A DNA stretch of 44,548 bases from Sedimenticola sp. (GTDB lineage: Bacteria; Pseudomonadota; Gammaproteobacteria; Chromatiales; Chromatiaceae), in NCBI GenBank assembly GCA_027030425.1, contig JALVEW010000031.1, forward strand, positions 1 to 44,548, read 5' to 3'. The notes beneath the pieces were generated by a model. It had not been told where the DNA came from and ran no database searches. It saw only the letters and a program-made list of their open reading frames with translations. Of this stretch, positions 1 to 44,548 are shown one piece after another (positions within the stretch are counted from its first letter, which is position 1; every line of letters begins with the position of its first letter). The position numbers were made by a program, and so were the translations under genes.

Positions 1-2262
1 TGGGCGCTGTGGAAGTTCATCCAGGAAAAACGCCGCCATCTCACCCAGCGCAAGTTCCGCCGCCTGTGCCGGGAATATTTTCTGTCCTATACCCGCATCC
101 TGGAGTGGCAGGACATTCACAAGCAGCTGCGCACCCAGCTGCATGAAATGGGCTACCGGGACAATCAGGAAGACCCCGGCTACGAAACCATCCACAAGGC
201 CCTGCTGTCGGGCCTGCTCAGTCATGTGGGCTTTCGCCAGACGGGCAAGGGGGAGGGTTATCTGGGAGCGCGCAACAGCCGGTTTCACATTTTTCCCGGC
301 TCCAGCCAGTTCAGCGCCCGGCCAAAATGGATTATGGCCGCCGAGCTGGTGGAAACCACCAAACTCTATGCCCGGGGATGCGCCCGTATTCAGCCCGAAT
401 GGGTGGAATCCCTGGCCGGGCATCTGCTCAAGCACAGCTATTCCGAGCCCCACTGGCAGGGACGGCGCGGGCAGGTGGGGGCTTATGAGAAAGTCACCCT
501 GTTCGGGCTGGTGCTGGTGCCCAGGCGGCGGGTGAACTTCGGGCCCATCGATCCCGTCCAGTCCCGGGAGATCTTCATCCGCTTCGGCCTGGTGGAAGGG
601 GATATGAAAACCCGCGCCCCCTTCTGGCGGCACAACCGGGAGCTGGTGGACTACGTGCGGGACATGGAGGCCCGCACCCGGCGTCCCGACCTGCTGGTGG
701 ATGAGGAGCGCATGTACGCCTTCTATGACCAACGAATTCCCGAGGGCATCTGCAACGTTCCCCAGCTGGAAAAATGGCTGCGCAAGGTCAGCCGCAAACA
801 GCCGCGTATTCTGCACATGGAACTGGAGGACGTGCTGGCCCGGCAGACCGATGCCGCCGCCGAGGCCCAGTTCCCGAAAGCCCTGGAACTGCACGGCATG
901 AGCCTGCCCCTGGAATACCGCTTCGAGCCCGGTCACGCGGCGGATGGCGTGACCCTGGTGGCTCCCGCCGGCGTGCTGCGCCAGATCAGCCCGGGCCGCC
1001 TGGACTGGCTGGTGCCCGGCCTGCTGGAAGAAAAGATCATCGCGCTCATCAAGGGGCTGCCCAAGTTCCTGCGCAAGGCTTTCGTGCCCGTGCCGGATTT
1101 TGCCGCCCGCGCCCTGCAAAAGCTGCAACCCTCGGACACGCCCCTGGTGCAGGCCCTGGGCGCGGAACTCAAGAGCCTGTCCGGCGGGGTGCATGTTCCC
1201 GAGGATGCCTGGGACGTGGAGGGCCTGCCGGACTACCTGTGCATGCGTGTGCGGGTTATCGACGGCCAGGGCAAGACCCTGGGGGCGGGCCGGGATCTGC
1301 TGGCCCTGCAAAAACAATATGGCGACCTGGAAACCGCCATGCCGGAACCCGACCAGGCTCATCCCCTGGAGCGCCGGGGCATGAGCCGCTGGGATTTCGG
1401 CTCATTGCCGGAACAGGTGGAAAGCGACAGCCGCGGCATCCGCCTGACCCTGTGGCCCGCCCTGAAGGACGAGGGTGACAGCGTGGCCGTGGAACTGTAC
1501 GGCTCCGAAGCCGAGGCCCGCCAGTCTCACCGGGAAGGGCTGCGCCGCCTGTTCATGCTGGCCATGCCCAGGGAAATCCGTGAGCTGAAGAAAAAACTGC
1601 CGGGCCTGCAGCAGATGCGATTGCAGTATGCCAAGGCCCCCGGCGCCCCCGGCCATCTTCGGGGCAGGGGAAAGCAGGATCTGGAGTGGGAACTGCTGGC
1701 CCTGATTCTCGACCGGACCTTTCTTGCCGACGGCCAGGACATCCGGGACGAGCAGGCCTTTGCCCGGCGCCTGGCCGGCCATCGCGGAGAAATGGCCCAG
1801 CGCATGAAAGAAGTCTGCCAGCTGGCGGCCGGGATTCTTGGCCAGTATCAGAAACTGCGCAAGACCCTGGCCGGCATCACCCAGATCAACTGGCTGGCCT
1901 CCACCCAGGACATGCAGTGGCAACTGGACCGGCTGGTGTTCCAGGGTTTTCTGCTGCATACCCCCTGGGAGCAGCTCAAGCAGTATCCCCGCTATCTCCG
2001 CGCCCTGGAAAAGCGCCTGGAAAAACTGCGCAGTGCCGCCCTGCGCGACCAGCAGCTGCTCAACGAATTACAGGCCGTGCAGGAGGACTGGCTGGCGCGC
2101 TGGCAGGCCGCCAGCGACAAGGGCGTGACGGATGAGCGGCTGGAAGAGATTCGCTGGATGCTGGAAGAGCTGCGCATCTCCCTGTTCGCCCAGGAGCTGA
2201 AGACCGCCTATCCCGTATCCGTAAAACGCATCCGCAAGCGCTGGCGGGAGCTGGGGCTTTGA
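1..2262 (+). CDS. hrpA: ATP-dependent RNA helicase HrpA, C-terminal part (5' end outside window)
   Basis: The frame is open from base 1 to a TGA at 2260-2262, giving 753 residues of a protein that is usually about 1,300 long. The DEAH-box helicase core (Walker A, DEAH, RecA-like domains) lies upstream of the window. What is visible begins in the helicase-associated (HA2) region, then the OB-fold, then the long C-terminal region typical of HrpA (DUF3418). HrpA is a DEAH-family RNA helicase; in E. coli it is linked to fimbrial mRNA processing and rescue of stalled ribosomes. The basic tail (residues KRIRKRWREL) fits the family C-terminus. No frameshift is seen. Assignment rests on the overall pattern of the C-terminal domain, as the catalytic motifs cannot be inspected here. 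Confidence 0.88.
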   Translation, partial: WALWKFIQEKRRHLTQRKFRRLCREYFLSYTRILEWQDIHKQLRTQLHEMGYRDNQEDPGYETIHKALLSGLLSHVGFRQTGKGEGYLGARNSRFHIFPGSSQFSARPKWIMAAELVETTKLYARGCARIQPEWVESLAGHLLKHSYSEPHWQGRRGQVGAYEKVTLFGLVLVPRRRVNFGPIDPVQSREIFIRFGLVEGDMKTRAPFWRHNRELVDYVRDMEARTRRPDLLVDEERMYAFYDQRIPEGICNVPQLEKWLRKVSRKQPRILHMELEDVLARQTDAAAEAQFPKALELHGMSLPLEYRFEPGHAADGVTLVAPAGVLRQISPGRLDWLVPGLLEEKIIALIKGLPKFLRKAFVPVPDFAARALQKLQPSDTPLVQALGAELKSLSGGVHVPEDAWDVEGLPDYLCMRVRVIDGQGKTLGAGRDLLALQKQYGDLETAMPEPDQAHPLERRGMSRWDFGSLPEQVESDSRGIRLTLWPALKDEGDSVAVELYGSEAEARQSHREGLRRLFMLAMPREIRELKKKLPGLQQMRLQYAKAPGAPGHLRGRGKQDLEWELLALILDRTFLADGQDIRDEQAFARRLAGHRGEMAQRMKEVCQLAAGILGQYQKLRKTLAGITQINWLASTQDMQWQLDRLVFQGFLLHTPWEQLKQYPRYLRALEKRLEKLRSAALRDQQLLNELQAVQEDWLARWQAASDKGVTDERLEEIRWMLEELRISLFAQELKTAYPVSVKRIRKRWRELGL

Positions 2263-2333
2263 CGGACCTGTAATGGAAAGGCGCTGCTGACGGTCTTCTG
2301 TGACAGAGAGCAACCGCATTCAGGAGCAAGGCC

Positions 2334-3032
2334 ATGAAGATTCGCAGCAGCATACTGGCGGCGACCATGATGATTCTGCCCTGGTCCGCCCAGGCCCTGG
2401 AGCCCTGGGATGCCTCCCGCGCCACCCGCTGGCCGGGGGTGGAGGTCATCAAGCCAGAGGATGCCCAGATCGGCAAGCAGATCGGCAATCTGCCGTTTCA
2501 TGACTTGTGGGGAAGGGCTGTTTCCCTGCACGACTTGGCGGGAGAAAGAGGTACGGTTGTTGTCGTGCGCGATCCAAAGTGTCCGGTTTCCCGGCGTTAC
2601 GGCCCCCGTATTTCCCAACTGGGGCAAGGATTCGTGGAAAAAGGCTTTTCTTTCGTATTTATCTATCTCAACGAATCCCTGAACCTGGAGGCACTGGAAG
2701 ACGATGCCCGGGGCTTGCGCCTGCCCCAGGCCACCATGGTGGGCAAGGGAAGTTTCGTGCTGGCGGCGGCGCTGGGCGTGAGAAGCACCGGCGACGTTTT
2801 CGTTCTTGATGATGAGTACCGGCTGATATACCGGGGCGCCATCGACGACCAGTACGGTTTTGGCTATACCCAGGAAGCGCCCACCCATCACTATCTGCGT
2901 AACGCCCTGGAAGCGGAACTGCGGGGGTGGCCCGTGCCGGTACCCGCCACCCTGGCGCCCGGCTGCCAGATCGATGCCGATCCCGCAAAGGATGAGCTGT
3001 TGCCCATTCCGCCGGGTGCCGCCCTATCCTGA
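2334..3032 (+). CDS. Secreted redoxin / thioredoxin-fold protein
   Basis: A 232-residue protein with an N-terminal signal peptide (hydrophobic residues 7-17, likely cleavage after A-Q-A at 19-21). The body looks like a thioredoxin/peroxiredoxin-like fold: a beta strand of repeated valines (75-78) followed by D-P-K-C-P-V-S-R (80-87) in the place of the redox centre, with a single cysteine (C83) and a serine rather than a second cysteine. A later segment reads VFVLDDEYRLIYRGAIDD, the strand-turn-strand typical of redoxin C-terminal halves, and a last cysteine lies in APGCQID (about 216). A good Shine-Dalgarno (AGGAG, 8 bases upstream) supports the ATG. Similar redoxin-like domains occur in bacterial periplasmic proteins, sometimes fused to copper or cytochrome domains. 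The substrate is unknown. It stands alone between hrpA and the SEC-C gene. Confidence 0.75.
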   Translation: MKIRSSILAATMMILPWSAQALEPWDASRATRWPGVEVIKPEDAQIGKQIGNLPFHDLWGRAVSLHDLAGERGTVVVVRDPKCPVSRRYGPRISQLGQGFVEKGFSFVFIYLNESLNLEALEDDARGLRLPQATMVGKGSFVLAAALGVRSTGDVFVLDDEYRLIYRGAIDDQYGFGYTQEAPTHHYLRNALEAELRGWPVPVPATLAPGCQIDADPAKDELLPIPPGAALS

Positions 3033-3092
3033 TACGGGGTCCAGGCTTTATAATCGGTTCCTTTGTAAGAAAGCATCAAGGAACTCAGCCCC

Positions 3093-3581
3093 ATGTCCAA
3101 CTGTCCCTGTGGCTCTGAACGCGAATATTCCGCCTGTTGCGAGCCCATACTCACCGGCGCCGCGAAGGCGAAAACCGCCGAAGCCCTGATGCGCGCCCGC
3201 TATACCGCCTACCAGAAGGATGCCATAGGCTTTCTCGGCGACAGCCTGCATCCCAACAGCCGCCATGACTGGGATGAAGCGGCCACGCGCAAGTGGGCCG
3301 AGCAATCCGTGTGGCTGGGGCTGGAGGTTCGCGCCACCGAGCGGGGCGGTGAAGAAGATGATACAGGCACCGTGGAATTCATCGCCACCTACAATGAAGA
3401 TGGTGTATTGCGCCGGCATCATGAAAACAGCCTGTTTAAGAGAGAGAACGGCCGCTGGTATTATGTGGACGGCAAGATGCCCGCGCCGGAAACCGTCAAG
3501 CGGGAGACGCCCAAGGTGGGCAGGAATGACCCCTGTCCCTGCGGTAGCGGCAAGAAATACAAAAAGTGTTGTGGAGCCTGA
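3093..3581 (+). CDS. ychJ: YchJ-family protein (UPF0225) with two SEC-C-like zinc motifs
   Basis: 162 residues. Both ends carry a SEC-C type metal-binding motif: near the N-terminus C4, C6, C15, C16 ([13 protein letters not shown]) and at the C-terminus [14 protein letters not shown]. The SEC-C motif was first described at the C-terminus of SecA, where it binds zinc. Between them is the UPF0225/DUF1186-like central domain with conserved MRARYTAY and a WLGL strand. E. coli YchJ is about 150 residues with the same layout; its function is not established. The stop codon touches the next start codon directly, so the transglycosylase gene downstream is probably co-transcribed. A TATAAT-like hexamer lies at 3049-3054, but no convincing -35 accompanies it. 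Confidence 0.9.
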
Positions 3582-4328
3582 GTGACGAGAGCGGCCGTAT
3601 TCTTCTGTTTCACCCTGGCGGCGGGGCTGGCTGCCGCGGATACCTATGTCTGCACCAACGAGGAAGGTGACACCACTCTGACCAATATCCCCTGTTCCCG
3701 GGGCAGCATCACCCGGAAGCACAATCGCAGCAGCAAGACCCGGCCGCAGAACAGCCGCAAGATCATCGGCTACAGCTACCGCTTCGAAGATCAGGAAGGG
3801 CGCACCCTGTACACCAATCTGGCCGGGGCGGGGAAGGGAATGAAGCTGGTGGCCAAGCGCCCCATCTATTACTACGGCAAACCCGAGAGCGGCGGGCCGG
3901 CCCCGGTACTCAAGGTGCTGCGGAAACGGGTGAAGGAATACCGCCCCCTGATCCTGCAGGCTGCCCGCGAAACCGGCCTGGACGCCAACCTGATTCATGC
4001 TGTGATACTGGCCGAATCGGCCTATGATCCCCAGGCGCGTTCCCCCAAGGGGGCCATGGGGCTGATGCAGCTCATGCCGGCCACGGCCAGGCGCTATGGC
4101 GTGGCCAACCCCTATGATCCCGCCCAAAACATCCGTGGCGGCACCCGTTATCTCAGTTACCTGATGAAGCGGTTCGGCAACGATATCGAACTGGCCGTGG
4201 CCGCTTACAATGCCGGGGAAGGGGCCGTGGAAAAATATAACCGCAGCATCCCGCCCTACAAGGAAACCCAGGCTTACGTGGAGAAGGTGAAGGGATACAT
4301 GGCCCAGGGGATGCTGGCCTTCAACTGA
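3582..4328 (+). CDS. Secreted lytic transglycosylase with DUF4124-like N-terminal repeats
   Basis: 248 residues starting with GTG immediately after the upstream TGA. A short signal peptide (residues 3-18, cleavage near A-A-A-D at 17-20) precedes a DUF4124-like strand pair, YVCTNEEGDTTLTNIPC (22-38). A second, similar stretch, YRFEDQEGRTLYTN (66-79), looks like a repeat of it. The C-terminal half is a family 1 (Slt/MltC-like) lytic transglycosylase domain: catalytic glutamate E145 in AVILAESAYDP, then GAMGLMQLMP and AVAAYNAGEG, the usual lysozyme-fold signatures. It should cleave the MurNAc-GlcNAc bond of periplasmic peptidoglycan with formation of a 1,6-anhydro end. The N-terminal domain may position the enzyme. 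Very likely an SLT enzyme; the specific cellular role is not known. Confidence 0.92.
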   Translation: MTRAAVFFCFTLAAGLAAADTYVCTNEEGDTTLTNIPCSRGSITRKHNRSSKTRPQNSRKIIGYSYRFEDQEGRTLYTNLAGAGKGMKLVAKRPIYYYGKPESGGPAPVLKVLRKRVKEYRPLILQAARETGLDANLIHAVILAESAYDPQARSPKGAMGLMQLMPATARRYGVANPYDPAQNIRGGTRYLSYLMKRFGNDIELAVAAYNAGEGAVEKYNRSIPPYKETQAYVEKVKGYMAQGMLAFN

Positions 4329-4335
4329 GCCTTTA

Positions 4336-4456
4336 CCTCCTTCTCGGGAGGGTGTCGCAAAAGGCGACAGCCGCCGCGATGCAGGGACGCATCGCCATTT
4401 TCGATGGCGGTAAGCCATTGAAAATGGAGAAATCGGAAAATCGCACTTTTCCGATT
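4336..4456. repeat. Array of five consecutive hairpins in the gap between convergent genes
   Basis: The gap between the transglycosylase gene and the glycosyltransferase gene holds five adjoining palindromes: 4336-4351 (CCTCC/GGAGG), 4353-4369 (TGTCGC/GCGACA), 4376-4395 (GCGATGC/GCATCGC, perfect 7 bp), 4395-4427 (14-bp arms, one G-T mismatch, loop GGTAA) and 4431-4456 (AATCGGAAAA/TTTTCCGATT, perfect 10 bp). The genes converge here, so the array may end transcription from both sides, be a cluster of extragenic palindromic repeats, or form a structured RNA. No open frame in the gap has a plausible start and product. Confidence 0.7.
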
Positions 4457-4559
4457 CCGAGTCATGAAAGCCCAGGGAAGGGTTTTTACGATAGATGGCC
4501 AGGGTGAGGGGGCACAAGTCATCCTTACCTTCTCCCGCGCCATGGGATGCCTTTCCACA

Positions 4560-5573
4560 CTATCCCACAGCCAGATAATCCCGCCCATTGATATAGCCCA
4601 GGGCATCCAGTTCCCCGGCAATATCTTCCCTGGCCCCGTGATTGGCCACGTATATGAGCACGAAGGGCCGCCCGTTGCGGGCCAGCCAGGCGCTGTTTAC
4701 CACGGGCGTGCCGCGAATCTCGTTGCCTATCTTTTTCGGATCGATATCCACCCAGGCCCGGGGCTGGAACCCCAGGTCCAGCAGATGCCGGCAGCGCTTG
4801 CGGGTCTTGCGGCCGGCGCCCCAGATGACGAAATCATCCCGGCGCGCCAGCAGGCGGGGATCCCTGGCCAGGTAACGGGCGCGCAGCCTGTCGAAAGCTT
4901 CCCGGGAGCAGCGCGGATCGGTGCGGGACACCCGGTCCGGGCTTTCCCGCCAGTCCAGCAACACCTCGGGCAGTTTTTCCATGGGCTGTCCTGAATGAAA
5001 CAGGCGCAGCCACAGGTCATAGTCTTCAGGAAACGGGCCATGGTGATATCCGCCCAACGCCTGCACCCTGCTGTTCCTGAACATGACACTGGGATGGGCG
5101 AAGGGCGATTCCACGTAGATTTGCCGATCGATATCCGCCGGAGAGCAGCACTGGTTCTGCCAGCGGATGTATTCCCGAAACCCCTTTTCTATGAGCGCAT
5201 CCGGGAACAGGCGAACCCGGGTGGCGGAGAGCGCCAGGTTCGGTACACGTCGAAAATGTTCCAGCTGGGCGGCCAGCCGTTGCGGATCCATGATATCGTC
5301 CGCGTCCATGCGCGCCACCAGTTCATGGCGGCAGGCCGCGAGGCCGTGGTTGAGGGCGTTCACCAGTCCCTTGCGGGGATTGTCCAGCACCCGGATGCGC
5401 TCATCCCGCCGGGCAAGCCGCCGCAGCCAGGTGTCGGCGCCGTCGGTGCTCTGGTCGTTTACCGCCACCAGCTCCCAGTGGCGGTGTTCCTGGCGGAAAA
5501 GGCTTTCCAGGCATTCCGGCAGGGTTTCCCGGGCGTCGTGGAAGGGCAGCAGGACACTGATGAATTCAGGCAT
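4560..5573 (-). CDS. Family 2 glycosyltransferase with C-terminal nucleotide-binding-like domain
   Basis: 337 residues from the ATG at 5573, where the family N-terminus (EFISVLLPFHDA) begins; the frame stays open further upstream but that part has no glycosyltransferase character. The GT-A domain shows VNDQSTDG (about 40-47), LNHGLA and the metal/nucleotide-sugar DxD-type motif in RMDADDI. A later ED motif (FPEDYDLWLRL) fits the general base and acceptor region of GT2 enzymes. After about residue 235 comes VIWGAGRKTRKRCRHLLDLG and VDIDP, a Rossmann-like start resembling the N-terminal domain of sugar acyltransferases of the NeuD/PglD type, but no acyltransferase hexapeptide repeats follow. 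It probably transfers a sugar in the cytosol for a surface glycan or lipid. The acceptor is unknown. No glycan biosynthesis neighbours are present. Confidence 0.85.
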   Translation of the reverse strand: MPEFISVLLPFHDARETLPECLESLFRQEHRHWELVAVNDQSTDGADTWLRRLARRDERIRVLDNPRKGLVNALNHGLAACRHELVARMDADDIMDPQRLAAQLEHFRRVPNLALSATRVRLFPDALIEKGFREYIRWQNQCCSPADIDRQIYVESPFAHPSVMFRNSRVQALGGYHHGPFPEDYDLWLRLFHSGQPMEKLPEVLLDWRESPDRVSRTDPRCSREAFDRLRARYLARDPRLLARRDDFVIWGAGRKTRKRCRHLLDLGFQPRAWVDIDPKKIGNEIRGTPVVNSAWLARNGRPFVLIYVANHGAREDIAGELDALGYINGRDYLAVG

Positions 5574-5578
5574 TTGCA

Positions 5579-6106
5579 ATGAAGACGAAAAACAAGGCAG
5601 ACAAGAATAAAGCAAGCCGTCCCCGTTGGCGACGCTGGGCCATGGATGTTTTCCTGGTTTTTGTGGTGGTGTTCGCCGTGCAGGCCTGGCAGACGCGAAA
5701 CATGCCCGTGGGAGAGGCGCCGCCACTGGAAGGGGTGCTGCTGGACGGAACGCCCGTGTCCCTGGCGGACTACCAGGGCGCCCCGGTGCTGGTACATTTC
5801 TGGGCCACCTGGTGCCCGGTATGCCGCGCGGAAGAAGGCAGTTTGAACAGTATCGCCAGGGATCATCCCGTGTTGACCGTCGCCACCACATCGGGAACGG
5901 CGGCGGAAGTGGGCAAATACCTGGCCGAGAACAGCCTGGACTTTCCCGTGATCACGGATGAATCCGGCCTGATGGGAGTGGCCTGGGGAATTCGTGGGGT
6001 GCCGGCAAGTTTCATCATCGATGCGGATGGAAACATCCGGCATCTGTCCGTGGGCTATACCACGGAACTGGGGTTGCGGTTTCGGCTCTGGCTGGCGGGT
6101 TTCTGA
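5579..6106 (+). CDS. Membrane-anchored TlpA/ResA-like thiol-disulfide oxidoreductase
   Basis: 175 residues: a very basic N-terminus (residues 2-20), one membrane anchor (about 22-37, DVFLVFVVVFAVQAW), then a periplasmic thioredoxin fold. The redox centre is WATWCPVC (C79 and C82), and the cis-proline loop is GVPASF (about 141-146). The CPVC dipeptide and size match the 'protein disulfide oxidoreductase' branch (ScsD/TlpA-like) rather than CcmG, which usually has the CcmG-specific insert and sits in a ccm operon. It likely reduces or oxidises periplasmic cysteines. The start codon lies only 5 bases from the divergent glycosyltransferase start, so its promoter and translation signals overlap that gene; no clear Shine-Dalgarno is visible. 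Confidence 0.88.
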   Translation: MKTKNKADKNKASRPRWRRWAMDVFLVFVVVFAVQAWQTRNMPVGEAPPLEGVLLDGTPVSLADYQGAPVLVHFWATWCPVCRAEEGSLNSIARDHPVLTVATTSGTAAEVGKYLAENSLDFPVITDESGLMGVAWGIRGVPASFIIDADGNIRHLSVGYTTELGLRFRLWLAGF

Positions 6107-6115
6107 GGGGAAACG

Positions 6116-6185
6116 AGGGGTCGGAGTCAAATCACCCCAGGCCATTGATTTTCTGCGATATCGCTTTGATTTGACTCCGACCCCT
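6116..6185. repeat. Inverted-repeat element, copy A (19-bp perfect arms)
   Basis: Perfect 19-bp inverted repeats at 6116-6134 and 6167-6185 (AGGGGTCGGAGTCAAATCA and its complement) enclose a 32-bp core. The same arm (GGGGTCGGAGTCAAAT) recurs at 13771 and 26080 with different cores. This copy fills the 95-bp gap between two convergent genes and could act as a bidirectional terminator. Arms of this kind resemble REP/BIME sequences mobilised by REP-associated tyrosine transposases (RAYT, IS200-like), but no such transposase is in the window. Confidence 0.85.
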
Positions 6186-6201
6186 CACCCCGCCACCGGG
6201 A

Positions 6202-6435
6202 TCAGATATCGCCGATGACCCGCTCTTCCCGGGGAATGCTCAACAGCTTTTCGGCTTCCACCTGGTTCTTGGCGAACACCAGGCGGAATTCCTGCTGGTC
6301 CCGGTCGGGATGGTTTTTGCGTTCCTGCTTCACCCGCAACTTGGCCTCCCGGTATTTGGGGTAGGTTTCGATGTAGGTCAGCAGCTTGGCACCGGATTCC
6401 GGGTGGGGCACAACTTCATAGACGAAATATGGCAT
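6202..6435 (-). CDS. Small conserved-looking protein of unknown function, downstream of lpd-like gene
   Basis: 77 residues, MPYFVYEVV to ERVIGDI. A strong Shine-Dalgarno (AAGGAGAA) sits 5-6 bases upstream of the ATG, which makes the gene convincing despite its size. The chain is highly charged and alternates beta-like and helical stretches: MPYFVYEVVPHP (strand), a helix rich in K/R/E with YREAKLRVKQERK (29-41), FRLVFAKNQVEAEKLL (second strand and helix). There is no signal peptide, membrane segment or cysteine, so it should be cytosolic. It lies 39 bp behind the flavoprotein gene on the same strand and probably shares its mRNA. I do not recognise a named family. Confidence 0.75.
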   Translation of the reverse strand: MPYFVYEVVPHPESGAKLLTYIETYPKYREAKLRVKQERKNHPDRDQQEFRLVFAKNQVEAEKLLSIPREERVIGDI

Positions 6436-6474
6436 TTATGTTCTCCTTTGTTATCAATAGATTATTGAATATTC

Positions 6475-7890
6475 TTAATCCATTGAAACAAGTTCGGCAA
6501 TGGGGCCGGGATTCTTGGCCTCCACCTGGTGGTAGAGGGAGGTGAGGGCGGCTTGCAGGGCCTCTTCCATGACCGGGTGGTAGAAGGGCATCTGGATGAG
6601 CTCACCCACGGTCATTTCCTTCTGGATGCACCACGCCAGCAAATGCCCCAGGTTTTCGCCCCGGGGGGTGACCATTTCGGCCCCCAGAAGTTTGCCGCTC
6701 GTTTTGTCGGCATAGACGCGGATGGTGCCCCGGTTCTTGCCCATGATGAGGGCGCGGCCCACGGGGGCCACTTTCATTTCGCCCACTTTGAAGCTGTCCG
6801 GCTCCAGGTCGGCGAAGCGCGCGCCCACGCTGACGATGTTGGGATCGGAAAACACGATGGCCAGGGGCGTCTTGCGGCGGAAGGCGCGGATCTCGTCGTG
6901 GGCGGCGTTGTAGCCTGCGATCTTTCCTTCGTCGCCTGCCTCGTGGAGGATGGGGCGGTCGGCGTTGATGTCACCCGCCAGGAACAGGGGATGATCGCCA
7001 ATCTGCATGGTGTTGGGGTTGTAGGCAGGGATGCCCCGTTCATCCAGTTCGATGCCCAGGTTTTCCAACCCCAGGCGGTCCAGGTTGGGGCGGCGGCCCA
7101 GGCTGGCGAAGACCTTGTCCACCACCACACTGTTCTCACCGGCGGTGACCCGCAGGCGGCCATCCTGCTCCTCGGTGATTTCCGCGCCATGCCCCAGCCA
7201 CAGGGGAAACTCCTTGCCGATGACCTCGATGGCGGCCTTGTTCACTTCCGGATCACTGATGCCGCCGATGTTTTCGGCCAGGTCGATGCCGGTGACTTCC
7301 ACGCCCAGGCGGGCGATGGTCTGGCCCAGCTCCAGACCGATGACGCCCAGGCCGATGACGGCCATGGAGGCGGGCAGGTCTTCCAGCTCGAAGAATTCGT
7401 CCGTGGTGACGATGCGGTCGCCAAAGGCCTTCCAGGCTTCCGGCACGATGGGGGTGGAGCCGGTGGCGATGACGAACTTGTCGGCGCGGATGCGCTGGCC
7501 GTCTTCCAGCTCCACCACGCCGGGCTCGACGAAGCGGGCATACTGCTGGATGAACACGTCTTCGCTCAGGTGGTCCGTGCTGTTGGACAGTACCCGGTCC
7601 ACGAAGGTGTCACGCAGGTCACGGGTGTGTTCCATGGCCTCGGGAATGTCCACCTTCAGGTGTTCGCCCCCTTCGATGCCCTCGCGCTCGAACAGGCTGC
7701 GGCGGTGAAAGTCCTCCGCCACCTGGATGATGGCCTTGGAAGGCATGCAGCCCACCCGGGCGCAGGTGGTGCCGGGCTCGCCGCCGTTGATGAGTACGAA
7801 ATCCTTTCCGGCGCGCTTCACGCGGCCCATGGCGTTCAGGCCGGCGGTGCCGGACCCGATGATGGCGACATCGACTTTTCTTTCTTCCAC
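6475..7890 (-). CDS. Dihydrolipoyl dehydrogenase-like FAD/NAD(P)-disulfide oxidoreductase
   Basis: 471 residues from a GTG at 7890 with an AGAGGA site 6 bases upstream. The N-terminal FAD fingerprint is GSGTAG (12-17). The redox-active cysteine pair is in GTTCARVGCMPSKA (C43, C48), the spacing of class I disulfide reductases. An NAD(P)-binding GxGxxG is in VIGLGVIGLELG, and the second FAD motif is FLAGDINAD. The C-terminal H-P-x-x-E dyad (H438 in YHPVMEEAL) supplies the acid/base histidine. The enzyme should oxidise a dithiol (lipoyl-like) with NAD+. It is not next to E1/E2 genes of an oxo-acid dehydrogenase or glycine cleavage system, so its partner lipoyl protein is unknown. Sequence style matches the lone Lpd homologues of proteobacteria, distinct from pyruvate dehydrogenase Lpd and from mercuric reductase (no MerA C-terminal cysteine pair). 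Confidence 0.9.
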   Translation of the reverse strand: MEERKVDVAIIGSGTAGLNAMGRVKRAGKDFVLINGGEPGTTCARVGCMPSKAIIQVAEDFHRRSLFEREGIEGGEHLKVDIPEAMEHTRDLRDTFVDRVLSNSTDHLSEDVFIQQYARFVEPGVVELEDGQRIRADKFVIATGSTPIVPEAWKAFGDRIVTTDEFFELEDLPASMAVIGLGVIGLELGQTIARLGVEVTGIDLAENIGGISDPEVNKAAIEVIGKEFPLWLGHGAEITEEQDGRLRVTAGENSVVVDKVFASLGRRPNLDRLGLENLGIELDERGIPAYNPNTMQIGDHPLFLAGDINADRPILHEAGDEGKIAGYNAAHDEIRAFRRKTPLAIVFSDPNIVSVGARFADLEPDSFKVGEMKVAPVGRALIMGKNRGTIRVYADKTSGKLLGAEMVTPRGENLGHLLAWCIQKEMTVGELIQMPFYHPVMEEALQAALTSLYHQVEAKNPGPIAELVSMD

Positions 7891-7950
7891 GATGATTCCT
7901 CTGGCTTGTTTTTCGTGATAGCCGGCTATTCTAACGAGTTTGGCTGGACA

Positions 7951-8247
7951 TCACATACCGGGTTGCGGTGTGGGAATCGCCGGCGGGGGTTCTGCCGGGG
8001 CGGCGGGTTCGGAGGTGTAGGGAGGCGGGTAGAACGCCGGAGGAGGGCTGTGGCGCAAGTACCAGGAAGGATGGGGTACCGCTGGAAAAGCACCGGGAAC
8101 CGCCGGATGGCGGGGTGGCCCGGAATGAGCGCCGCCGTGGCTGCCCATGGCAAAACGGAAGCAGAAAAAGGCCCGGGCCTGATCCAGGGGCAGGAGCGTC
8201 AGGCAGGTGAGCAGGAGCAGATAAGGTGTTTTTCTCATGCCGGCCAT
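7951..8247 (-). CDS. Small secreted proline-rich protein
   Basis: 98 residues if started at the ATG at 8247 (a second ATG at 8238 gives MRKTPYLL and may be the true start). The signal peptide (LLLLTCLTLLPLDQARA) is clear. The mature part opens with the unusual F-F-C-F-R-F-A-M-G motif, followed by GSHGGAHSGPPRHPAVPG and a C-terminal half with about one third proline (PPPAFYPPPYTSEPAAPAEPPPAIPTPQPGM), so it is probably disordered. One cysteine lies in the FFCF motif; another is in the signal peptide. I do not recognise a characterised family; short Gly/Pro-rich secreted proteins of this kind include bacterial sulfur-globule coat proteins, but this link is only a suggestion. It lies upstream of and divergent from htpG. 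Confidence 0.6.
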   Translation of the reverse strand: MAGMRKTPYLLLLTCLTLLPLDQARAFFCFRFAMGSHGGAHSGPPRHPAVPGAFPAVPHPSWYLRHSPPPAFYPPPYTSEPAAPAEPPPAIPTPQPGM

Positions 8248-8299
8248 CAGGACAATTCGCAGCGCTTGGTATCGAGTATGGCATATTTTTCCGGCTGCT

Positions 8300-8328
8300 C
8301 TTGAAAAATGCCTCGCCGGCCCCAAGAT
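8300..8328 (+). promoter_or_regulatory. Sigma-32 heat-shock promoter of htpG
   Basis: CTTGAAA at 8300-8306 and CCCCAAGAT at 8320-8328 with a 13-base spacer. This is close to the sigma-32 (RpoH) consensus CTTGAAA-N11-16-CCCCATNT, with a deviation only in the end of the -10 box. It lies about 48 bases before the htpG ATG, as expected for this heat-shock gene. Confidence 0.85.
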
Positions 8329-8375
8329 AAAGCCAGATTCAGTATTCCCATTTCATTTTCAGGAGTTTTCCGCAC

Positions 8376-10292
8376 ATGACCGTAGAAGCACACAAGGAAA
8401 CCATGGAATTCCAGGCGGAGGTCAGCCAGGTATTGAACCTGGTGATCCGCTCCCTTTACAGCAACAAGGAGATTTTTCTGCGCGAGCTGATCTCCAACGC
8501 GTCCGATGCGGCGGAGAAGCTGCGCTTCGAGGCCTTGTCTGACGATGCCCTGTACGAGGATGATCCCAACCTGCGCATCCGCGTATGGACAGACAAGGAC
8601 GCCGGCACCCTCACCGTGTCTGATAACGGCATCGGCATGACCCGCCAGGAAGTCATGGATACCATCGGCACCATCGCCAGTTCCGGCACCAAAAAATTCC
8701 TCGAGAACCTCAGCGGTGATGCGGCTCAGGACAGCCAGCTCATCGGCCAGTTCGGCGTGGGCTTCTATTCCGCCTTCATCGTCGCCGACAAGGTGACCCT
8801 CACCACCCGCCGCGCGGGCATGGAGCCGGAACACGGGGTACGCTGGGAATCCACGGGAGAGGGCAGTTACAGTATCGAAACCGTGGAGAAGCAAGACCGG
8901 GGCACGGAAATCACCCTGCACCTGCGGGAAGACGACAAGGAATTCCTCGATGGCTGGCGCCTGCGCCAGATCATCAACAAGTTCTCTGATCACCTGGCCA
9001 TTCCCATCGAGATGCCCAAGGAAGCCGTGGGCGAGGATGAAGAAGACAAGGACAAGGAAACCGAGTGGGAGCAGGTGAACAAGGGCGTGGCCCTGTGGAT
9101 GCGCAGCAAGTCCGAGATCAGCGACGAGGAATACAAGGATTTCTACAAGTCCATCTCCCATGATTTCGAGGACCCTCTGGCCTGGGTGCACAACAAGGTG
9201 GAGGGCAGCAATGAATACACCTCCCTGCTGTACATCCCTTCCAAGGCGCCCTTCGACCTGTGGGATCGGGAGCAGAAACACGGGGTGAAGCTGTACGTGC
9301 GCCGGGTATTCATCATGGACGAGGCGGACAAGCTCATGCCTCATTACCTGCGTTTCGTGAAGGGCGTGGTGGATTCGGATGACCTGCCTCTCAACGTCTC
9401 CCGGGAGCTGCTGCAGCACAACCGCAAGATCGACACCATCCGCAGCGCCAACGTCAAGCGTATCCTGGGCCTGCTGGAGAAAATGGCGAAGAACGAGACG
9501 GAGAAATACCAGAAGTTCTGGAACGAGTTCGGCAAGGTGCTCAAGGAAGGCCCGGCGGAGGATTTTGCCAACAAGGAGCGCGTGGCCGGCCTGTTCCGCT
9601 TCGCCACCACCAAGTCTGAAGGCGACGAACGGACCGTCTCCCTGGACGAGTACATCGAACGCATGGCGGAGAAGCAGGAGAAGATCTACTACATCACCGC
9701 TGAATCCCTGGCCGCGGCCCGCAACAGCCCCCACCTGGAGATCTTCAAGAAGAAGGATATCGAGGTGCTGCTCATGACCGACCGGGTGGACGAGTGGCTC
9801 ATGTCCCATCTGTATGAATACAAGGGCAAGAGCTTCCAGTCCGTGGCCAAGGGCCAGCTGGACCTGGGTGAACTGGAGGACAAGGAAGAAAAGGAACAGC
9901 TGGAAAAAGTGGCCGAGGAACACAAGCCCCTGCTGGAGCGCCTCAAGGAAACCCTGGGCGAGAAAGTCAAGGAAGTACGCGTATCCAGCCGCCTGGTGGA
10001 TTCTCCCGCCTGCCTGGTGGTGGACGAGTATGACATGAGCCAGAATCTGGCGCGGGTCCTCAAACAGCTGGGGCAGGATGCGCCCATGCCCACGCCCATC
10101 ATGGAGCTGAACCTGGAGCATCCCCTGGTGCAAAGGCTGGAGCAGGAATCCGGAGACGAGCGCTTTGCGGAACTGGCCCGCCTGCTCTATGATCAAAGCC
10201 TGCTGGCGGAAGGTGGCCAGCTGGAGGATCCGGCCGGGTTCGTGCACCGATTGAACCGTTTGATGCTGGATATGTCTCAAGAAAAAGCCTGA
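8376..10292 (+). CDS. htpG: Molecular chaperone HtpG (Hsp90)
   Basis: 638 residues, normal length for bacterial Hsp90. The GHKL ATPase domain is at the N-terminus: [14 protein letters not shown] (catalytic E and Mg-binding N), DNGIGM and the glycine-rich lid [11 protein letters not shown]. The middle domain has the catalytic arginine loop ([11 protein letters not shown]), and the C-terminal dimerisation domain ends in [10 protein letters not shown] with no MEEVD tail, as usual in bacteria. It works as an ATP-driven dimeric clamp in the cytosol with DnaK. An AGGAG site precedes the ATG. The sigma-32-type promoter upstream indicates heat-shock control. The gene appears monocistronic; a 12-bp inverted repeat follows it. 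Confidence 0.98.
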
Positions 10293-10308
10293 CCCTTTGC
10301 CGGGAAAT

Positions 10309-10413
10309 GCAGGAAGCAGTACACAAAATGGGACACTGCTTCCTGCTATCCTCAGGTCCAGGTGAACAACCTGGGCCTGGGTTTCAGGCGGAAGGTCCGG
10401 CAGGGAGCCGGAC
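10309..10413 (+). other. Hairpin-rich leader between htpG and the matrixin operon
   Basis: A perfect 12-bp inverted repeat at 10309-10320/10335-10346 with a 14-base loop follows htpG; no T-run follows it, so it is not a typical intrinsic terminator. Two more small hairpins follow: CCAGGT/ACCTGG near 10358-10374 and GTCCGGC/GCCGGAC at 10395-10401/10407-10413. They could form a structured 5' leader for the gene at 10444. No known riboswitch consensus was recognised. Confidence 0.45.
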
Positions 10414-10443
10414 GGAATCAACAGCAAAGGCGAGTTCAGTATC

Positions 10444-11049
10444 ATGCGCAAACCTACCAGAATACTGTGGCCGTTTCTGGCCCTTATCCTTCTGCCGGGG
10501 CTGCTCCTGGCTTCTTCCGTAAAGCAGGTGGACATGGCGGAGATCACCGGGGATGCCCAGCTGATCTTCGAGGGGCGGGTGGTCGGCACCCGCGTCGAGC
10601 AGGCGCCGGGATCGCGGGCCATTCACACCTGGGTTCGTTTCGAGGTTCTGGATGTCATCAAGGGAAGCTACAGCGAACCCGTCATCGAGCTGTCTTTCCT
10701 GGGCGGCACCCGTGGCGACTTGACGGTGAAGGTTTCCGACATGCAGATTCCCGCCATGGGTGAACATGGCATCTATTTCGTCGAGGACACGGGGCGCCGC
10801 CTGGTCAATCCCTTGGTGGGCTGGGCCCAGGGCCACTTCCTGGTGAAGTACGACAGAACCCTGAAGCGCCAGATGATCACCACACTGGATGGCCAGCCGG
10901 TGAAAGACATCGATTTGTCAGCCCGCAAATCCCGTTTCGCGGAAATCAGCCGGGGCGTGGCACATGGCGTGATTACCACCGACAAGTTGAGCAGGGATCT
11001 GATCGATCCCGCGGATTTCAAGTCGCTGATCAGGGAGATGGCAGAATGA
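10444..11049 (+). CDS. Secreted beta-rich protein coupled to matrixin (NTR/TIMP-like pattern, tentative)
   Basis: 201 residues with a signal peptide (hydrophobic 8-23, cleavage probably before S24-S25). The mature part has no cysteine. It opens with a strand pattern: DAQLIFEGRVVGTRVE (38-52), then AIHTWVRFEVLDVIKGS (59-75), VIELSFLGG (80-88), LTVKV (93-97) and EHGIYFVED (107-115). The order 'D-x-x-(hydrophobic)-GRVV ... (T)xVxFEVxxVIKG ... GE(x)YF' resembles the OB-fold NTR domain of eukaryotic TIMPs and related proteins, though without their disulfides. The rest (about 133-201) looks helical and charged. Its stop overlaps the start of the matrixin gene (ATGA), so both are translated together. 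A role as inhibitor, chaperone or substrate adapter of the protease is inference. I know of no characterised function. Confidence 0.7.
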   Translation: MRKPTRILWPFLALILLPGLLLASSVKQVDMAEITGDAQLIFEGRVVGTRVEQAPGSRAIHTWVRFEVLDVIKGSYSEPVIELSFLGGTRGDLTVKVSDMQIPAMGEHGIYFVEDTGRRLVNPLVGWAQGHFLVKYDRTLKRQMITTLDGQPVKDIDLSARKSRFAEISRGVAHGVITTDKLSRDLIDPADFKSLIREMAE

Positions 11050-12209
11050 ATACCAGGAATATCATTGCCGCGCTGGTTCTGGGGCTGGGCGGCAGTTTCA
11101 ACGCCGGGGCCTATGTGCTGGACGGTTCCAGCTGGCCGGAAGGCAAGACCACTTTCCACATCGATATCAATCTCAAGGGCGCGGCAACCAGCCCCAGCGG
11201 CATTTCATGGAATGACGCCTTTCGCGAGTCCGCGGAAAAATGGAATGCCCAGTCGAATTTCGTCTTTACCGTGGATACCACGGACCCTTCCCATCCCTGT
11301 GCCGGCGTAGGCAGCTATCCCCAGGACGGTTTCCGTAACGGCGCCAACTTTCATCCCAAGGTATGCAACCAGGTGGACGGCACGGAAGACGATTACGGCA
11401 GCAAGACCCTGGCGGTGACCGTGAGTTATGTCTACACCAGCAAGCCCGAGGAAAAGGTGGAAGCCGACATCTTTTTCAATGACGCGGAATCCTGGGATAT
11501 CTATGGCGGGGCGGCACGTAGCCAATTCGATTTCAAGCGCGTGGCTTTGCATGAACTGGGCCATGTTCTGGGCCTGGGGCACGAGGAGAGCAACCCTGCC
11601 ATCATGCAGCCAACCGTGGGAGATACTTATACCCTGCAGGCCGATGATATTGCCGGCGCGCAATCCCTGTATGGCGGAAGCGGAGGGCCAACGGATCCCC
11701 CCATACGCATGTCCATCGAGGAGCCCTTCAATGGCGATGTGAAGGCGGGCATCAGCAACTTCCGGGGCTGGGTGGTTTCAATGAATCCCCTGGTGTCGCT
11801 TACCCTGTACCGTGATGGGATATTGTTCGACACCCTGGATCACAATGGTAAACGGGTGGATGTGGGCAACAAATACCCCGATTACCCGGGATCCGAGAAC
11901 TCCGGGTTTTCCTTCACCACCAACTTCGGCATCCTCTCCGCGGGACAGCATGAGTACCGGTTGGTCGCCCGAGACAATCAGGGGAATACCCTGGAGAAGA
12001 CCGTCACCTTCGATGTCCAGCGTTTCGATGATGCCTGGGTGGGGGACGACAGTCTCATTTCTCTGGACAACGCTGCCGTGAGCATTGCCGGAAGCCGCGA
12101 AATACGCATTGATGGCATGAGCCACAACGGCAAAGAATATCGCGTAATACTCAACTGGAAGAAAGCAACGCAAGGCTTTGATGTTAAAGAAATAACAAAA
12201 ACGCAATAG
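11046..12209 (+). CDS. Secreted matrixin-type zinc metalloprotease with Ig-like C-terminal domain
   Basis: 387 residues: signal peptide (6-22), catalytic domain (about 24-200) and a beta-sandwich-like domain (about 215-325), then a short tail. The zinc site is HELGHVLGLGHE: H169, H173 and H179 as ligands and E170 as the general base, with the Met-turn M187 in AIMQP. This is the metzincin signature of the matrixin branch (M10-like). Two cysteine-containing loops (C85, C107) could form a disulfide. No cysteine-switch propeptide (PRCGxPD type) is present; the catalytic domain begins directly after the signal peptide. The C-terminal domain (IEEPFNGDVKAGISNFRGWVV) matches a pattern often seen in proteobacterial secreted proteins and may bind a surface or substrate. 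Likely exported; the substrate is unknown. Confidence 0.92.
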   Translation: MNTRNIIAALVLGLGGSFNAGAYVLDGSSWPEGKTTFHIDINLKGAATSPSGISWNDAFRESAEKWNAQSNFVFTVDTTDPSHPCAGVGSYPQDGFRNGANFHPKVCNQVDGTEDDYGSKTLAVTVSYVYTSKPEEKVEADIFFNDAESWDIYGGAARSQFDFKRVALHELGHVLGLGHEESNPAIMQPTVGDTYTLQADDIAGAQSLYGGSGGPTDPPIRMSIEEPFNGDVKAGISNFRGWVVSMNPLVSLTLYRDGILFDTLDHNGKRVDVGNKYPDYPGSENSGFSFTTNFGILSAGQHEYRLVARDNQGNTLEKTVTFDVQRFDDAWVGDDSLISLDNAAVSIAGSREIRIDGMSHNGKEYRVILNWKKATQGFDVKEITKTQ

Positions 12210-12327
12210 CTGCGTAAGCCCCGCGTTTTGCCATAAGCCGGGTAAATCCCGCTATTTGCAGGCTCGAATACTCAGGGTCACTGCACTGTGGCACACTCGG
12301 GGCACCAACATCAATCAAGGGGGCTGA

Positions 12328-12981
<654 letters not shown>

Positions 12982-13005
12982 TTTTTCCATCGCATTTTCA
13001 ATGGA

Positions 13006-13028
13006 ACCGGGGCATGGCCCCGGTTTTT
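13006..13028 (+). terminator. Intrinsic terminator after adk
   Basis: Perfect 8-bp GC-rich stem (ACCGGGGC at 13006-13013, GCCCCGGT at 13017-13024), 3-base loop and five T residues from 13024 to 13028. Textbook Rho-independent form. Confidence 0.9.
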
Positions 13029-13036
13029 GCTATACT
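13028..13036 (+). promoter_or_regulatory. Extended -10 promoter candidate for the thioredoxin gene
   Basis: TGCTATACT, an extended -10 element (TGn followed by TATACT), begins at the last T of the adk terminator. There is no good -35 because that space is taken by the terminator hairpin; extended -10 promoters can work without one. It lies about 60 bases before the GTG at 13097. Confidence 0.5.
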
Positions 13037-13096
13037 GCGGCGCCTGAACCTGATGAATCAGGCCTGTAAACATCGAAACAAGAACGGAGGCCTTGC

Positions 13097-13474
13097 GTGG
13101 CTGTAGTCGAACTGAACAAAGAAAATTTTGAAGATACCATCAACAACAATGCGTTTGTGATCATTGATTTCTGGGCGCCCTGGTGCGGTCCCTGCAAGAG
13201 CTTCGCGCCTACTTATGAAAAGGTCTCCGAGGATTTCGATGACGTTGTCTTCGCCAAGATCAACACAGAGGACGAGCAGGAAATCGCCGCGCATTTCCAG
13301 ATTCGCTCCATTCCCACGCTGATGATCTTCCGTGACCAGATCATCATCTACAGCGAAGCCGGCGCGTTGCCCGAGACTTCCTTCCGCCAACTGGTGGAGC
13401 AGGCGGCAAGCCTGGACATGGACGACGTGCGCAGGCAGATTGCAGAAGCCCAGGAAGGCAACGCCGACGCCTGA
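13097..13474 (+). CDS. Thioredoxin-family protein with acidic C-terminal extension
   Basis: 125 residues from a GTG with GGAGG six bases upstream. The fold and redox centre are those of a cytosolic thioredoxin: DFWAPWCGPCK (C30, C33) and the cis-proline loop RSIPTLMIF (P73). After the usual end of the domain (about 105) there is an extra helix of about 20 residues, DMDDVRRQIAEAQEGNADA. The closest style is TrxC (thioredoxin 2) but without the N-terminal zinc-binding CxxC pairs. It should reduce disulfides with thioredoxin reductase. It stands as its own transcription unit between two intrinsic terminators. Confidence 0.9.
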   Translation: MAVVELNKENFEDTINNNAFVIIDFWAPWCGPCKSFAPTYEKVSEDFDDVVFAKINTEDEQEIAAHFQIRSIPTLMIFRDQIIIYSEAGALPETSFRQLVEQAASLDMDDVRRQIAEAQEGNADA

Positions 13475-13498
13475 TCGGCCTGTCACCTCGTCTATCGC

Positions 13499-13529
13499 AA
13501 AGCCGGAGGCACCCGCTTCCGGCTTTTTT
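13499..13529 (+). terminator. Intrinsic terminator after the thioredoxin gene
   Basis: AAAGCCGGA (13499-13507) pairs with TCCGGCTTT (13518-13526), loop of 10 bases, followed by a T-run through 13529. Marks the end of the thioredoxin transcript and the beginning of a repeat-rich gap. Confidence 0.85.
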
Positions 13530-13530
13530 A

Positions 13531-13762
13531 TGTACAGGATGTACGGTATGCCGCGGGCGCAGGGATGCGCAGGAGCGGCGATGTACAGGATGTACGGTAT
13601 GCCGCGGGCGCAGGGCACTGGAACCGTTCCTGACGGTTCCAGCATTTCCTCCATCCATGGAGGTCATGCGCAGGAGCGGCGATGTACAGGATGTACGGGC
13701 AGATAACTGCTCCCTGCGTGATCTGCACTTCCGCCATCCATGGCGGTCGTATGCCGCGGGCG
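13531..13762. repeat. Cluster of direct repeats and small palindromes
   Basis: A unit that begins TGTACAGGATGTACGG and runs on into TATGCCGCGGGCGCAGG is complete at 13531-13563 and 13582-13614, and its first 16 bases recur at 13683-13698. A 32-bp direct repeat (13566-13597 and 13667-13698) is identical in both copies. GTATGCCGCGGGCG recurs again at 13749-13762. Between them are perfect palindromes: 13620-13640 (GGAACCGT/ACGGTTCC), 13648-13663 (CCTCCAT/ATGGAGG) and 13731-13746 (CCGCCAT/ATGGCGG). This is a typical gammaproteobacterial dispersed intergenic repeat mosaic. There is no credible coding in it, and the spacing is too uneven for a CRISPR array. Confidence 0.8.
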
Positions 13763-13770
13763 AATTGCCC

Positions 13771-13871
13771 GGGGTCGGAGTCAAATGGGAAGAAGCCGGG
13801 AAAATGGGATAGCCTGGAACAGGCAGATTCCGTACCCTTTAGCGGGCAAGGTGGAATTTGACTCCGACCCC
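13771..13871. repeat. Inverted-repeat element, copy B (16-bp perfect arms)
   Basis: GGGGTCGGAGTCAAAT at 13771-13786 and its exact complement at 13856-13871 flank a 69-bp core unrelated to copies A and C. Directly after it, GACCCCTTCGGTTAT occurs twice (13866-13880 and 13883-13897), a 17-bp period duplication that overlaps the right arm and runs up to the start of the next gene. Confidence 0.85.
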
Positions 13872-13901
13872 TTCGGTTATGCGACCCCTTCGGTTATATG
13901 T

Positions 13902-14375
13902 ATGCAATATCCCTGGATCTCACAAGTCGAAAAGCTGCTGGACCGCTCACCCACGGTGGGTGGCCTGCTTGACTTGTGCGAGGAGAACTACGCCATCCTC
14001 CTCCAGCTGGCTCCCGATCTGAGGATGTTGGAAGGGCAGTTTGCTTCCCGCCGTCCGGGACACATGGATCTCTACCTTGAAGTTCTGGAGCAGACGCCAT
14101 ACACCACCATGGTGCATATCACCTATTTTTTCTCACACAGGGAAGGGCAACAGGCAGACCCGGATGCTGTCCTTCGCGTTTACCATGACGCCCGCCAGAT
14201 AGAAGTGGTCAGACTCAAGCAACATGTGCTGCCGGTCGAATCCAGCTATCAACATCCCAGTCTCTTCAACAAGTGGAAGGTCAATGTGTTTCTTTCCAAA
14301 TGGCTGGCCTTCTGCGTCGGCCAGGGGCACTGTTTCGAATCTGTCGAAGAATTCTTGACTAAAAAGCATGGTTAA
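13902..14375 (+). CDS. yqiB: DUF1249 protein (YqiB family)
   Basis: 157 residues from the ATG at 13902 (MQYPW). The frame runs open to 13740, but that part is the repeat element and has no protein-like character, so the internal start is chosen. Family features visible: LCEENYAILLQLAPDL near the N-terminus, HMDLYLEVLEQTPYTTMVHITYFF in the middle, DAVLRVYHDARQIEV, and FLSKWLAFCVGQGHCF near the C-terminus. E. coli YqiB is about 140 residues and uncharacterised; it is next to nudF and cpdA there, while here the neighbours are a repeat cluster and iscR. Soluble, presumably cytosolic. The region between the repeat and the start has no clear Shine-Dalgarno, so start choice is tentative. Confidence 0.85.
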   Translation: MQYPWISQVEKLLDRSPTVGGLLDLCEENYAILLQLAPDLRMLEGQFASRRPGHMDLYLEVLEQTPYTTMVHITYFFSHREGQQADPDAVLRVYHDARQIEVVRLKQHVLPVESSYQHPSLFNKWKVNVFLSKWLAFCVGQGHCFESVEEFLTKKHG

Positions 14376-14392
14376 TGCTATTCTCAATTCCC

Positions 14393-14414
14393 TAGTAATT
14401 TACTAAGTTATAAT
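14393..14414 (+). promoter_or_regulatory. Candidate iscR promoter with overlapping palindromic operator
   Basis: A 13-base palindrome TAGTAATTTACTA (14393-14405) lies directly in front of a perfect TATAAT (14409-14414). The -35 for this box is poor (AATTCC). A second possible promoter is TTGACT (14355-14360) with TATTCT (14379-14384), 18 bases apart. IscR autoregulates in other gammaproteobacteria; the palindrome is where a repressor would act, but it matches the enteric IscR type 1 consensus only loosely. Further down, a 6-bp GC stem (GGCCCC/GGGGCC, 14440-14454) sits in the leader. Confidence 0.4.
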
Positions 14415-14502
14415 CACCTACAAAAAGAGGTGCTGATTCGGCCCCTGAGGGGCCAATCCGAAACCTTGTTGGTAACAAACATTCTGAAGAGGAATTGAGA
14501 AC

Positions 14503-14976
14503 ATGAGACTTTCAACCAAAGGCCGCTACGCGGTCACCGCCATGCTGGATCTGGCCTTGAACGGTCAGGATGGCCCTGTCACCCTTGCCGACATCTCCGA
14601 GAATCAGGGTATTTCCCTGTCTTACCTCGAGCAGCTGTTCGCCGCGCTTCGTGCCAAGAAACTGGTTCGCGGCGTGCGTGGTCCCGGTGGTGGGTATTTC
14701 CTCGGTCGCGAGGCGGACGAGATATCCATTGCCAACATCATCTGCGCTGTTGACGAGTGGGTTGAGTTCACTCGTTGCCAAGGCAAACAGGACTGCCGGG
14801 GCGGCCAACGCTGCCTGACTCACAGCCTGTGGGATGACTTGAGTAGGCAAATATATGATTTTCTTGAGGAAATCACCCTTGCCGACTTGGTGGAGCGGGG
14901 CCGTAATTCTGATGCCGGCTGCCACAAGCACAAAGATGAAGATCTGCTGGACGAGATGACCGGAAAGGCCGCGTAA
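14503..14976 (+). CDS. iscR: Rrf2-family Fe-S regulator IscR
   Basis: 157 residues. The N-terminal winged helix shows the family opening [19 protein letters not shown] and the wing [10 protein letters not shown] (60-69). The [2Fe-2S] ligands have the exact E. coli spacing: C92, C98, C104 and H107 in [18 protein letters not shown]. IscR senses Fe-S status: the holo form represses the isc operon, and both forms act on further targets. GAGGA precedes the ATG. Unlike the usual arrangement, iscS, iscU and iscA do not follow. The next gene on the strand is yceD, 65 bases away, with its own strong promoter. Sequence points to IscR itself rather than NsrR or CymR, whose cysteine spacing differs. Confidence 0.93.
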
Positions 14977-15003
14977 GTAACAGGCAGGTTAAGGGAAAAT
15001 CCT

Positions 15004-15032
15004 TTGACCTGACAGGTACTTTTCAATATCAT
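15004..15032 (+). promoter_or_regulatory. Sigma-70 promoter in front of yceD
   Basis: TTGACC at 15004-15009 and TATCAT at 15027-15032 with an ideal 17-base spacer; each box has one deviation from consensus. Transcription should start near 15038-15040, only 2-4 bases before the yceD ATG at 15042, which predicts an almost leaderless mRNA. Confidence 0.75.
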
Positions 15033-15041
15033 ACGCCGCTT

Positions 15042-15566
15042 ATGTCGCAGCGTATTCCTGATCGCGTCGATCCGTGGCGTCTTGCCGAGCAGGGGGAAAC
15101 CCTTTCTGGTCGGATGCCGCTGCATGCATTGCCGCGTCTTGCCGTCTTGTTGCAGGATGCCGATGATGAAGCCGCGTTTACCATGCGTTTTGGCAAGGAT
15201 CGGGATCGCCGTTCCACAGTGAACCTGACGGTGCAGGCCAGGCTGGTGCTCGAATGCCAGCGCTGTCTGGACAACATGACGCTGGAAGTGGATGCGGAAA
15301 CGCCCATGGCGCTGGTGAGCGGCCCCATGGAAGCGGAGCAGCTGCCCAGTGAGCTTGATCCGCTCATGCTGGGGCCGGAGGAGTACCTGGATATTGCTGC
15401 GCTAGTTGAAGACGAGTTGCTGCTGGCGATTCCCGCTTCACCCAGGCATGCCCATAATGACTGCGCGCATCATGGGAAGCAGGGCAGCGTGAAGCCGGCA
15501 GACAACCAGGAAGACAACCCTTTCGCCATCCTTGCCAAGCTCAAGGAAGGCGGAAACCACAATTGA
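15042..15566 (+). CDS. yceD: YceD, 23S rRNA accumulation protein (DUF177)
   Basis: 174 residues. Matches the family in the N-terminal DPWRLAEQG, the central ECQRCL (C-x-x-C, zinc-like) and the C-terminal DLLAL-type stretch AALVEDELLLAIPASP followed by NPFAILAKL. YceD is conserved next to rpmF throughout bacteria and is needed for normal 23S rRNA levels in E. coli and plants; the molecular mechanism is not settled. No Shine-Dalgarno is present before the ATG, in line with the predicted start of transcription a few bases upstream. The similarity with E. coli begins within the first dozen residues, so a later start is unlikely. First gene of the yceD-rpmF-plsX-fab cluster. Confidence 0.93.
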   Translation: MSQRIPDRVDPWRLAEQGETLSGRMPLHALPRLAVLLQDADDEAAFTMRFGKDRDRRSTVNLTVQARLVLECQRCLDNMTLEVDAETPMALVSGPMEAEQLPSELDPLMLGPEEYLDIAALVEDELLLAIPASPRHAHNDCAHHGKQGSVKPADNQEDNPFAILAKLKEGGNHN

Positions 15567-15587
15567 GAAATTGCAGGAGATAGCCCC

Positions 15588-15758
15588 ATGGCCGTACAGA
15601 AAAGCCGTAAAACCCCGTCCAGGCGAGGCATGCGCCGTTCACACGACGCCCTCAAGCCCGAGACCCTGTCCATCGATCCCACTTCCGGTGAGACCCATCT
15701 GCGTCACCATGTAAGCCCGGATGGTTTCTATCGCGGTCGCAAGGTAGTCAACGACTGA
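15588..15758 (+). CDS. rpmF: Ribosomal protein L32
   Basis: 56 residues, reading [20 protein letters not shown] at the N-terminus and [17 protein letters not shown] at the C-terminus, the standard bacterial L32. It lacks the zinc-binding cysteines of the C+ paralogue, as in E. coli. It starts at the ATG after GCAGGAGATAG (good AGGAG) 22 bases behind yceD. L32 is a small protein of the 50S subunit near the exit of the peptidyl transferase centre. The coupling of this gene to plsX and fab genes is a conserved link between ribosome and membrane synthesis. Confidence 0.98.
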
Positions 15759-15784
15759 AGATGCACCCAGTCGGTAGGAAACAG

Positions 15785-15815
15785 ACTCCGGTCGTTTGCT
15801 GAGAACTTCCGGAGT
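15785..15815 (+). promoter_or_regulatory. Hairpin covering the plsX ribosome binding site
   Basis: ACTCCGG (15785-15791) and CCGGAGT (15809-15815) form a perfect 7-bp stem with a 17-base loop. The 3' arm includes the plsX Shine-Dalgarno GGAG (15811-15814), and TTTCTTTT follows. It could act as a weak intrinsic terminator or attenuator after rpmF, or mask the plsX start. Confidence 0.55.
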
Positions 15816-15822
15816 TTCTTTT

Positions 15823-16848
15823 GTGACGAAGAAAATCACCATAGCCCTGGATGCCATGGGCGGCGATCACGGCGTATCCGTCGTGGTGCCGGCTGCCCTG
15901 AACTATGTCAGGGAACATCCAGATCAGGCATTGATCCTGGTTGGTCGGGAAGAGGCTATTCGCGAGCAGTTGCCTGATGGCTTGCCCGAGGGCCTGAGCA
16001 TACATCCTGCTTCCCAGGAAGTTGGCATGGATGAACTGCCTTCCCAGGCCCTGCGCAAGAAGAAGGATTCCTCCATGCGCGTGGCCCTGGATCTGGTCAA
16101 ATCCGGCGAGGCCGACGCCTGCGTGAGTGCGGGCAATACCGGCGCGCTCATGGCCACCGCCCGTTTCGTGCTGAAGATGCTGCCCAACGTGGATAGGCCC
16201 GCCATCATTACCGCTTTGCCCGCGGTGAACGGCCGCACCTGGATGCTGGATCTGGGGGCCAACGTGGATTGCACGGCCGAGCACCTGTTCCAGTTCGCCG
16301 TCATGGGTTCGGAATTGGTAAGCGTGGTGGATGACATCACCAGCCCCCAGGTGGGCCTGCTGAACATCGGCCAGGAAGAGATCAAGGGCAACGAGCAGGT
16401 GAAGGGCGCCCATGAACTGCTGCGCCATGCTTCGCTGAACTACATCGGTTATGTGGAAGGCGACGATATCTATCTCAACCAGGACGTGGATATCGTGGTC
16501 ACGGACGGCTTCATTGGCAATGTCGCCCTGAAGACCAGCGAAGGCGTGGCCAAGATGATTCGCGGCAATCTCAAGGAAGGGTTCAGCAGAAACATCCTTA
16601 CCAGGCTCTCCGCCCTGTTTGCCCTGCCTGTGCTCAGGGGCCTGAGCCGGCGCATCGACCCGCGCCGCTATAACGGCGCCAGCCTGCTTGGCCTGCGTGG
16701 CGTGGTGGTCAAGAGCCATGGCGGCACTGATGCCCTGGGTTATGCCCACGCCATAGACATCGCCGCCAAGACGGTACGGGCGGATATTGCCGCGCGTATC
16801 GAAGAAGGCGTCACCCGCCACCTGGAAACCCTGAGGAAGCCGGCATGA
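15823..16848 (+). CDS. plsX: Phosphate acyltransferase PlsX
   Basis: 341 residues from GTG at 15823, eight bases after GGAG; a TTG 27 bases upstream in frame would lie in the hairpin and adds residues not typical of the family. Landmarks: [13 protein letters not shown] (4-16), [10 protein letters not shown], NVGxE-like [32 protein letters not shown] and [12 protein letters not shown]. PlsX makes acyl-phosphate from acyl-ACP and phosphate for PlsY in phospholipid synthesis, acting at the cytoplasmic face. The stop overlaps the fabH start (ATGA), showing translational coupling. Confidence 0.97.
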
Positions 16849-17825
16849 GCATCTATTCGAGAATCGCAGGCACGGGCAGCTATCTGCCGGAGAAAGTGCT
16901 CAGCAACCAGGATCTGGAAAAGATGGTGGAGACCTCCGACCAGTGGATTCAGGAACGCACGGGCATCAGAAAGCGCCATATTGCCGCAGATGACCAGACG
17001 ACCTGTGATCTGGCGGAGCAGGCGGCGCGCCAAGCCCTGGAAGCGGCTGGCCGAACCCCGGAAGACCTGGATCTCATCGTCGTGGCCACCACCACGCCGG
17101 ACAAGATCTTTCCCAGCACCGCCTGCCTGCTGCAGCAGCGCTTGGGCAATCACGGCTGCGCGGCTTTCGACATACAGGCCGTGTGCACGGGGTTCGTCTA
17201 TGCCATGGGCGTGGCGGACAAGTTCATCAAGACTGGCGCGGCCCGTACCGTGCTGGTCGTCGGCGCGGAGACCCTGTCGCGCATCGTGGACTGGACGGAC
17301 CGGGGCACCTGTATTCTCTTCGGTGATGGCGCTGGCGCCATGGTGCTGGAGGCTTCCGAGGAACCGGGCATTCTGTCCACCCACCTGCACGCGGATGGCG
17401 CCTATGAGGAACTGTTGCATGTGCCGGGTGGTATCTCTGGTGGTTTCGATATGGACATTCCCTCATCCGGAGATCCTCATTTTATCCAGATGAAGGGCAA
17501 CGAAGTATTCAAGATGGCCGTCAACACCCTGGGGCGCATCGTGGACGAGACCCTGGCGGCCAACGATATGAAAAAGGCTGATATCGACTGGCTTGTGCCT
17601 CATCAGGCCAATATCCGAATCATCAAGGCCACGGCGCGCAAGTTGTCCATGGACATGGACAACGTGGTGGTCACCGTGGACGAACATGGCAACACCTCTG
17701 CCGCTTCCGTCCCCCTGGCCCTGGACACCGCCGTGCGCGACGGCCGTATCAAGCGGGATGAAACCCTGCTGCTGGAAGCTTTTGGCGGCGGGTTCACCTG
17801 GGGCTCCATTCTTCTCAAGTACTGA
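16845..17825 (+). CDS. fabH: Beta-ketoacyl-ACP synthase III
   Basis: 326 residues. The catalytic triad of KAS III is visible: C114 ([12 protein letters not shown]), H253 ([10 protein letters not shown]) and N283 ([10 protein letters not shown]). The C-terminal glycine-rich loop is [14 protein letters not shown]. It condenses acetyl-CoA (or another primer) with malonyl-ACP to start each fatty acid, and so sets the primer preference. The start ATG overlaps the plsX stop. Next to plsX and fabD as in most gammaproteobacteria. Confidence 0.98.
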
Positions 17826-17839
17826 TTTTCCGTATCTCA

Positions 17840-18781
17840 ATGAGCAAACACACAGGCATCATCTTTCCCGGTCAGGGCTCTCAGAGCGTGGGCATGCTGG
17901 GTTCCTTGGCCGAGCAGTATCCCCTTGTCCGCGAAACCTTCGAAGAAGGCGCCGACGCCCTGGGCAGGGATTTGTGGAGTCTGGCCAGCGAAGGCCCGGC
18001 CGAGGCGCTGAACCAGACAGAAAACACCCAGCCCGCCATGCTTGCCGCCGGCATTGCCGTGTACCGCCTGTGGCGGAACCAGGGCGGCCCGGCTGGTGAT
18101 ATCATGGCCGGTCACAGCCTGGGGGAATACAGCGCTCTGGCCGCGGCTGGCGCCCTGGGCTTTGCTGATGCCCTCAAGCTGGTGGCGGCCCGCGGACAGT
18201 TCATGCAGCAGGCCGTGCCGGCAGGGAAGGGGGCCATGGCCGCCATCCTGGGACTGGATGACGACGCCGTTAGGGAACTGTGCGCCCGGGCAGCCCAGGG
18301 AGAAGTGGCGGAAGCGGTGAACTTCAACTCTCCCGGCCAGGTGGTCATCGCCGGTGACAAGACAGCCATTGAAAGAGCCATCGGCCTGGCCAAGGATGCC
18401 GGCGCCAAGCGGGCGCTGCTGCTGCCGGTGAGCGTGCCTTCCCATTGCGCCCTGATGAAGCCTGCCGCCGACGAGCTGGCGGCCATGCTCGCGGACATCG
18501 AGGTGCGCCTCCCCGAAATCCCCGTATTGCACAACGTGGACGTGGCCGAGGCCGCGGATGCCAATGCCATTCGGGACAAGCTGGTGAAGCAGCTCTATCA
18601 ACCCGTGCGCTGGGTGGAGACCATCCAGACCATGAAGGCGCGGGGCGCCGGGCTGTTTCTGGAGCCTGGTCCCGGCAAGGTGCTCACGGGCCTGGGCAAG
18701 CGCATCGACAAGACCCTGACATTCCTGCCGGTACTGGATCCGGCATCCCTGGACAAAGCACTGGAGGCCTGTAATGCCTGA
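17840..18781 (+). CDS. fabD: Malonyl-CoA:ACP transacylase
   Basis: 313 residues. Opens with GIIFPGQGSQSVGML, typical for FabD, has the nucleophile S93 in AGHSLGEYSALAAAGAL, and the second catalytic histidine H202 in VPSHCALMKP. It moves the malonyl group from CoA to the phosphopantetheine arm of AcpP for chain elongation in the cytosol. It begins 14 bases after fabH, and its last 8 bases overlap fabG, so expression of the three is coupled. Confidence 0.98.
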   Translation: MSKHTGIIFPGQGSQSVGMLGSLAEQYPLVRETFEEGADALGRDLWSLASEGPAEALNQTENTQPAMLAAGIAVYRLWRNQGGPAGDIMAGHSLGEYSALAAAGALGFADALKLVAARGQFMQQAVPAGKGAMAAILGLDDDAVRELCARAAQGEVAEAVNFNSPGQVVIAGDKTAIERAIGLAKDAGAKRALLLPVSVPSHCALMKPAADELAAMLADIEVRLPEIPVLHNVDVAEAADANAIRDKLVKQLYQPVRWVETIQTMKARGAGLFLEPGPGKVLTGLGKRIDKTLTFLPVLDPASLDKALEACNA

Positions 18782-19514
18782 CAAGACCATCGCCCTGGTA
18801 ACCGGCGCCAGCCGTGGTATCGGCCGCGCCATTGCCACCCGCCTGGGAGCGGATGGCATGACCGTCATCGGCACCGCCACTTCCGAGGGTGGTGCGGAAG
18901 CCATCAGCGCGTATTTCAAGGAAGCAGGCATCGAAGGCGAGGGCATGAAGCTGGATGTATCTGATGCCGAATCCGTAAACGAGGTAGTCAGCGCCATTAC
19001 CGACAAATACGGTGCCGCCACCGTGCTGGTGAACAATGCCGGCATCACCCGGGACAACCTGCTCATGCGCATGAAGCCCGAGGAATGGGATGCGGTCATC
19101 AACACCAATCTCAGTTCGCTCTATCGTGTATGCAAGGCCTGTATCCGCGGCATGATGAAGGCCAAGAGCGGACGCATCATCAATATCGCCTCGGTGGTGG
19201 GCAGCAGTGGCAACGCTGGCCAGACCAATTACTCTGCCGCCAAGGCGGGCATGCTGGGCTTCACCAAATCCCTGGCTCAGGAAGTCGGTTCCCGGGGTAT
19301 TACGGTGAACGCCGTGGCGCCCGGCTTCATCGATACGGATATGACCCGTGAACTGCCCGAGGCCCAGCGGGAGGCGCTGCTGGGTGCCATTCCCCTGGGA
19401 CGCCTGGGCTCCGCCGAGGAGGTGGCTGCCGCCGTGGCCTTCCTGGCTTCGGATGATGCCGCCTATGTGACCGGCACCACCCTGCATGTGAACGGTGGCA
19501 TGTACATGGCCTGA
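18774..19514 (+). CDS. fabG: 3-oxoacyl-ACP reductase
   Basis: 246 residues, a short-chain dehydrogenase. The NADPH-binding TGASRGIG is at 10-17, NNAG at 87-90, and the catalytic triad S140, Y153, K157 follows (NIASVVGSS, YSAAKAG). The C-terminus ends GGMYMA as in classical FabG. It carries out the first reduction of each elongation cycle. Overlaps fabD by 8 bases. A 317-base gap with its own promoter separates it from acpP. Confidence 0.97.
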   Translation: MPDKTIALVTGASRGIGRAIATRLGADGMTVIGTATSEGGAEAISAYFKEAGIEGEGMKLDVSDAESVNEVVSAITDKYGAATVLVNNAGITRDNLLMRMKPEEWDAVINTNLSSLYRVCKACIRGMMKAKSGRIINIASVVGSSGNAGQTNYSAAKAGMLGFTKSLAQEVGSRGITVNAVAPGFIDTDMTRELPEAQREALLGAIPLGRLGSAEEVAAAVAFLASDDAAYVTGTTLHVNGGMYMA

Positions 19515-19545
19515 TGCTGGGCTTCGGGATTCCCGGGTTTTAGCG

Positions 19546-19641
19546 GGGATACTGCCTGCTCGGAAAAACGCCGTAAATACATCCTTGTAGGCTCCACGTC
19601 GGCATCCATGCCTCCAAGGTTTTCTGAGCAGACAGTATCCC
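19546..19641. repeat. Palindromic element with 22-bp imperfect terminal arms between fabG and acpP
   Basis: Arms at 19546-19567 and 19620-19641 (beginning GGGATACTG) match over 22 bp with two differences. The 52-bp core contains GTAAATACATCC and GGCATCCATGCC-like short palindromes of the kind found in dispersed gammaproteobacterial repeats. It sits behind fabG and may stop transcription from the upstream cluster, leaving acpP to its own promoter. Confidence 0.7.
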
Positions 19642-19748
19642 GGCCTTGTTCAAGACCTGGAAATTTAATGACAACCCTTTGATTAACTTGTAGAATTCCT
19701 TGCGATTCTGCTTCCGGGAATTGATCGGAAATTGACTGAATGGCGGAT

Positions 19749-19777
19749 TTGGCTGGCAGACGAATTCCGCATACAAT
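19749..19777 (+). promoter_or_regulatory. Sigma-70 promoter of acpP
   Basis: TTGGCT (19749-19754) and TACAAT (19772-19777) with a 17-base spacer. Predicted start near 19784, about 48 bases before the acpP ATG. A separate strong acpP promoter fits the high demand for this protein. The rest of the gap (19642-19748) is AT-rich and holds further promoter-like hexamers (for example TTGACT at 19732). Confidence 0.6.
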
Positions 19778-19831
19778 ACGACGTTAATGCGCGGCGCCTG
19801 GATCGCGCTCTACTGGAGGAAAAATACGAAA

Positions 19832-20068
19832 ATGAGCAGCATTGAAGAACGTGTCAAAAAGATTGTCGCTGAACAGCTTGGTGTGAGCGAGGATGAAGTG
19901 ACTCCCAACGCTTCCTTCATCGACGACCTGGGCGCTGACTCCCTTGACGCAGTTGAACTGGTGATGGCTCTGGAAGAAGAGTTCGAGTGTGAAATTCCTG
20001 ATGAGGAAGCAGAAAACATCACTACTCTGCAGCAGGCAGTGGATTACATCAACAAAGCCAACGGCTGA
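19832..20068 (+). CDS. acpP: Acyl carrier protein
   Basis: 78 residues from the ATG after GGAGGA (19815-19820). The phosphopantetheine attachment serine is S37 in the invariant [10 protein letters not shown]; helix II is acidic ([21 protein letters not shown]), as required for contacts with the Fab enzymes. The frame extends upstream, but [16 protein letters not shown] is the family start. It carries the growing acyl chain in fatty acid, lipid A and lipoate synthesis. It is flanked by its own promoter and by a strong terminator-like hairpin, which would let it be made in excess over fabF. Confidence 0.99.
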
Positions 20069-20085
20069 TTCATCGCTGGCTGATC

Positions 20086-20151
20086 AAGCCGCGGATTTCC
20101 GCTCAGACGCCGTGTGCGAAAGCGCATGGCGTTCCGGGAATCGCGGCTTTT
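20086..20151 (+). terminator. Composite hairpin between acpP and fabF (terminator or attenuator)
   Basis: The outer arms AAGCCGCG (20086-20093) and CGCGGCTT (20142-20149) enclose an inner stem of 11 pairs (with G-T pairs) capped by a GAAA tetraloop (20117-20120). Four T residues end the structure at 20151. It lies between the acpP stop and the fabF start and would partly stop transcription after acpP. Confidence 0.7.
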
Positions 20152-20179
20152 GATTAATGTACACACAGAGGTTTCCTTG

Positions 20180-21424
20180 ATGTCCAAAAGAAGGGTAGTA
20201 GTCACAGGGCTGGGCATGGTCTCGCCCGTCGGTCTCGATGTCGTCAGCAGCTGGGAGAACATCCTCGCCGGCAAGAGCGGTATCAAGCCCATTACGCATC
20301 TGGATATAGAGCCGTTCAGCGTTCGTTTCGGCGGACCTATCTATGACTTCGACATCGAGCAATACATTCCGAAAAAGGAAGCCCGCAAGATGGACAAGTT
20401 CATCCACTACGGCATCGCCGCGGCGGATCAGGCCATCAAGGACGCGGGCATCGAGGTGACCGAGGAAAACGCCAACCGTATCGGCGTGGTGGTGGGTTCC
20501 GGTATCGGCGGCATCACCGGCATCGAGCAGGGCTATGCAGCCTACCTGAAAGGTGGTCCAAGAAAGATCTCGCCCTTTTTCGTGCCGGCGAATATCGTCA
20601 ACATGGTGGCAGGACATATCTCCATCATCAACGGTTTCAAAGGACCCAATATTTCCATTGTGTCCGCCTGCAGCACCGGCGCGCACTGCATTGCCGACGG
20701 TATGCGCATGATTCAGTATGGCACCAGCGACGTCATCATTGCCGGTGGCGCGGAAATGGCCACATCTCCCACGGGACTGGGCGGTTTCGCCGCGGCTCGG
20801 GCCCTGTCCACGCGCAACGATGATCCCCAGGCGGCCAGCCGTCCCTGGGACAAGGATAGGGACGGCTTCGTCCTTTCCGATGGCGCCGGCGTGGTGGTCA
20901 TCGAGGAACTGGAACACGCTCGCGCCCGGGGCGCCAACATCTATTGTGAGCTGGTGGGTGCTGGCATGAACTCCGACGCCTACCACATGACGTCGCCCTC
21001 TCCCGGTGGTGAAGGGGCTGCCGAATGCATGCGCCTGGCCATGGAAGACGGCGGCATCAACCCCGAGGAAGTGGACTATGTGAATGCCCATGGCACGTCC
21101 ACGCCCGCCGGTGACGTGGCGGAAACCATGGCCATGAAAAAAGCCTTTGGCGACCATGCCTACAAGCTCTGCGTGAGTTCCACCAAGTCCATGACCGGTC
21201 ATATGCTCGGCGCTGCCGGTGGCGCGGAAGCCGTGTTCACCATCCTCGCCCTGCGTGACCAGGTGGCGCCCCCCACCATCAACCTGGACAATCCGGATCC
21301 CGAGTGTGACCTGGATTATGTGCCCCATACCGCCCGGGAAATGCCCATGGAAGTGGCCCTGTCCAATTCCTTCGGCTTCGGCGGCACCAACGGCACCCTG
21401 GCTTTCCGACTGCTCAAGGATTGA
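20180..21424 (+). CDS. fabF: Beta-ketoacyl-ACP synthase II
   Basis: 414 residues starting at the ATG of [12 protein letters not shown], with AGAGG upstream; the frame is open for another 22 codons but without family similarity. Catalytic residues: C164 ([12 protein letters not shown]), H304 ([11 protein letters not shown]) and H341 ([14 protein letters not shown]). The thiolase-type fold ends in [16 protein letters not shown]. It elongates acyl-ACP with malonyl-ACP, including the palmitoleate to cis-vaccenate step that adjusts membrane fluidity. The stop codon overlaps the TTG start of pabC. Confidence 0.98.
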
Positions 21425-22227
21425 TTGCTTCTCTCGTCAACGGCATCCCCGGGAACCAGGCCTCCATCCTGGACCGGGGATTGCAGTTTGGTGACGGCCT
21501 TTTCGAAACCCTGGCGATCGTCGAAGGGCAGCCCTGTCTCTGGGACAGCCATGTTGCCCGCCTGGCCGCCAGTTGCGCCCGCCTGGGCATTCCCATGCCG
21601 GATACGGGCGTACTGAAGAATGAAGCCCGGGAACTCATTGGCGGCCAGCAGCAGGCCGTGCTCAAGATCATTCTGACACGCGGCTGCAGCGAGCGCGGCT
21701 ATGCGTCTGCCGATGCGGGCGCCACGCGTATTCTGTCCCTGTTTTCCTGGGATGGTCCTGCCCATACCCCGCTGCGGGTTGCTGTCCTGTCCCGGCGCCT
21801 GGGGCTGAATCCCTCCCTTGCCGGCCTCAAGCATCTCAACCGCCTGGAGCAGGTCATGGCCCGGCGGGAGCTGCCCGCGGACGCCGGGGAAGGTGTCATG
21901 CTGGACATAGAAGGCCGGCTGGCGGAAGGAATCGCCGCCAACATCTTCCTGCAGCAGGCTGACCGCCTGTTGACACCCCGGCTGGATGAATGCGGCGTGG
22001 CGGGGGTGGTGCGGCAGCTCATCATGGATACCGGGCAAGACATGGATATGCCCGTGGAGGAGACAAGGCTGTATCTGCAGGACCTGTTGAATGCCGATGC
22101 GCTCTATTTCAGCAGTTCCCTGCTGGGCATACGCCGGGTTTACGCCATCATTGGCCAGGATTGGCAACCTGGTCTGGAGACCCACCCCGTGATGGAGGCC
22201 GCGCGGAGGCGCGTTTTGGCGCCATGA
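21421..22227 (+). CDS. pabC: Aminodeoxychorismate lyase
   Basis: 268 residues from a TTG that overlaps the fabF stop (TTGA), with AAGGA just upstream. Fold-type IV PLP enzyme: the lysine that binds PLP is K137 in [14 protein letters not shown]; the N-terminus has the typical [14 protein letters not shown] (17-30), and IAANIFL lies in the cofactor phosphate region. It splits 4-amino-4-deoxychorismate to p-aminobenzoate and pyruvate for folate. Branched-chain and D-amino acid aminotransferases share the fold, but the position between fabF and mltG is the classical pabC site. Its last four bases are the ATGA that starts mltG. Confidence 0.94.
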
Positions 22228-23243
22228 TCCGGATAACCCTGAAACTGCTGCTCAAGGCCACCCTGGCCGTGGTGCTGCTGGGCGGTATCCTGGGGACATT
22301 GGTCTGGTACCAGTACAGGGATTTTCTCGCCCAACCCCTGGAGATTCCCGACCAGGGCATGACTCTGACCATACCCCAGGGCATGTCCCTGAGGGGGCTG
22401 GCGGCACGGCTGGAAAAGGATGGCATACTGGATGATGCCCGCTTGTTACGCTTGTACGGGCGGCTGCATCATGAGGCCACCCGGATCAAGGCGGGAGAAT
22501 ATCATCTGCCTTCCGGCCTTACGCCAGTGGCCTTGCTGGATCTGCTGGTGGCCGGCAAGACCATCAGCCATTCCATCACCTTGGTGGAAGGCTGGACCTT
22601 CGAGCAGATGATGCGGGCCATCCATGCTCATAAGCAACTGGAGCACCAGCTGAAGGGACTGTCCAATGAAGAAATCATGGCCCGTCTGGGGCATGCCGGA
22701 GAACACCCCGAGGGGCGCTTCTTCCCCGATACCTATCACTTTCCCCGGGGTTTTTCCGACCTGGAACTGCTGCGCCGGGCCTATGATGCCATGGAAGCAC
22801 AGCTGGCCGCGGCCTGGAAGGAAAGAGAGGAGAATCTACCCTTGGAAACTCCGTATGAAATGCTCATCCTCGCTTCCATCGTGGAGAAGGAGACCGGCCA
22901 GGCAGGGGAGCGCGACCGCATCGCCGGGGTGTTCATCCGCCGTTTGCAGAAGGGCATGAAACTGCAGACGGATCCCACGGTCATCTACGGCATGGGCGCC
23001 AGCTACAAAGGCAACATCCGCCGCAAGGACCTGCGCAAGGCCACGCCCTACAACACCTATGTAATTCCCGGGCTGCCGCCCACGCCCATCTGCATGCCGG
23101 GACGGGACGCGCTTCTGGCCGTGGCCCACCCCGCAAAGGAGAAAGCTCTGTACTTCGTGGCCAGAGGTGACGGCAGCCACCAGTTTTCTGCTACCCTGAA
23201 ACAGCACAATGCCGCAGTGCGCAAATATCAGCTCGGAAAATAA
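22224..23243 (+). CDS. mltG: Endolytic murein transglycosylase MltG
   Basis: 339 residues with one N-terminal membrane anchor (about 9-28). The LysM-like subdomain (about 45-110) is followed by the YceG catalytic domain with the essential glutamate E221 in LASIVEKETG; TDPTVIYG and YNTYVIPGLPPTPI are further family marks. MltG cuts newly made glycan strands at the inner membrane and so limits chain length; it works near the PBP1/RodA machinery. Start ATG overlaps the pabC stop; tmk follows after 7 bases. Confidence 0.96.
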   Translation: MIRITLKLLLKATLAVVLLGGILGTLVWYQYRDFLAQPLEIPDQGMTLTIPQGMSLRGLAARLEKDGILDDARLLRLYGRLHHEATRIKAGEYHLPSGLTPVALLDLLVAGKTISHSITLVEGWTFEQMMRAIHAHKQLEHQLKGLSNEEIMARLGHAGEHPEGRFFPDTYHFPRGFSDLELLRRAYDAMEAQLAAAWKEREENLPLETPYEMLILASIVEKETGQAGERDRIAGVFIRRLQKGMKLQTDPTVIYGMGASYKGNIRRKDLRKATPYNTYVIPGLPPTPICMPGRDALLAVAHPAKEKALYFVARGDGSHQFSATLKQHNAAVRKYQLGK

Positions 23244-23250
23244 GACCATC

Positions 23251-23886
23251 ATGCGAGGATCATTCATTACCCTGGAAGGCGTCGAAGGCGCGGGCAAGAG
23301 TACCTGCATGGCGGAAGTGCTGAAAGTGCTCAAGGAAAACGGCCTCGAGGTACTGGAAACCCGCGAGCCCGGCGGTACCCCCCTGGGGGAGGATCTGCGC
23401 CAGTTGCTCCTGGGGCACAAGCACACGGGTATGCACGAGGACACGGAACTGCTGCTCATGTTCGCTGCCCGGGCCGAGCATCTGCGGCAGAAGATCCTGC
23501 CCGCCCTGCGGGAGGGGCAGTGGGTGCTGTGCGACCGTTTCACCGATGCCAGTTACGCCTACCAGGGCGGTGGCAGGGGGATGGACATGGAACGTATCGC
23601 CACGCTGGAAGCCTGGGTACAGGGTGATATCCGCCCCCATCTCACCCTGCTCATGGATCTGCCCGTGGAACTGGGGTTGGAGCGCGCCGGCAAACGTTCA
23701 TCCCCTGACCGTTTCGAAAGCGAAGCTCTGGCATTTTTCGAACGTGTGCGCCAAGCCTACCTCGACATTGCCCGGCGAGACCCTGAGCGGGTAAAGATCA
23801 TCGATGCTTCCCGCTCCCTGGCGGAGGTTCAGGCCCAGGTTCGCGCCGCAATCGAAAACTTCCTGAAACAATGGCAACATGACTAA
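23251..23886 (+). CDS. tmk: Thymidylate kinase
   Basis: 211 residues. P-loop GVEGAGKST (10-18), the DR motif LCDRFTDASYAYQGGGRG (93-110) that positions dTMP, and a short lid with GKRSSPDRFE that carries basic residues, as in the E. coli type. It phosphorylates dTMP to dTDP with ATP. There is only a weak Shine-Dalgarno, and translation may depend on coupling with mltG. The final 8 bases overlap holB. Confidence 0.97.
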   Translation: MRGSFITLEGVEGAGKSTCMAEVLKVLKENGLEVLETREPGGTPLGEDLRQLLLGHKHTGMHEDTELLLMFAARAEHLRQKILPALREGQWVLCDRFTDASYAYQGGGRGMDMERIATLEAWVQGDIRPHLTLLMDLPVELGLERAGKRSSPDRFESEALAFFERVRQAYLDIARRDPERVKIIDASRSLAEVQAQVRAAIENFLKQWQHD

Positions 23887-24850
23887 GATACTGCCCTGGC
23901 ACCAGGAACCCTGGGAGCGGCTGCAGCGCAGCCGCCGGCAGAAGCGTCTTCCTCACGCCCTGCTGCTGGCAGGCGCGGAAGGGCTGGGCAAGCTGGCCTT
24001 CGCCCGGCGGCTGGGCCGAAGCGTGCTTTGTGAACAAACTGACGAGAAGGGCGATGCCTGCGGGCACTGCCGCCAATGCCTGCTGCTGCAGGCGGGCAGT
24101 CACCCTGATTTGCGCATGGTGACGCCGGACGAAGACAGCAGCGTGATTCGCATCGATGCCATTCGTGACCTGGTGAGCGGCAATACCCTGAGCGTAGGCG
24201 AGGGCAGCCACCGGGTATTTATTATCGAACCCGCGCATGCCATGGGGCAGGGTGCCGCCAACGCCCTGCTCAAAACCCTGGAAGAGCCCATACCCGGCAC
24301 CCTGATGTTGCTGGTTACCTCGTCTCCGGATAGGCTGCCGGTCACCATACGCAGCCGCTGTCAGCTGCTGCGCTTTACGCCTCCGGAAGAGAACATGGCC
24401 TGGGCTTGGCTACAGGAATCCGGACTGTCCCCCGGGGATGCCCGTGAAGCCTTGAAGCTGGCCGCCGGCGCCCCCCTGCTTGCCCGGAAGCTGGCCGCTG
24501 ACGGCGCGCTGCAGCAGCGCCAGGCCCTGAGGGAAGATTTTCTGTCCCTGGCCAGGGGTCAGGCCAGCCCCGTTTCTGTCGCGGAGGCCTGGTTGAAGCA
24601 GGAGGAGCTGGATGCGCTTCTGCTATTCCTCTCGTCCTGGATCATGGAAGCAATTCGGGGCAAGCTGGTTCAGAGAGAGGGGAAAGGCGCCTCGCTCTTG
24701 CAAAGCCGGCATGAATGGGTAGACTTGAAAGAACTGTACCGATTGCTCGACAGCCTTAACGACACCAGGCGTGCGAGCGCGAACAATCTGAATGCACAAC
24801 TGGCTCTGGAAAGCATCTTGCTGGAATGGAGCCGTATCACCAGGGGGTGA
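23879..24850 (+). CDS. holB: DNA polymerase III delta' subunit
   Basis: 323 residues, AAA+ clamp-loader fold. The zinc module has C51, C61, C64 and C67 (CEQTDEKGDACGHCRQC). The P-loop is degraded (GAEGLGKLAF, no Ser/Thr after GK), as expected, because delta' does not hydrolyse ATP. The arginine-finger style SRC motif is intact (TIRSRCQLLRF). It is the stator of the beta-clamp loader with DnaX and HolA. Overlaps tmk by 8 bases. Confidence 0.95.
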   Translation: MTKILPWHQEPWERLQRSRRQKRLPHALLLAGAEGLGKLAFARRLGRSVLCEQTDEKGDACGHCRQCLLLQAGSHPDLRMVTPDEDSSVIRIDAIRDLVSGNTLSVGEGSHRVFIIEPAHAMGQGAANALLKTLEEPIPGTLMLLVTSSPDRLPVTIRSRCQLLRFTPPEENMAWAWLQESGLSPGDAREALKLAAGAPLLARKLAADGALQQRQALREDFLSLARGQASPVSVAEAWLKQEELDALLLFLSSWIMEAIRGKLVQREGKGASLLQSRHEWVDLKELYRLLDSLNDTRRASANNLNAQLALESILLEWSRITRG

Positions 24851-24857
24851 ACCGACC

Positions 24858-25208
24858 ATGGCCATGCCGGGATTTCAGCAGGGAATCATCAACCTGTCCA
24901 TCAAGGACAAGGACACGCTCTATCGCGCCTACATGCCTTTCGTGGAGAACGGCGGCCTGTTCATTCCCACCATCAAGAAATACGAACTGGGCGACGATGT
25001 GTTCATCCTGCTCAACCTCATGGATGATTCGGAGCGCGTTCCCGTGGCGGGCAAGATCATCTGGATCACTCCCGTGGGCGCCATGGGCAACCGTACCGCT
25101 GGCATCGGCGTGCAGTTCGGCCCTCATGATGAAGGCGTGACACGCAACAAGATCGAGATTCATCTGGCTGGCATGCTGGAGCTGGATACGCCCACGGACA
25201 CCATGTAG
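24858..25208 (+). CDS. pilZ: Type IV pilus assembly protein PilZ
   Basis: 116 residues from the ATG 7 bases after holB. The sequence (GIINLSIKDKDTLYRAYMPFVENGGLFIPT, then VFILLNLMDDSERVPVAGKIIWITP) matches true PilZ, needed for type IV pilus biogenesis. It lacks the RxxxR and D/NxSxxG residues for c-di-GMP, as does P. aeruginosa PilZ; it acts instead with FimX and PilB. The holB-pilZ-tatD order is the same as in pseudomonads. A cytosolic beta-barrel protein. The presence of PilZ implies type IV pili elsewhere in the genome. Confidence 0.95.
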   Translation: MAMPGFQQGIINLSIKDKDTLYRAYMPFVENGGLFIPTIKKYELGDDVFILLNLMDDSERVPVAGKIIWITPVGAMGNRTAGIGVQFGPHDEGVTRNKIEIHLAGMLELDTPTDTM

Positions 25209-25220
25209 AGAAGCCTCATC

Positions 25221-26009
25221 GTGCTGGTCGATTCCCACTGCCACCTGGATCGGGTGGACCTGTCGCCCCATGGCGGCGATTTCTCCGCTTTCGTGCAGGC
25301 CACCCGGAACGCCGGCGTGGGACATATGCTGTGCGTGAGTATCGACCTGGAAAGCTATCCGGACATGCTCGCCCTGGTGGAACCCTACCCGGAGATTTCC
25401 GTTTCCGTGGGCGTCCACCCCAACGACCGCGACCGCCACGAACCCACGGTGGAGGAACTGCTGGAACTGGCCGCGCACCCGAAGAACGTGGCCATCGGGG
25501 AAACAGGCCTGGATTTCTTTCGCAGTGAAGGGGACTTGACCTGGCAGAAAGACAGGTTTCGTACCCATATCCGCGCTGCCATTGCCTCGGGCAAGCCCCT
25601 GATCATCCACACCCGTGACGCCCGGGAAGAGACCCTGAAGATCATGGCCGAGGAAAACGCCCGGGACGCTGGCGGCGTGCTGCACTGTTTCACCGAGAAC
25701 TGGGAAATGGCCAGGGCCGCCCTGGACATGGGGTTTTTCATTTCCTTCTCAGGCATCGTCACCTTCAACAATGCCGCCGAGCTGCGGGAGGTGGCCGCCC
25801 GGGTTCCCCTGGACCGCCTGCTCATCGAAACCGATTCCCCCTACCTGGCGCCGGTACCGCATCGCGGCAAGCCCAACGAGCCTCGCCATGTGCGTCATGT
25901 GGCGGAGAAAGTGGCTGAAGTGCGCAACATGGATGTGGAAGAACTCATCGGACAGACAGGGGAGAACTTTTTTGGGCTGTTTTCTGCCGCGCGACAGCAT
26001 ATTGCATGA
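25221..26009 (+). CDS. TatD-family metal-dependent hydrolase (YcfH type)
   Basis: 262 residues from GTG at 25221. TIM-barrel metal sites of the TatD family are complete: H6 and H8 (DSHCHLD), E94 (AIGETGLDFF), H130 (LIIHTRDA), H155 (VLHCFTEN) and D205 (IETDSPYL). The genes of this position (ycfH) code for probable 3'-5' deoxyribonucleases acting on DNA ends or D-aminoacyl residues; the exact substrate is not settled. Last gene of the cluster; it ends before a repeat element and faces nadB. Confidence 0.95.
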   Translation: MLVDSHCHLDRVDLSPHGGDFSAFVQATRNAGVGHMLCVSIDLESYPDMLALVEPYPEISVSVGVHPNDRDRHEPTVEELLELAAHPKNVAIGETGLDFFRSEGDLTWQKDRFRTHIRAAIASGKPLIIHTRDAREETLKIMAEENARDAGGVLHCFTENWEMARAALDMGFFISFSGIVTFNNAAELREVAARVPLDRLLIETDSPYLAPVPHRGKPNEPRHVRHVAEKVAEVRNMDVEELIGQTGENFFGLFSAARQHIA

Positions 26010-26079
26010 TGTGGTTTGGTGCCAAGCTTGAGCCCGACAACGGTGCCCCAACGAGGCAATGATGTCGGACTGAAATACC

Positions 26080-26181
26080 GGGGTCGGAGTCAAATTCCAC
26101 CCGAGCTGTTATAGGGAGCGGTATCAGATGATTCCACGTCGTCGGATCTGCTAAATATTGTGCCTATTTGACTCCGACCCC
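26080..26181. repeat. Inverted-repeat element, copy C (16-bp perfect arms)
   Basis: GGGGTCGGAGTCAAAT at 26080-26095 and its exact complement at 26166-26181, enclosing a 70-bp core that differs from the cores of copies A and B. Like copy A, it lies between two convergent genes (tatD and nadB). Confidence 0.85.
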
Positions 26182-26195
26182 TGATGTGCTTAAGT

Positions 26196-26217
26196 AGGTC
26201 GGACTGAAGTCCGACCT
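26196..26217. repeat. Perfect 10-bp palindrome with 2-base centre next to copy C
   Basis: AGGTCGGACT-GA-AGTCCGACCT ends 6 bases before the nadB stop. A degenerate half of the same sequence (GTCGGACTGAA) lies on the other side of copy C at about 26064-26074. It may be a dispersed palindrome or the nadB terminator; no T-run is present. Confidence 0.6.
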
Positions 26218-26223
26218 GCAAAT

Positions 26224-27846
26224 CTACTTGTCCCTGGGAACGTAACTGTCCGGAATCAGTATGGTGGGCCGGCGCTGGCTGTCGTCCCGCCAGGGAAAAT
26301 CCTTGTTGAAATGCAGGCCGCGGCTTTCCCGGCGCAGTTGCGCCGAAAGAATGATGAGTTCGGCCACGTCCGCAAGGTTGCGCAGCTCCAGCAGGTCATT
26401 GGTGACCCGGAAGTTGCTGTAATACTCACGAATCTCGTGCTGCAGCAGGTTGATGCGCCGCCGGGCCCGGGCCAGGCGCTTGTTGCGGCGCACGATGCCT
26501 ACATAGTCCCACATGAAGCGGCGCAGTTCGTCCCAGTTGTGGGCCACCACTACTTCCTCGTCGGAATCCGTGACCCGGCTCTCGTCCCAGGGAGGCAGGG
26601 GGGGCAGCGGCTCGTCCTGCTGTTGAAGCTGACCAGCAATGTCCTTTGCCGCCAGCTCGCTGAAAACCAGGCATTCCAGCAGTGAGTTGCTGGCCATACG
26701 GTTGGCGCCGTGCAGGCCCGTGTAGGCCGTCTCACCCACGGCATAGAGCCCCAGGATATCCGTGCGCGCCTTGCTGTCCGTCCAGATTCCACCGCAGGTG
26801 TAGTGGGCGGCGGGTACCACGGGAATGGGGTCCCGGGTGATATCCATGCCCAGTTCGAGACAGCGGCTGTAAATTGTGGGGAAATGGCTGCGGATGAAAT
26901 CTGCGTCCCGGTGGCTGATATCCAGGAACACGTTGTCCAGGCCGTGCTTCTTCATCTCGTTGTCGATGGCCCGGGCCACGATGTCCCGTGGCGCCAGTTC
27001 ACCCCGCTCATCATAGTCGTCCATGAAGCGCCTGCCGTCGGGCAGCACCAGTTTGCCGCCTTCGCCCCGCACCGCCTCGGAAATCAGGAAGGACTTGGCG
27101 TCTGGATGGTAGAGACAGGTGGGGTGAAACTGGATGAATTCCATGTTGGCCACCCGGCAGCCGGCCCGCCAGCCCATGGCGATGCCGTCTCCCGTGGCCA
27201 CATCTGGATTGCTGGTGTACAGGTACACCTTGTTGGAGCCACCAGTGGCAAGAACCACGCAGCGGGCGCCTATGGTCTTCACCCTGTCTTCCTTCAGGTC
27301 CAGGAGATAGGCACCATGGCAGCGCCGGGCCCGGCTGCCGTCATCCCTGGGCGTGCATACCAGGTCGATGGCGATGTGGTATTCCAGAAGGTCGATATTG
27401 GCGTGCTGGCGGGCTCGATCCTCCAGGCTGAGTTCCACCACGCGGCCCGTGGCGTCCGCGGCATGCACCACCCGGCGATGGCTGTGCCCGCCTTCCCGGG
27501 TGAGGTGATAGCCGGAAGACCCGGTAGGCGGCTGCTGGGTGAACTCCACGCCCTGGTTCAGCAGCCAGCGAATGTTTTGCGGCCCGCGTTCCACCACCAG
27601 CTTGACGATTTCCTCGTCGCACAGGTCGGCACCAGCTTCCAGGGTGTCCTGGATATGGGATTCCACGGAATCCGCCTCATCCAGTACCGCGGAAATGCCT
27701 CCCTGGGCATACAGAGTGTTGCCTTCCTTCAGTTCCCGCTTGGAAACCACCGCAATCCGGGTGCTTTCCGGCAGGCGCAGCGCCAGGCTGAGGCCGGCAG
27801 CCCCGCTGCCGATAATCAGGACATCGTAATCGTGTTTTTTTGACAT
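26224..27846 (-). CDS. nadB: L-aspartate oxidase
   Basis: 540 residues, full length. FAD site GSGAAG (13-18), succinate dehydrogenase/fumarate reductase flavoprotein fold with [12 protein letters not shown], [17 protein letters not shown] catalytic segment ([19 protein letters not shown]) and the second FAD motif [24 protein letters not shown]. The C-terminal helical domain ends in HFNKDFPWR, standard for NadB. It oxidises L-aspartate to iminoaspartate, the first step of NAD synthesis, and can use fumarate as acceptor. Divergent from rpoE, the arrangement known from E. coli and pseudomonads. Confidence 0.97.
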
Positions 27847-27913
27847 AATAGGGCCTGACTTTCAAAGCACTCCCGAGCTCCCGGGGAAGCCGCAATAAAG
27901 TATTCATGAAACA

Positions 27914-27940
27914 GAACTTTATGACAATAAGCATGTCACA
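27914..27940 (+). promoter_or_regulatory. Sigma-E type promoter of rpoE (autoregulation)
   Basis: GAACTT (27914-27919) and TCACA (27936-27940), 16 bases apart, match the sigma-E consensus GGAACTT-N16-TCAAA/TCTGA well. It lies about 45 bases upstream of the rpoE start, as in E. coli and pseudomonads, where sigma-E drives its own operon. Confidence 0.75.
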
Positions 27941-27988
27941 TTGGCATAAGAGAAGAAAGCCATGGGGACGTGGCCCTGGGAGTATGCC

Positions 27989-28567
27989 ATGACCTCGAGC
28001 GCCGAAGCCGACCTGAGGTTGGTGGAAAAAGTAAAAAAAGGCGACAAAAAGGCTTTTGATTTGCTGGTTCTTAAGTATCAGCAGAAGGTGGCAAATATCA
28101 TCTCGCGCTATATTCACGACAGCAGCGAGGTGTTCGACGTCAGCCAGGAGGCTTTTATCAAAGCCTACCGGGCGTTGCCCAAGTTTCGCGGTGACAGCGC
28201 CTTTTATACTTGGCTGTACCGAATTGCCATCAATACCGCCAAGAACCACCTGGCTGCCAAGGGGCGCAGGCCCCCGGCGGACGACGTGGAAGCGGGAACC
28301 GCGGAACAGCTGGATTCCGGCGCCAGGCTCAAGGAGTTCGATACGCCGGAACACCTGTTGCTGCAGGACGAAATAGCCCGTACGATTCGGGATGCCCTGA
28401 ACGAGCTGCCCGATGATTTGCGTACAGCTATCAGTCTGCGGGAACTGGAAGGACTGAGTTATGAGGAGATTGCCCAGGCAATGGACTGTCCAATCGGCAC
28501 CGTACGTTCACGTATCTTTCGTGCACGAGATGCCATCGACAAGAAGTTGAGACCCCTGTTGAGTTAG
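27989..28567 (+). CDS. rpoE: Envelope-stress sigma factor RpoE (AlgU/AlgT)
   Basis: 192 residues from the ATG at 27989, which has GGGAG seven bases upstream and gives the family N-terminus; an earlier in-frame ATG at 27962 would add nine residues (MGTWPWEYA). Group 4 (ECF) sigma factor: region 2 with VEKVKKGDKKAFDLLVLKYQ and DVSQEAFIKAYRALPKFRGDSAFYTWLYRIAINTAKN, and region 4 with LRELEGLSYEEIAQAMDCPIGTVRSRIFRARDAI. It directs transcription of envelope repair genes when RseA is degraded. First gene of rpoE-rseA-rseB-rseC-degP. Confidence 0.98.
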   Translation: MTSSAEADLRLVEKVKKGDKKAFDLLVLKYQQKVANIISRYIHDSSEVFDVSQEAFIKAYRALPKFRGDSAFYTWLYRIAINTAKNHLAAKGRRPPADDVEAGTAEQLDSGARLKEFDTPEHLLLQDEIARTIRDALNELPDDLRTAISLRELEGLSYEEIAQAMDCPIGTVRSRIFRARDAIDKKLRPLLS

Positions 28568-28583
28568 AACGAGAGCGCACATC

Positions 28584-29189
28584 ATGTCTGAAAACGGAAA
28601 TGAATTGGATAAAGATCTGTTGTCTGCGGTCATCGACAATGAAGTCGATGAGCCGGAGATGCTCAGAACGAGTCACCAGATCAGCAGGAATCCCGAGCTG
28701 CGGGATACCCTGGTGCGCTATCAATTGATTAGCGACAGCCTGCGGGGAGAGGAGATTCGCCTTTCCTCCATGGAACTGGTGAGCCGTGTCAGTGCCCGGC
28801 TGGAATCCGAGCCCACGGTGCTGGCGCCCTCCCGAACCTCCAGGCGGCTACCGCGCTGGGTACAACCCGTTGCGGGAACCGCCCTGGCGGCTTCTGTGGC
28901 GGCGGTCGGCATCTTGCTGGGGCCCCAGCTCATCAATGGAAGCAGCCAGCCCCGGGTGCCGGTGGACATGGGGCGGCGCATCGTGGCCCAGCCCGTGGGA
29001 GAAGTGAAGCCCGAACCAGTGGTTGTTGCCAAGCAGGAAAACCACTGGAAAACCATCAATGACAAGACTACCCGCAGCCGCCTGGACCGTTACCTGGAGC
29101 AGCACAGCCAGTACGCGGCAGCTCCTGGCGGCGTACAGGGCGTCATGCCTTACACCTCTTTCGTAAGTTATGACCAGCCCCCGAAATAG
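28584..29189 (+). CDS. rseA: Anti-sigma factor RseA (MucA)
   Basis: 201 residues. The N-terminal cytosolic part (1-75) carries the sigma-binding domain with LLSAVIDNEVDEPEM and RYQLISDSLRGE; one membrane segment follows (about 96-115, AGTALAASVAAVGILLG), and the periplasmic part (about 116-201) ends in YTSFVSYDQPPK. In stress, site-1 cleavage by DegS/AlgW in the periplasm and then RseP in the membrane release sigma-E. The tail here ends in P-P-K, not in an exposed aromatic as in outer-membrane protein signals, as expected for the substrate. Overlaps rseB by 20 bases. Confidence 0.93.
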   Translation: MSENGNELDKDLLSAVIDNEVDEPEMLRTSHQISRNPELRDTLVRYQLISDSLRGEEIRLSSMELVSRVSARLESEPTVLAPSRTSRRLPRWVQPVAGTALAASVAAVGILLGPQLINGSSQPRVPVDMGRRIVAQPVGEVKPEPVVVAKQENHWKTINDKTTRSRLDRYLEQHSQYAAAPGGVQGVMPYTSFVSYDQPPK

Positions 29190-30201
29190 GCTGATGAGGG
29201 TCGTGCTGCTTGTATTGACAAGCCTTTTCGGCACCGCTTTCGCCATAGAACAGACCAGTCGCGACGAAGCCGTGCAGTGGCTGGAGCGCATGAACCAGGC
29301 GGTTCTGAGCGTGAACTACGAAGGCCACTTCGTTTATCAATGTGGCAAGTCCCTGGAAGCCATGTACATTCGCCATGAAAATGGCGTGCAAGGCCCACGG
29401 GAATCCCTTTCTTCGCTTACCGGCCTGCCCAGAGAGGTCATCCGGGATGCGCATTCCATCACTGTCATCACCAACCAGAATGGTAAGTTGCAGGTTTCCC
29501 AGCAGCCGGCTGTAGGCAAGCTGACTCCCTTGAAGTCCCTGCAGCTGGGAGAGCTCGAGCAGAACTACGACCTGCACATGGGTGGCACCACCAGAGTGGC
29601 GGGAAGGACTGGCGTCGCCATTCTGCTGTTGCCGAAGGATGATCTGCGTTATGGCTATCGCCTGGTCCTGGACAAGATGAGTGCCTTGCCCCTGGAGCTG
29701 ACGGTCATCGACAGCCAGAATGTCATGCAGTCGCGCATCATGTTTACGGACCTGCGTATCACGGACGTCGATCTGGTTTCTCTTCAGGGAGAAGACGGCT
29801 CCCGCGAACCGGAGAATGGAGAGCCCGGGATCAGACTGGCCGGCCTGGAAGAAAGCGCCAAGCCTGTCGATATCACACACAAGCAGCCGTTGAAGGAAGT
29901 TCAACAGACAGATGCATCCTGGCAGTTCGAGGCCATACCGAAGGGATTTCGCCTGATCAGCCACCAGCGCTCGTCCACCACCGACCTGCATCATTTCGTG
30001 TTCTCGGACGGGCTGGCCACGGTTTCTCTCTACCTTGAGCCCATGAAAGAGGGTGATAAAGCTTTTGAAGGCTTTACCACCCTGGGCTCCATGAAGGTCC
30101 TGGGCCGCCAGTTCAAGCAGTACCAGCTCACGGTCGTGGGGGAGGTCCCTTCACGCACCCTCGAGCTTCTCGCCAACAGTATCCGTCCCAGTAGCTCCTG
30201 A
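29170..30201 (+). CDS. rseB: Periplasmic sigma-E regulator RseB (MucB)
   Basis: 343 residues with a signal peptide (about 9-25, cleavage after A-F-A). The MucB/RseB N-terminal domain (DEAVQWLERMNQAVLSVNYEGHFVYQ) has the LolA/LolB-like fold, and the C-terminal domain includes HFVFSDGLATVSLYLEP. RseB binds the periplasmic part of RseA and protects it from cleavage; it is released by lipopolysaccharide intermediates. The start inside rseA (20-base overlap) indicates coupled translation. Confidence 0.95.
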   Translation: MTSPRNRLMRVVLLVLTSLFGTAFAIEQTSRDEAVQWLERMNQAVLSVNYEGHFVYQCGKSLEAMYIRHENGVQGPRESLSSLTGLPREVIRDAHSITVITNQNGKLQVSQQPAVGKLTPLKSLQLGELEQNYDLHMGGTTRVAGRTGVAILLLPKDDLRYGYRLVLDKMSALPLELTVIDSQNVMQSRIMFTDLRITDVDLVSLQGEDGSREPENGEPGIRLAGLEESAKPVDITHKQPLKEVQQTDASWQFEAIPKGFRLISHQRSSTTDLHHFVFSDGLATVSLYLEPMKEGDKAFEGFTTLGSMKVLGRQFKQYQLTVVGEVPSRTLELLANSIRPSSS

Positions 30202-30212
30202 GGACTGTTGTC

Positions 30213-30713
30213 ATGCTGGAAGAGGAAGGCGTTGTTCTCGCCGTCGATGGCGATATTGCAGAGGTCATGACCCAAAAGAAATCCGCATGCGGCAGTTGTG
30301 CCGCCAAGAGTGGTTGTGGCACATCCCTGGTGGAACGCCTGTTTCCCAGCCGTACCCGTTCCTTTCGCGCGCGCAATGACATCCGGGCGCAAAAAGGGGA
30401 CAAGGTAGTCATTGGCCTTGATGAATCGGCACTGCAGATCGCCTCTCTCCTCATTTACCTGGTACCCCTATTGGGCCTCATCGGCGGCGCCATTTTTGGC
30501 AGCTGGCTGGGATCGGCGCCAGATGGCGGGCACGCCGAGCTGTTCAGTGCCCTGGGAGGGATTGGTGGCTTTTTCGTTTTCCTTGCAGCTGTCAGGCATT
30601 ACAGTGATATGCTGTCCAGGAAGCCAGTTTTTCAGGCGCGCGTCTTGCGGGTGCTCTCCCCGCAGGGCATGGTGGTGCCACTCATGGATTTGAAAGGAAC
30701 AACAAAAGAATGA
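30213..30713 (+). CDS. rseC: RseC/MucC membrane protein
   Basis: 166 residues. N-terminal cytosolic part with the conserved cysteine cluster C26, C29 and C35 (KSACGSCAAKSGC), then two membrane helices (about 77-98 and 108-125) and a short tail. RseC influences the sigma-E response and the SoxR reducing system (Rsx) in E. coli; the cysteines suggest a metal or Fe-S site. It overlaps the start of degP by four bases (ATGA at 30710). Confidence 0.93.
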   Translation: MLEEEGVVLAVDGDIAEVMTQKKSACGSCAAKSGCGTSLVERLFPSRTRSFRARNDIRAQKGDKVVIGLDESALQIASLLIYLVPLLGLIGGAIFGSWLGSAPDGGHAELFSALGGIGGFFVFLAAVRHYSDMLSRKPVFQARVLRVLSPQGMVVPLMDLKGTTKE

Positions 30714-32146
30714 ACGCAAGAACCAGGTATATGATTCTCTGCCTTCAGGGGCTGCTGATGCTGCTGGCGACGGCTGTTCAGGCCCACGGCCTGCCGGATT
30801 TCACAAAGCTTGTGGAGGAAAATGCGCCGGCTGTGGTGAATATCAGTACCGTGTCTCACAGCAGCCGCAATCCCCATCCCTATCATTCCCCGGAAAACAT
30901 GCCCTTGCCGGAAAACAGTCCTTTCAATGAGCTGTTTCGGCATTTCTTCGAAGACGGGCAAGGCAGTTTGCCGCCGGAAGACACAGAGTCGCTGGGATCA
31001 GGCTTCATCATATCCGCGGATGGCTATCTGCTTACCAATCACCATGTGGTAGACGGCGCGGACGAAGTTATCGTCCGCCTGAACAACCGCAAGGCCTACG
31101 AGGCAAAGATCATCGGCTCGGACGAGGCCAGCGATATCGCCCTGCTGAAGATCGATGCCACTGACCTGCCCGTGGTGAAGATTGGCAACAGCAAGAATCT
31201 GAAGATCGGGGAATGGGTGCTGGCCATAGGCTCTCCCTTTGGTTTCGAGGCCACGGTCACCGCGGGGATCGTTAGCGCCAAGGGCCGCAGCCTGCCCAGC
31301 GAGAACTATGTTCCATACATCCAGACGGACGTGGCCATCAATCCGGGTAACTCCGGGGGGCCGCTTTTCAATCTGGATGGAGAGGTCGTGGGCATCAACT
31401 CACAGATATTCAGCCGTTCTGGAGGTTTCATGGGCCTGTCCTTCGCAGTTCCCATCGAGCTGGCCATGAACGTGGCCGAACAGCTTCGCAGGGACGGTCA
31501 TGTCACCCGTGGCTATCTGGGCGTTCTCATCCAGGACGTGGACAGGAACCTGGCCGAGTCCTTCGGCATGAATTATCCCCGGGGTGCGCTGGTTTCCAAG
31601 GTCATCGAGGATTCCCCGGCGTCCCGCGGTGGCTTGCAAACGGGAGATGTGATTCTCGAATTCAACGGCCAGCCCCTGAGAGATTCTTCCCAACTACCTC
31701 CCCTGGTAGGCGCCACACCGGTGAATACCGAGGTGGAACTGAAGGTGTTGCGCGCCGGCAAGGAGATTCCCCTCAAGATCCGTATCGCCGAACTGCCTGC
31801 CGAGGAAGAGGCAGAGGCGATCGGGGCGAAAGGGGAGGAACAGGAAAAACCACTGGAGAGCAACCGCCTTGGGCTGGTTTTTTCCGAGCTGAGTGCCGAA
31901 GACCGGAAGGAGCTGAACATTCCTCCTGGACAGGGAGTGCTTGTTCGCCAAGTGACGGAAGGCGTCGCCGCGGCGGCGGGAATTGCTGCCGGGGACGTAA
32001 TCCTGATGATGGATGGCCAGAAGATTACATCGGTCGCGCAGCTCCAGCAGCTCATCGAGGCCGCGCCCGCGGGAAAAAGCGTGGCCCTGCTGTTGCAGAA
32101 GCCGGGTGGGCCGGTTTTTCTTGCTCTGCGCATGCCACGCGGCTGA
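30710..32146 (+). CDS. degP: Periplasmic serine protease of the DegP/MucD (Do) family
   Basis: 478 residues: signal peptide (6-25), chymotrypsin-like protease domain with H112 (TNHHVVDG), D142 (SDIALLKI) and S215 (NPGNSGGPLF), PDZ1 (about 255-365, RGYLGVLIQDVDRNLAESFG) and PDZ2 (about 385-475). A flexible acidic linker rich in E lies between the PDZ domains (EEEAEAIGAKGEEQEKP). It degrades or refolds misfolded envelope proteins. In this operon position the family is called MucD in pseudomonads. It should be under sigma-E control together with rpoE. Confidence 0.95.
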   Translation: MNARTRYMILCLQGLLMLLATAVQAHGLPDFTKLVEENAPAVVNISTVSHSSRNPHPYHSPENMPLPENSPFNELFRHFFEDGQGSLPPEDTESLGSGFIISADGYLLTNHHVVDGADEVIVRLNNRKAYEAKIIGSDEASDIALLKIDATDLPVVKIGNSKNLKIGEWVLAIGSPFGFEATVTAGIVSAKGRSLPSENYVPYIQTDVAINPGNSGGPLFNLDGEVVGINSQIFSRSGGFMGLSFAVPIELAMNVAEQLRRDGHVTRGYLGVLIQDVDRNLAESFGMNYPRGALVSKVIEDSPASRGGLQTGDVILEFNGQPLRDSSQLPPLVGATPVNTEVELKVLRAGKEIPLKIRIAELPAEEEAEAIGAKGEEQEKPLESNRLGLVFSELSAEDRKELNIPPGQGVLVRQVTEGVAAAAGIAAGDVILMMDGQKITSVAQLQQLIEAAPAGKSVALLLQKPGGPVFLALRMPRG

Positions 32147-32248
32147 CGGCAGGACACCGTCATCCGTATCTGGGCCGGGGTGGTGAGACGGCACCCTGGC
32201 CTCATCGATGGCTTGGCTGATCCTGTAGTTGACAGAAATCCACCGGGA

Positions 32249-32274
32249 AAACTTTCCCGATCCGGAGTATCATT
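32249..32274 (+). promoter_or_regulatory. Possible sigma-E-like promoter in the degP-lepA gap
   Basis: AAAACTT ending at 32254 and TCATT at 32270-32274 are 15 bases apart, a weaker match to the same pattern as at 27914. A perfect TTGACA (32229-32234) is also present, but no -10 box lies at 16-18 bases. The 184-base gap contains no gene, and the downstream lepA-recO run needs some promoter of its own. Confidence 0.3.
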
Positions 32275-32330
32275 CGCGGTTGCTGTTTTTCCGGAGATTC
32301 CCCGGCGGGGGACTTGTTGCCTGAGGTCTG

Positions 32331-34136
32331 ATGTCCAAACTCGATCATATCCGAAACTTCTCCATCATCGCCCATATCGATCACGGTAAATCCACCATTG
32401 CGGATCGGTTCATCCAGATCTGCGGCGGCCTGACGGAAAGGGAGATGGAAGCCCAGGTACTCGATTCCATGGACCTGGAAAGGGAGCGGGGCATCACCAT
32501 CAAGGCCCAGAGCGTCACCCTGGATTTCAAGGCCAGGGACGGCGAGACTTACAAGCTGAACTTCATCGACACCCCTGGCCACGTGGATTTCTCCTACGAG
32601 GTCTCCCGCTCCCTTGCTGCCTGTGAAGGCGCGCTGCTGGTGGTGGATGCCGCCCAGGGAGTGGAAGCCCAGAGCGTGGCCAACTGCTATACCGCCATAG
32701 AACAGGGCCTGGAAGTGGTGCCCGTGCTCAACAAGATCGATCTGCCCTCCGCCGAGCCTGAGCGGGTCATCACCGAGATCGAGGAAATCATTGGTATCGA
32801 GGCCGAGGATGCTCTGCGTGTCAGCGCCAAAACGGGGCAGGGCATCGAGGATCTGCTGGAAAGCCTGGTGGAACGCATCCCTCCGCCCTCCGGTGATCCC
32901 GAGGGCCCATTGCAGGCCCTGATTATCGACTCCTGGTTCGATCCCTACGTGGGGGTCATCTCTCTGATTCGGGTCATGAACGGCAGCATCAAGCGCCGGG
33001 ATAAATTCGTGATAATGTCAACCGGCCGCACGTATCAGGCGGAAAAGGTTGGCGTGTTCACCCCCAAGCGCAAGGACATGCCTGAACTGGCCACCGGGGA
33101 AGTCGGCTATATCATCGCCGGCATCAAGGAGATCGACGCCGCCCCCGTGGGCGATACCATCACCCTGGCGGACAACCCGGCTGCCGAGCCCCTGCCGGGT
33201 TTCAAGGAAATGCAGCCCCGGGTATTCGCCGGCCTGTATCCCATCAGCTCGGACGACTATGAGAACTTCCGCGAGGCCCTGCAGAAGCTACGTCTCAATG
33301 ACGCCGCCCTGCATTTCGAGCCGGAAACCTCCCAGGCCCTGGGTTTCGGTTTCCGCTGCGGCTTTCTGGGCATGCTGCACATGGAGATTATCCAGGAGCG
33401 TCTGGAGCGCGAATACGACCTGGATCTCATCACCACGGCGCCAACGGTCATCTACGAAGTGGAAAAAACCGATGGCAGCATCGTCATGGTGGACAACCCG
33501 GCGGACCTGCCCGACCCCGGTCAGATCGCAGAGATTCGCGAGCCCATCATCGAGGCCCATATCCTGGTGCCCCAGGACTACCTGGGCAACGTCATTAGCC
33601 TGTGCATCGAGAAGCGTGGCGTGCAGAAGAACCTGCAATATCTGGGCGGCCAGGTGCAGCTGGTCTATGACCTGCCCATGAACGAAGTGGTCCTGGACTT
33701 CTTCGACCGCCTCAAGTCCGTGAGCCGGGGCTATGCCTCTTTCGAGTATGAGCTGGACCGTTTCCAGGCCGCCAACCTGGTAAAGCTGGATATTCTCATC
33801 AATGGTGAGCGGGTGGATGCCCTGTCCCTCATCGTGCATCGCGACTACGCGGAAAGCCGTGGCAGGGAATTGACGGAGAAGATGAAGGAAATCATTCCCC
33901 GGCAGATGTTCGAGGTGGCCATACAGGCTGCCTTGGGCAGCAAGATCATTGCCCGTTCCACGGTCAAGGCCCTGCGCAAGAATGTGACGGCCAAGTGCTA
34001 CGGGGGTGACATTACCCGCAAGCGCAAGCTGCTGGAGAAACAGAAGGCAGGCAAGAAACGCATGAAGCAAGTGGGGCGGGTGGAGATTCCCCAGGAAGCC
34101 TTCCTCGCGGTGCTGAACGTAGGCAAGGACAAATAA
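32331..34136 (+). CDS. lepA: Elongation factor 4 (LepA)
   Basis: 601 residues. GTPase motifs: AHIDHGKST (14-22), DTPGHVDF, and NKIDLP; then the EF-G-like domains II, III and V, and the LepA-specific C-terminal domain ([38 protein letters not shown]). It binds ribosomes and can promote back-translocation or aid 30S assembly. Short distance to lepB and the shared direction fit the classical lepA-lepB operon. Confidence 0.98.
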
Positions 34137-34168
34137 GTTATGAATACAGAGCCGGAGCAATTTCATCC

Positions 34169-35077
34169 ATGAGCCAGGAACAAAGCAAGACATCCATCAC
34201 CGACCTTCTCGTTCTCTCCGTCACGGTTGCTGGCTTCATCTGGCTACTGTACAGCTACGATATAGAATCAGCCCTGGCTTTTGCCACCTTCGCTTCCGGC
34301 ATCATCTGGGGCGGCTACAGGCTGTTGTTCCACAAGGGGGGCAGTGAAAAGGAACCCAGCGACACAGCCGGGAAAGAAGCGAAGACGGAACCCCTGATGG
34401 TGGATTACGCACGCTCCTTTTTCCCCATATTCCTGTTCGTACTCCTGCTGCGCGCCTTTGTGGTGGAACCCTTCAGAATTCCTTCGGGCTCCATGATGCC
34501 CACTTTGCTCGTGGGTGATTTCATCCTGGTCAACAAGTTCGCCTATGGGCTGCGCATGCCAGTGACCAAAACCAAGCTGGTGGAAATCGACGAACCCAAA
34601 CGTGGTGACGTGGTGGTGTTTCGTTATCCGAAGAACCCAAAGCTCGATTACATCAAGCGCCTGATCGGGGTGCCGGGTGACCGGATTGCCTATCGCAACA
34701 AGACGCTTTATGTGAATGGCAAGGCCATGCCTCAGAAACGCATCGGCACCTATGAGGCCGTGGGCTCCGGAAAGCGCATGCAGGGCGCCTGGGAGCTGAA
34801 GGAAAATCTCGATGGCGTGGAACATTCCATTCTTGTCAATCCACGGGTACCCGATTTCAGCCCTGGCTGCCAAGTGCTTGCACGTGGAGAGGTAACAGTG
34901 CCGGAAGGACATTATTTTGTGATGGGTGACAACAGGGACAACAGCAACGACAGCCGCTGCTGGGGCTTCGTTCCGGAACAGAATTTGGTCGGAAAGGCCT
35001 TTATGATATGGTTAAGCTTTGATCCGAACCGTTCGAACATGTTCGACTGGTCACGTATTGGGCAGGGCATTCACTGA
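34169..35077 (+). CDS. lepB: Signal peptidase I
   Basis: 302 residues. Two membrane segments (about 12-29 / 36-53 and 84-97) precede the catalytic domain in the periplasm. The catalytic serine is S108 (IPSGSMMPTL) and the lysine is K163 (YIKRLIGVPGD). GDNRDNSNDSRCWGFVP is the family's box E. It removes signal peptides of exported proteins. The first hydrophobic stretch looks like two segments close together, so the topology at the N-terminus is uncertain. Confidence 0.97.
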   Translation: MSQEQSKTSITDLLVLSVTVAGFIWLLYSYDIESALAFATFASGIIWGGYRLLFHKGGSEKEPSDTAGKEAKTEPLMVDYARSFFPIFLFVLLLRAFVVEPFRIPSGSMMPTLLVGDFILVNKFAYGLRMPVTKTKLVEIDEPKRGDVVVFRYPKNPKLDYIKRLIGVPGDRIAYRNKTLYVNGKAMPQKRIGTYEAVGSGKRMQGAWELKENLDGVEHSILVNPRVPDFSPGCQVLARGEVTVPEGHYFVMGDNRDNSNDSRCWGFVPEQNLVGKAFMIWLSFDPNRSNMFDWSRIGQGIH

Positions 35078-35103
35078 TAGACCGCTCAGGGGAGAAGACA
35101 AGC

Positions 35104-35475
35104 ATGCAGTATCTGGAAAAACGTCAGCAAGGTGTGAGCATCACGGGCTGGATGTTGCTCATCGCCATCGTACTCTTTTTCGTGCTGCTGGGTGTCAGGA
35201 TGGTGCCCAGTTACATGGAGTTCCATTCCATGAGCAAAATACTGGAGAGCATCAAGGACGATCCCCAATATCGCCAGGCTGCCCCCAAGGAATTGCGCAA
35301 GATTTTCAACCGGCGCATCGACATCAACAGCATCTACGATTTCGACCAGAAGTACCTCAAGATCGACCGCAGCAAGGGTAAGACCAGTATGATCCTGGAC
35401 TACGAAATCACCAAGCCTGTCGCCGGCAATGTCTCGGTCGTCATGAAGTTTCACAAGGAGGTAGACTGGAAGTAG
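35104..35475 (+). CDS. DUF4845 membrane protein between lepB and rnc
   Basis: 123 residues with a pilin-like start: QQGVSITGWMLLIAIVLFFVLLGVRMVPSYMEF, one membrane helix (about 17-35), then a small extracytoplasmic domain (36-123) with SILESIKDDPQYR-like helix and YEITKPVAGNVSVVMKFHKEV strands. DUF4845 proteins occupy exactly this place in many gamma- and betaproteobacteria; the function is unknown. The N-terminus is reminiscent of type IV pilin-like proteins but lacks a clear G-F-T-L-x-E cleavage motif. GGGGAG precedes the ATG. Confidence 0.88.
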   Translation: MQYLEKRQQGVSITGWMLLIAIVLFFVLLGVRMVPSYMEFHSMSKILESIKDDPQYRQAAPKELRKIFNRRIDINSIYDFDQKYLKIDRSKGKTSMILDYEITKPVAGNVSVVMKFHKEVDWK

Positions 35476-35490
35476 TTCCAGGAAAACGGC

Positions 35491-36171
35491 GTGGCTGATC
35501 TGAAACGCCTGCAGCGGCGACTGGAATATGATTTTCGGGACGAATCCCTGCTTGTCCAGGCACTGACACATCGCAGTGCCGGCTCCAAAAACAATGAACG
35601 CATGGAGTTTCTTGGTGATGCCATCCTCGGATTCGAGATTGCCGAGAATCTTTTTCAGCGTCATCCCAATGCCAGTGAAGGAGAACTCAGCCGCGCTCGC
35701 GCCCAGCTGGTGAAACGGGAAACCTTGGCTTCAGTGGCGAGAAGCCTGGATCTCGGGGACTATCTCATCCTGGGCACGGGCGAACTGCGCAGTGGTGGAC
35801 AGACCCGTGACTCCATTCTGTCTGACGCCGTGGAAGCACTTATCGCCGCCGTGTACATGGATTCCGGAATCGAACCCGCGAGAGCCCTGGTCAGGCGCGT
35901 ACTCAAGAAGCAGATTGCCAACTGTTCTCCCCAGGAACAACCCAAGGATGCCAAGACGCGGCTGCAGGAACTACTGCAGGCCCGGGGCAAGGCCCTACCG
36001 GCCTACAAAGTCCTGTCGGTGGAAGGCAGCGCCCATGAACAGCGTTTCATTGTGCAATGCGCCGTGGACAGCCTGGATATCACTGAAATGGGAGAAGGAA
36101 CCAGCCGCCGCAAGGCCGAACAGGAAGCAGCCAGGAAAGTATTGATGAATATCGGGAACTCTCTTTCATGA
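35491..36171 (+). CDS. rnc: Ribonuclease III
   Basis: 226 residues from GTG. The signature NNERMEFLGDAILGF has catalytic acidic residues E36, E39 and D43; the others are D112 and E115 (SDAVEALIAAVYMD). A double-stranded RNA-binding domain follows (about 155-223, DAKTRLQELLQARGKALPAY and SRRKAEQEAARKVL). It processes rRNA precursors and structured mRNAs. Overlaps era by four bases (ATGA at 36168). Confidence 0.98.
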   Translation: MADLKRLQRRLEYDFRDESLLVQALTHRSAGSKNNERMEFLGDAILGFEIAENLFQRHPNASEGELSRARAQLVKRETLASVARSLDLGDYLILGTGELRSGGQTRDSILSDAVEALIAAVYMDSGIEPARALVRRVLKKQIANCSPQEQPKDAKTRLQELLQARGKALPAYKVLSVEGSAHEQRFIVQCAVDSLDITEMGEGTSRRKAEQEAARKVLMNIGNSLS

Positions 36172-37055
36172 CACACCGGGCAGGGCATGTCGCCCTGGTA
36201 GGGCGTCCCAACGTAGGCAAATCCACGCTGCTGAACCGTTTGCTGGGGCAGAAGCTGGCCATCACCTCGCACAAGCCCCAGACCACCCGTCACAGCATAC
36301 TCGGCATCAGTACCCTGGAAGATGGCCAGATCGTCTATATCGATACGCCGGGCATACACCAGCGCGGTGACAAGGCCATGAATCGCTATCTCAACCGAAC
36401 CGCCACCAGCGTACTCGCTGGCGTGGACCTGGTGGTCATGCTGGTCGATGCCGGTCACTGGACGGACGAGGACGAAATGGTGCTGCAGCGGGTTCGTGAC
36501 AGCAAGCTTCCCGCCATGCTGGTCATAAACAAAATTGACACACTAAAGCAGCGTGAAGAGCTGCTTCCTCTCCTGGCCACCCTGACGGAAAAGACAAGTA
36601 TCGAAACCGTGGTGCCCGTATCAGCCCGCACTGGCGACAACTGCGATCACCTGGAGGAGACCATTCTGCAGGCGCTGCCGGAGGGCGAGAATTTCTACCC
36701 GGAAGACCAGATTACCGACCGTCCCGAGCGTTTCTTTGCCGCAGAGTTGATCCGTGAACAGATCACCCGTCGCTACCACAAGGAACTGCCGTATTCCACG
36801 ACGGTGGAAATCGAGGAATTCGACGCCCAGCCCCATATTTACCGTATCGGCGCCATCATCTGGGTCGAACGCCAGAACCAGAAAGCCATCCTGGTGGGCA
36901 AGGGCGGACAGGCTTTGAAAGAAACCGCCACCGAGGCGCGCAAGCAACTGGAGGACTTCTTCCAGACAAAGGTTTACCTACGCCTGTGGGTGAAGGTGAA
37001 AAAGAGCTGGTCTGCCGACCAGGCCAGCCTGACGCGCCTGGGATATTCTGACTGA
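36168..37055 (+). CDS. era: GTPase Era
   Basis: 295 residues. GTPase motifs GRPNVGKST (9-17), the switch with KPQTTRH, DTPG, and NKID; then the KH RNA-binding domain with FVERQNQKAILVGKGGQALKETATEARKQLE-like GKGG loop. Era binds the 3' end of 16S rRNA during 30S maturation. Coupled to rnc, as widely conserved. Confidence 0.98.
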   Translation: MTHRAGHVALVGRPNVGKSTLLNRLLGQKLAITSHKPQTTRHSILGISTLEDGQIVYIDTPGIHQRGDKAMNRYLNRTATSVLAGVDLVVMLVDAGHWTDEDEMVLQRVRDSKLPAMLVINKIDTLKQREELLPLLATLTEKTSIETVVPVSARTGDNCDHLEETILQALPEGENFYPEDQITDRPERFFAAELIREQITRRYHKELPYSTTVEIEEFDAQPHIYRIGAIIWVERQNQKAILVGKGGQALKETATEARKQLEDFFQTKVYLRLWVKVKKSWSADQASLTRLGYSD

Positions 37056-37062
37056 GACTGCC

Positions 37063-37755
37063 TTGGGGCCCACAGAGCTCAGTCCGGCCTTTGTTCTCCA
37101 TGCGCGCAAGTATGGGGAATCCCATCTGCTGCTCGACCTGCTGACCCTGTCCGCAGGCAGGCTGCCGGTAATGGCGCGAGGCGCCGGTTCTCCCAAAAGC
37201 ACGCGACGGGCCATGTTGCAGCCTTTCATTCCCCTGCTGGTGGCCTGGTCCGGCAAAGGCCGCATTGCCAACCTGAGGCAGGCGGAGCCGCAAGGCCAAT
37301 ACCGGCTTCCACAAGGTCCGGCCCTGTTCAGCGGATTCTATGTCAATGAACTCATCCTTCGGCTGGTTGATGTGCAGGAGCCATTGCCAGAATTGTTTGC
37401 CGACTACGAAACCTGCATGAAACGCCTGGCTTCCAGCACGGACATGGAAGCCGCCCTGCGCCAGTTTGAACTTGCTCTGCTGCGGGCGCTGGGTTATGGG
37501 CTGGACCTGGCGCATGAAGCGCACAGCGGCGTGGACATACGCCCCGAGACCTTCTATGTCTATGAAACCGAGCAGGGTATCCGCCGGGCGGGGGAACATG
37601 ACAGGAACCTGATTCAGGGTGACACCCTGCTGGCCCTGGCCGCCGATCTGCCCCTGGATGACAGACAGCGCAAGGAAGCCCGGCACCTCATGCGCCGTGT
37701 TATCGGGTATTATCTCGGGGACCGCCCCCTGCGCAGCAGGGAACTGTTTCGTTGA
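37063..37755 (+). CDS. recO: DNA repair protein RecO
   Basis: 230 residues from a TTG at 37063. N-terminal OB fold (PAFVLHARKYGESHLLLDLLTLSAGRLPVMARGA) and the helical C-terminal part with YVNELILRLV and FELALLRALGYGLDL. No zinc-binding cysteines, as in enteric RecO. RecO loads RecA onto SSB-covered gaps with RecR. No ATG or GTG near the start gives the conserved N-terminus, so TTG is accepted with some reserve. A repeat element lies directly after the stop codon. Confidence 0.93.
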   Translation: MGPTELSPAFVLHARKYGESHLLLDLLTLSAGRLPVMARGAGSPKSTRRAMLQPFIPLLVAWSGKGRIANLRQAEPQGQYRLPQGPALFSGFYVNELILRLVDVQEPLPELFADYETCMKRLASSTDMEAALRQFELALLRALGYGLDLAHEAHSGVDIRPETFYVYETEQGIRRAGEHDRNLIQGDTLLALAADLPLDDRQRKEARHLMRRVIGYYLGDRPLRSRELFR

Positions 37756-37762
37756 CTAAACT

Positions 37763-38000
37763 GAACATTTCACCCGGTCGCTGAAATAATATTTTGGCTT
37801 ATTGTATTTCATGGAGAATTTTGGAATATTAGCAAAGTACAAATTGTTACCGGGCATCGTTGAACGCGCCCTCGCACCGGTCTCGCCGTCCATCTGCGGT
37901 ATTTACTCAGTCATCAATAGCTTGGGCTATTGATTCATTCGTAAATCCGCACCTGAACGCCGATTCCGGCACGATCATCGCGTTCCCGGGTGAAATGTTC
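37763..38000. mobile_element. MITE-like element with 15-bp terminal inverted repeats between recO and pdxJ
   Basis: GAACATTTCACCCGG at 37763-37777 is repeated as its exact complement at 37986-38000. Inside, a second long imperfect hairpin spans 37895-37951, with a perfect core TCAATAGC-TTGG-GCTATTGA and matching outer arms (TGCGG, ATTTAC). No transposase is encoded. The element ends 19 bases before the pdxJ start, just in front of its AAGGAGA site. The left part is AT-rich (TAATATTTTGGCTTATTG) and could supply a promoter. No target-site duplication is clear by eye. Confidence 0.6.
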
Positions 38001-38019
38001 GGGTTAAGGAGATTTACTG

Positions 38020-38751
38020 ATGTCCCAGGCAATGTTGCTTGGCGTGAATATCGACCATGTTGCCACCCTGCGCCAGGCCAGGGGAACCCGCTATCCCGAT
38101 CCCATACAGGCAGCGCTGGTGTCCGAGCAGGCAGGGGCGGATGCCATAACCCTGCACCTGCGTGAAGACCGGCGCCATATCCAGGACCGGGACGTCTTCA
38201 TGCTCAAGGACATTCTGCAGACGCGCATGAACCTGGAAATGGCGGCAACGTCGGAAATGCTGGAGATCGCTACCCGTGTACGTCCCCAGGACTGCTGCCT
38301 GGTACCGGAAAGACGCGAAGAACTTACCACGGAGGGCGGGCTGGACGTTGCCGGCAACCTGCCTTATCTCAAGGACTACTGCGCCGCCCTTGCGGATGCC
38401 GGTGTGCGCGTATCCCTGTTTATCGATGCCGATCCACGCCAGTTGAATGCCGCTGCCGAAACCGGTGCCCCGGTAATCGAGATACACACGGGGCATTACG
38501 CCGATGCACAAAACAGCGCCGAAGCCGGTCGTGAACTGTCACGCATCATCGACGCCACGGCCCAGGGGCTCTCCCTTGGGCTGCAGGTAAACGCCGGGCA
38601 CGGGCTGGACTATCACAATGTCACCGCCATTGCGGCAATCCCGGGGCTGAGTGAACTCAATATCGGCCATGCCATCATCTCACGGGCGGTCTTCACCGGG
38701 CTGGATGAGGCAGTAAGAGAAATGAAGCGACTGATCCGGGAAGCCACCTGA
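38020..38751 (+). CDS. pdxJ: Pyridoxine 5'-phosphate synthase
   Basis: 243 residues. Starts [18 protein letters not shown] ([11 protein letters not shown] is invariant), followed by [16 protein letters not shown], the catalytic glutamate segment NLEMAAT and the H-A-G-H-G-L-type [10 protein letters not shown]. It condenses 1-deoxyxylulose 5-phosphate with 3-amino-2-oxopropyl phosphate to pyridoxine 5'-phosphate. AAGGAGA precedes the ATG. Usually pdxJ is part of the recO operon; here the MITE-like element separates them, and acpS does not follow. Confidence 0.98.
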
Positions 38752-38769
38752 CACCGCAACAGCCACACG

Positions 38770-41517
38770 TCAGGCTTCCAGCAGGGCCTCCACGCACAGG
38801 GTGGCTTCAGCCAGTTCCATGAAGGTGGCAGGGGAGTTCTCATTTTCCACGGCTATCTGTAACCGTCCAAGAGCAGCCGAAAGCGCGGGAACCGCGCAAA
38901 GGGCTGTCATGCCCTGCAGCTTGTGAACCGTCTGCCACAGTTCCTGCCAGTTCTGCTGCTTGGCAAGTTCCTTGATCTCCTCCATGGACTCTGGAAGCAC
39001 TTCGAGAAGCTGTTTCAGCAGATTGTTGGCCATGGTTCTTGAGCCCCCGGTGATGCGCAGCGCCTTCTCCGCGTCGTAGGCGGGCAGGGAACGTGGATGT
39101 TGCGCCAGGATATTGCCGGTTCTGCCAGTGATTTGCCGGGCATTGGCTTTCCGCTGTTCGGGAAGATCGGTGATGAGCTGCAACAGGCCCTGTATATCAA
39201 TGGGTTTGGTGACGCCAGCATCGAATGCGCTGTGGCTGATCTCCGCCCGGTTCTTGTTCATGACATCGGCGGTCATTGCAATCACGGGAATGGACTGGCC
39301 GCCGGGAAGCTTCCGTATGTTATCGACCGCTTCAAAACCGTTCATTTTCGGCATGTGAATGTCGATGAGCGCCAAGTCCACCTGGTTCGGGTTATTGGCA
39401 ATGAAATCCACGGCCTCCTGACCGTTCTCCACGCAGACGACCTGGGCGCCCTCTTTTTCCAACAGGGTGCGTACGAGCTTCCTGTTGACGTTGTTGTCGT
39501 CGGCCACGAGCACGACTTTGTTTTCCAGCAGGGAGGGGGCTGATTCGTCCTGCGCCTCGGCGACAGGTCCGGTAAACAGCTCATCGGCGGCATAGAGAAT
39601 CTCGCTCATGGCCTGGGCGAGCACCGCAGGCTTGATGGGCTTGCTCAGACAACGGCTTGCCCCCAGGTCGACGACGGCATTGAGATCCTCCTGCCGGGAG
39701 CTTCCCAGCAGCACCAGCACCGGTGCAGTGGAAAACCGGGCGATGGTTGACAACAGATTCCTCTGTCCGGGGTCCTCATGACTGACCGCTGTCATGGCGA
39801 CGATGAGCAGTTCCGGCTGATCGTTTTTCTGCAGGGCGCTCACCACGGAGGTGTAGTCGGAAAACTCGCGGCAGACGACACCCAGATCCGAGAGCACGTT
39901 GCGCAACGCTACCAGGCTGGTCTGCACGGGTTCCACCAGCCAGATATTGCTTCCGGAAAACAGGCTGCTGGTCTCCATGGAGGAGACGGCTTCATCATCC
40001 TTTTCCAGCTGAATGCTGAACTCGAAACGGCTTCCTTTCCCAGGCGTGCTCTGCATTGAAATGGCGCCGTTCATTTCCGCCACCAGTCGCTTGCATATGC
40101 TCAACCCCAGACCCGTGCCGGTAGCGGTCCTGTCACTGAAGATCCTGCCCTGGGAAAAGGCCGAGAAGATTTCCGATTGTTCATCCTCCGGGATGCCTAT
40201 CCCCGTATCGGTAACCGAGATGCTGAGAGTAACCTGTTCGTTGTCTTCCTCTTCCACCATGGCCCTCAACACCACCTCACCTTCTTCCGTGAACTTGATG
40301 GCATTGTTCACCAGGTTGGTGATGATCTGCGCCACCCGGGTCGAATCGCCCAATAACCGGTCTGGTACATCGTTGTACACCAGGGAGACCAGCTCCAGTT
40401 TCTTCTCATGGGCCATGGGCGCCAGCAGGGCGATAGCCGTATGAATGCATTGACGCAGGGAGAAGGACGCCTTTTCCAGAACCAGTTTTCCCGCCTCCAG
40501 CTTGGACAGGTCGAGAATGTCGTTGATGATGGTGAGCAGATTGTGGGAAGAGCTTTCGATGGTATCCAGGTACTCCGACTGGGTTTGGTTCAGAGGCGTA
40601 CTGCGCAGCAGATCGGTAAAGCCGAGAATGCCGTTCATGGGCGTACGGATCTCATGGCTCATATTGGCCAGGAACTCGGATTTTACCCGGCTGGCCTCCA
40701 GCGCCTTCTTGCGGGCGAGATCCAGTTCCACGTTCTTCATCTCCAGAATTTCCATGCTCTCCTGCAGCTCGCTGGTAGCCTGATCCACCTGGGCATGCAG
40801 ATGCTCGCTGGCAATGGCAATCTCGTTGGCCATCTCATTGAACGCGGACTGCAGTTCTCCAATTTCTCCACTGTCATTAACCTGCACCCTCACATCCATC
40901 TGGCCACCGCGCAGGCTGCGTGCGGCTTCGGTCAGCTGTTCCAGGGGCCTGGCCAGACGGCGGCTGAGAAACAGGGCCAGCAAGGCGGTCATCAGCAGGC
41001 CCAGCAGGGTCAGCAGCAGGGTGGTGGTGACGATGCGTTTCTTTTCCTGGTACATGGGTTCTGGATCCAGCCAGAGCTTGATCTTCCCCAGCCTGAGCTT
41101 GCCGTCTTTCGGCTGGGGCACCGGCTGGTCTGGATAATAGCGGTAGATGGCCTGGATATCGTTGGCGGTTGATATATCCGCTTCAAACACATTGTCAGAG
41201 GAGGAAAGAGACGGCTGGCTTTCATTTTCGGACTGCAGGAGTACAAGTCCATGAGAGTCCAGTATCTTCAGCCCCAGGATATCGGGGTTGGAATTACGGG
41301 TTTCCTCCGCCAGCAGCATCAGCGAATCGTGCTTGTTGGAGAGGATGCCGTTAAGAGAAGCCGTTGCCAGCTGGCTGGCCAGAGCCTGGCCACGGGAATG
41401 AAACTGGGTCTCCAGATCCTGAAGCCGGGTGTACAACAGGTAGATGGCAACCACGGCCACCAGAACCATGGCGGGCAGCAGGGAAATGAACAGAATCTGT
41501 TGACGTATGTTGCGCAT
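38770..41517 (-). CDS. barA: Hybrid sensor histidine kinase BarA/GacS
   Basis: 915 residues. Membrane helix 1 (about 8-30), periplasmic sensor domain (31-160, BarA-type), helix 2 (163-185), HAMP (186-238), coiled coil, HisKA with H288 (FLANMSHEIRTPMNG), ATPase with NLVNNAIKF, DTGIGI and GTGLGL, a first receiver-like domain (525-645) that lacks the aspartate and is degenerate, a second receiver (667-785) with D719 (LALIDIHMPKMNG), and a C-terminal Hpt domain with H865 (TVHKLQG). This is the complete BarA/GacS tripartite relay, which signals to UvrY/GacA and controls the CsrA/RsmA small RNAs. The response regulator is not in the window. Divergent from cysM, as in pseudomonads. Confidence 0.95.
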   Translation of the reverse strand: MRNIRQQILFISLLPAMVLVAVVAIYLLYTRLQDLETQFHSRGQALASQLATASLNGILSNKHDSLMLLAEETRNSNPDILGLKILDSHGLVLLQSENESQPSLSSSDNVFEADISTANDIQAIYRYYPDQPVPQPKDGKLRLGKIKLWLDPEPMYQEKKRIVTTTLLLTLLGLLMTALLALFLSRRLARPLEQLTEAARSLRGGQMDVRVQVNDSGEIGELQSAFNEMANEIAIASEHLHAQVDQATSELQESMEILEMKNVELDLARKKALEASRVKSEFLANMSHEIRTPMNGILGFTDLLRSTPLNQTQSEYLDTIESSSHNLLTIINDILDLSKLEAGKLVLEKASFSLRQCIHTAIALLAPMAHEKKLELVSLVYNDVPDRLLGDSTRVAQIITNLVNNAIKFTEEGEVVLRAMVEEEDNEQVTLSISVTDTGIGIPEDEQSEIFSAFSQGRIFSDRTATGTGLGLSICKRLVAEMNGAISMQSTPGKGSRFEFSIQLEKDDEAVSSMETSSLFSGSNIWLVEPVQTSLVALRNVLSDLGVVCREFSDYTSVVSALQKNDQPELLIVAMTAVSHEDPGQRNLLSTIARFSTAPVLVLLGSSRQEDLNAVVDLGASRCLSKPIKPAVLAQAMSEILYAADELFTGPVAEAQDESAPSLLENKVVLVADDNNVNRKLVRTLLEKEGAQVVCVENGQEAVDFIANNPNQVDLALIDIHMPKMNGFEAVDNIRKLPGGQSIPVIAMTADVMNKNRAEISHSAFDAGVTKPIDIQGLLQLITDLPEQRKANARQITGRTGNILAQHPRSLPAYDAEKALRITGGSRTMANNLLKQLLEVLPESMEEIKELAKQQNWQELWQTVHKLQGMTALCAVPALSAALGRLQIAVENENSPATFMELAEATLCVEALLEA

Positions 41518-41658
41518 CGACCAATCCCTGTGGCTCCTGTTGCGAGAGGGATACTGCCTTGCCTGTAAACTATATCAACTCATGGGGTATTTCGACAGAA
41601 AGATATTTGCCCAGGCCGCATGCAGGGTAAAATAACGGTTTTGTTTCATGGGCCGGGA

Positions 41659-42564
41659 ATGACAATGAATTACCCCACCATTTCCTCCACCGTGGGCAAT
41701 ACGCCCCTGGTGCGCCTTCAACGTCTGCCGAAAAACAACGGCAACACCCTGCTGGTCAAGCTGGAGGGCAACAATCCCGCGGGCTCGGTAAAAGACAGGC
41801 CGGCCCTGTGCATGATCGAGCAGGCGGAACAGCGGGGAGAGATTCGTCCCGGCGACACCCTCATCGAAGCCACCAGCGGCAACACGGGCATCGCCCTGGC
41901 CATGGCGGCAGCTATCAAGGGCTACCGGCTCAAGCTCATCATGCCGGACAACATGAGCATGGAGCGCAAGGCGGCCATGGCGGCTTATGGCGCCGAGTTG
42001 GTGCTGGTCAGCGAGGAAGAGGGCATGGAAGGTGCTCGGGATCTGGGGCTGGCCATGGCCGGGCGGGGCGAGGGCCGGCTGCTCAACCAGTTCGACAACC
42101 CGGACAACCCCCTGGCCCACTACCGGGGCACGGGGCCGGAGATCTGGCGGGACACGGGTGGAGAAATCACTCACTTCATCAGCGCCATGGGCACCACGGG
42201 CACCATCATGGGCGTGGCCCGCTACCTCAAGAAACAGAGCGAGGCCGTGCAAATCATCGGCGTGCAGCCCGAGGAGGGCGCCCAGATTCCCGGCATCCGC
42301 CGCTGGCCCAGGGAATACCTGCCGGGCATCTTCGACGCATCCCTGGTTGACCGGGAGATGGATGTCTCCCAGCAGGAGGCCGAGGAAACCACCCGCCGCC
42401 TGGCCGCCGAGGAGGGCATCTTCTGCGGCATTTCCTCCGGCGGTGCCGTGGCCGCCATGCTGCGCCTGTCCCGGGAAGTGGAAAATGCCGTGCTGGTTGC
42501 CATCATCTGCGACCGGGGCGACCGTTACCTGTCCACCGGCATCTTCGATCCGGAGCCGCGCTGA
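41659..42564 (+). CDS. cysM: Cysteine synthase B
   Basis: 301 residues if started at the ATG at 41659 (a second ATG at 41665 is equally possible; an earlier ATG at 41620 adds residues foreign to the family). PLP lysine K45 in NNPAGSVKDRPAL, the phosphate-binding TSGNTG loop, and the B-type signature GTTGTIMG, IGVQPEEGAQIPGIRRWP, plus ICDRGDRYLSTG at the end. It makes cysteine from O-acetylserine and sulfide, and can use thiosulfate. Near-identity of landmarks to E. coli CysM. Its stop overlaps the rlmD start by one base (TGATG). Confidence 0.97.
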   Translation: MTMNYPTISSTVGNTPLVRLQRLPKNNGNTLLVKLEGNNPAGSVKDRPALCMIEQAEQRGEIRPGDTLIEATSGNTGIALAMAAAIKGYRLKLIMPDNMSMERKAAMAAYGAELVLVSEEEGMEGARDLGLAMAGRGEGRLLNQFDNPDNPLAHYRGTGPEIWRDTGGEITHFISAMGTTGTIMGVARYLKKQSEAVQIIGVQPEEGAQIPGIRRWPREYLPGIFDASLVDREMDVSQQEAEETTRRLAAEEGIFCGISSGGAVAAMLRLSREVENAVLVAIICDRGDRYLSTGIFDPEPR

Positions 42565-43898
42565 TGGGCCGCCGCAGAAGACGCCGTCAACGCCTGCCAC
42601 AGGAGCCAAAAGAAGCCCGGGTGGACGCTCTCAGCCACGATGGCCGTGGAGTGGCCCGGGTGGAAGGCAAGGCCACCTTCATCCACGGCGCCCTGCCGGG
42701 GGAAAAGGTGCTGTTCCGCTACACGGGCCGGCGCAAGACCCATGACGAGGGCGAGGTGGTGGATGTGCTGGAGGCCAGCACATCCCGCGTAAGCCCACGC
42801 TGCCCCCATTTCAGCCTGTGCGGCGGTTGCAGCCTGCAGCACCTGGACGCCGGAGAGCAGATTCACTACAAGCAGCAGACCCTGGCGGACGCCTTCACCC
42901 ATATCGGCAAGGTGGAGCCGGAAAGCTGGCTTCCGCCCCTGGTGGGGGAAAGCCCCTGGGGCTACCGGCGCAAAGCCCGTCTGGGCGTGAAGAATGTGGC
43001 CAGGAAAGGGCGGGTGCTGGTGGGTTTTCGTGAACGCAGCTCCAGCTTCGTGGCGGACATGAACAGCTGCGAAGTGCTGCATCCCAAGGTCGGTCATGCC
43101 CTGGAGGCGCTTTCCGCCCTCATTGCCGGCTTGTCCATCGCCAACCGCGTACCCCAGATCGAGGTGGCCATGGACGATGCCCGCTGCGTGCTCATCTTCC
43201 GCATTCTGGAACCCCTGAGCGAAGAAGACCGGGAACGCCTGCGCCGCTTTGGCCGGGAGCGGGATTTCATCATCTACACCCAGGATGGCGGCCCGGAAAC
43301 CGTGGCGCCCCTGGATAAGGAGGCCGATCTGCACTACGCCCTGCCGGAATTTGGCCTGAGCCTGCATTTCCAGCCCACGGATTTCACCCAAGTGAACAGT
43401 GACATCAACCGGCGCATGCTTCACCGGGCCGTCGAGCTGCTGGAGCCCGACAAGGAAGACAGGGTGCTGGACCTGTTTTGTGGCATCGGCAACTTCACCC
43501 TGCCCCTGGCCACCCGGGCAGGGGAGGTGACCGGCGTGGAAGGCGCCGCCGAACTGGTGGCCCGGGCACGAGAGAACGCCCGCCTCAATGATTTGCGGAA
43601 TGTCCGTTTCTTCACCGCCAACCTCTATGAATCCCTGGAGGCCGAGCCCTGGATGAAGGAAAGCTTCGACAAGGCCCTGCTGGATCCGCCACGCAGCGGC
43701 GCCTTCGAAATCCTTGAACATCTGCCCGCCATGGGTGTGTCGCGCATCGTCTATGTTTCCTGTTACCCCGGCACCCTGGGACGGGATGCCGGTGAGCTGG
43801 TGCACAAGCTCGGCTACCGCCTGGTGTCCGCCGGAGTCATGGACATGTTTCCCCACACCGCTCACGTGGAATCCATCGCCCTATTCGAGAAACGCTGA
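42564..43898 (+). CDS. rlmD: 23S rRNA (uracil-1939 C5)-methyltransferase RlmD
   Basis: 444 residues. N-terminal TRAM domain (about 18-72), [4Fe-4S] ligands C80, C86, C89 and C169 (RCPHFSLCGGCSLQH, NSCEVL), SAM-binding motif LDLFCGIGNF, and the catalytic cysteine C400 in YVSCYPGTLGRD, with LLDPPRSGA. It methylates U1939 of 23S rRNA. The gene barA-cysM-rlmD order is conserved; relA, which often follows, is not here. Confidence 0.97.
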   Translation: MGRRRRRRQRLPQEPKEARVDALSHDGRGVARVEGKATFIHGALPGEKVLFRYTGRRKTHDEGEVVDVLEASTSRVSPRCPHFSLCGGCSLQHLDAGEQIHYKQQTLADAFTHIGKVEPESWLPPLVGESPWGYRRKARLGVKNVARKGRVLVGFRERSSSFVADMNSCEVLHPKVGHALEALSALIAGLSIANRVPQIEVAMDDARCVLIFRILEPLSEEDRERLRRFGRERDFIIYTQDGGPETVAPLDKEADLHYALPEFGLSLHFQPTDFTQVNSDINRRMLHRAVELLEPDKEDRVLDLFCGIGNFTLPLATRAGEVTGVEGAAELVARARENARLNDLRNVRFFTANLYESLEAEPWMKESFDKALLDPPRSGAFEILEHLPAMGVSRIVYVSCYPGTLGRDAGELVHKLGYRLVSAGVMDMFPHTAHVESIALFEKR

Positions 43899-43900
43899 AA

Positions 43901-44380
43901 ATGGCCGTAGAAATAGAAAGAAAATTTCTTTTGATTTCCGATGATTGGCGAAATAACGTAGAAACAACATTGGAAATGAGCCAAGGCTATCTCAGCCGCG
44001 ATGCCCAGTCCTCCGTGCGGGTGCGCATCTGCGGCGAGCGCGCGGACATCAACATCAAGAGCACCAGGGACGGCATCTACCGCCTGGAATACGAATATCC
44101 CATTCCCATGGAGGATGCCCGGGACCTGATGAAACACGTGGCCCACCGCCCCCTTGTCAGAAAAAAGCGCCACATCGTGCATTTTGGCGGCAAATGCTGG
44201 GAGATCGATGAATTCGAGGAAGAAAATGCCGGACTCATCGTGGCCGAGGTGGAGCTGGAATCCCTGGATGAGGATTTTCCACGCCCCCCGTGGTTGGGCA
44301 GGGAAGTCTCCACGGACGCCCGCTACTACAACAGCAACCTCAGCAAGCTGCCTTATTCGGTATGGAAGGACGAGGCATGA
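43901..44380 (+). CDS. CYTH domain protein
   Basis: 159 residues. Begins with the CYTH signature EIERKFLL (4-11), continues with charged strands VRVRICGERADINIKST, RLEYEYPIP and IDEFEEENAGLIVAEVELES, and thus has the acidic and basic residues of a triphosphate tunnel. Family members hydrolyse tripolyphosphate or thiamine triphosphate or act as class IV adenylyl cyclases; short stand-alone bacterial versions are often inorganic triphosphatases. There is no C-terminal CHAD domain. Only 2 bases after rlmD, and the stop overlaps the next start (ATGA). Confidence 0.92.
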   Translation: MAVEIERKFLLISDDWRNNVETTLEMSQGYLSRDAQSSVRVRICGERADINIKSTRDGIYRLEYEYPIPMEDARDLMKHVAHRPLVRKKRHIVHFGGKCWEIDEFEEENAGLIVAEVELESLDEDFPRPPWLGREVSTDARYYNSNLSKLPYSVWKDEA

Positions 44381-44548
44381 AGCGCCTGCGCGTCCATCTC
44401 GCCCGCCAGGAACTGGAACTGTGGCAGCATGATGGTCTCGTGGCCCGCTATCCCGTATCTACCGCCGCCCCCGGAGAGCAATGCGGCAGCGGCTGCACTC
44501 CCCGGGGCAGACACCGCATACGCCTGAAAATTGGTGCGGGCTGCCCCC
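44377..44548 (+). CDS. L,D-transpeptidase (YkuD family), N-terminal part, cut by window end
   Basis: 57 codons are visible, open to the last base. The start ATG overlaps the CYTH stop (ATGA). The reading starts MKRLRVHLARQELELW, a strand pattern that matches the first lines of YkuD domains, then YPVSTAA, and later GSGCTPRGRHRI, the 'GSxxTPxGxHxI' pattern of this family. The catalytic cysteine and histidine lie beyond the window. No signal peptide is visible, so this may be the cytosolic-looking short form seen next to CYTH genes. The enzyme would form 3-3 peptide cross-links or anchor lipoprotein; the family name is well supported but activity is not. Confidence 0.8.
   Translation, partial: MKRLRVHLARQELELWQHDGLVARYPVSTAAPGEQCGSGCTPRGRHRIRLKIGAGCP

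Follow-up and report, generated by a model that had tools for sequence, protein, structure and literature searches.

How does a bacterium tolerate a secreted matrixin of its own that is made without a zymogen form, and could the protein encoded immediately upstream be its dedicated inhibitor? Two coupled genes on a Sedimenticola contig raise these questions, and we analysed them within a stretch of 44,548 nucleotides (the window). An earlier note on this DNA had proposed a bacterial matrixin with a partner resembling the TIMPs, which are usually regarded as animal proteins.

Both ORFs lie on the plus strand, and the ATGA overlap described in the earlier note is present (Table 1). The partner-matrixin pair occupies the interval (window 10293-12333) between adk and a left-flank ORF that we take to be htpG from sequence knowledge. 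In the genus member G008, a 99% complete genome with neither a partner nor a matrixin gene, htpG directly adjoins adk, and the pair has therefore been gained or lost as a unit at this site. The nearest named relatives of the window's partner protein come from Sedimenticola MAGs. Because gene, gene order and motifs persist in homologs of as little as ~26% identity, the pattern at this locus is not due to chance. Promoter and terminator scans gave results that were near shuffle expectation or uninformative. Further along the window (13535-13614), just 3' of a thioredoxin-like gene, lies a degenerate 25-bp tandem repeat of 3.2 copies, whose minus-strand translations are repeats of the CARGIPYILYI type.

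Table 1 Features of the partner-matrixin locus (positions in the window).
Feature	Position	Strand	Basis
Partner gene, 201 aa	10444..11049	+	ORF; AlphaFold2 model; conserved upstream of matrixins
Matrixin (peptidase M10) gene, 387 aa	11046..12209	+	Pfam PF00413; PDB phmmer matches to MMPs; structure match
ATGA stop/start overlap coupling partner and matrixin genes	11046..11049	+	Sequence
Partner Sec signal peptide (predicted), residues 1-23, ends LLLA	10444..10512	+	Sequence; homolog -1 residues
Partner mature N-terminus (predicted) S24-S25-V26, proposed zinc-chelating plug	10513..10521	+	Homolog conservation; TIMP residue 1 alignment
Matrixin signal peptide (predicted), residues 1-22, cleavage AGA/Y	11046..11111	+	Sequence; model residue 1 = Y23
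MMP-like catalytic domain, no propeptide	11112..11684	+	Model, structure match
C85 and C107, likely disulfide (matrixin)	11298-11300 and 11364-11366	+	Invariant in 41 aligned paired matrixins
Zinc site HELGHVLGLGH (H169-H179)	11550..11582	+	Conserved in homologs
Met-turn M187	11604..11606	+	Conserved in homologs
Two C-terminal beta-rich modules (Ig-like ~residues 218-325, then small beta module)	11685..12206	+	Model secondary structure, lower confidence
htpG (presumed), left flank	8376..10292	+	ORF; homologs in relatives
adk, right flank	12334..12981	+	ORF; homologs in relatives

The window protease is a true matrixin (M10A). It matched Pfam Peptidase_M10 (PF00413) with an E-value of 3.7e-18 and human MMPs in a phmmer search of PDB sequences. 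The metzincin site read earlier (H169-E170-x2-H173-x5-H179 with M187) is present, and both the HExxHxxGxxH motif and the Met-turn are invariant in nine homologs. A model built from 41 sequences (pLDDT 82.5) shows an MMP catalytic domain, for which the best structural match was 8b2q_A, karilysin from its complex with potempin A (Z 18.4, 161 aligned residues, rmsd 2.8); MMP-2 (Z 18.1) and MMP-13 followed closely. C85 and C107 lie in a DPC-x-G...NG...F...CG loop that marks the paired matrixin subfamily described below.

No cysteine-switch propeptide is present in the matrixin, and the catalytic domain begins straight after the predicted signal peptide. Y23, residue 1 of the model, aligns with karilysin residue 35, the start of the karilysin catalytic chain, so that cleavage by signal peptidase alone would create the same N-terminus as activation normally does in MMPs. 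The start without a propeptide stands as the earlier note had it, but it is not special to this protein. A cysteine-switch propeptide is usual in vertebrate MMPs and is not a defining trait of bacterial M10A members; karilysin has a short propeptide, and several partner-less gammaproteobacterial matrixins likewise begin straight after the signal peptide. Since these partner-less enzymes also have no propeptide, we dropped the argument that a matrixin of this type specifically needs an inhibitor. Many propeptide-less bacterial matrixins have no partner, and an inhibitor is accordingly not obligatory.

Predicted fold of the partner protein

The partner of the window carries a predicted signal peptide, no lipobox and not a single cysteine, and it contains the GRVV, FEVLDVIKG and GEHGIYF segments that had first drawn attention to it; the mature chain is cysteine-free in 71 of 74 homologs. 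Sequence searches of Pfam, NCBIfam and the PDB returned no match for the window's partner, and the A4 partner profile gave chance matches only against PDB sequences. Apart from two weak NtA matches given below, no member of the family matched a TIMP or NTR entry in Pfam, a tblastn search found no phage homolog, and three of the 74 members weakly matched an unnamed PHROG.

An AlphaFold2 model based on 74 diverse homologs was confident (pLDDT 90.3, pTM 0.86) and strand-rich. Its 11 best Foldseek matches in the PDB were all of TIMP or NTR type (TIMP-1, TIMP-2, agrin NtA, PCOLCE NTR), with probabilities of 0.85-1.00 but E-values of 0.016-0.08. Re-alignment by VIA placed N-TIMP-3 first (Z 8.7, 116 residues, rmsd 3.0), about level with complement C5 C345C and agrin NtA (8.3), followed by TIMP-1 (7.9) and TIMP-2. 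The structural scores are modest, the best Foldseek E-value being 0.016 and the best Z 8.7. A confident fold unrelated to OB or NTR domains would have spoken against the proposed resemblance; the PDB matches are instead headed by TIMP/NTR folds. The partner is thus predicted, with good support, to adopt a TIMP/NTR-type OB fold, and the features ascribed to it earlier (secreted by prediction, cysteine-free, strand-rich, TIMP/NTR-like) agree with sequence and model.

By sequence and by its cysteines, the partner is not a member of the TIMP family. A profile comparison with the N-domains of human TIMPs (hhalign) was not significant (probability 0.2%, E 0.36); it covered the N-domains of TIMP-1 to -4, that of TIMP-3 being identical to 3cki_B. 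The sole short local match in this comparison falls in the same register. The proposal of a bacterial matrixin with a TIMP-like partner is partly supported: the observation is confirmed and fold and pairing agree with it, while at the sequence level the partner is no TIMP.

NTR domains that are not protease inhibitors (agrin NtA, C345C, PCOLCE) match the partner model as well as TIMPs do, and two of the 74 family members weakly match Pfam NtA (E 0.0099). By analogy with agrin NtA and the NTR domain of PCOLCE, both of them binding modules, the partner could be an NTR-type targeting or enhancer subunit that delivers the protease to a surface or substrate and does not block it. We consider this improbable, as the conserved length and sequence of the partner's N-terminus and its alignment with TIMP residue 1, both presented below, fit insertion into an active site better.

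Pairing with one matrixin subfamily

Within the genus, the partner was present in 10 of 15 genomes. The next gene was a matrixin in nine of these ten, and the tenth is cut off by the contig end at that point. Among the five genomes without a partner, four had no M10 match and one had a weaker, different match. A GTDB scan with the close partner family (one genome per species, ~85,000 species) yielded 76 partner loci, mostly from Gammaproteobacteria, with some Desulfobacterota-type MAGs and single MAGs labelled Bacteriovoracaceae, Acidobacteriota, Verrucomicrobiota and Anaerolineae. A matrixin homolog adjoins the partner in 55 of the 76 loci (54 downstream, 1 upstream; the plain pair L073 is counted here). 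The remaining 21 comprise one locus cut by a contig end and 20 unlinked copies.

Co-occurrence was equally evident in a class-wide sample of 369 genomes, in which an M10 match was found in 16 of the 19 genomes with a partner vs 57 of the 350 others (Fisher p = 8e-10). Conversely, all 11 matrixins of this sample whose score against the profile of the paired subfamily was 80 bits or higher stood beside a partner gene. The genome survey suggested by the earlier note thus supports the association, and pairing of the partner with one matrixin subfamily is highly specific. Distances of partner and protease correlated with r 0.82, a value obtained without control for the species tree and given little weight.

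The earlier note had held that frequent occurrence of the first gene without a matrixin neighbour would count against the pairing. This objection mostly fails, although 20 of the 76 copies are indeed unlinked: those examined came mostly from one Pseudohongiella-like clade, where they lie beside an amidase gene. Genomes with an unlinked partner had an M10 match elsewhere in 14 of 19 cases, the partner being present in each; eight of the 19 had no M10 match or weak ones, and most of these are MAGs. When 11 matrixins were fetched from such genomes, nine belonged to the paired subfamily, scoring 145-449 bits with its profile, and two fell outside; none of 20 partner-less matrixins exceeded 75 bits with this profile.

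The unlinked genes of the Pseudohongiella-like clade are those of L094, L097, L103, L118, L125, L136 and their relatives. At L097, L103, L118, L125 and L136 the partner adjoins a convergent amidase-like gene, and any cognate-type matrixin found in these genomes is located away from it.

In five loci (L028, L058, L064, L067 and L072), partner and matrixin form a single ORF, with the partner domain on the N-terminal side in all five. The fusions, the reciprocal linkage (11 of 11) and the co-occurrence with one matrixin subfamily even where the genes are unlinked leave hardly any room for the view that the partner is a mere operonic neighbour, a generic OB barrel that does not interact with the matrixin. 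The modest Foldseek E-values, the failed TIMP profile comparison and the 20 unlinked copies are the observations that would suit it.

Several loci depart from the simple arrangement. The window's own genome contains a second, very divergent pair (L018, G000:C268), in which the matrixin extends up to 2587 and the partner spans 2598-3392; this matrixin carries further C-terminal repeats, including modules resembling SLH domains. One natural fusion, L028:5413-8913 (G004:C80), encodes 1166 aa and joins a partner domain to a matrixin followed by repeated beta modules and, at the C-terminus, SLH-like repeats, which have similar counterparts in L018 and L019. Two matrixin homologs beside a partner gene (L107:6438-7748 and L146:532-2283) have lost HExxH and are probable pseudo-enzymes. 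The one at L107 reads ARQIGYAIGLLD where the motif has been lost, and two active-looking copies lie upstream of it.

Predicted mature N-terminus and proposed mechanism

The ends of secreted proteins usually vary. Across the partner family, the signal peptidase -1 position was A, G or S in all 69 distinct homologs and lay at a constant distance from the core strand. The predicted mature positions +1/+2 were [ST][ST] in 64 of the 69 and position +3 was [IVL] in 67, a count from which 15 of 92 partner frames, mostly divergent or truncated, are absent as they could not be anchored. The core strand (L/F-V/I-F; L-I-F in the window) begins at predicted mature residue 17 without indels. Unlinked copies keep an N-terminus of the same length and sequence, and the length from N-terminus to core is held in three of the five fusions; the other two, which are divergent, have the core at residues 16 and 15. 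The equivalent core of TIMPs, L/V/I17-V18-I19, follows C1-[ST]2-C3, and structural alignment puts the partner's predicted mature residue 1 on TIMP residue 1 (3cki, 6mav, 1br9, 2j0t).

TIMP-2 binds the catalytic zinc through the Cys1 amine and carbonyl, occupies the primed subsites with residues 1-5 and places Ser2 in S1' (PMC3779175). The earlier note had reasoned that a partner without an N-terminal cysteine would have to act by a different mechanism. This is not required: the zinc ligands in TIMPs are the N-terminal amine and carbonyl, and since the partner has the same spacing and the [ST][ST][IVL] end, its missing cysteines need not change the mechanism.

We therefore favour, as the likely reading, an enzyme-inhibitor operon in which the partner, a TIMP-fold inhibitor lacking cysteines, uses its N-terminus to plug the zinc of the active site. 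We take the two genes for the probable bacterial equivalent of MMP/TIMP, with inhibition as the function that we infer. The matrixin would be exported by Sec and born active, with signal peptidase uncovering the N-terminal Tyr that in other MMPs becomes free only once the propeptide is gone. The partner, translated first and also exported, would fold as a disulfide-free TIMP/NTR-type OB barrel, and its mature Ser-Ser-Val would enter the primed side of the matrixin active-site cleft. There, the free alpha-amine and the first carbonyl would chelate the catalytic zinc, with the position-2 Ser/Thr occupying the S1' pocket. Bound in this way, the protease would stay inactive while in the periplasm or close to the cell, until diluted, displaced or needed. 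Against inhibition speaks the absence of the disulfides that brace the inhibitory ridge of TIMPs, the partner having no cysteines.

The position of the partner would also suit a different role. Its gene comes first in every downstream-linked locus and its domain is N-terminal in all five fusions, as a prodomain would be, and the matrixin has no prodomain of its own. The partner might hence be a detached propeptide or a foldase that aids folding of the matrixin and its passage across the envelope, any inhibition being secondary and transient. We regard this as unlikely. Partner-less matrixins of similar architecture exist without a helper, the [ST][ST][IVL] end and the exact N-terminal length have no obvious role in a chaperone, and unlinked copies keep the same N-terminus. 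The predicted fold, moreover, is that of inhibitors and binding modules. Inhibition is favoured over a prodomain role because of this fold and the conserved N-terminus.

A wider proposition could, in our judgement, fall either way: that bacteria hold a genuine counterpart of MMP/TIMP, a cysteine-free NTR inhibitor with a TIMP-style N-terminal zinc-chelating wedge, inherited together with a propeptide-less matrixin in Gammaproteobacteria, Desulfobacterota and further phyla and sometimes fused to it, its ancestry shared with TIMPs or its mechanism re-invented on the same fold. If true, one could test whether the MMP/TIMP partnership goes back to bacteria or has two separate origins. The partner would then also be a small scaffold, free of disulfides, for inhibiting metalloproteases, and it would account for a cell's tolerance of its own matrixin without a zymogen form.

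Comparison with known systems

Systems of this general kind, in which an inhibitor-like gene stands beside a bacterial metzincin gene, are known (potempins, PMC7296668; Mtz-Tim). What appears to be new, within the libraries searched, is the partner family itself, together with its fold, its wide distribution, the fusions and the TIMP-like register of its N-terminus. In the literature on bacterial NTR/TIMP proteins, we found the Listeria paper alone as a direct precedent, and its authors state that they, in turn, came across no report of TIMP-like proteins in bacteria (PMC8235301). By analogy, the partner would work most like TIMP and AprI; it departs from TIMP in cysteines and sequence, from potempin and Tim in the lipoprotein feature, and from AprI in fold.

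With the animal TIMPs (MEROPS I35), the partner shares the predicted NTR/OB fold, a putative matrixin target with HExxHxxGxxH and MMP fold, the spacing from mature N-terminus to core (residue 17, the partner's cleavage site being predicted) and Ser/Thr at position 2. Unlike TIMPs, it has no cysteines or disulfides (the Cys1, Cys3 framework), with Ser/Thr replacing Cys1, and neither a C-terminal TIMP domain nor significant sequence similarity, and it is encoded in an operon with one cognate protease.

Listeria Mtz-Tim likewise consists of a bacterial metzincin gene beside a gene for a predicted TIMP-like protein. Tim is a TIMP-like lipoprotein, the system is of phage origin, and the likeness of Tim to TIMP rests on Phyre2 (PMC8235301). 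As published, Tim is encoded after its protease and cleaved by it, whereas the partner, by prediction soluble, is encoded first and belongs to a family found in Gram-negative bacteria, with fusions. Cleavage of the TIMP-like lipoprotein by the Listeria metzincin frees a fragment that sensitises the cell wall (PMC8235301), and the matrixin might similarly cleave the partner as a substrate, releasing an effector fragment that acts on the envelope. This seems very unlikely to us: the partner has no lipobox or cysteine, so nothing needs release, the gene order is reversed relative to Listeria, and the fusions carry both proteins on one chain.

In Tannerella, potempin genes lie directly upstream of the protease gene (PMC7296668), as the partner gene does here, gene position alone being compared. 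PotA inhibits karilysin, the closest solved structure to the window matrixin (PDB 8b2q). No potempin was among the best 50 structural matches listed for the partner. Work by Ksiazek and colleagues from 2023 is said to describe an OB fold for PotA. Potempins are lipoproteins that block their targets with loops, and the lipobox cysteine of such an outer-membrane lipoprotein is absent from the cysteine-free partner.

AprI-type inhibitors insert their N-terminal end at the zinc and fold as a lipocalin-like barrel. AprI and Erwinia Inh (PDB 1jiw, 1smp; MEROPS I38) resemble the putative inhibitor described here as secreted bacterial proteins directed at metzincins. They differ from it in having one disulfide and a serralysin (M10B) target, whereas the partner has a predicted NTR/OB fold, no cysteine and a matrixin (M10A) as its mate. 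Their mature chains begin with Ser-Ser-Leu (1smp_I, 1jiw_I), compared with S-S-V in the window and [ST][ST][IVL] in the partner family.
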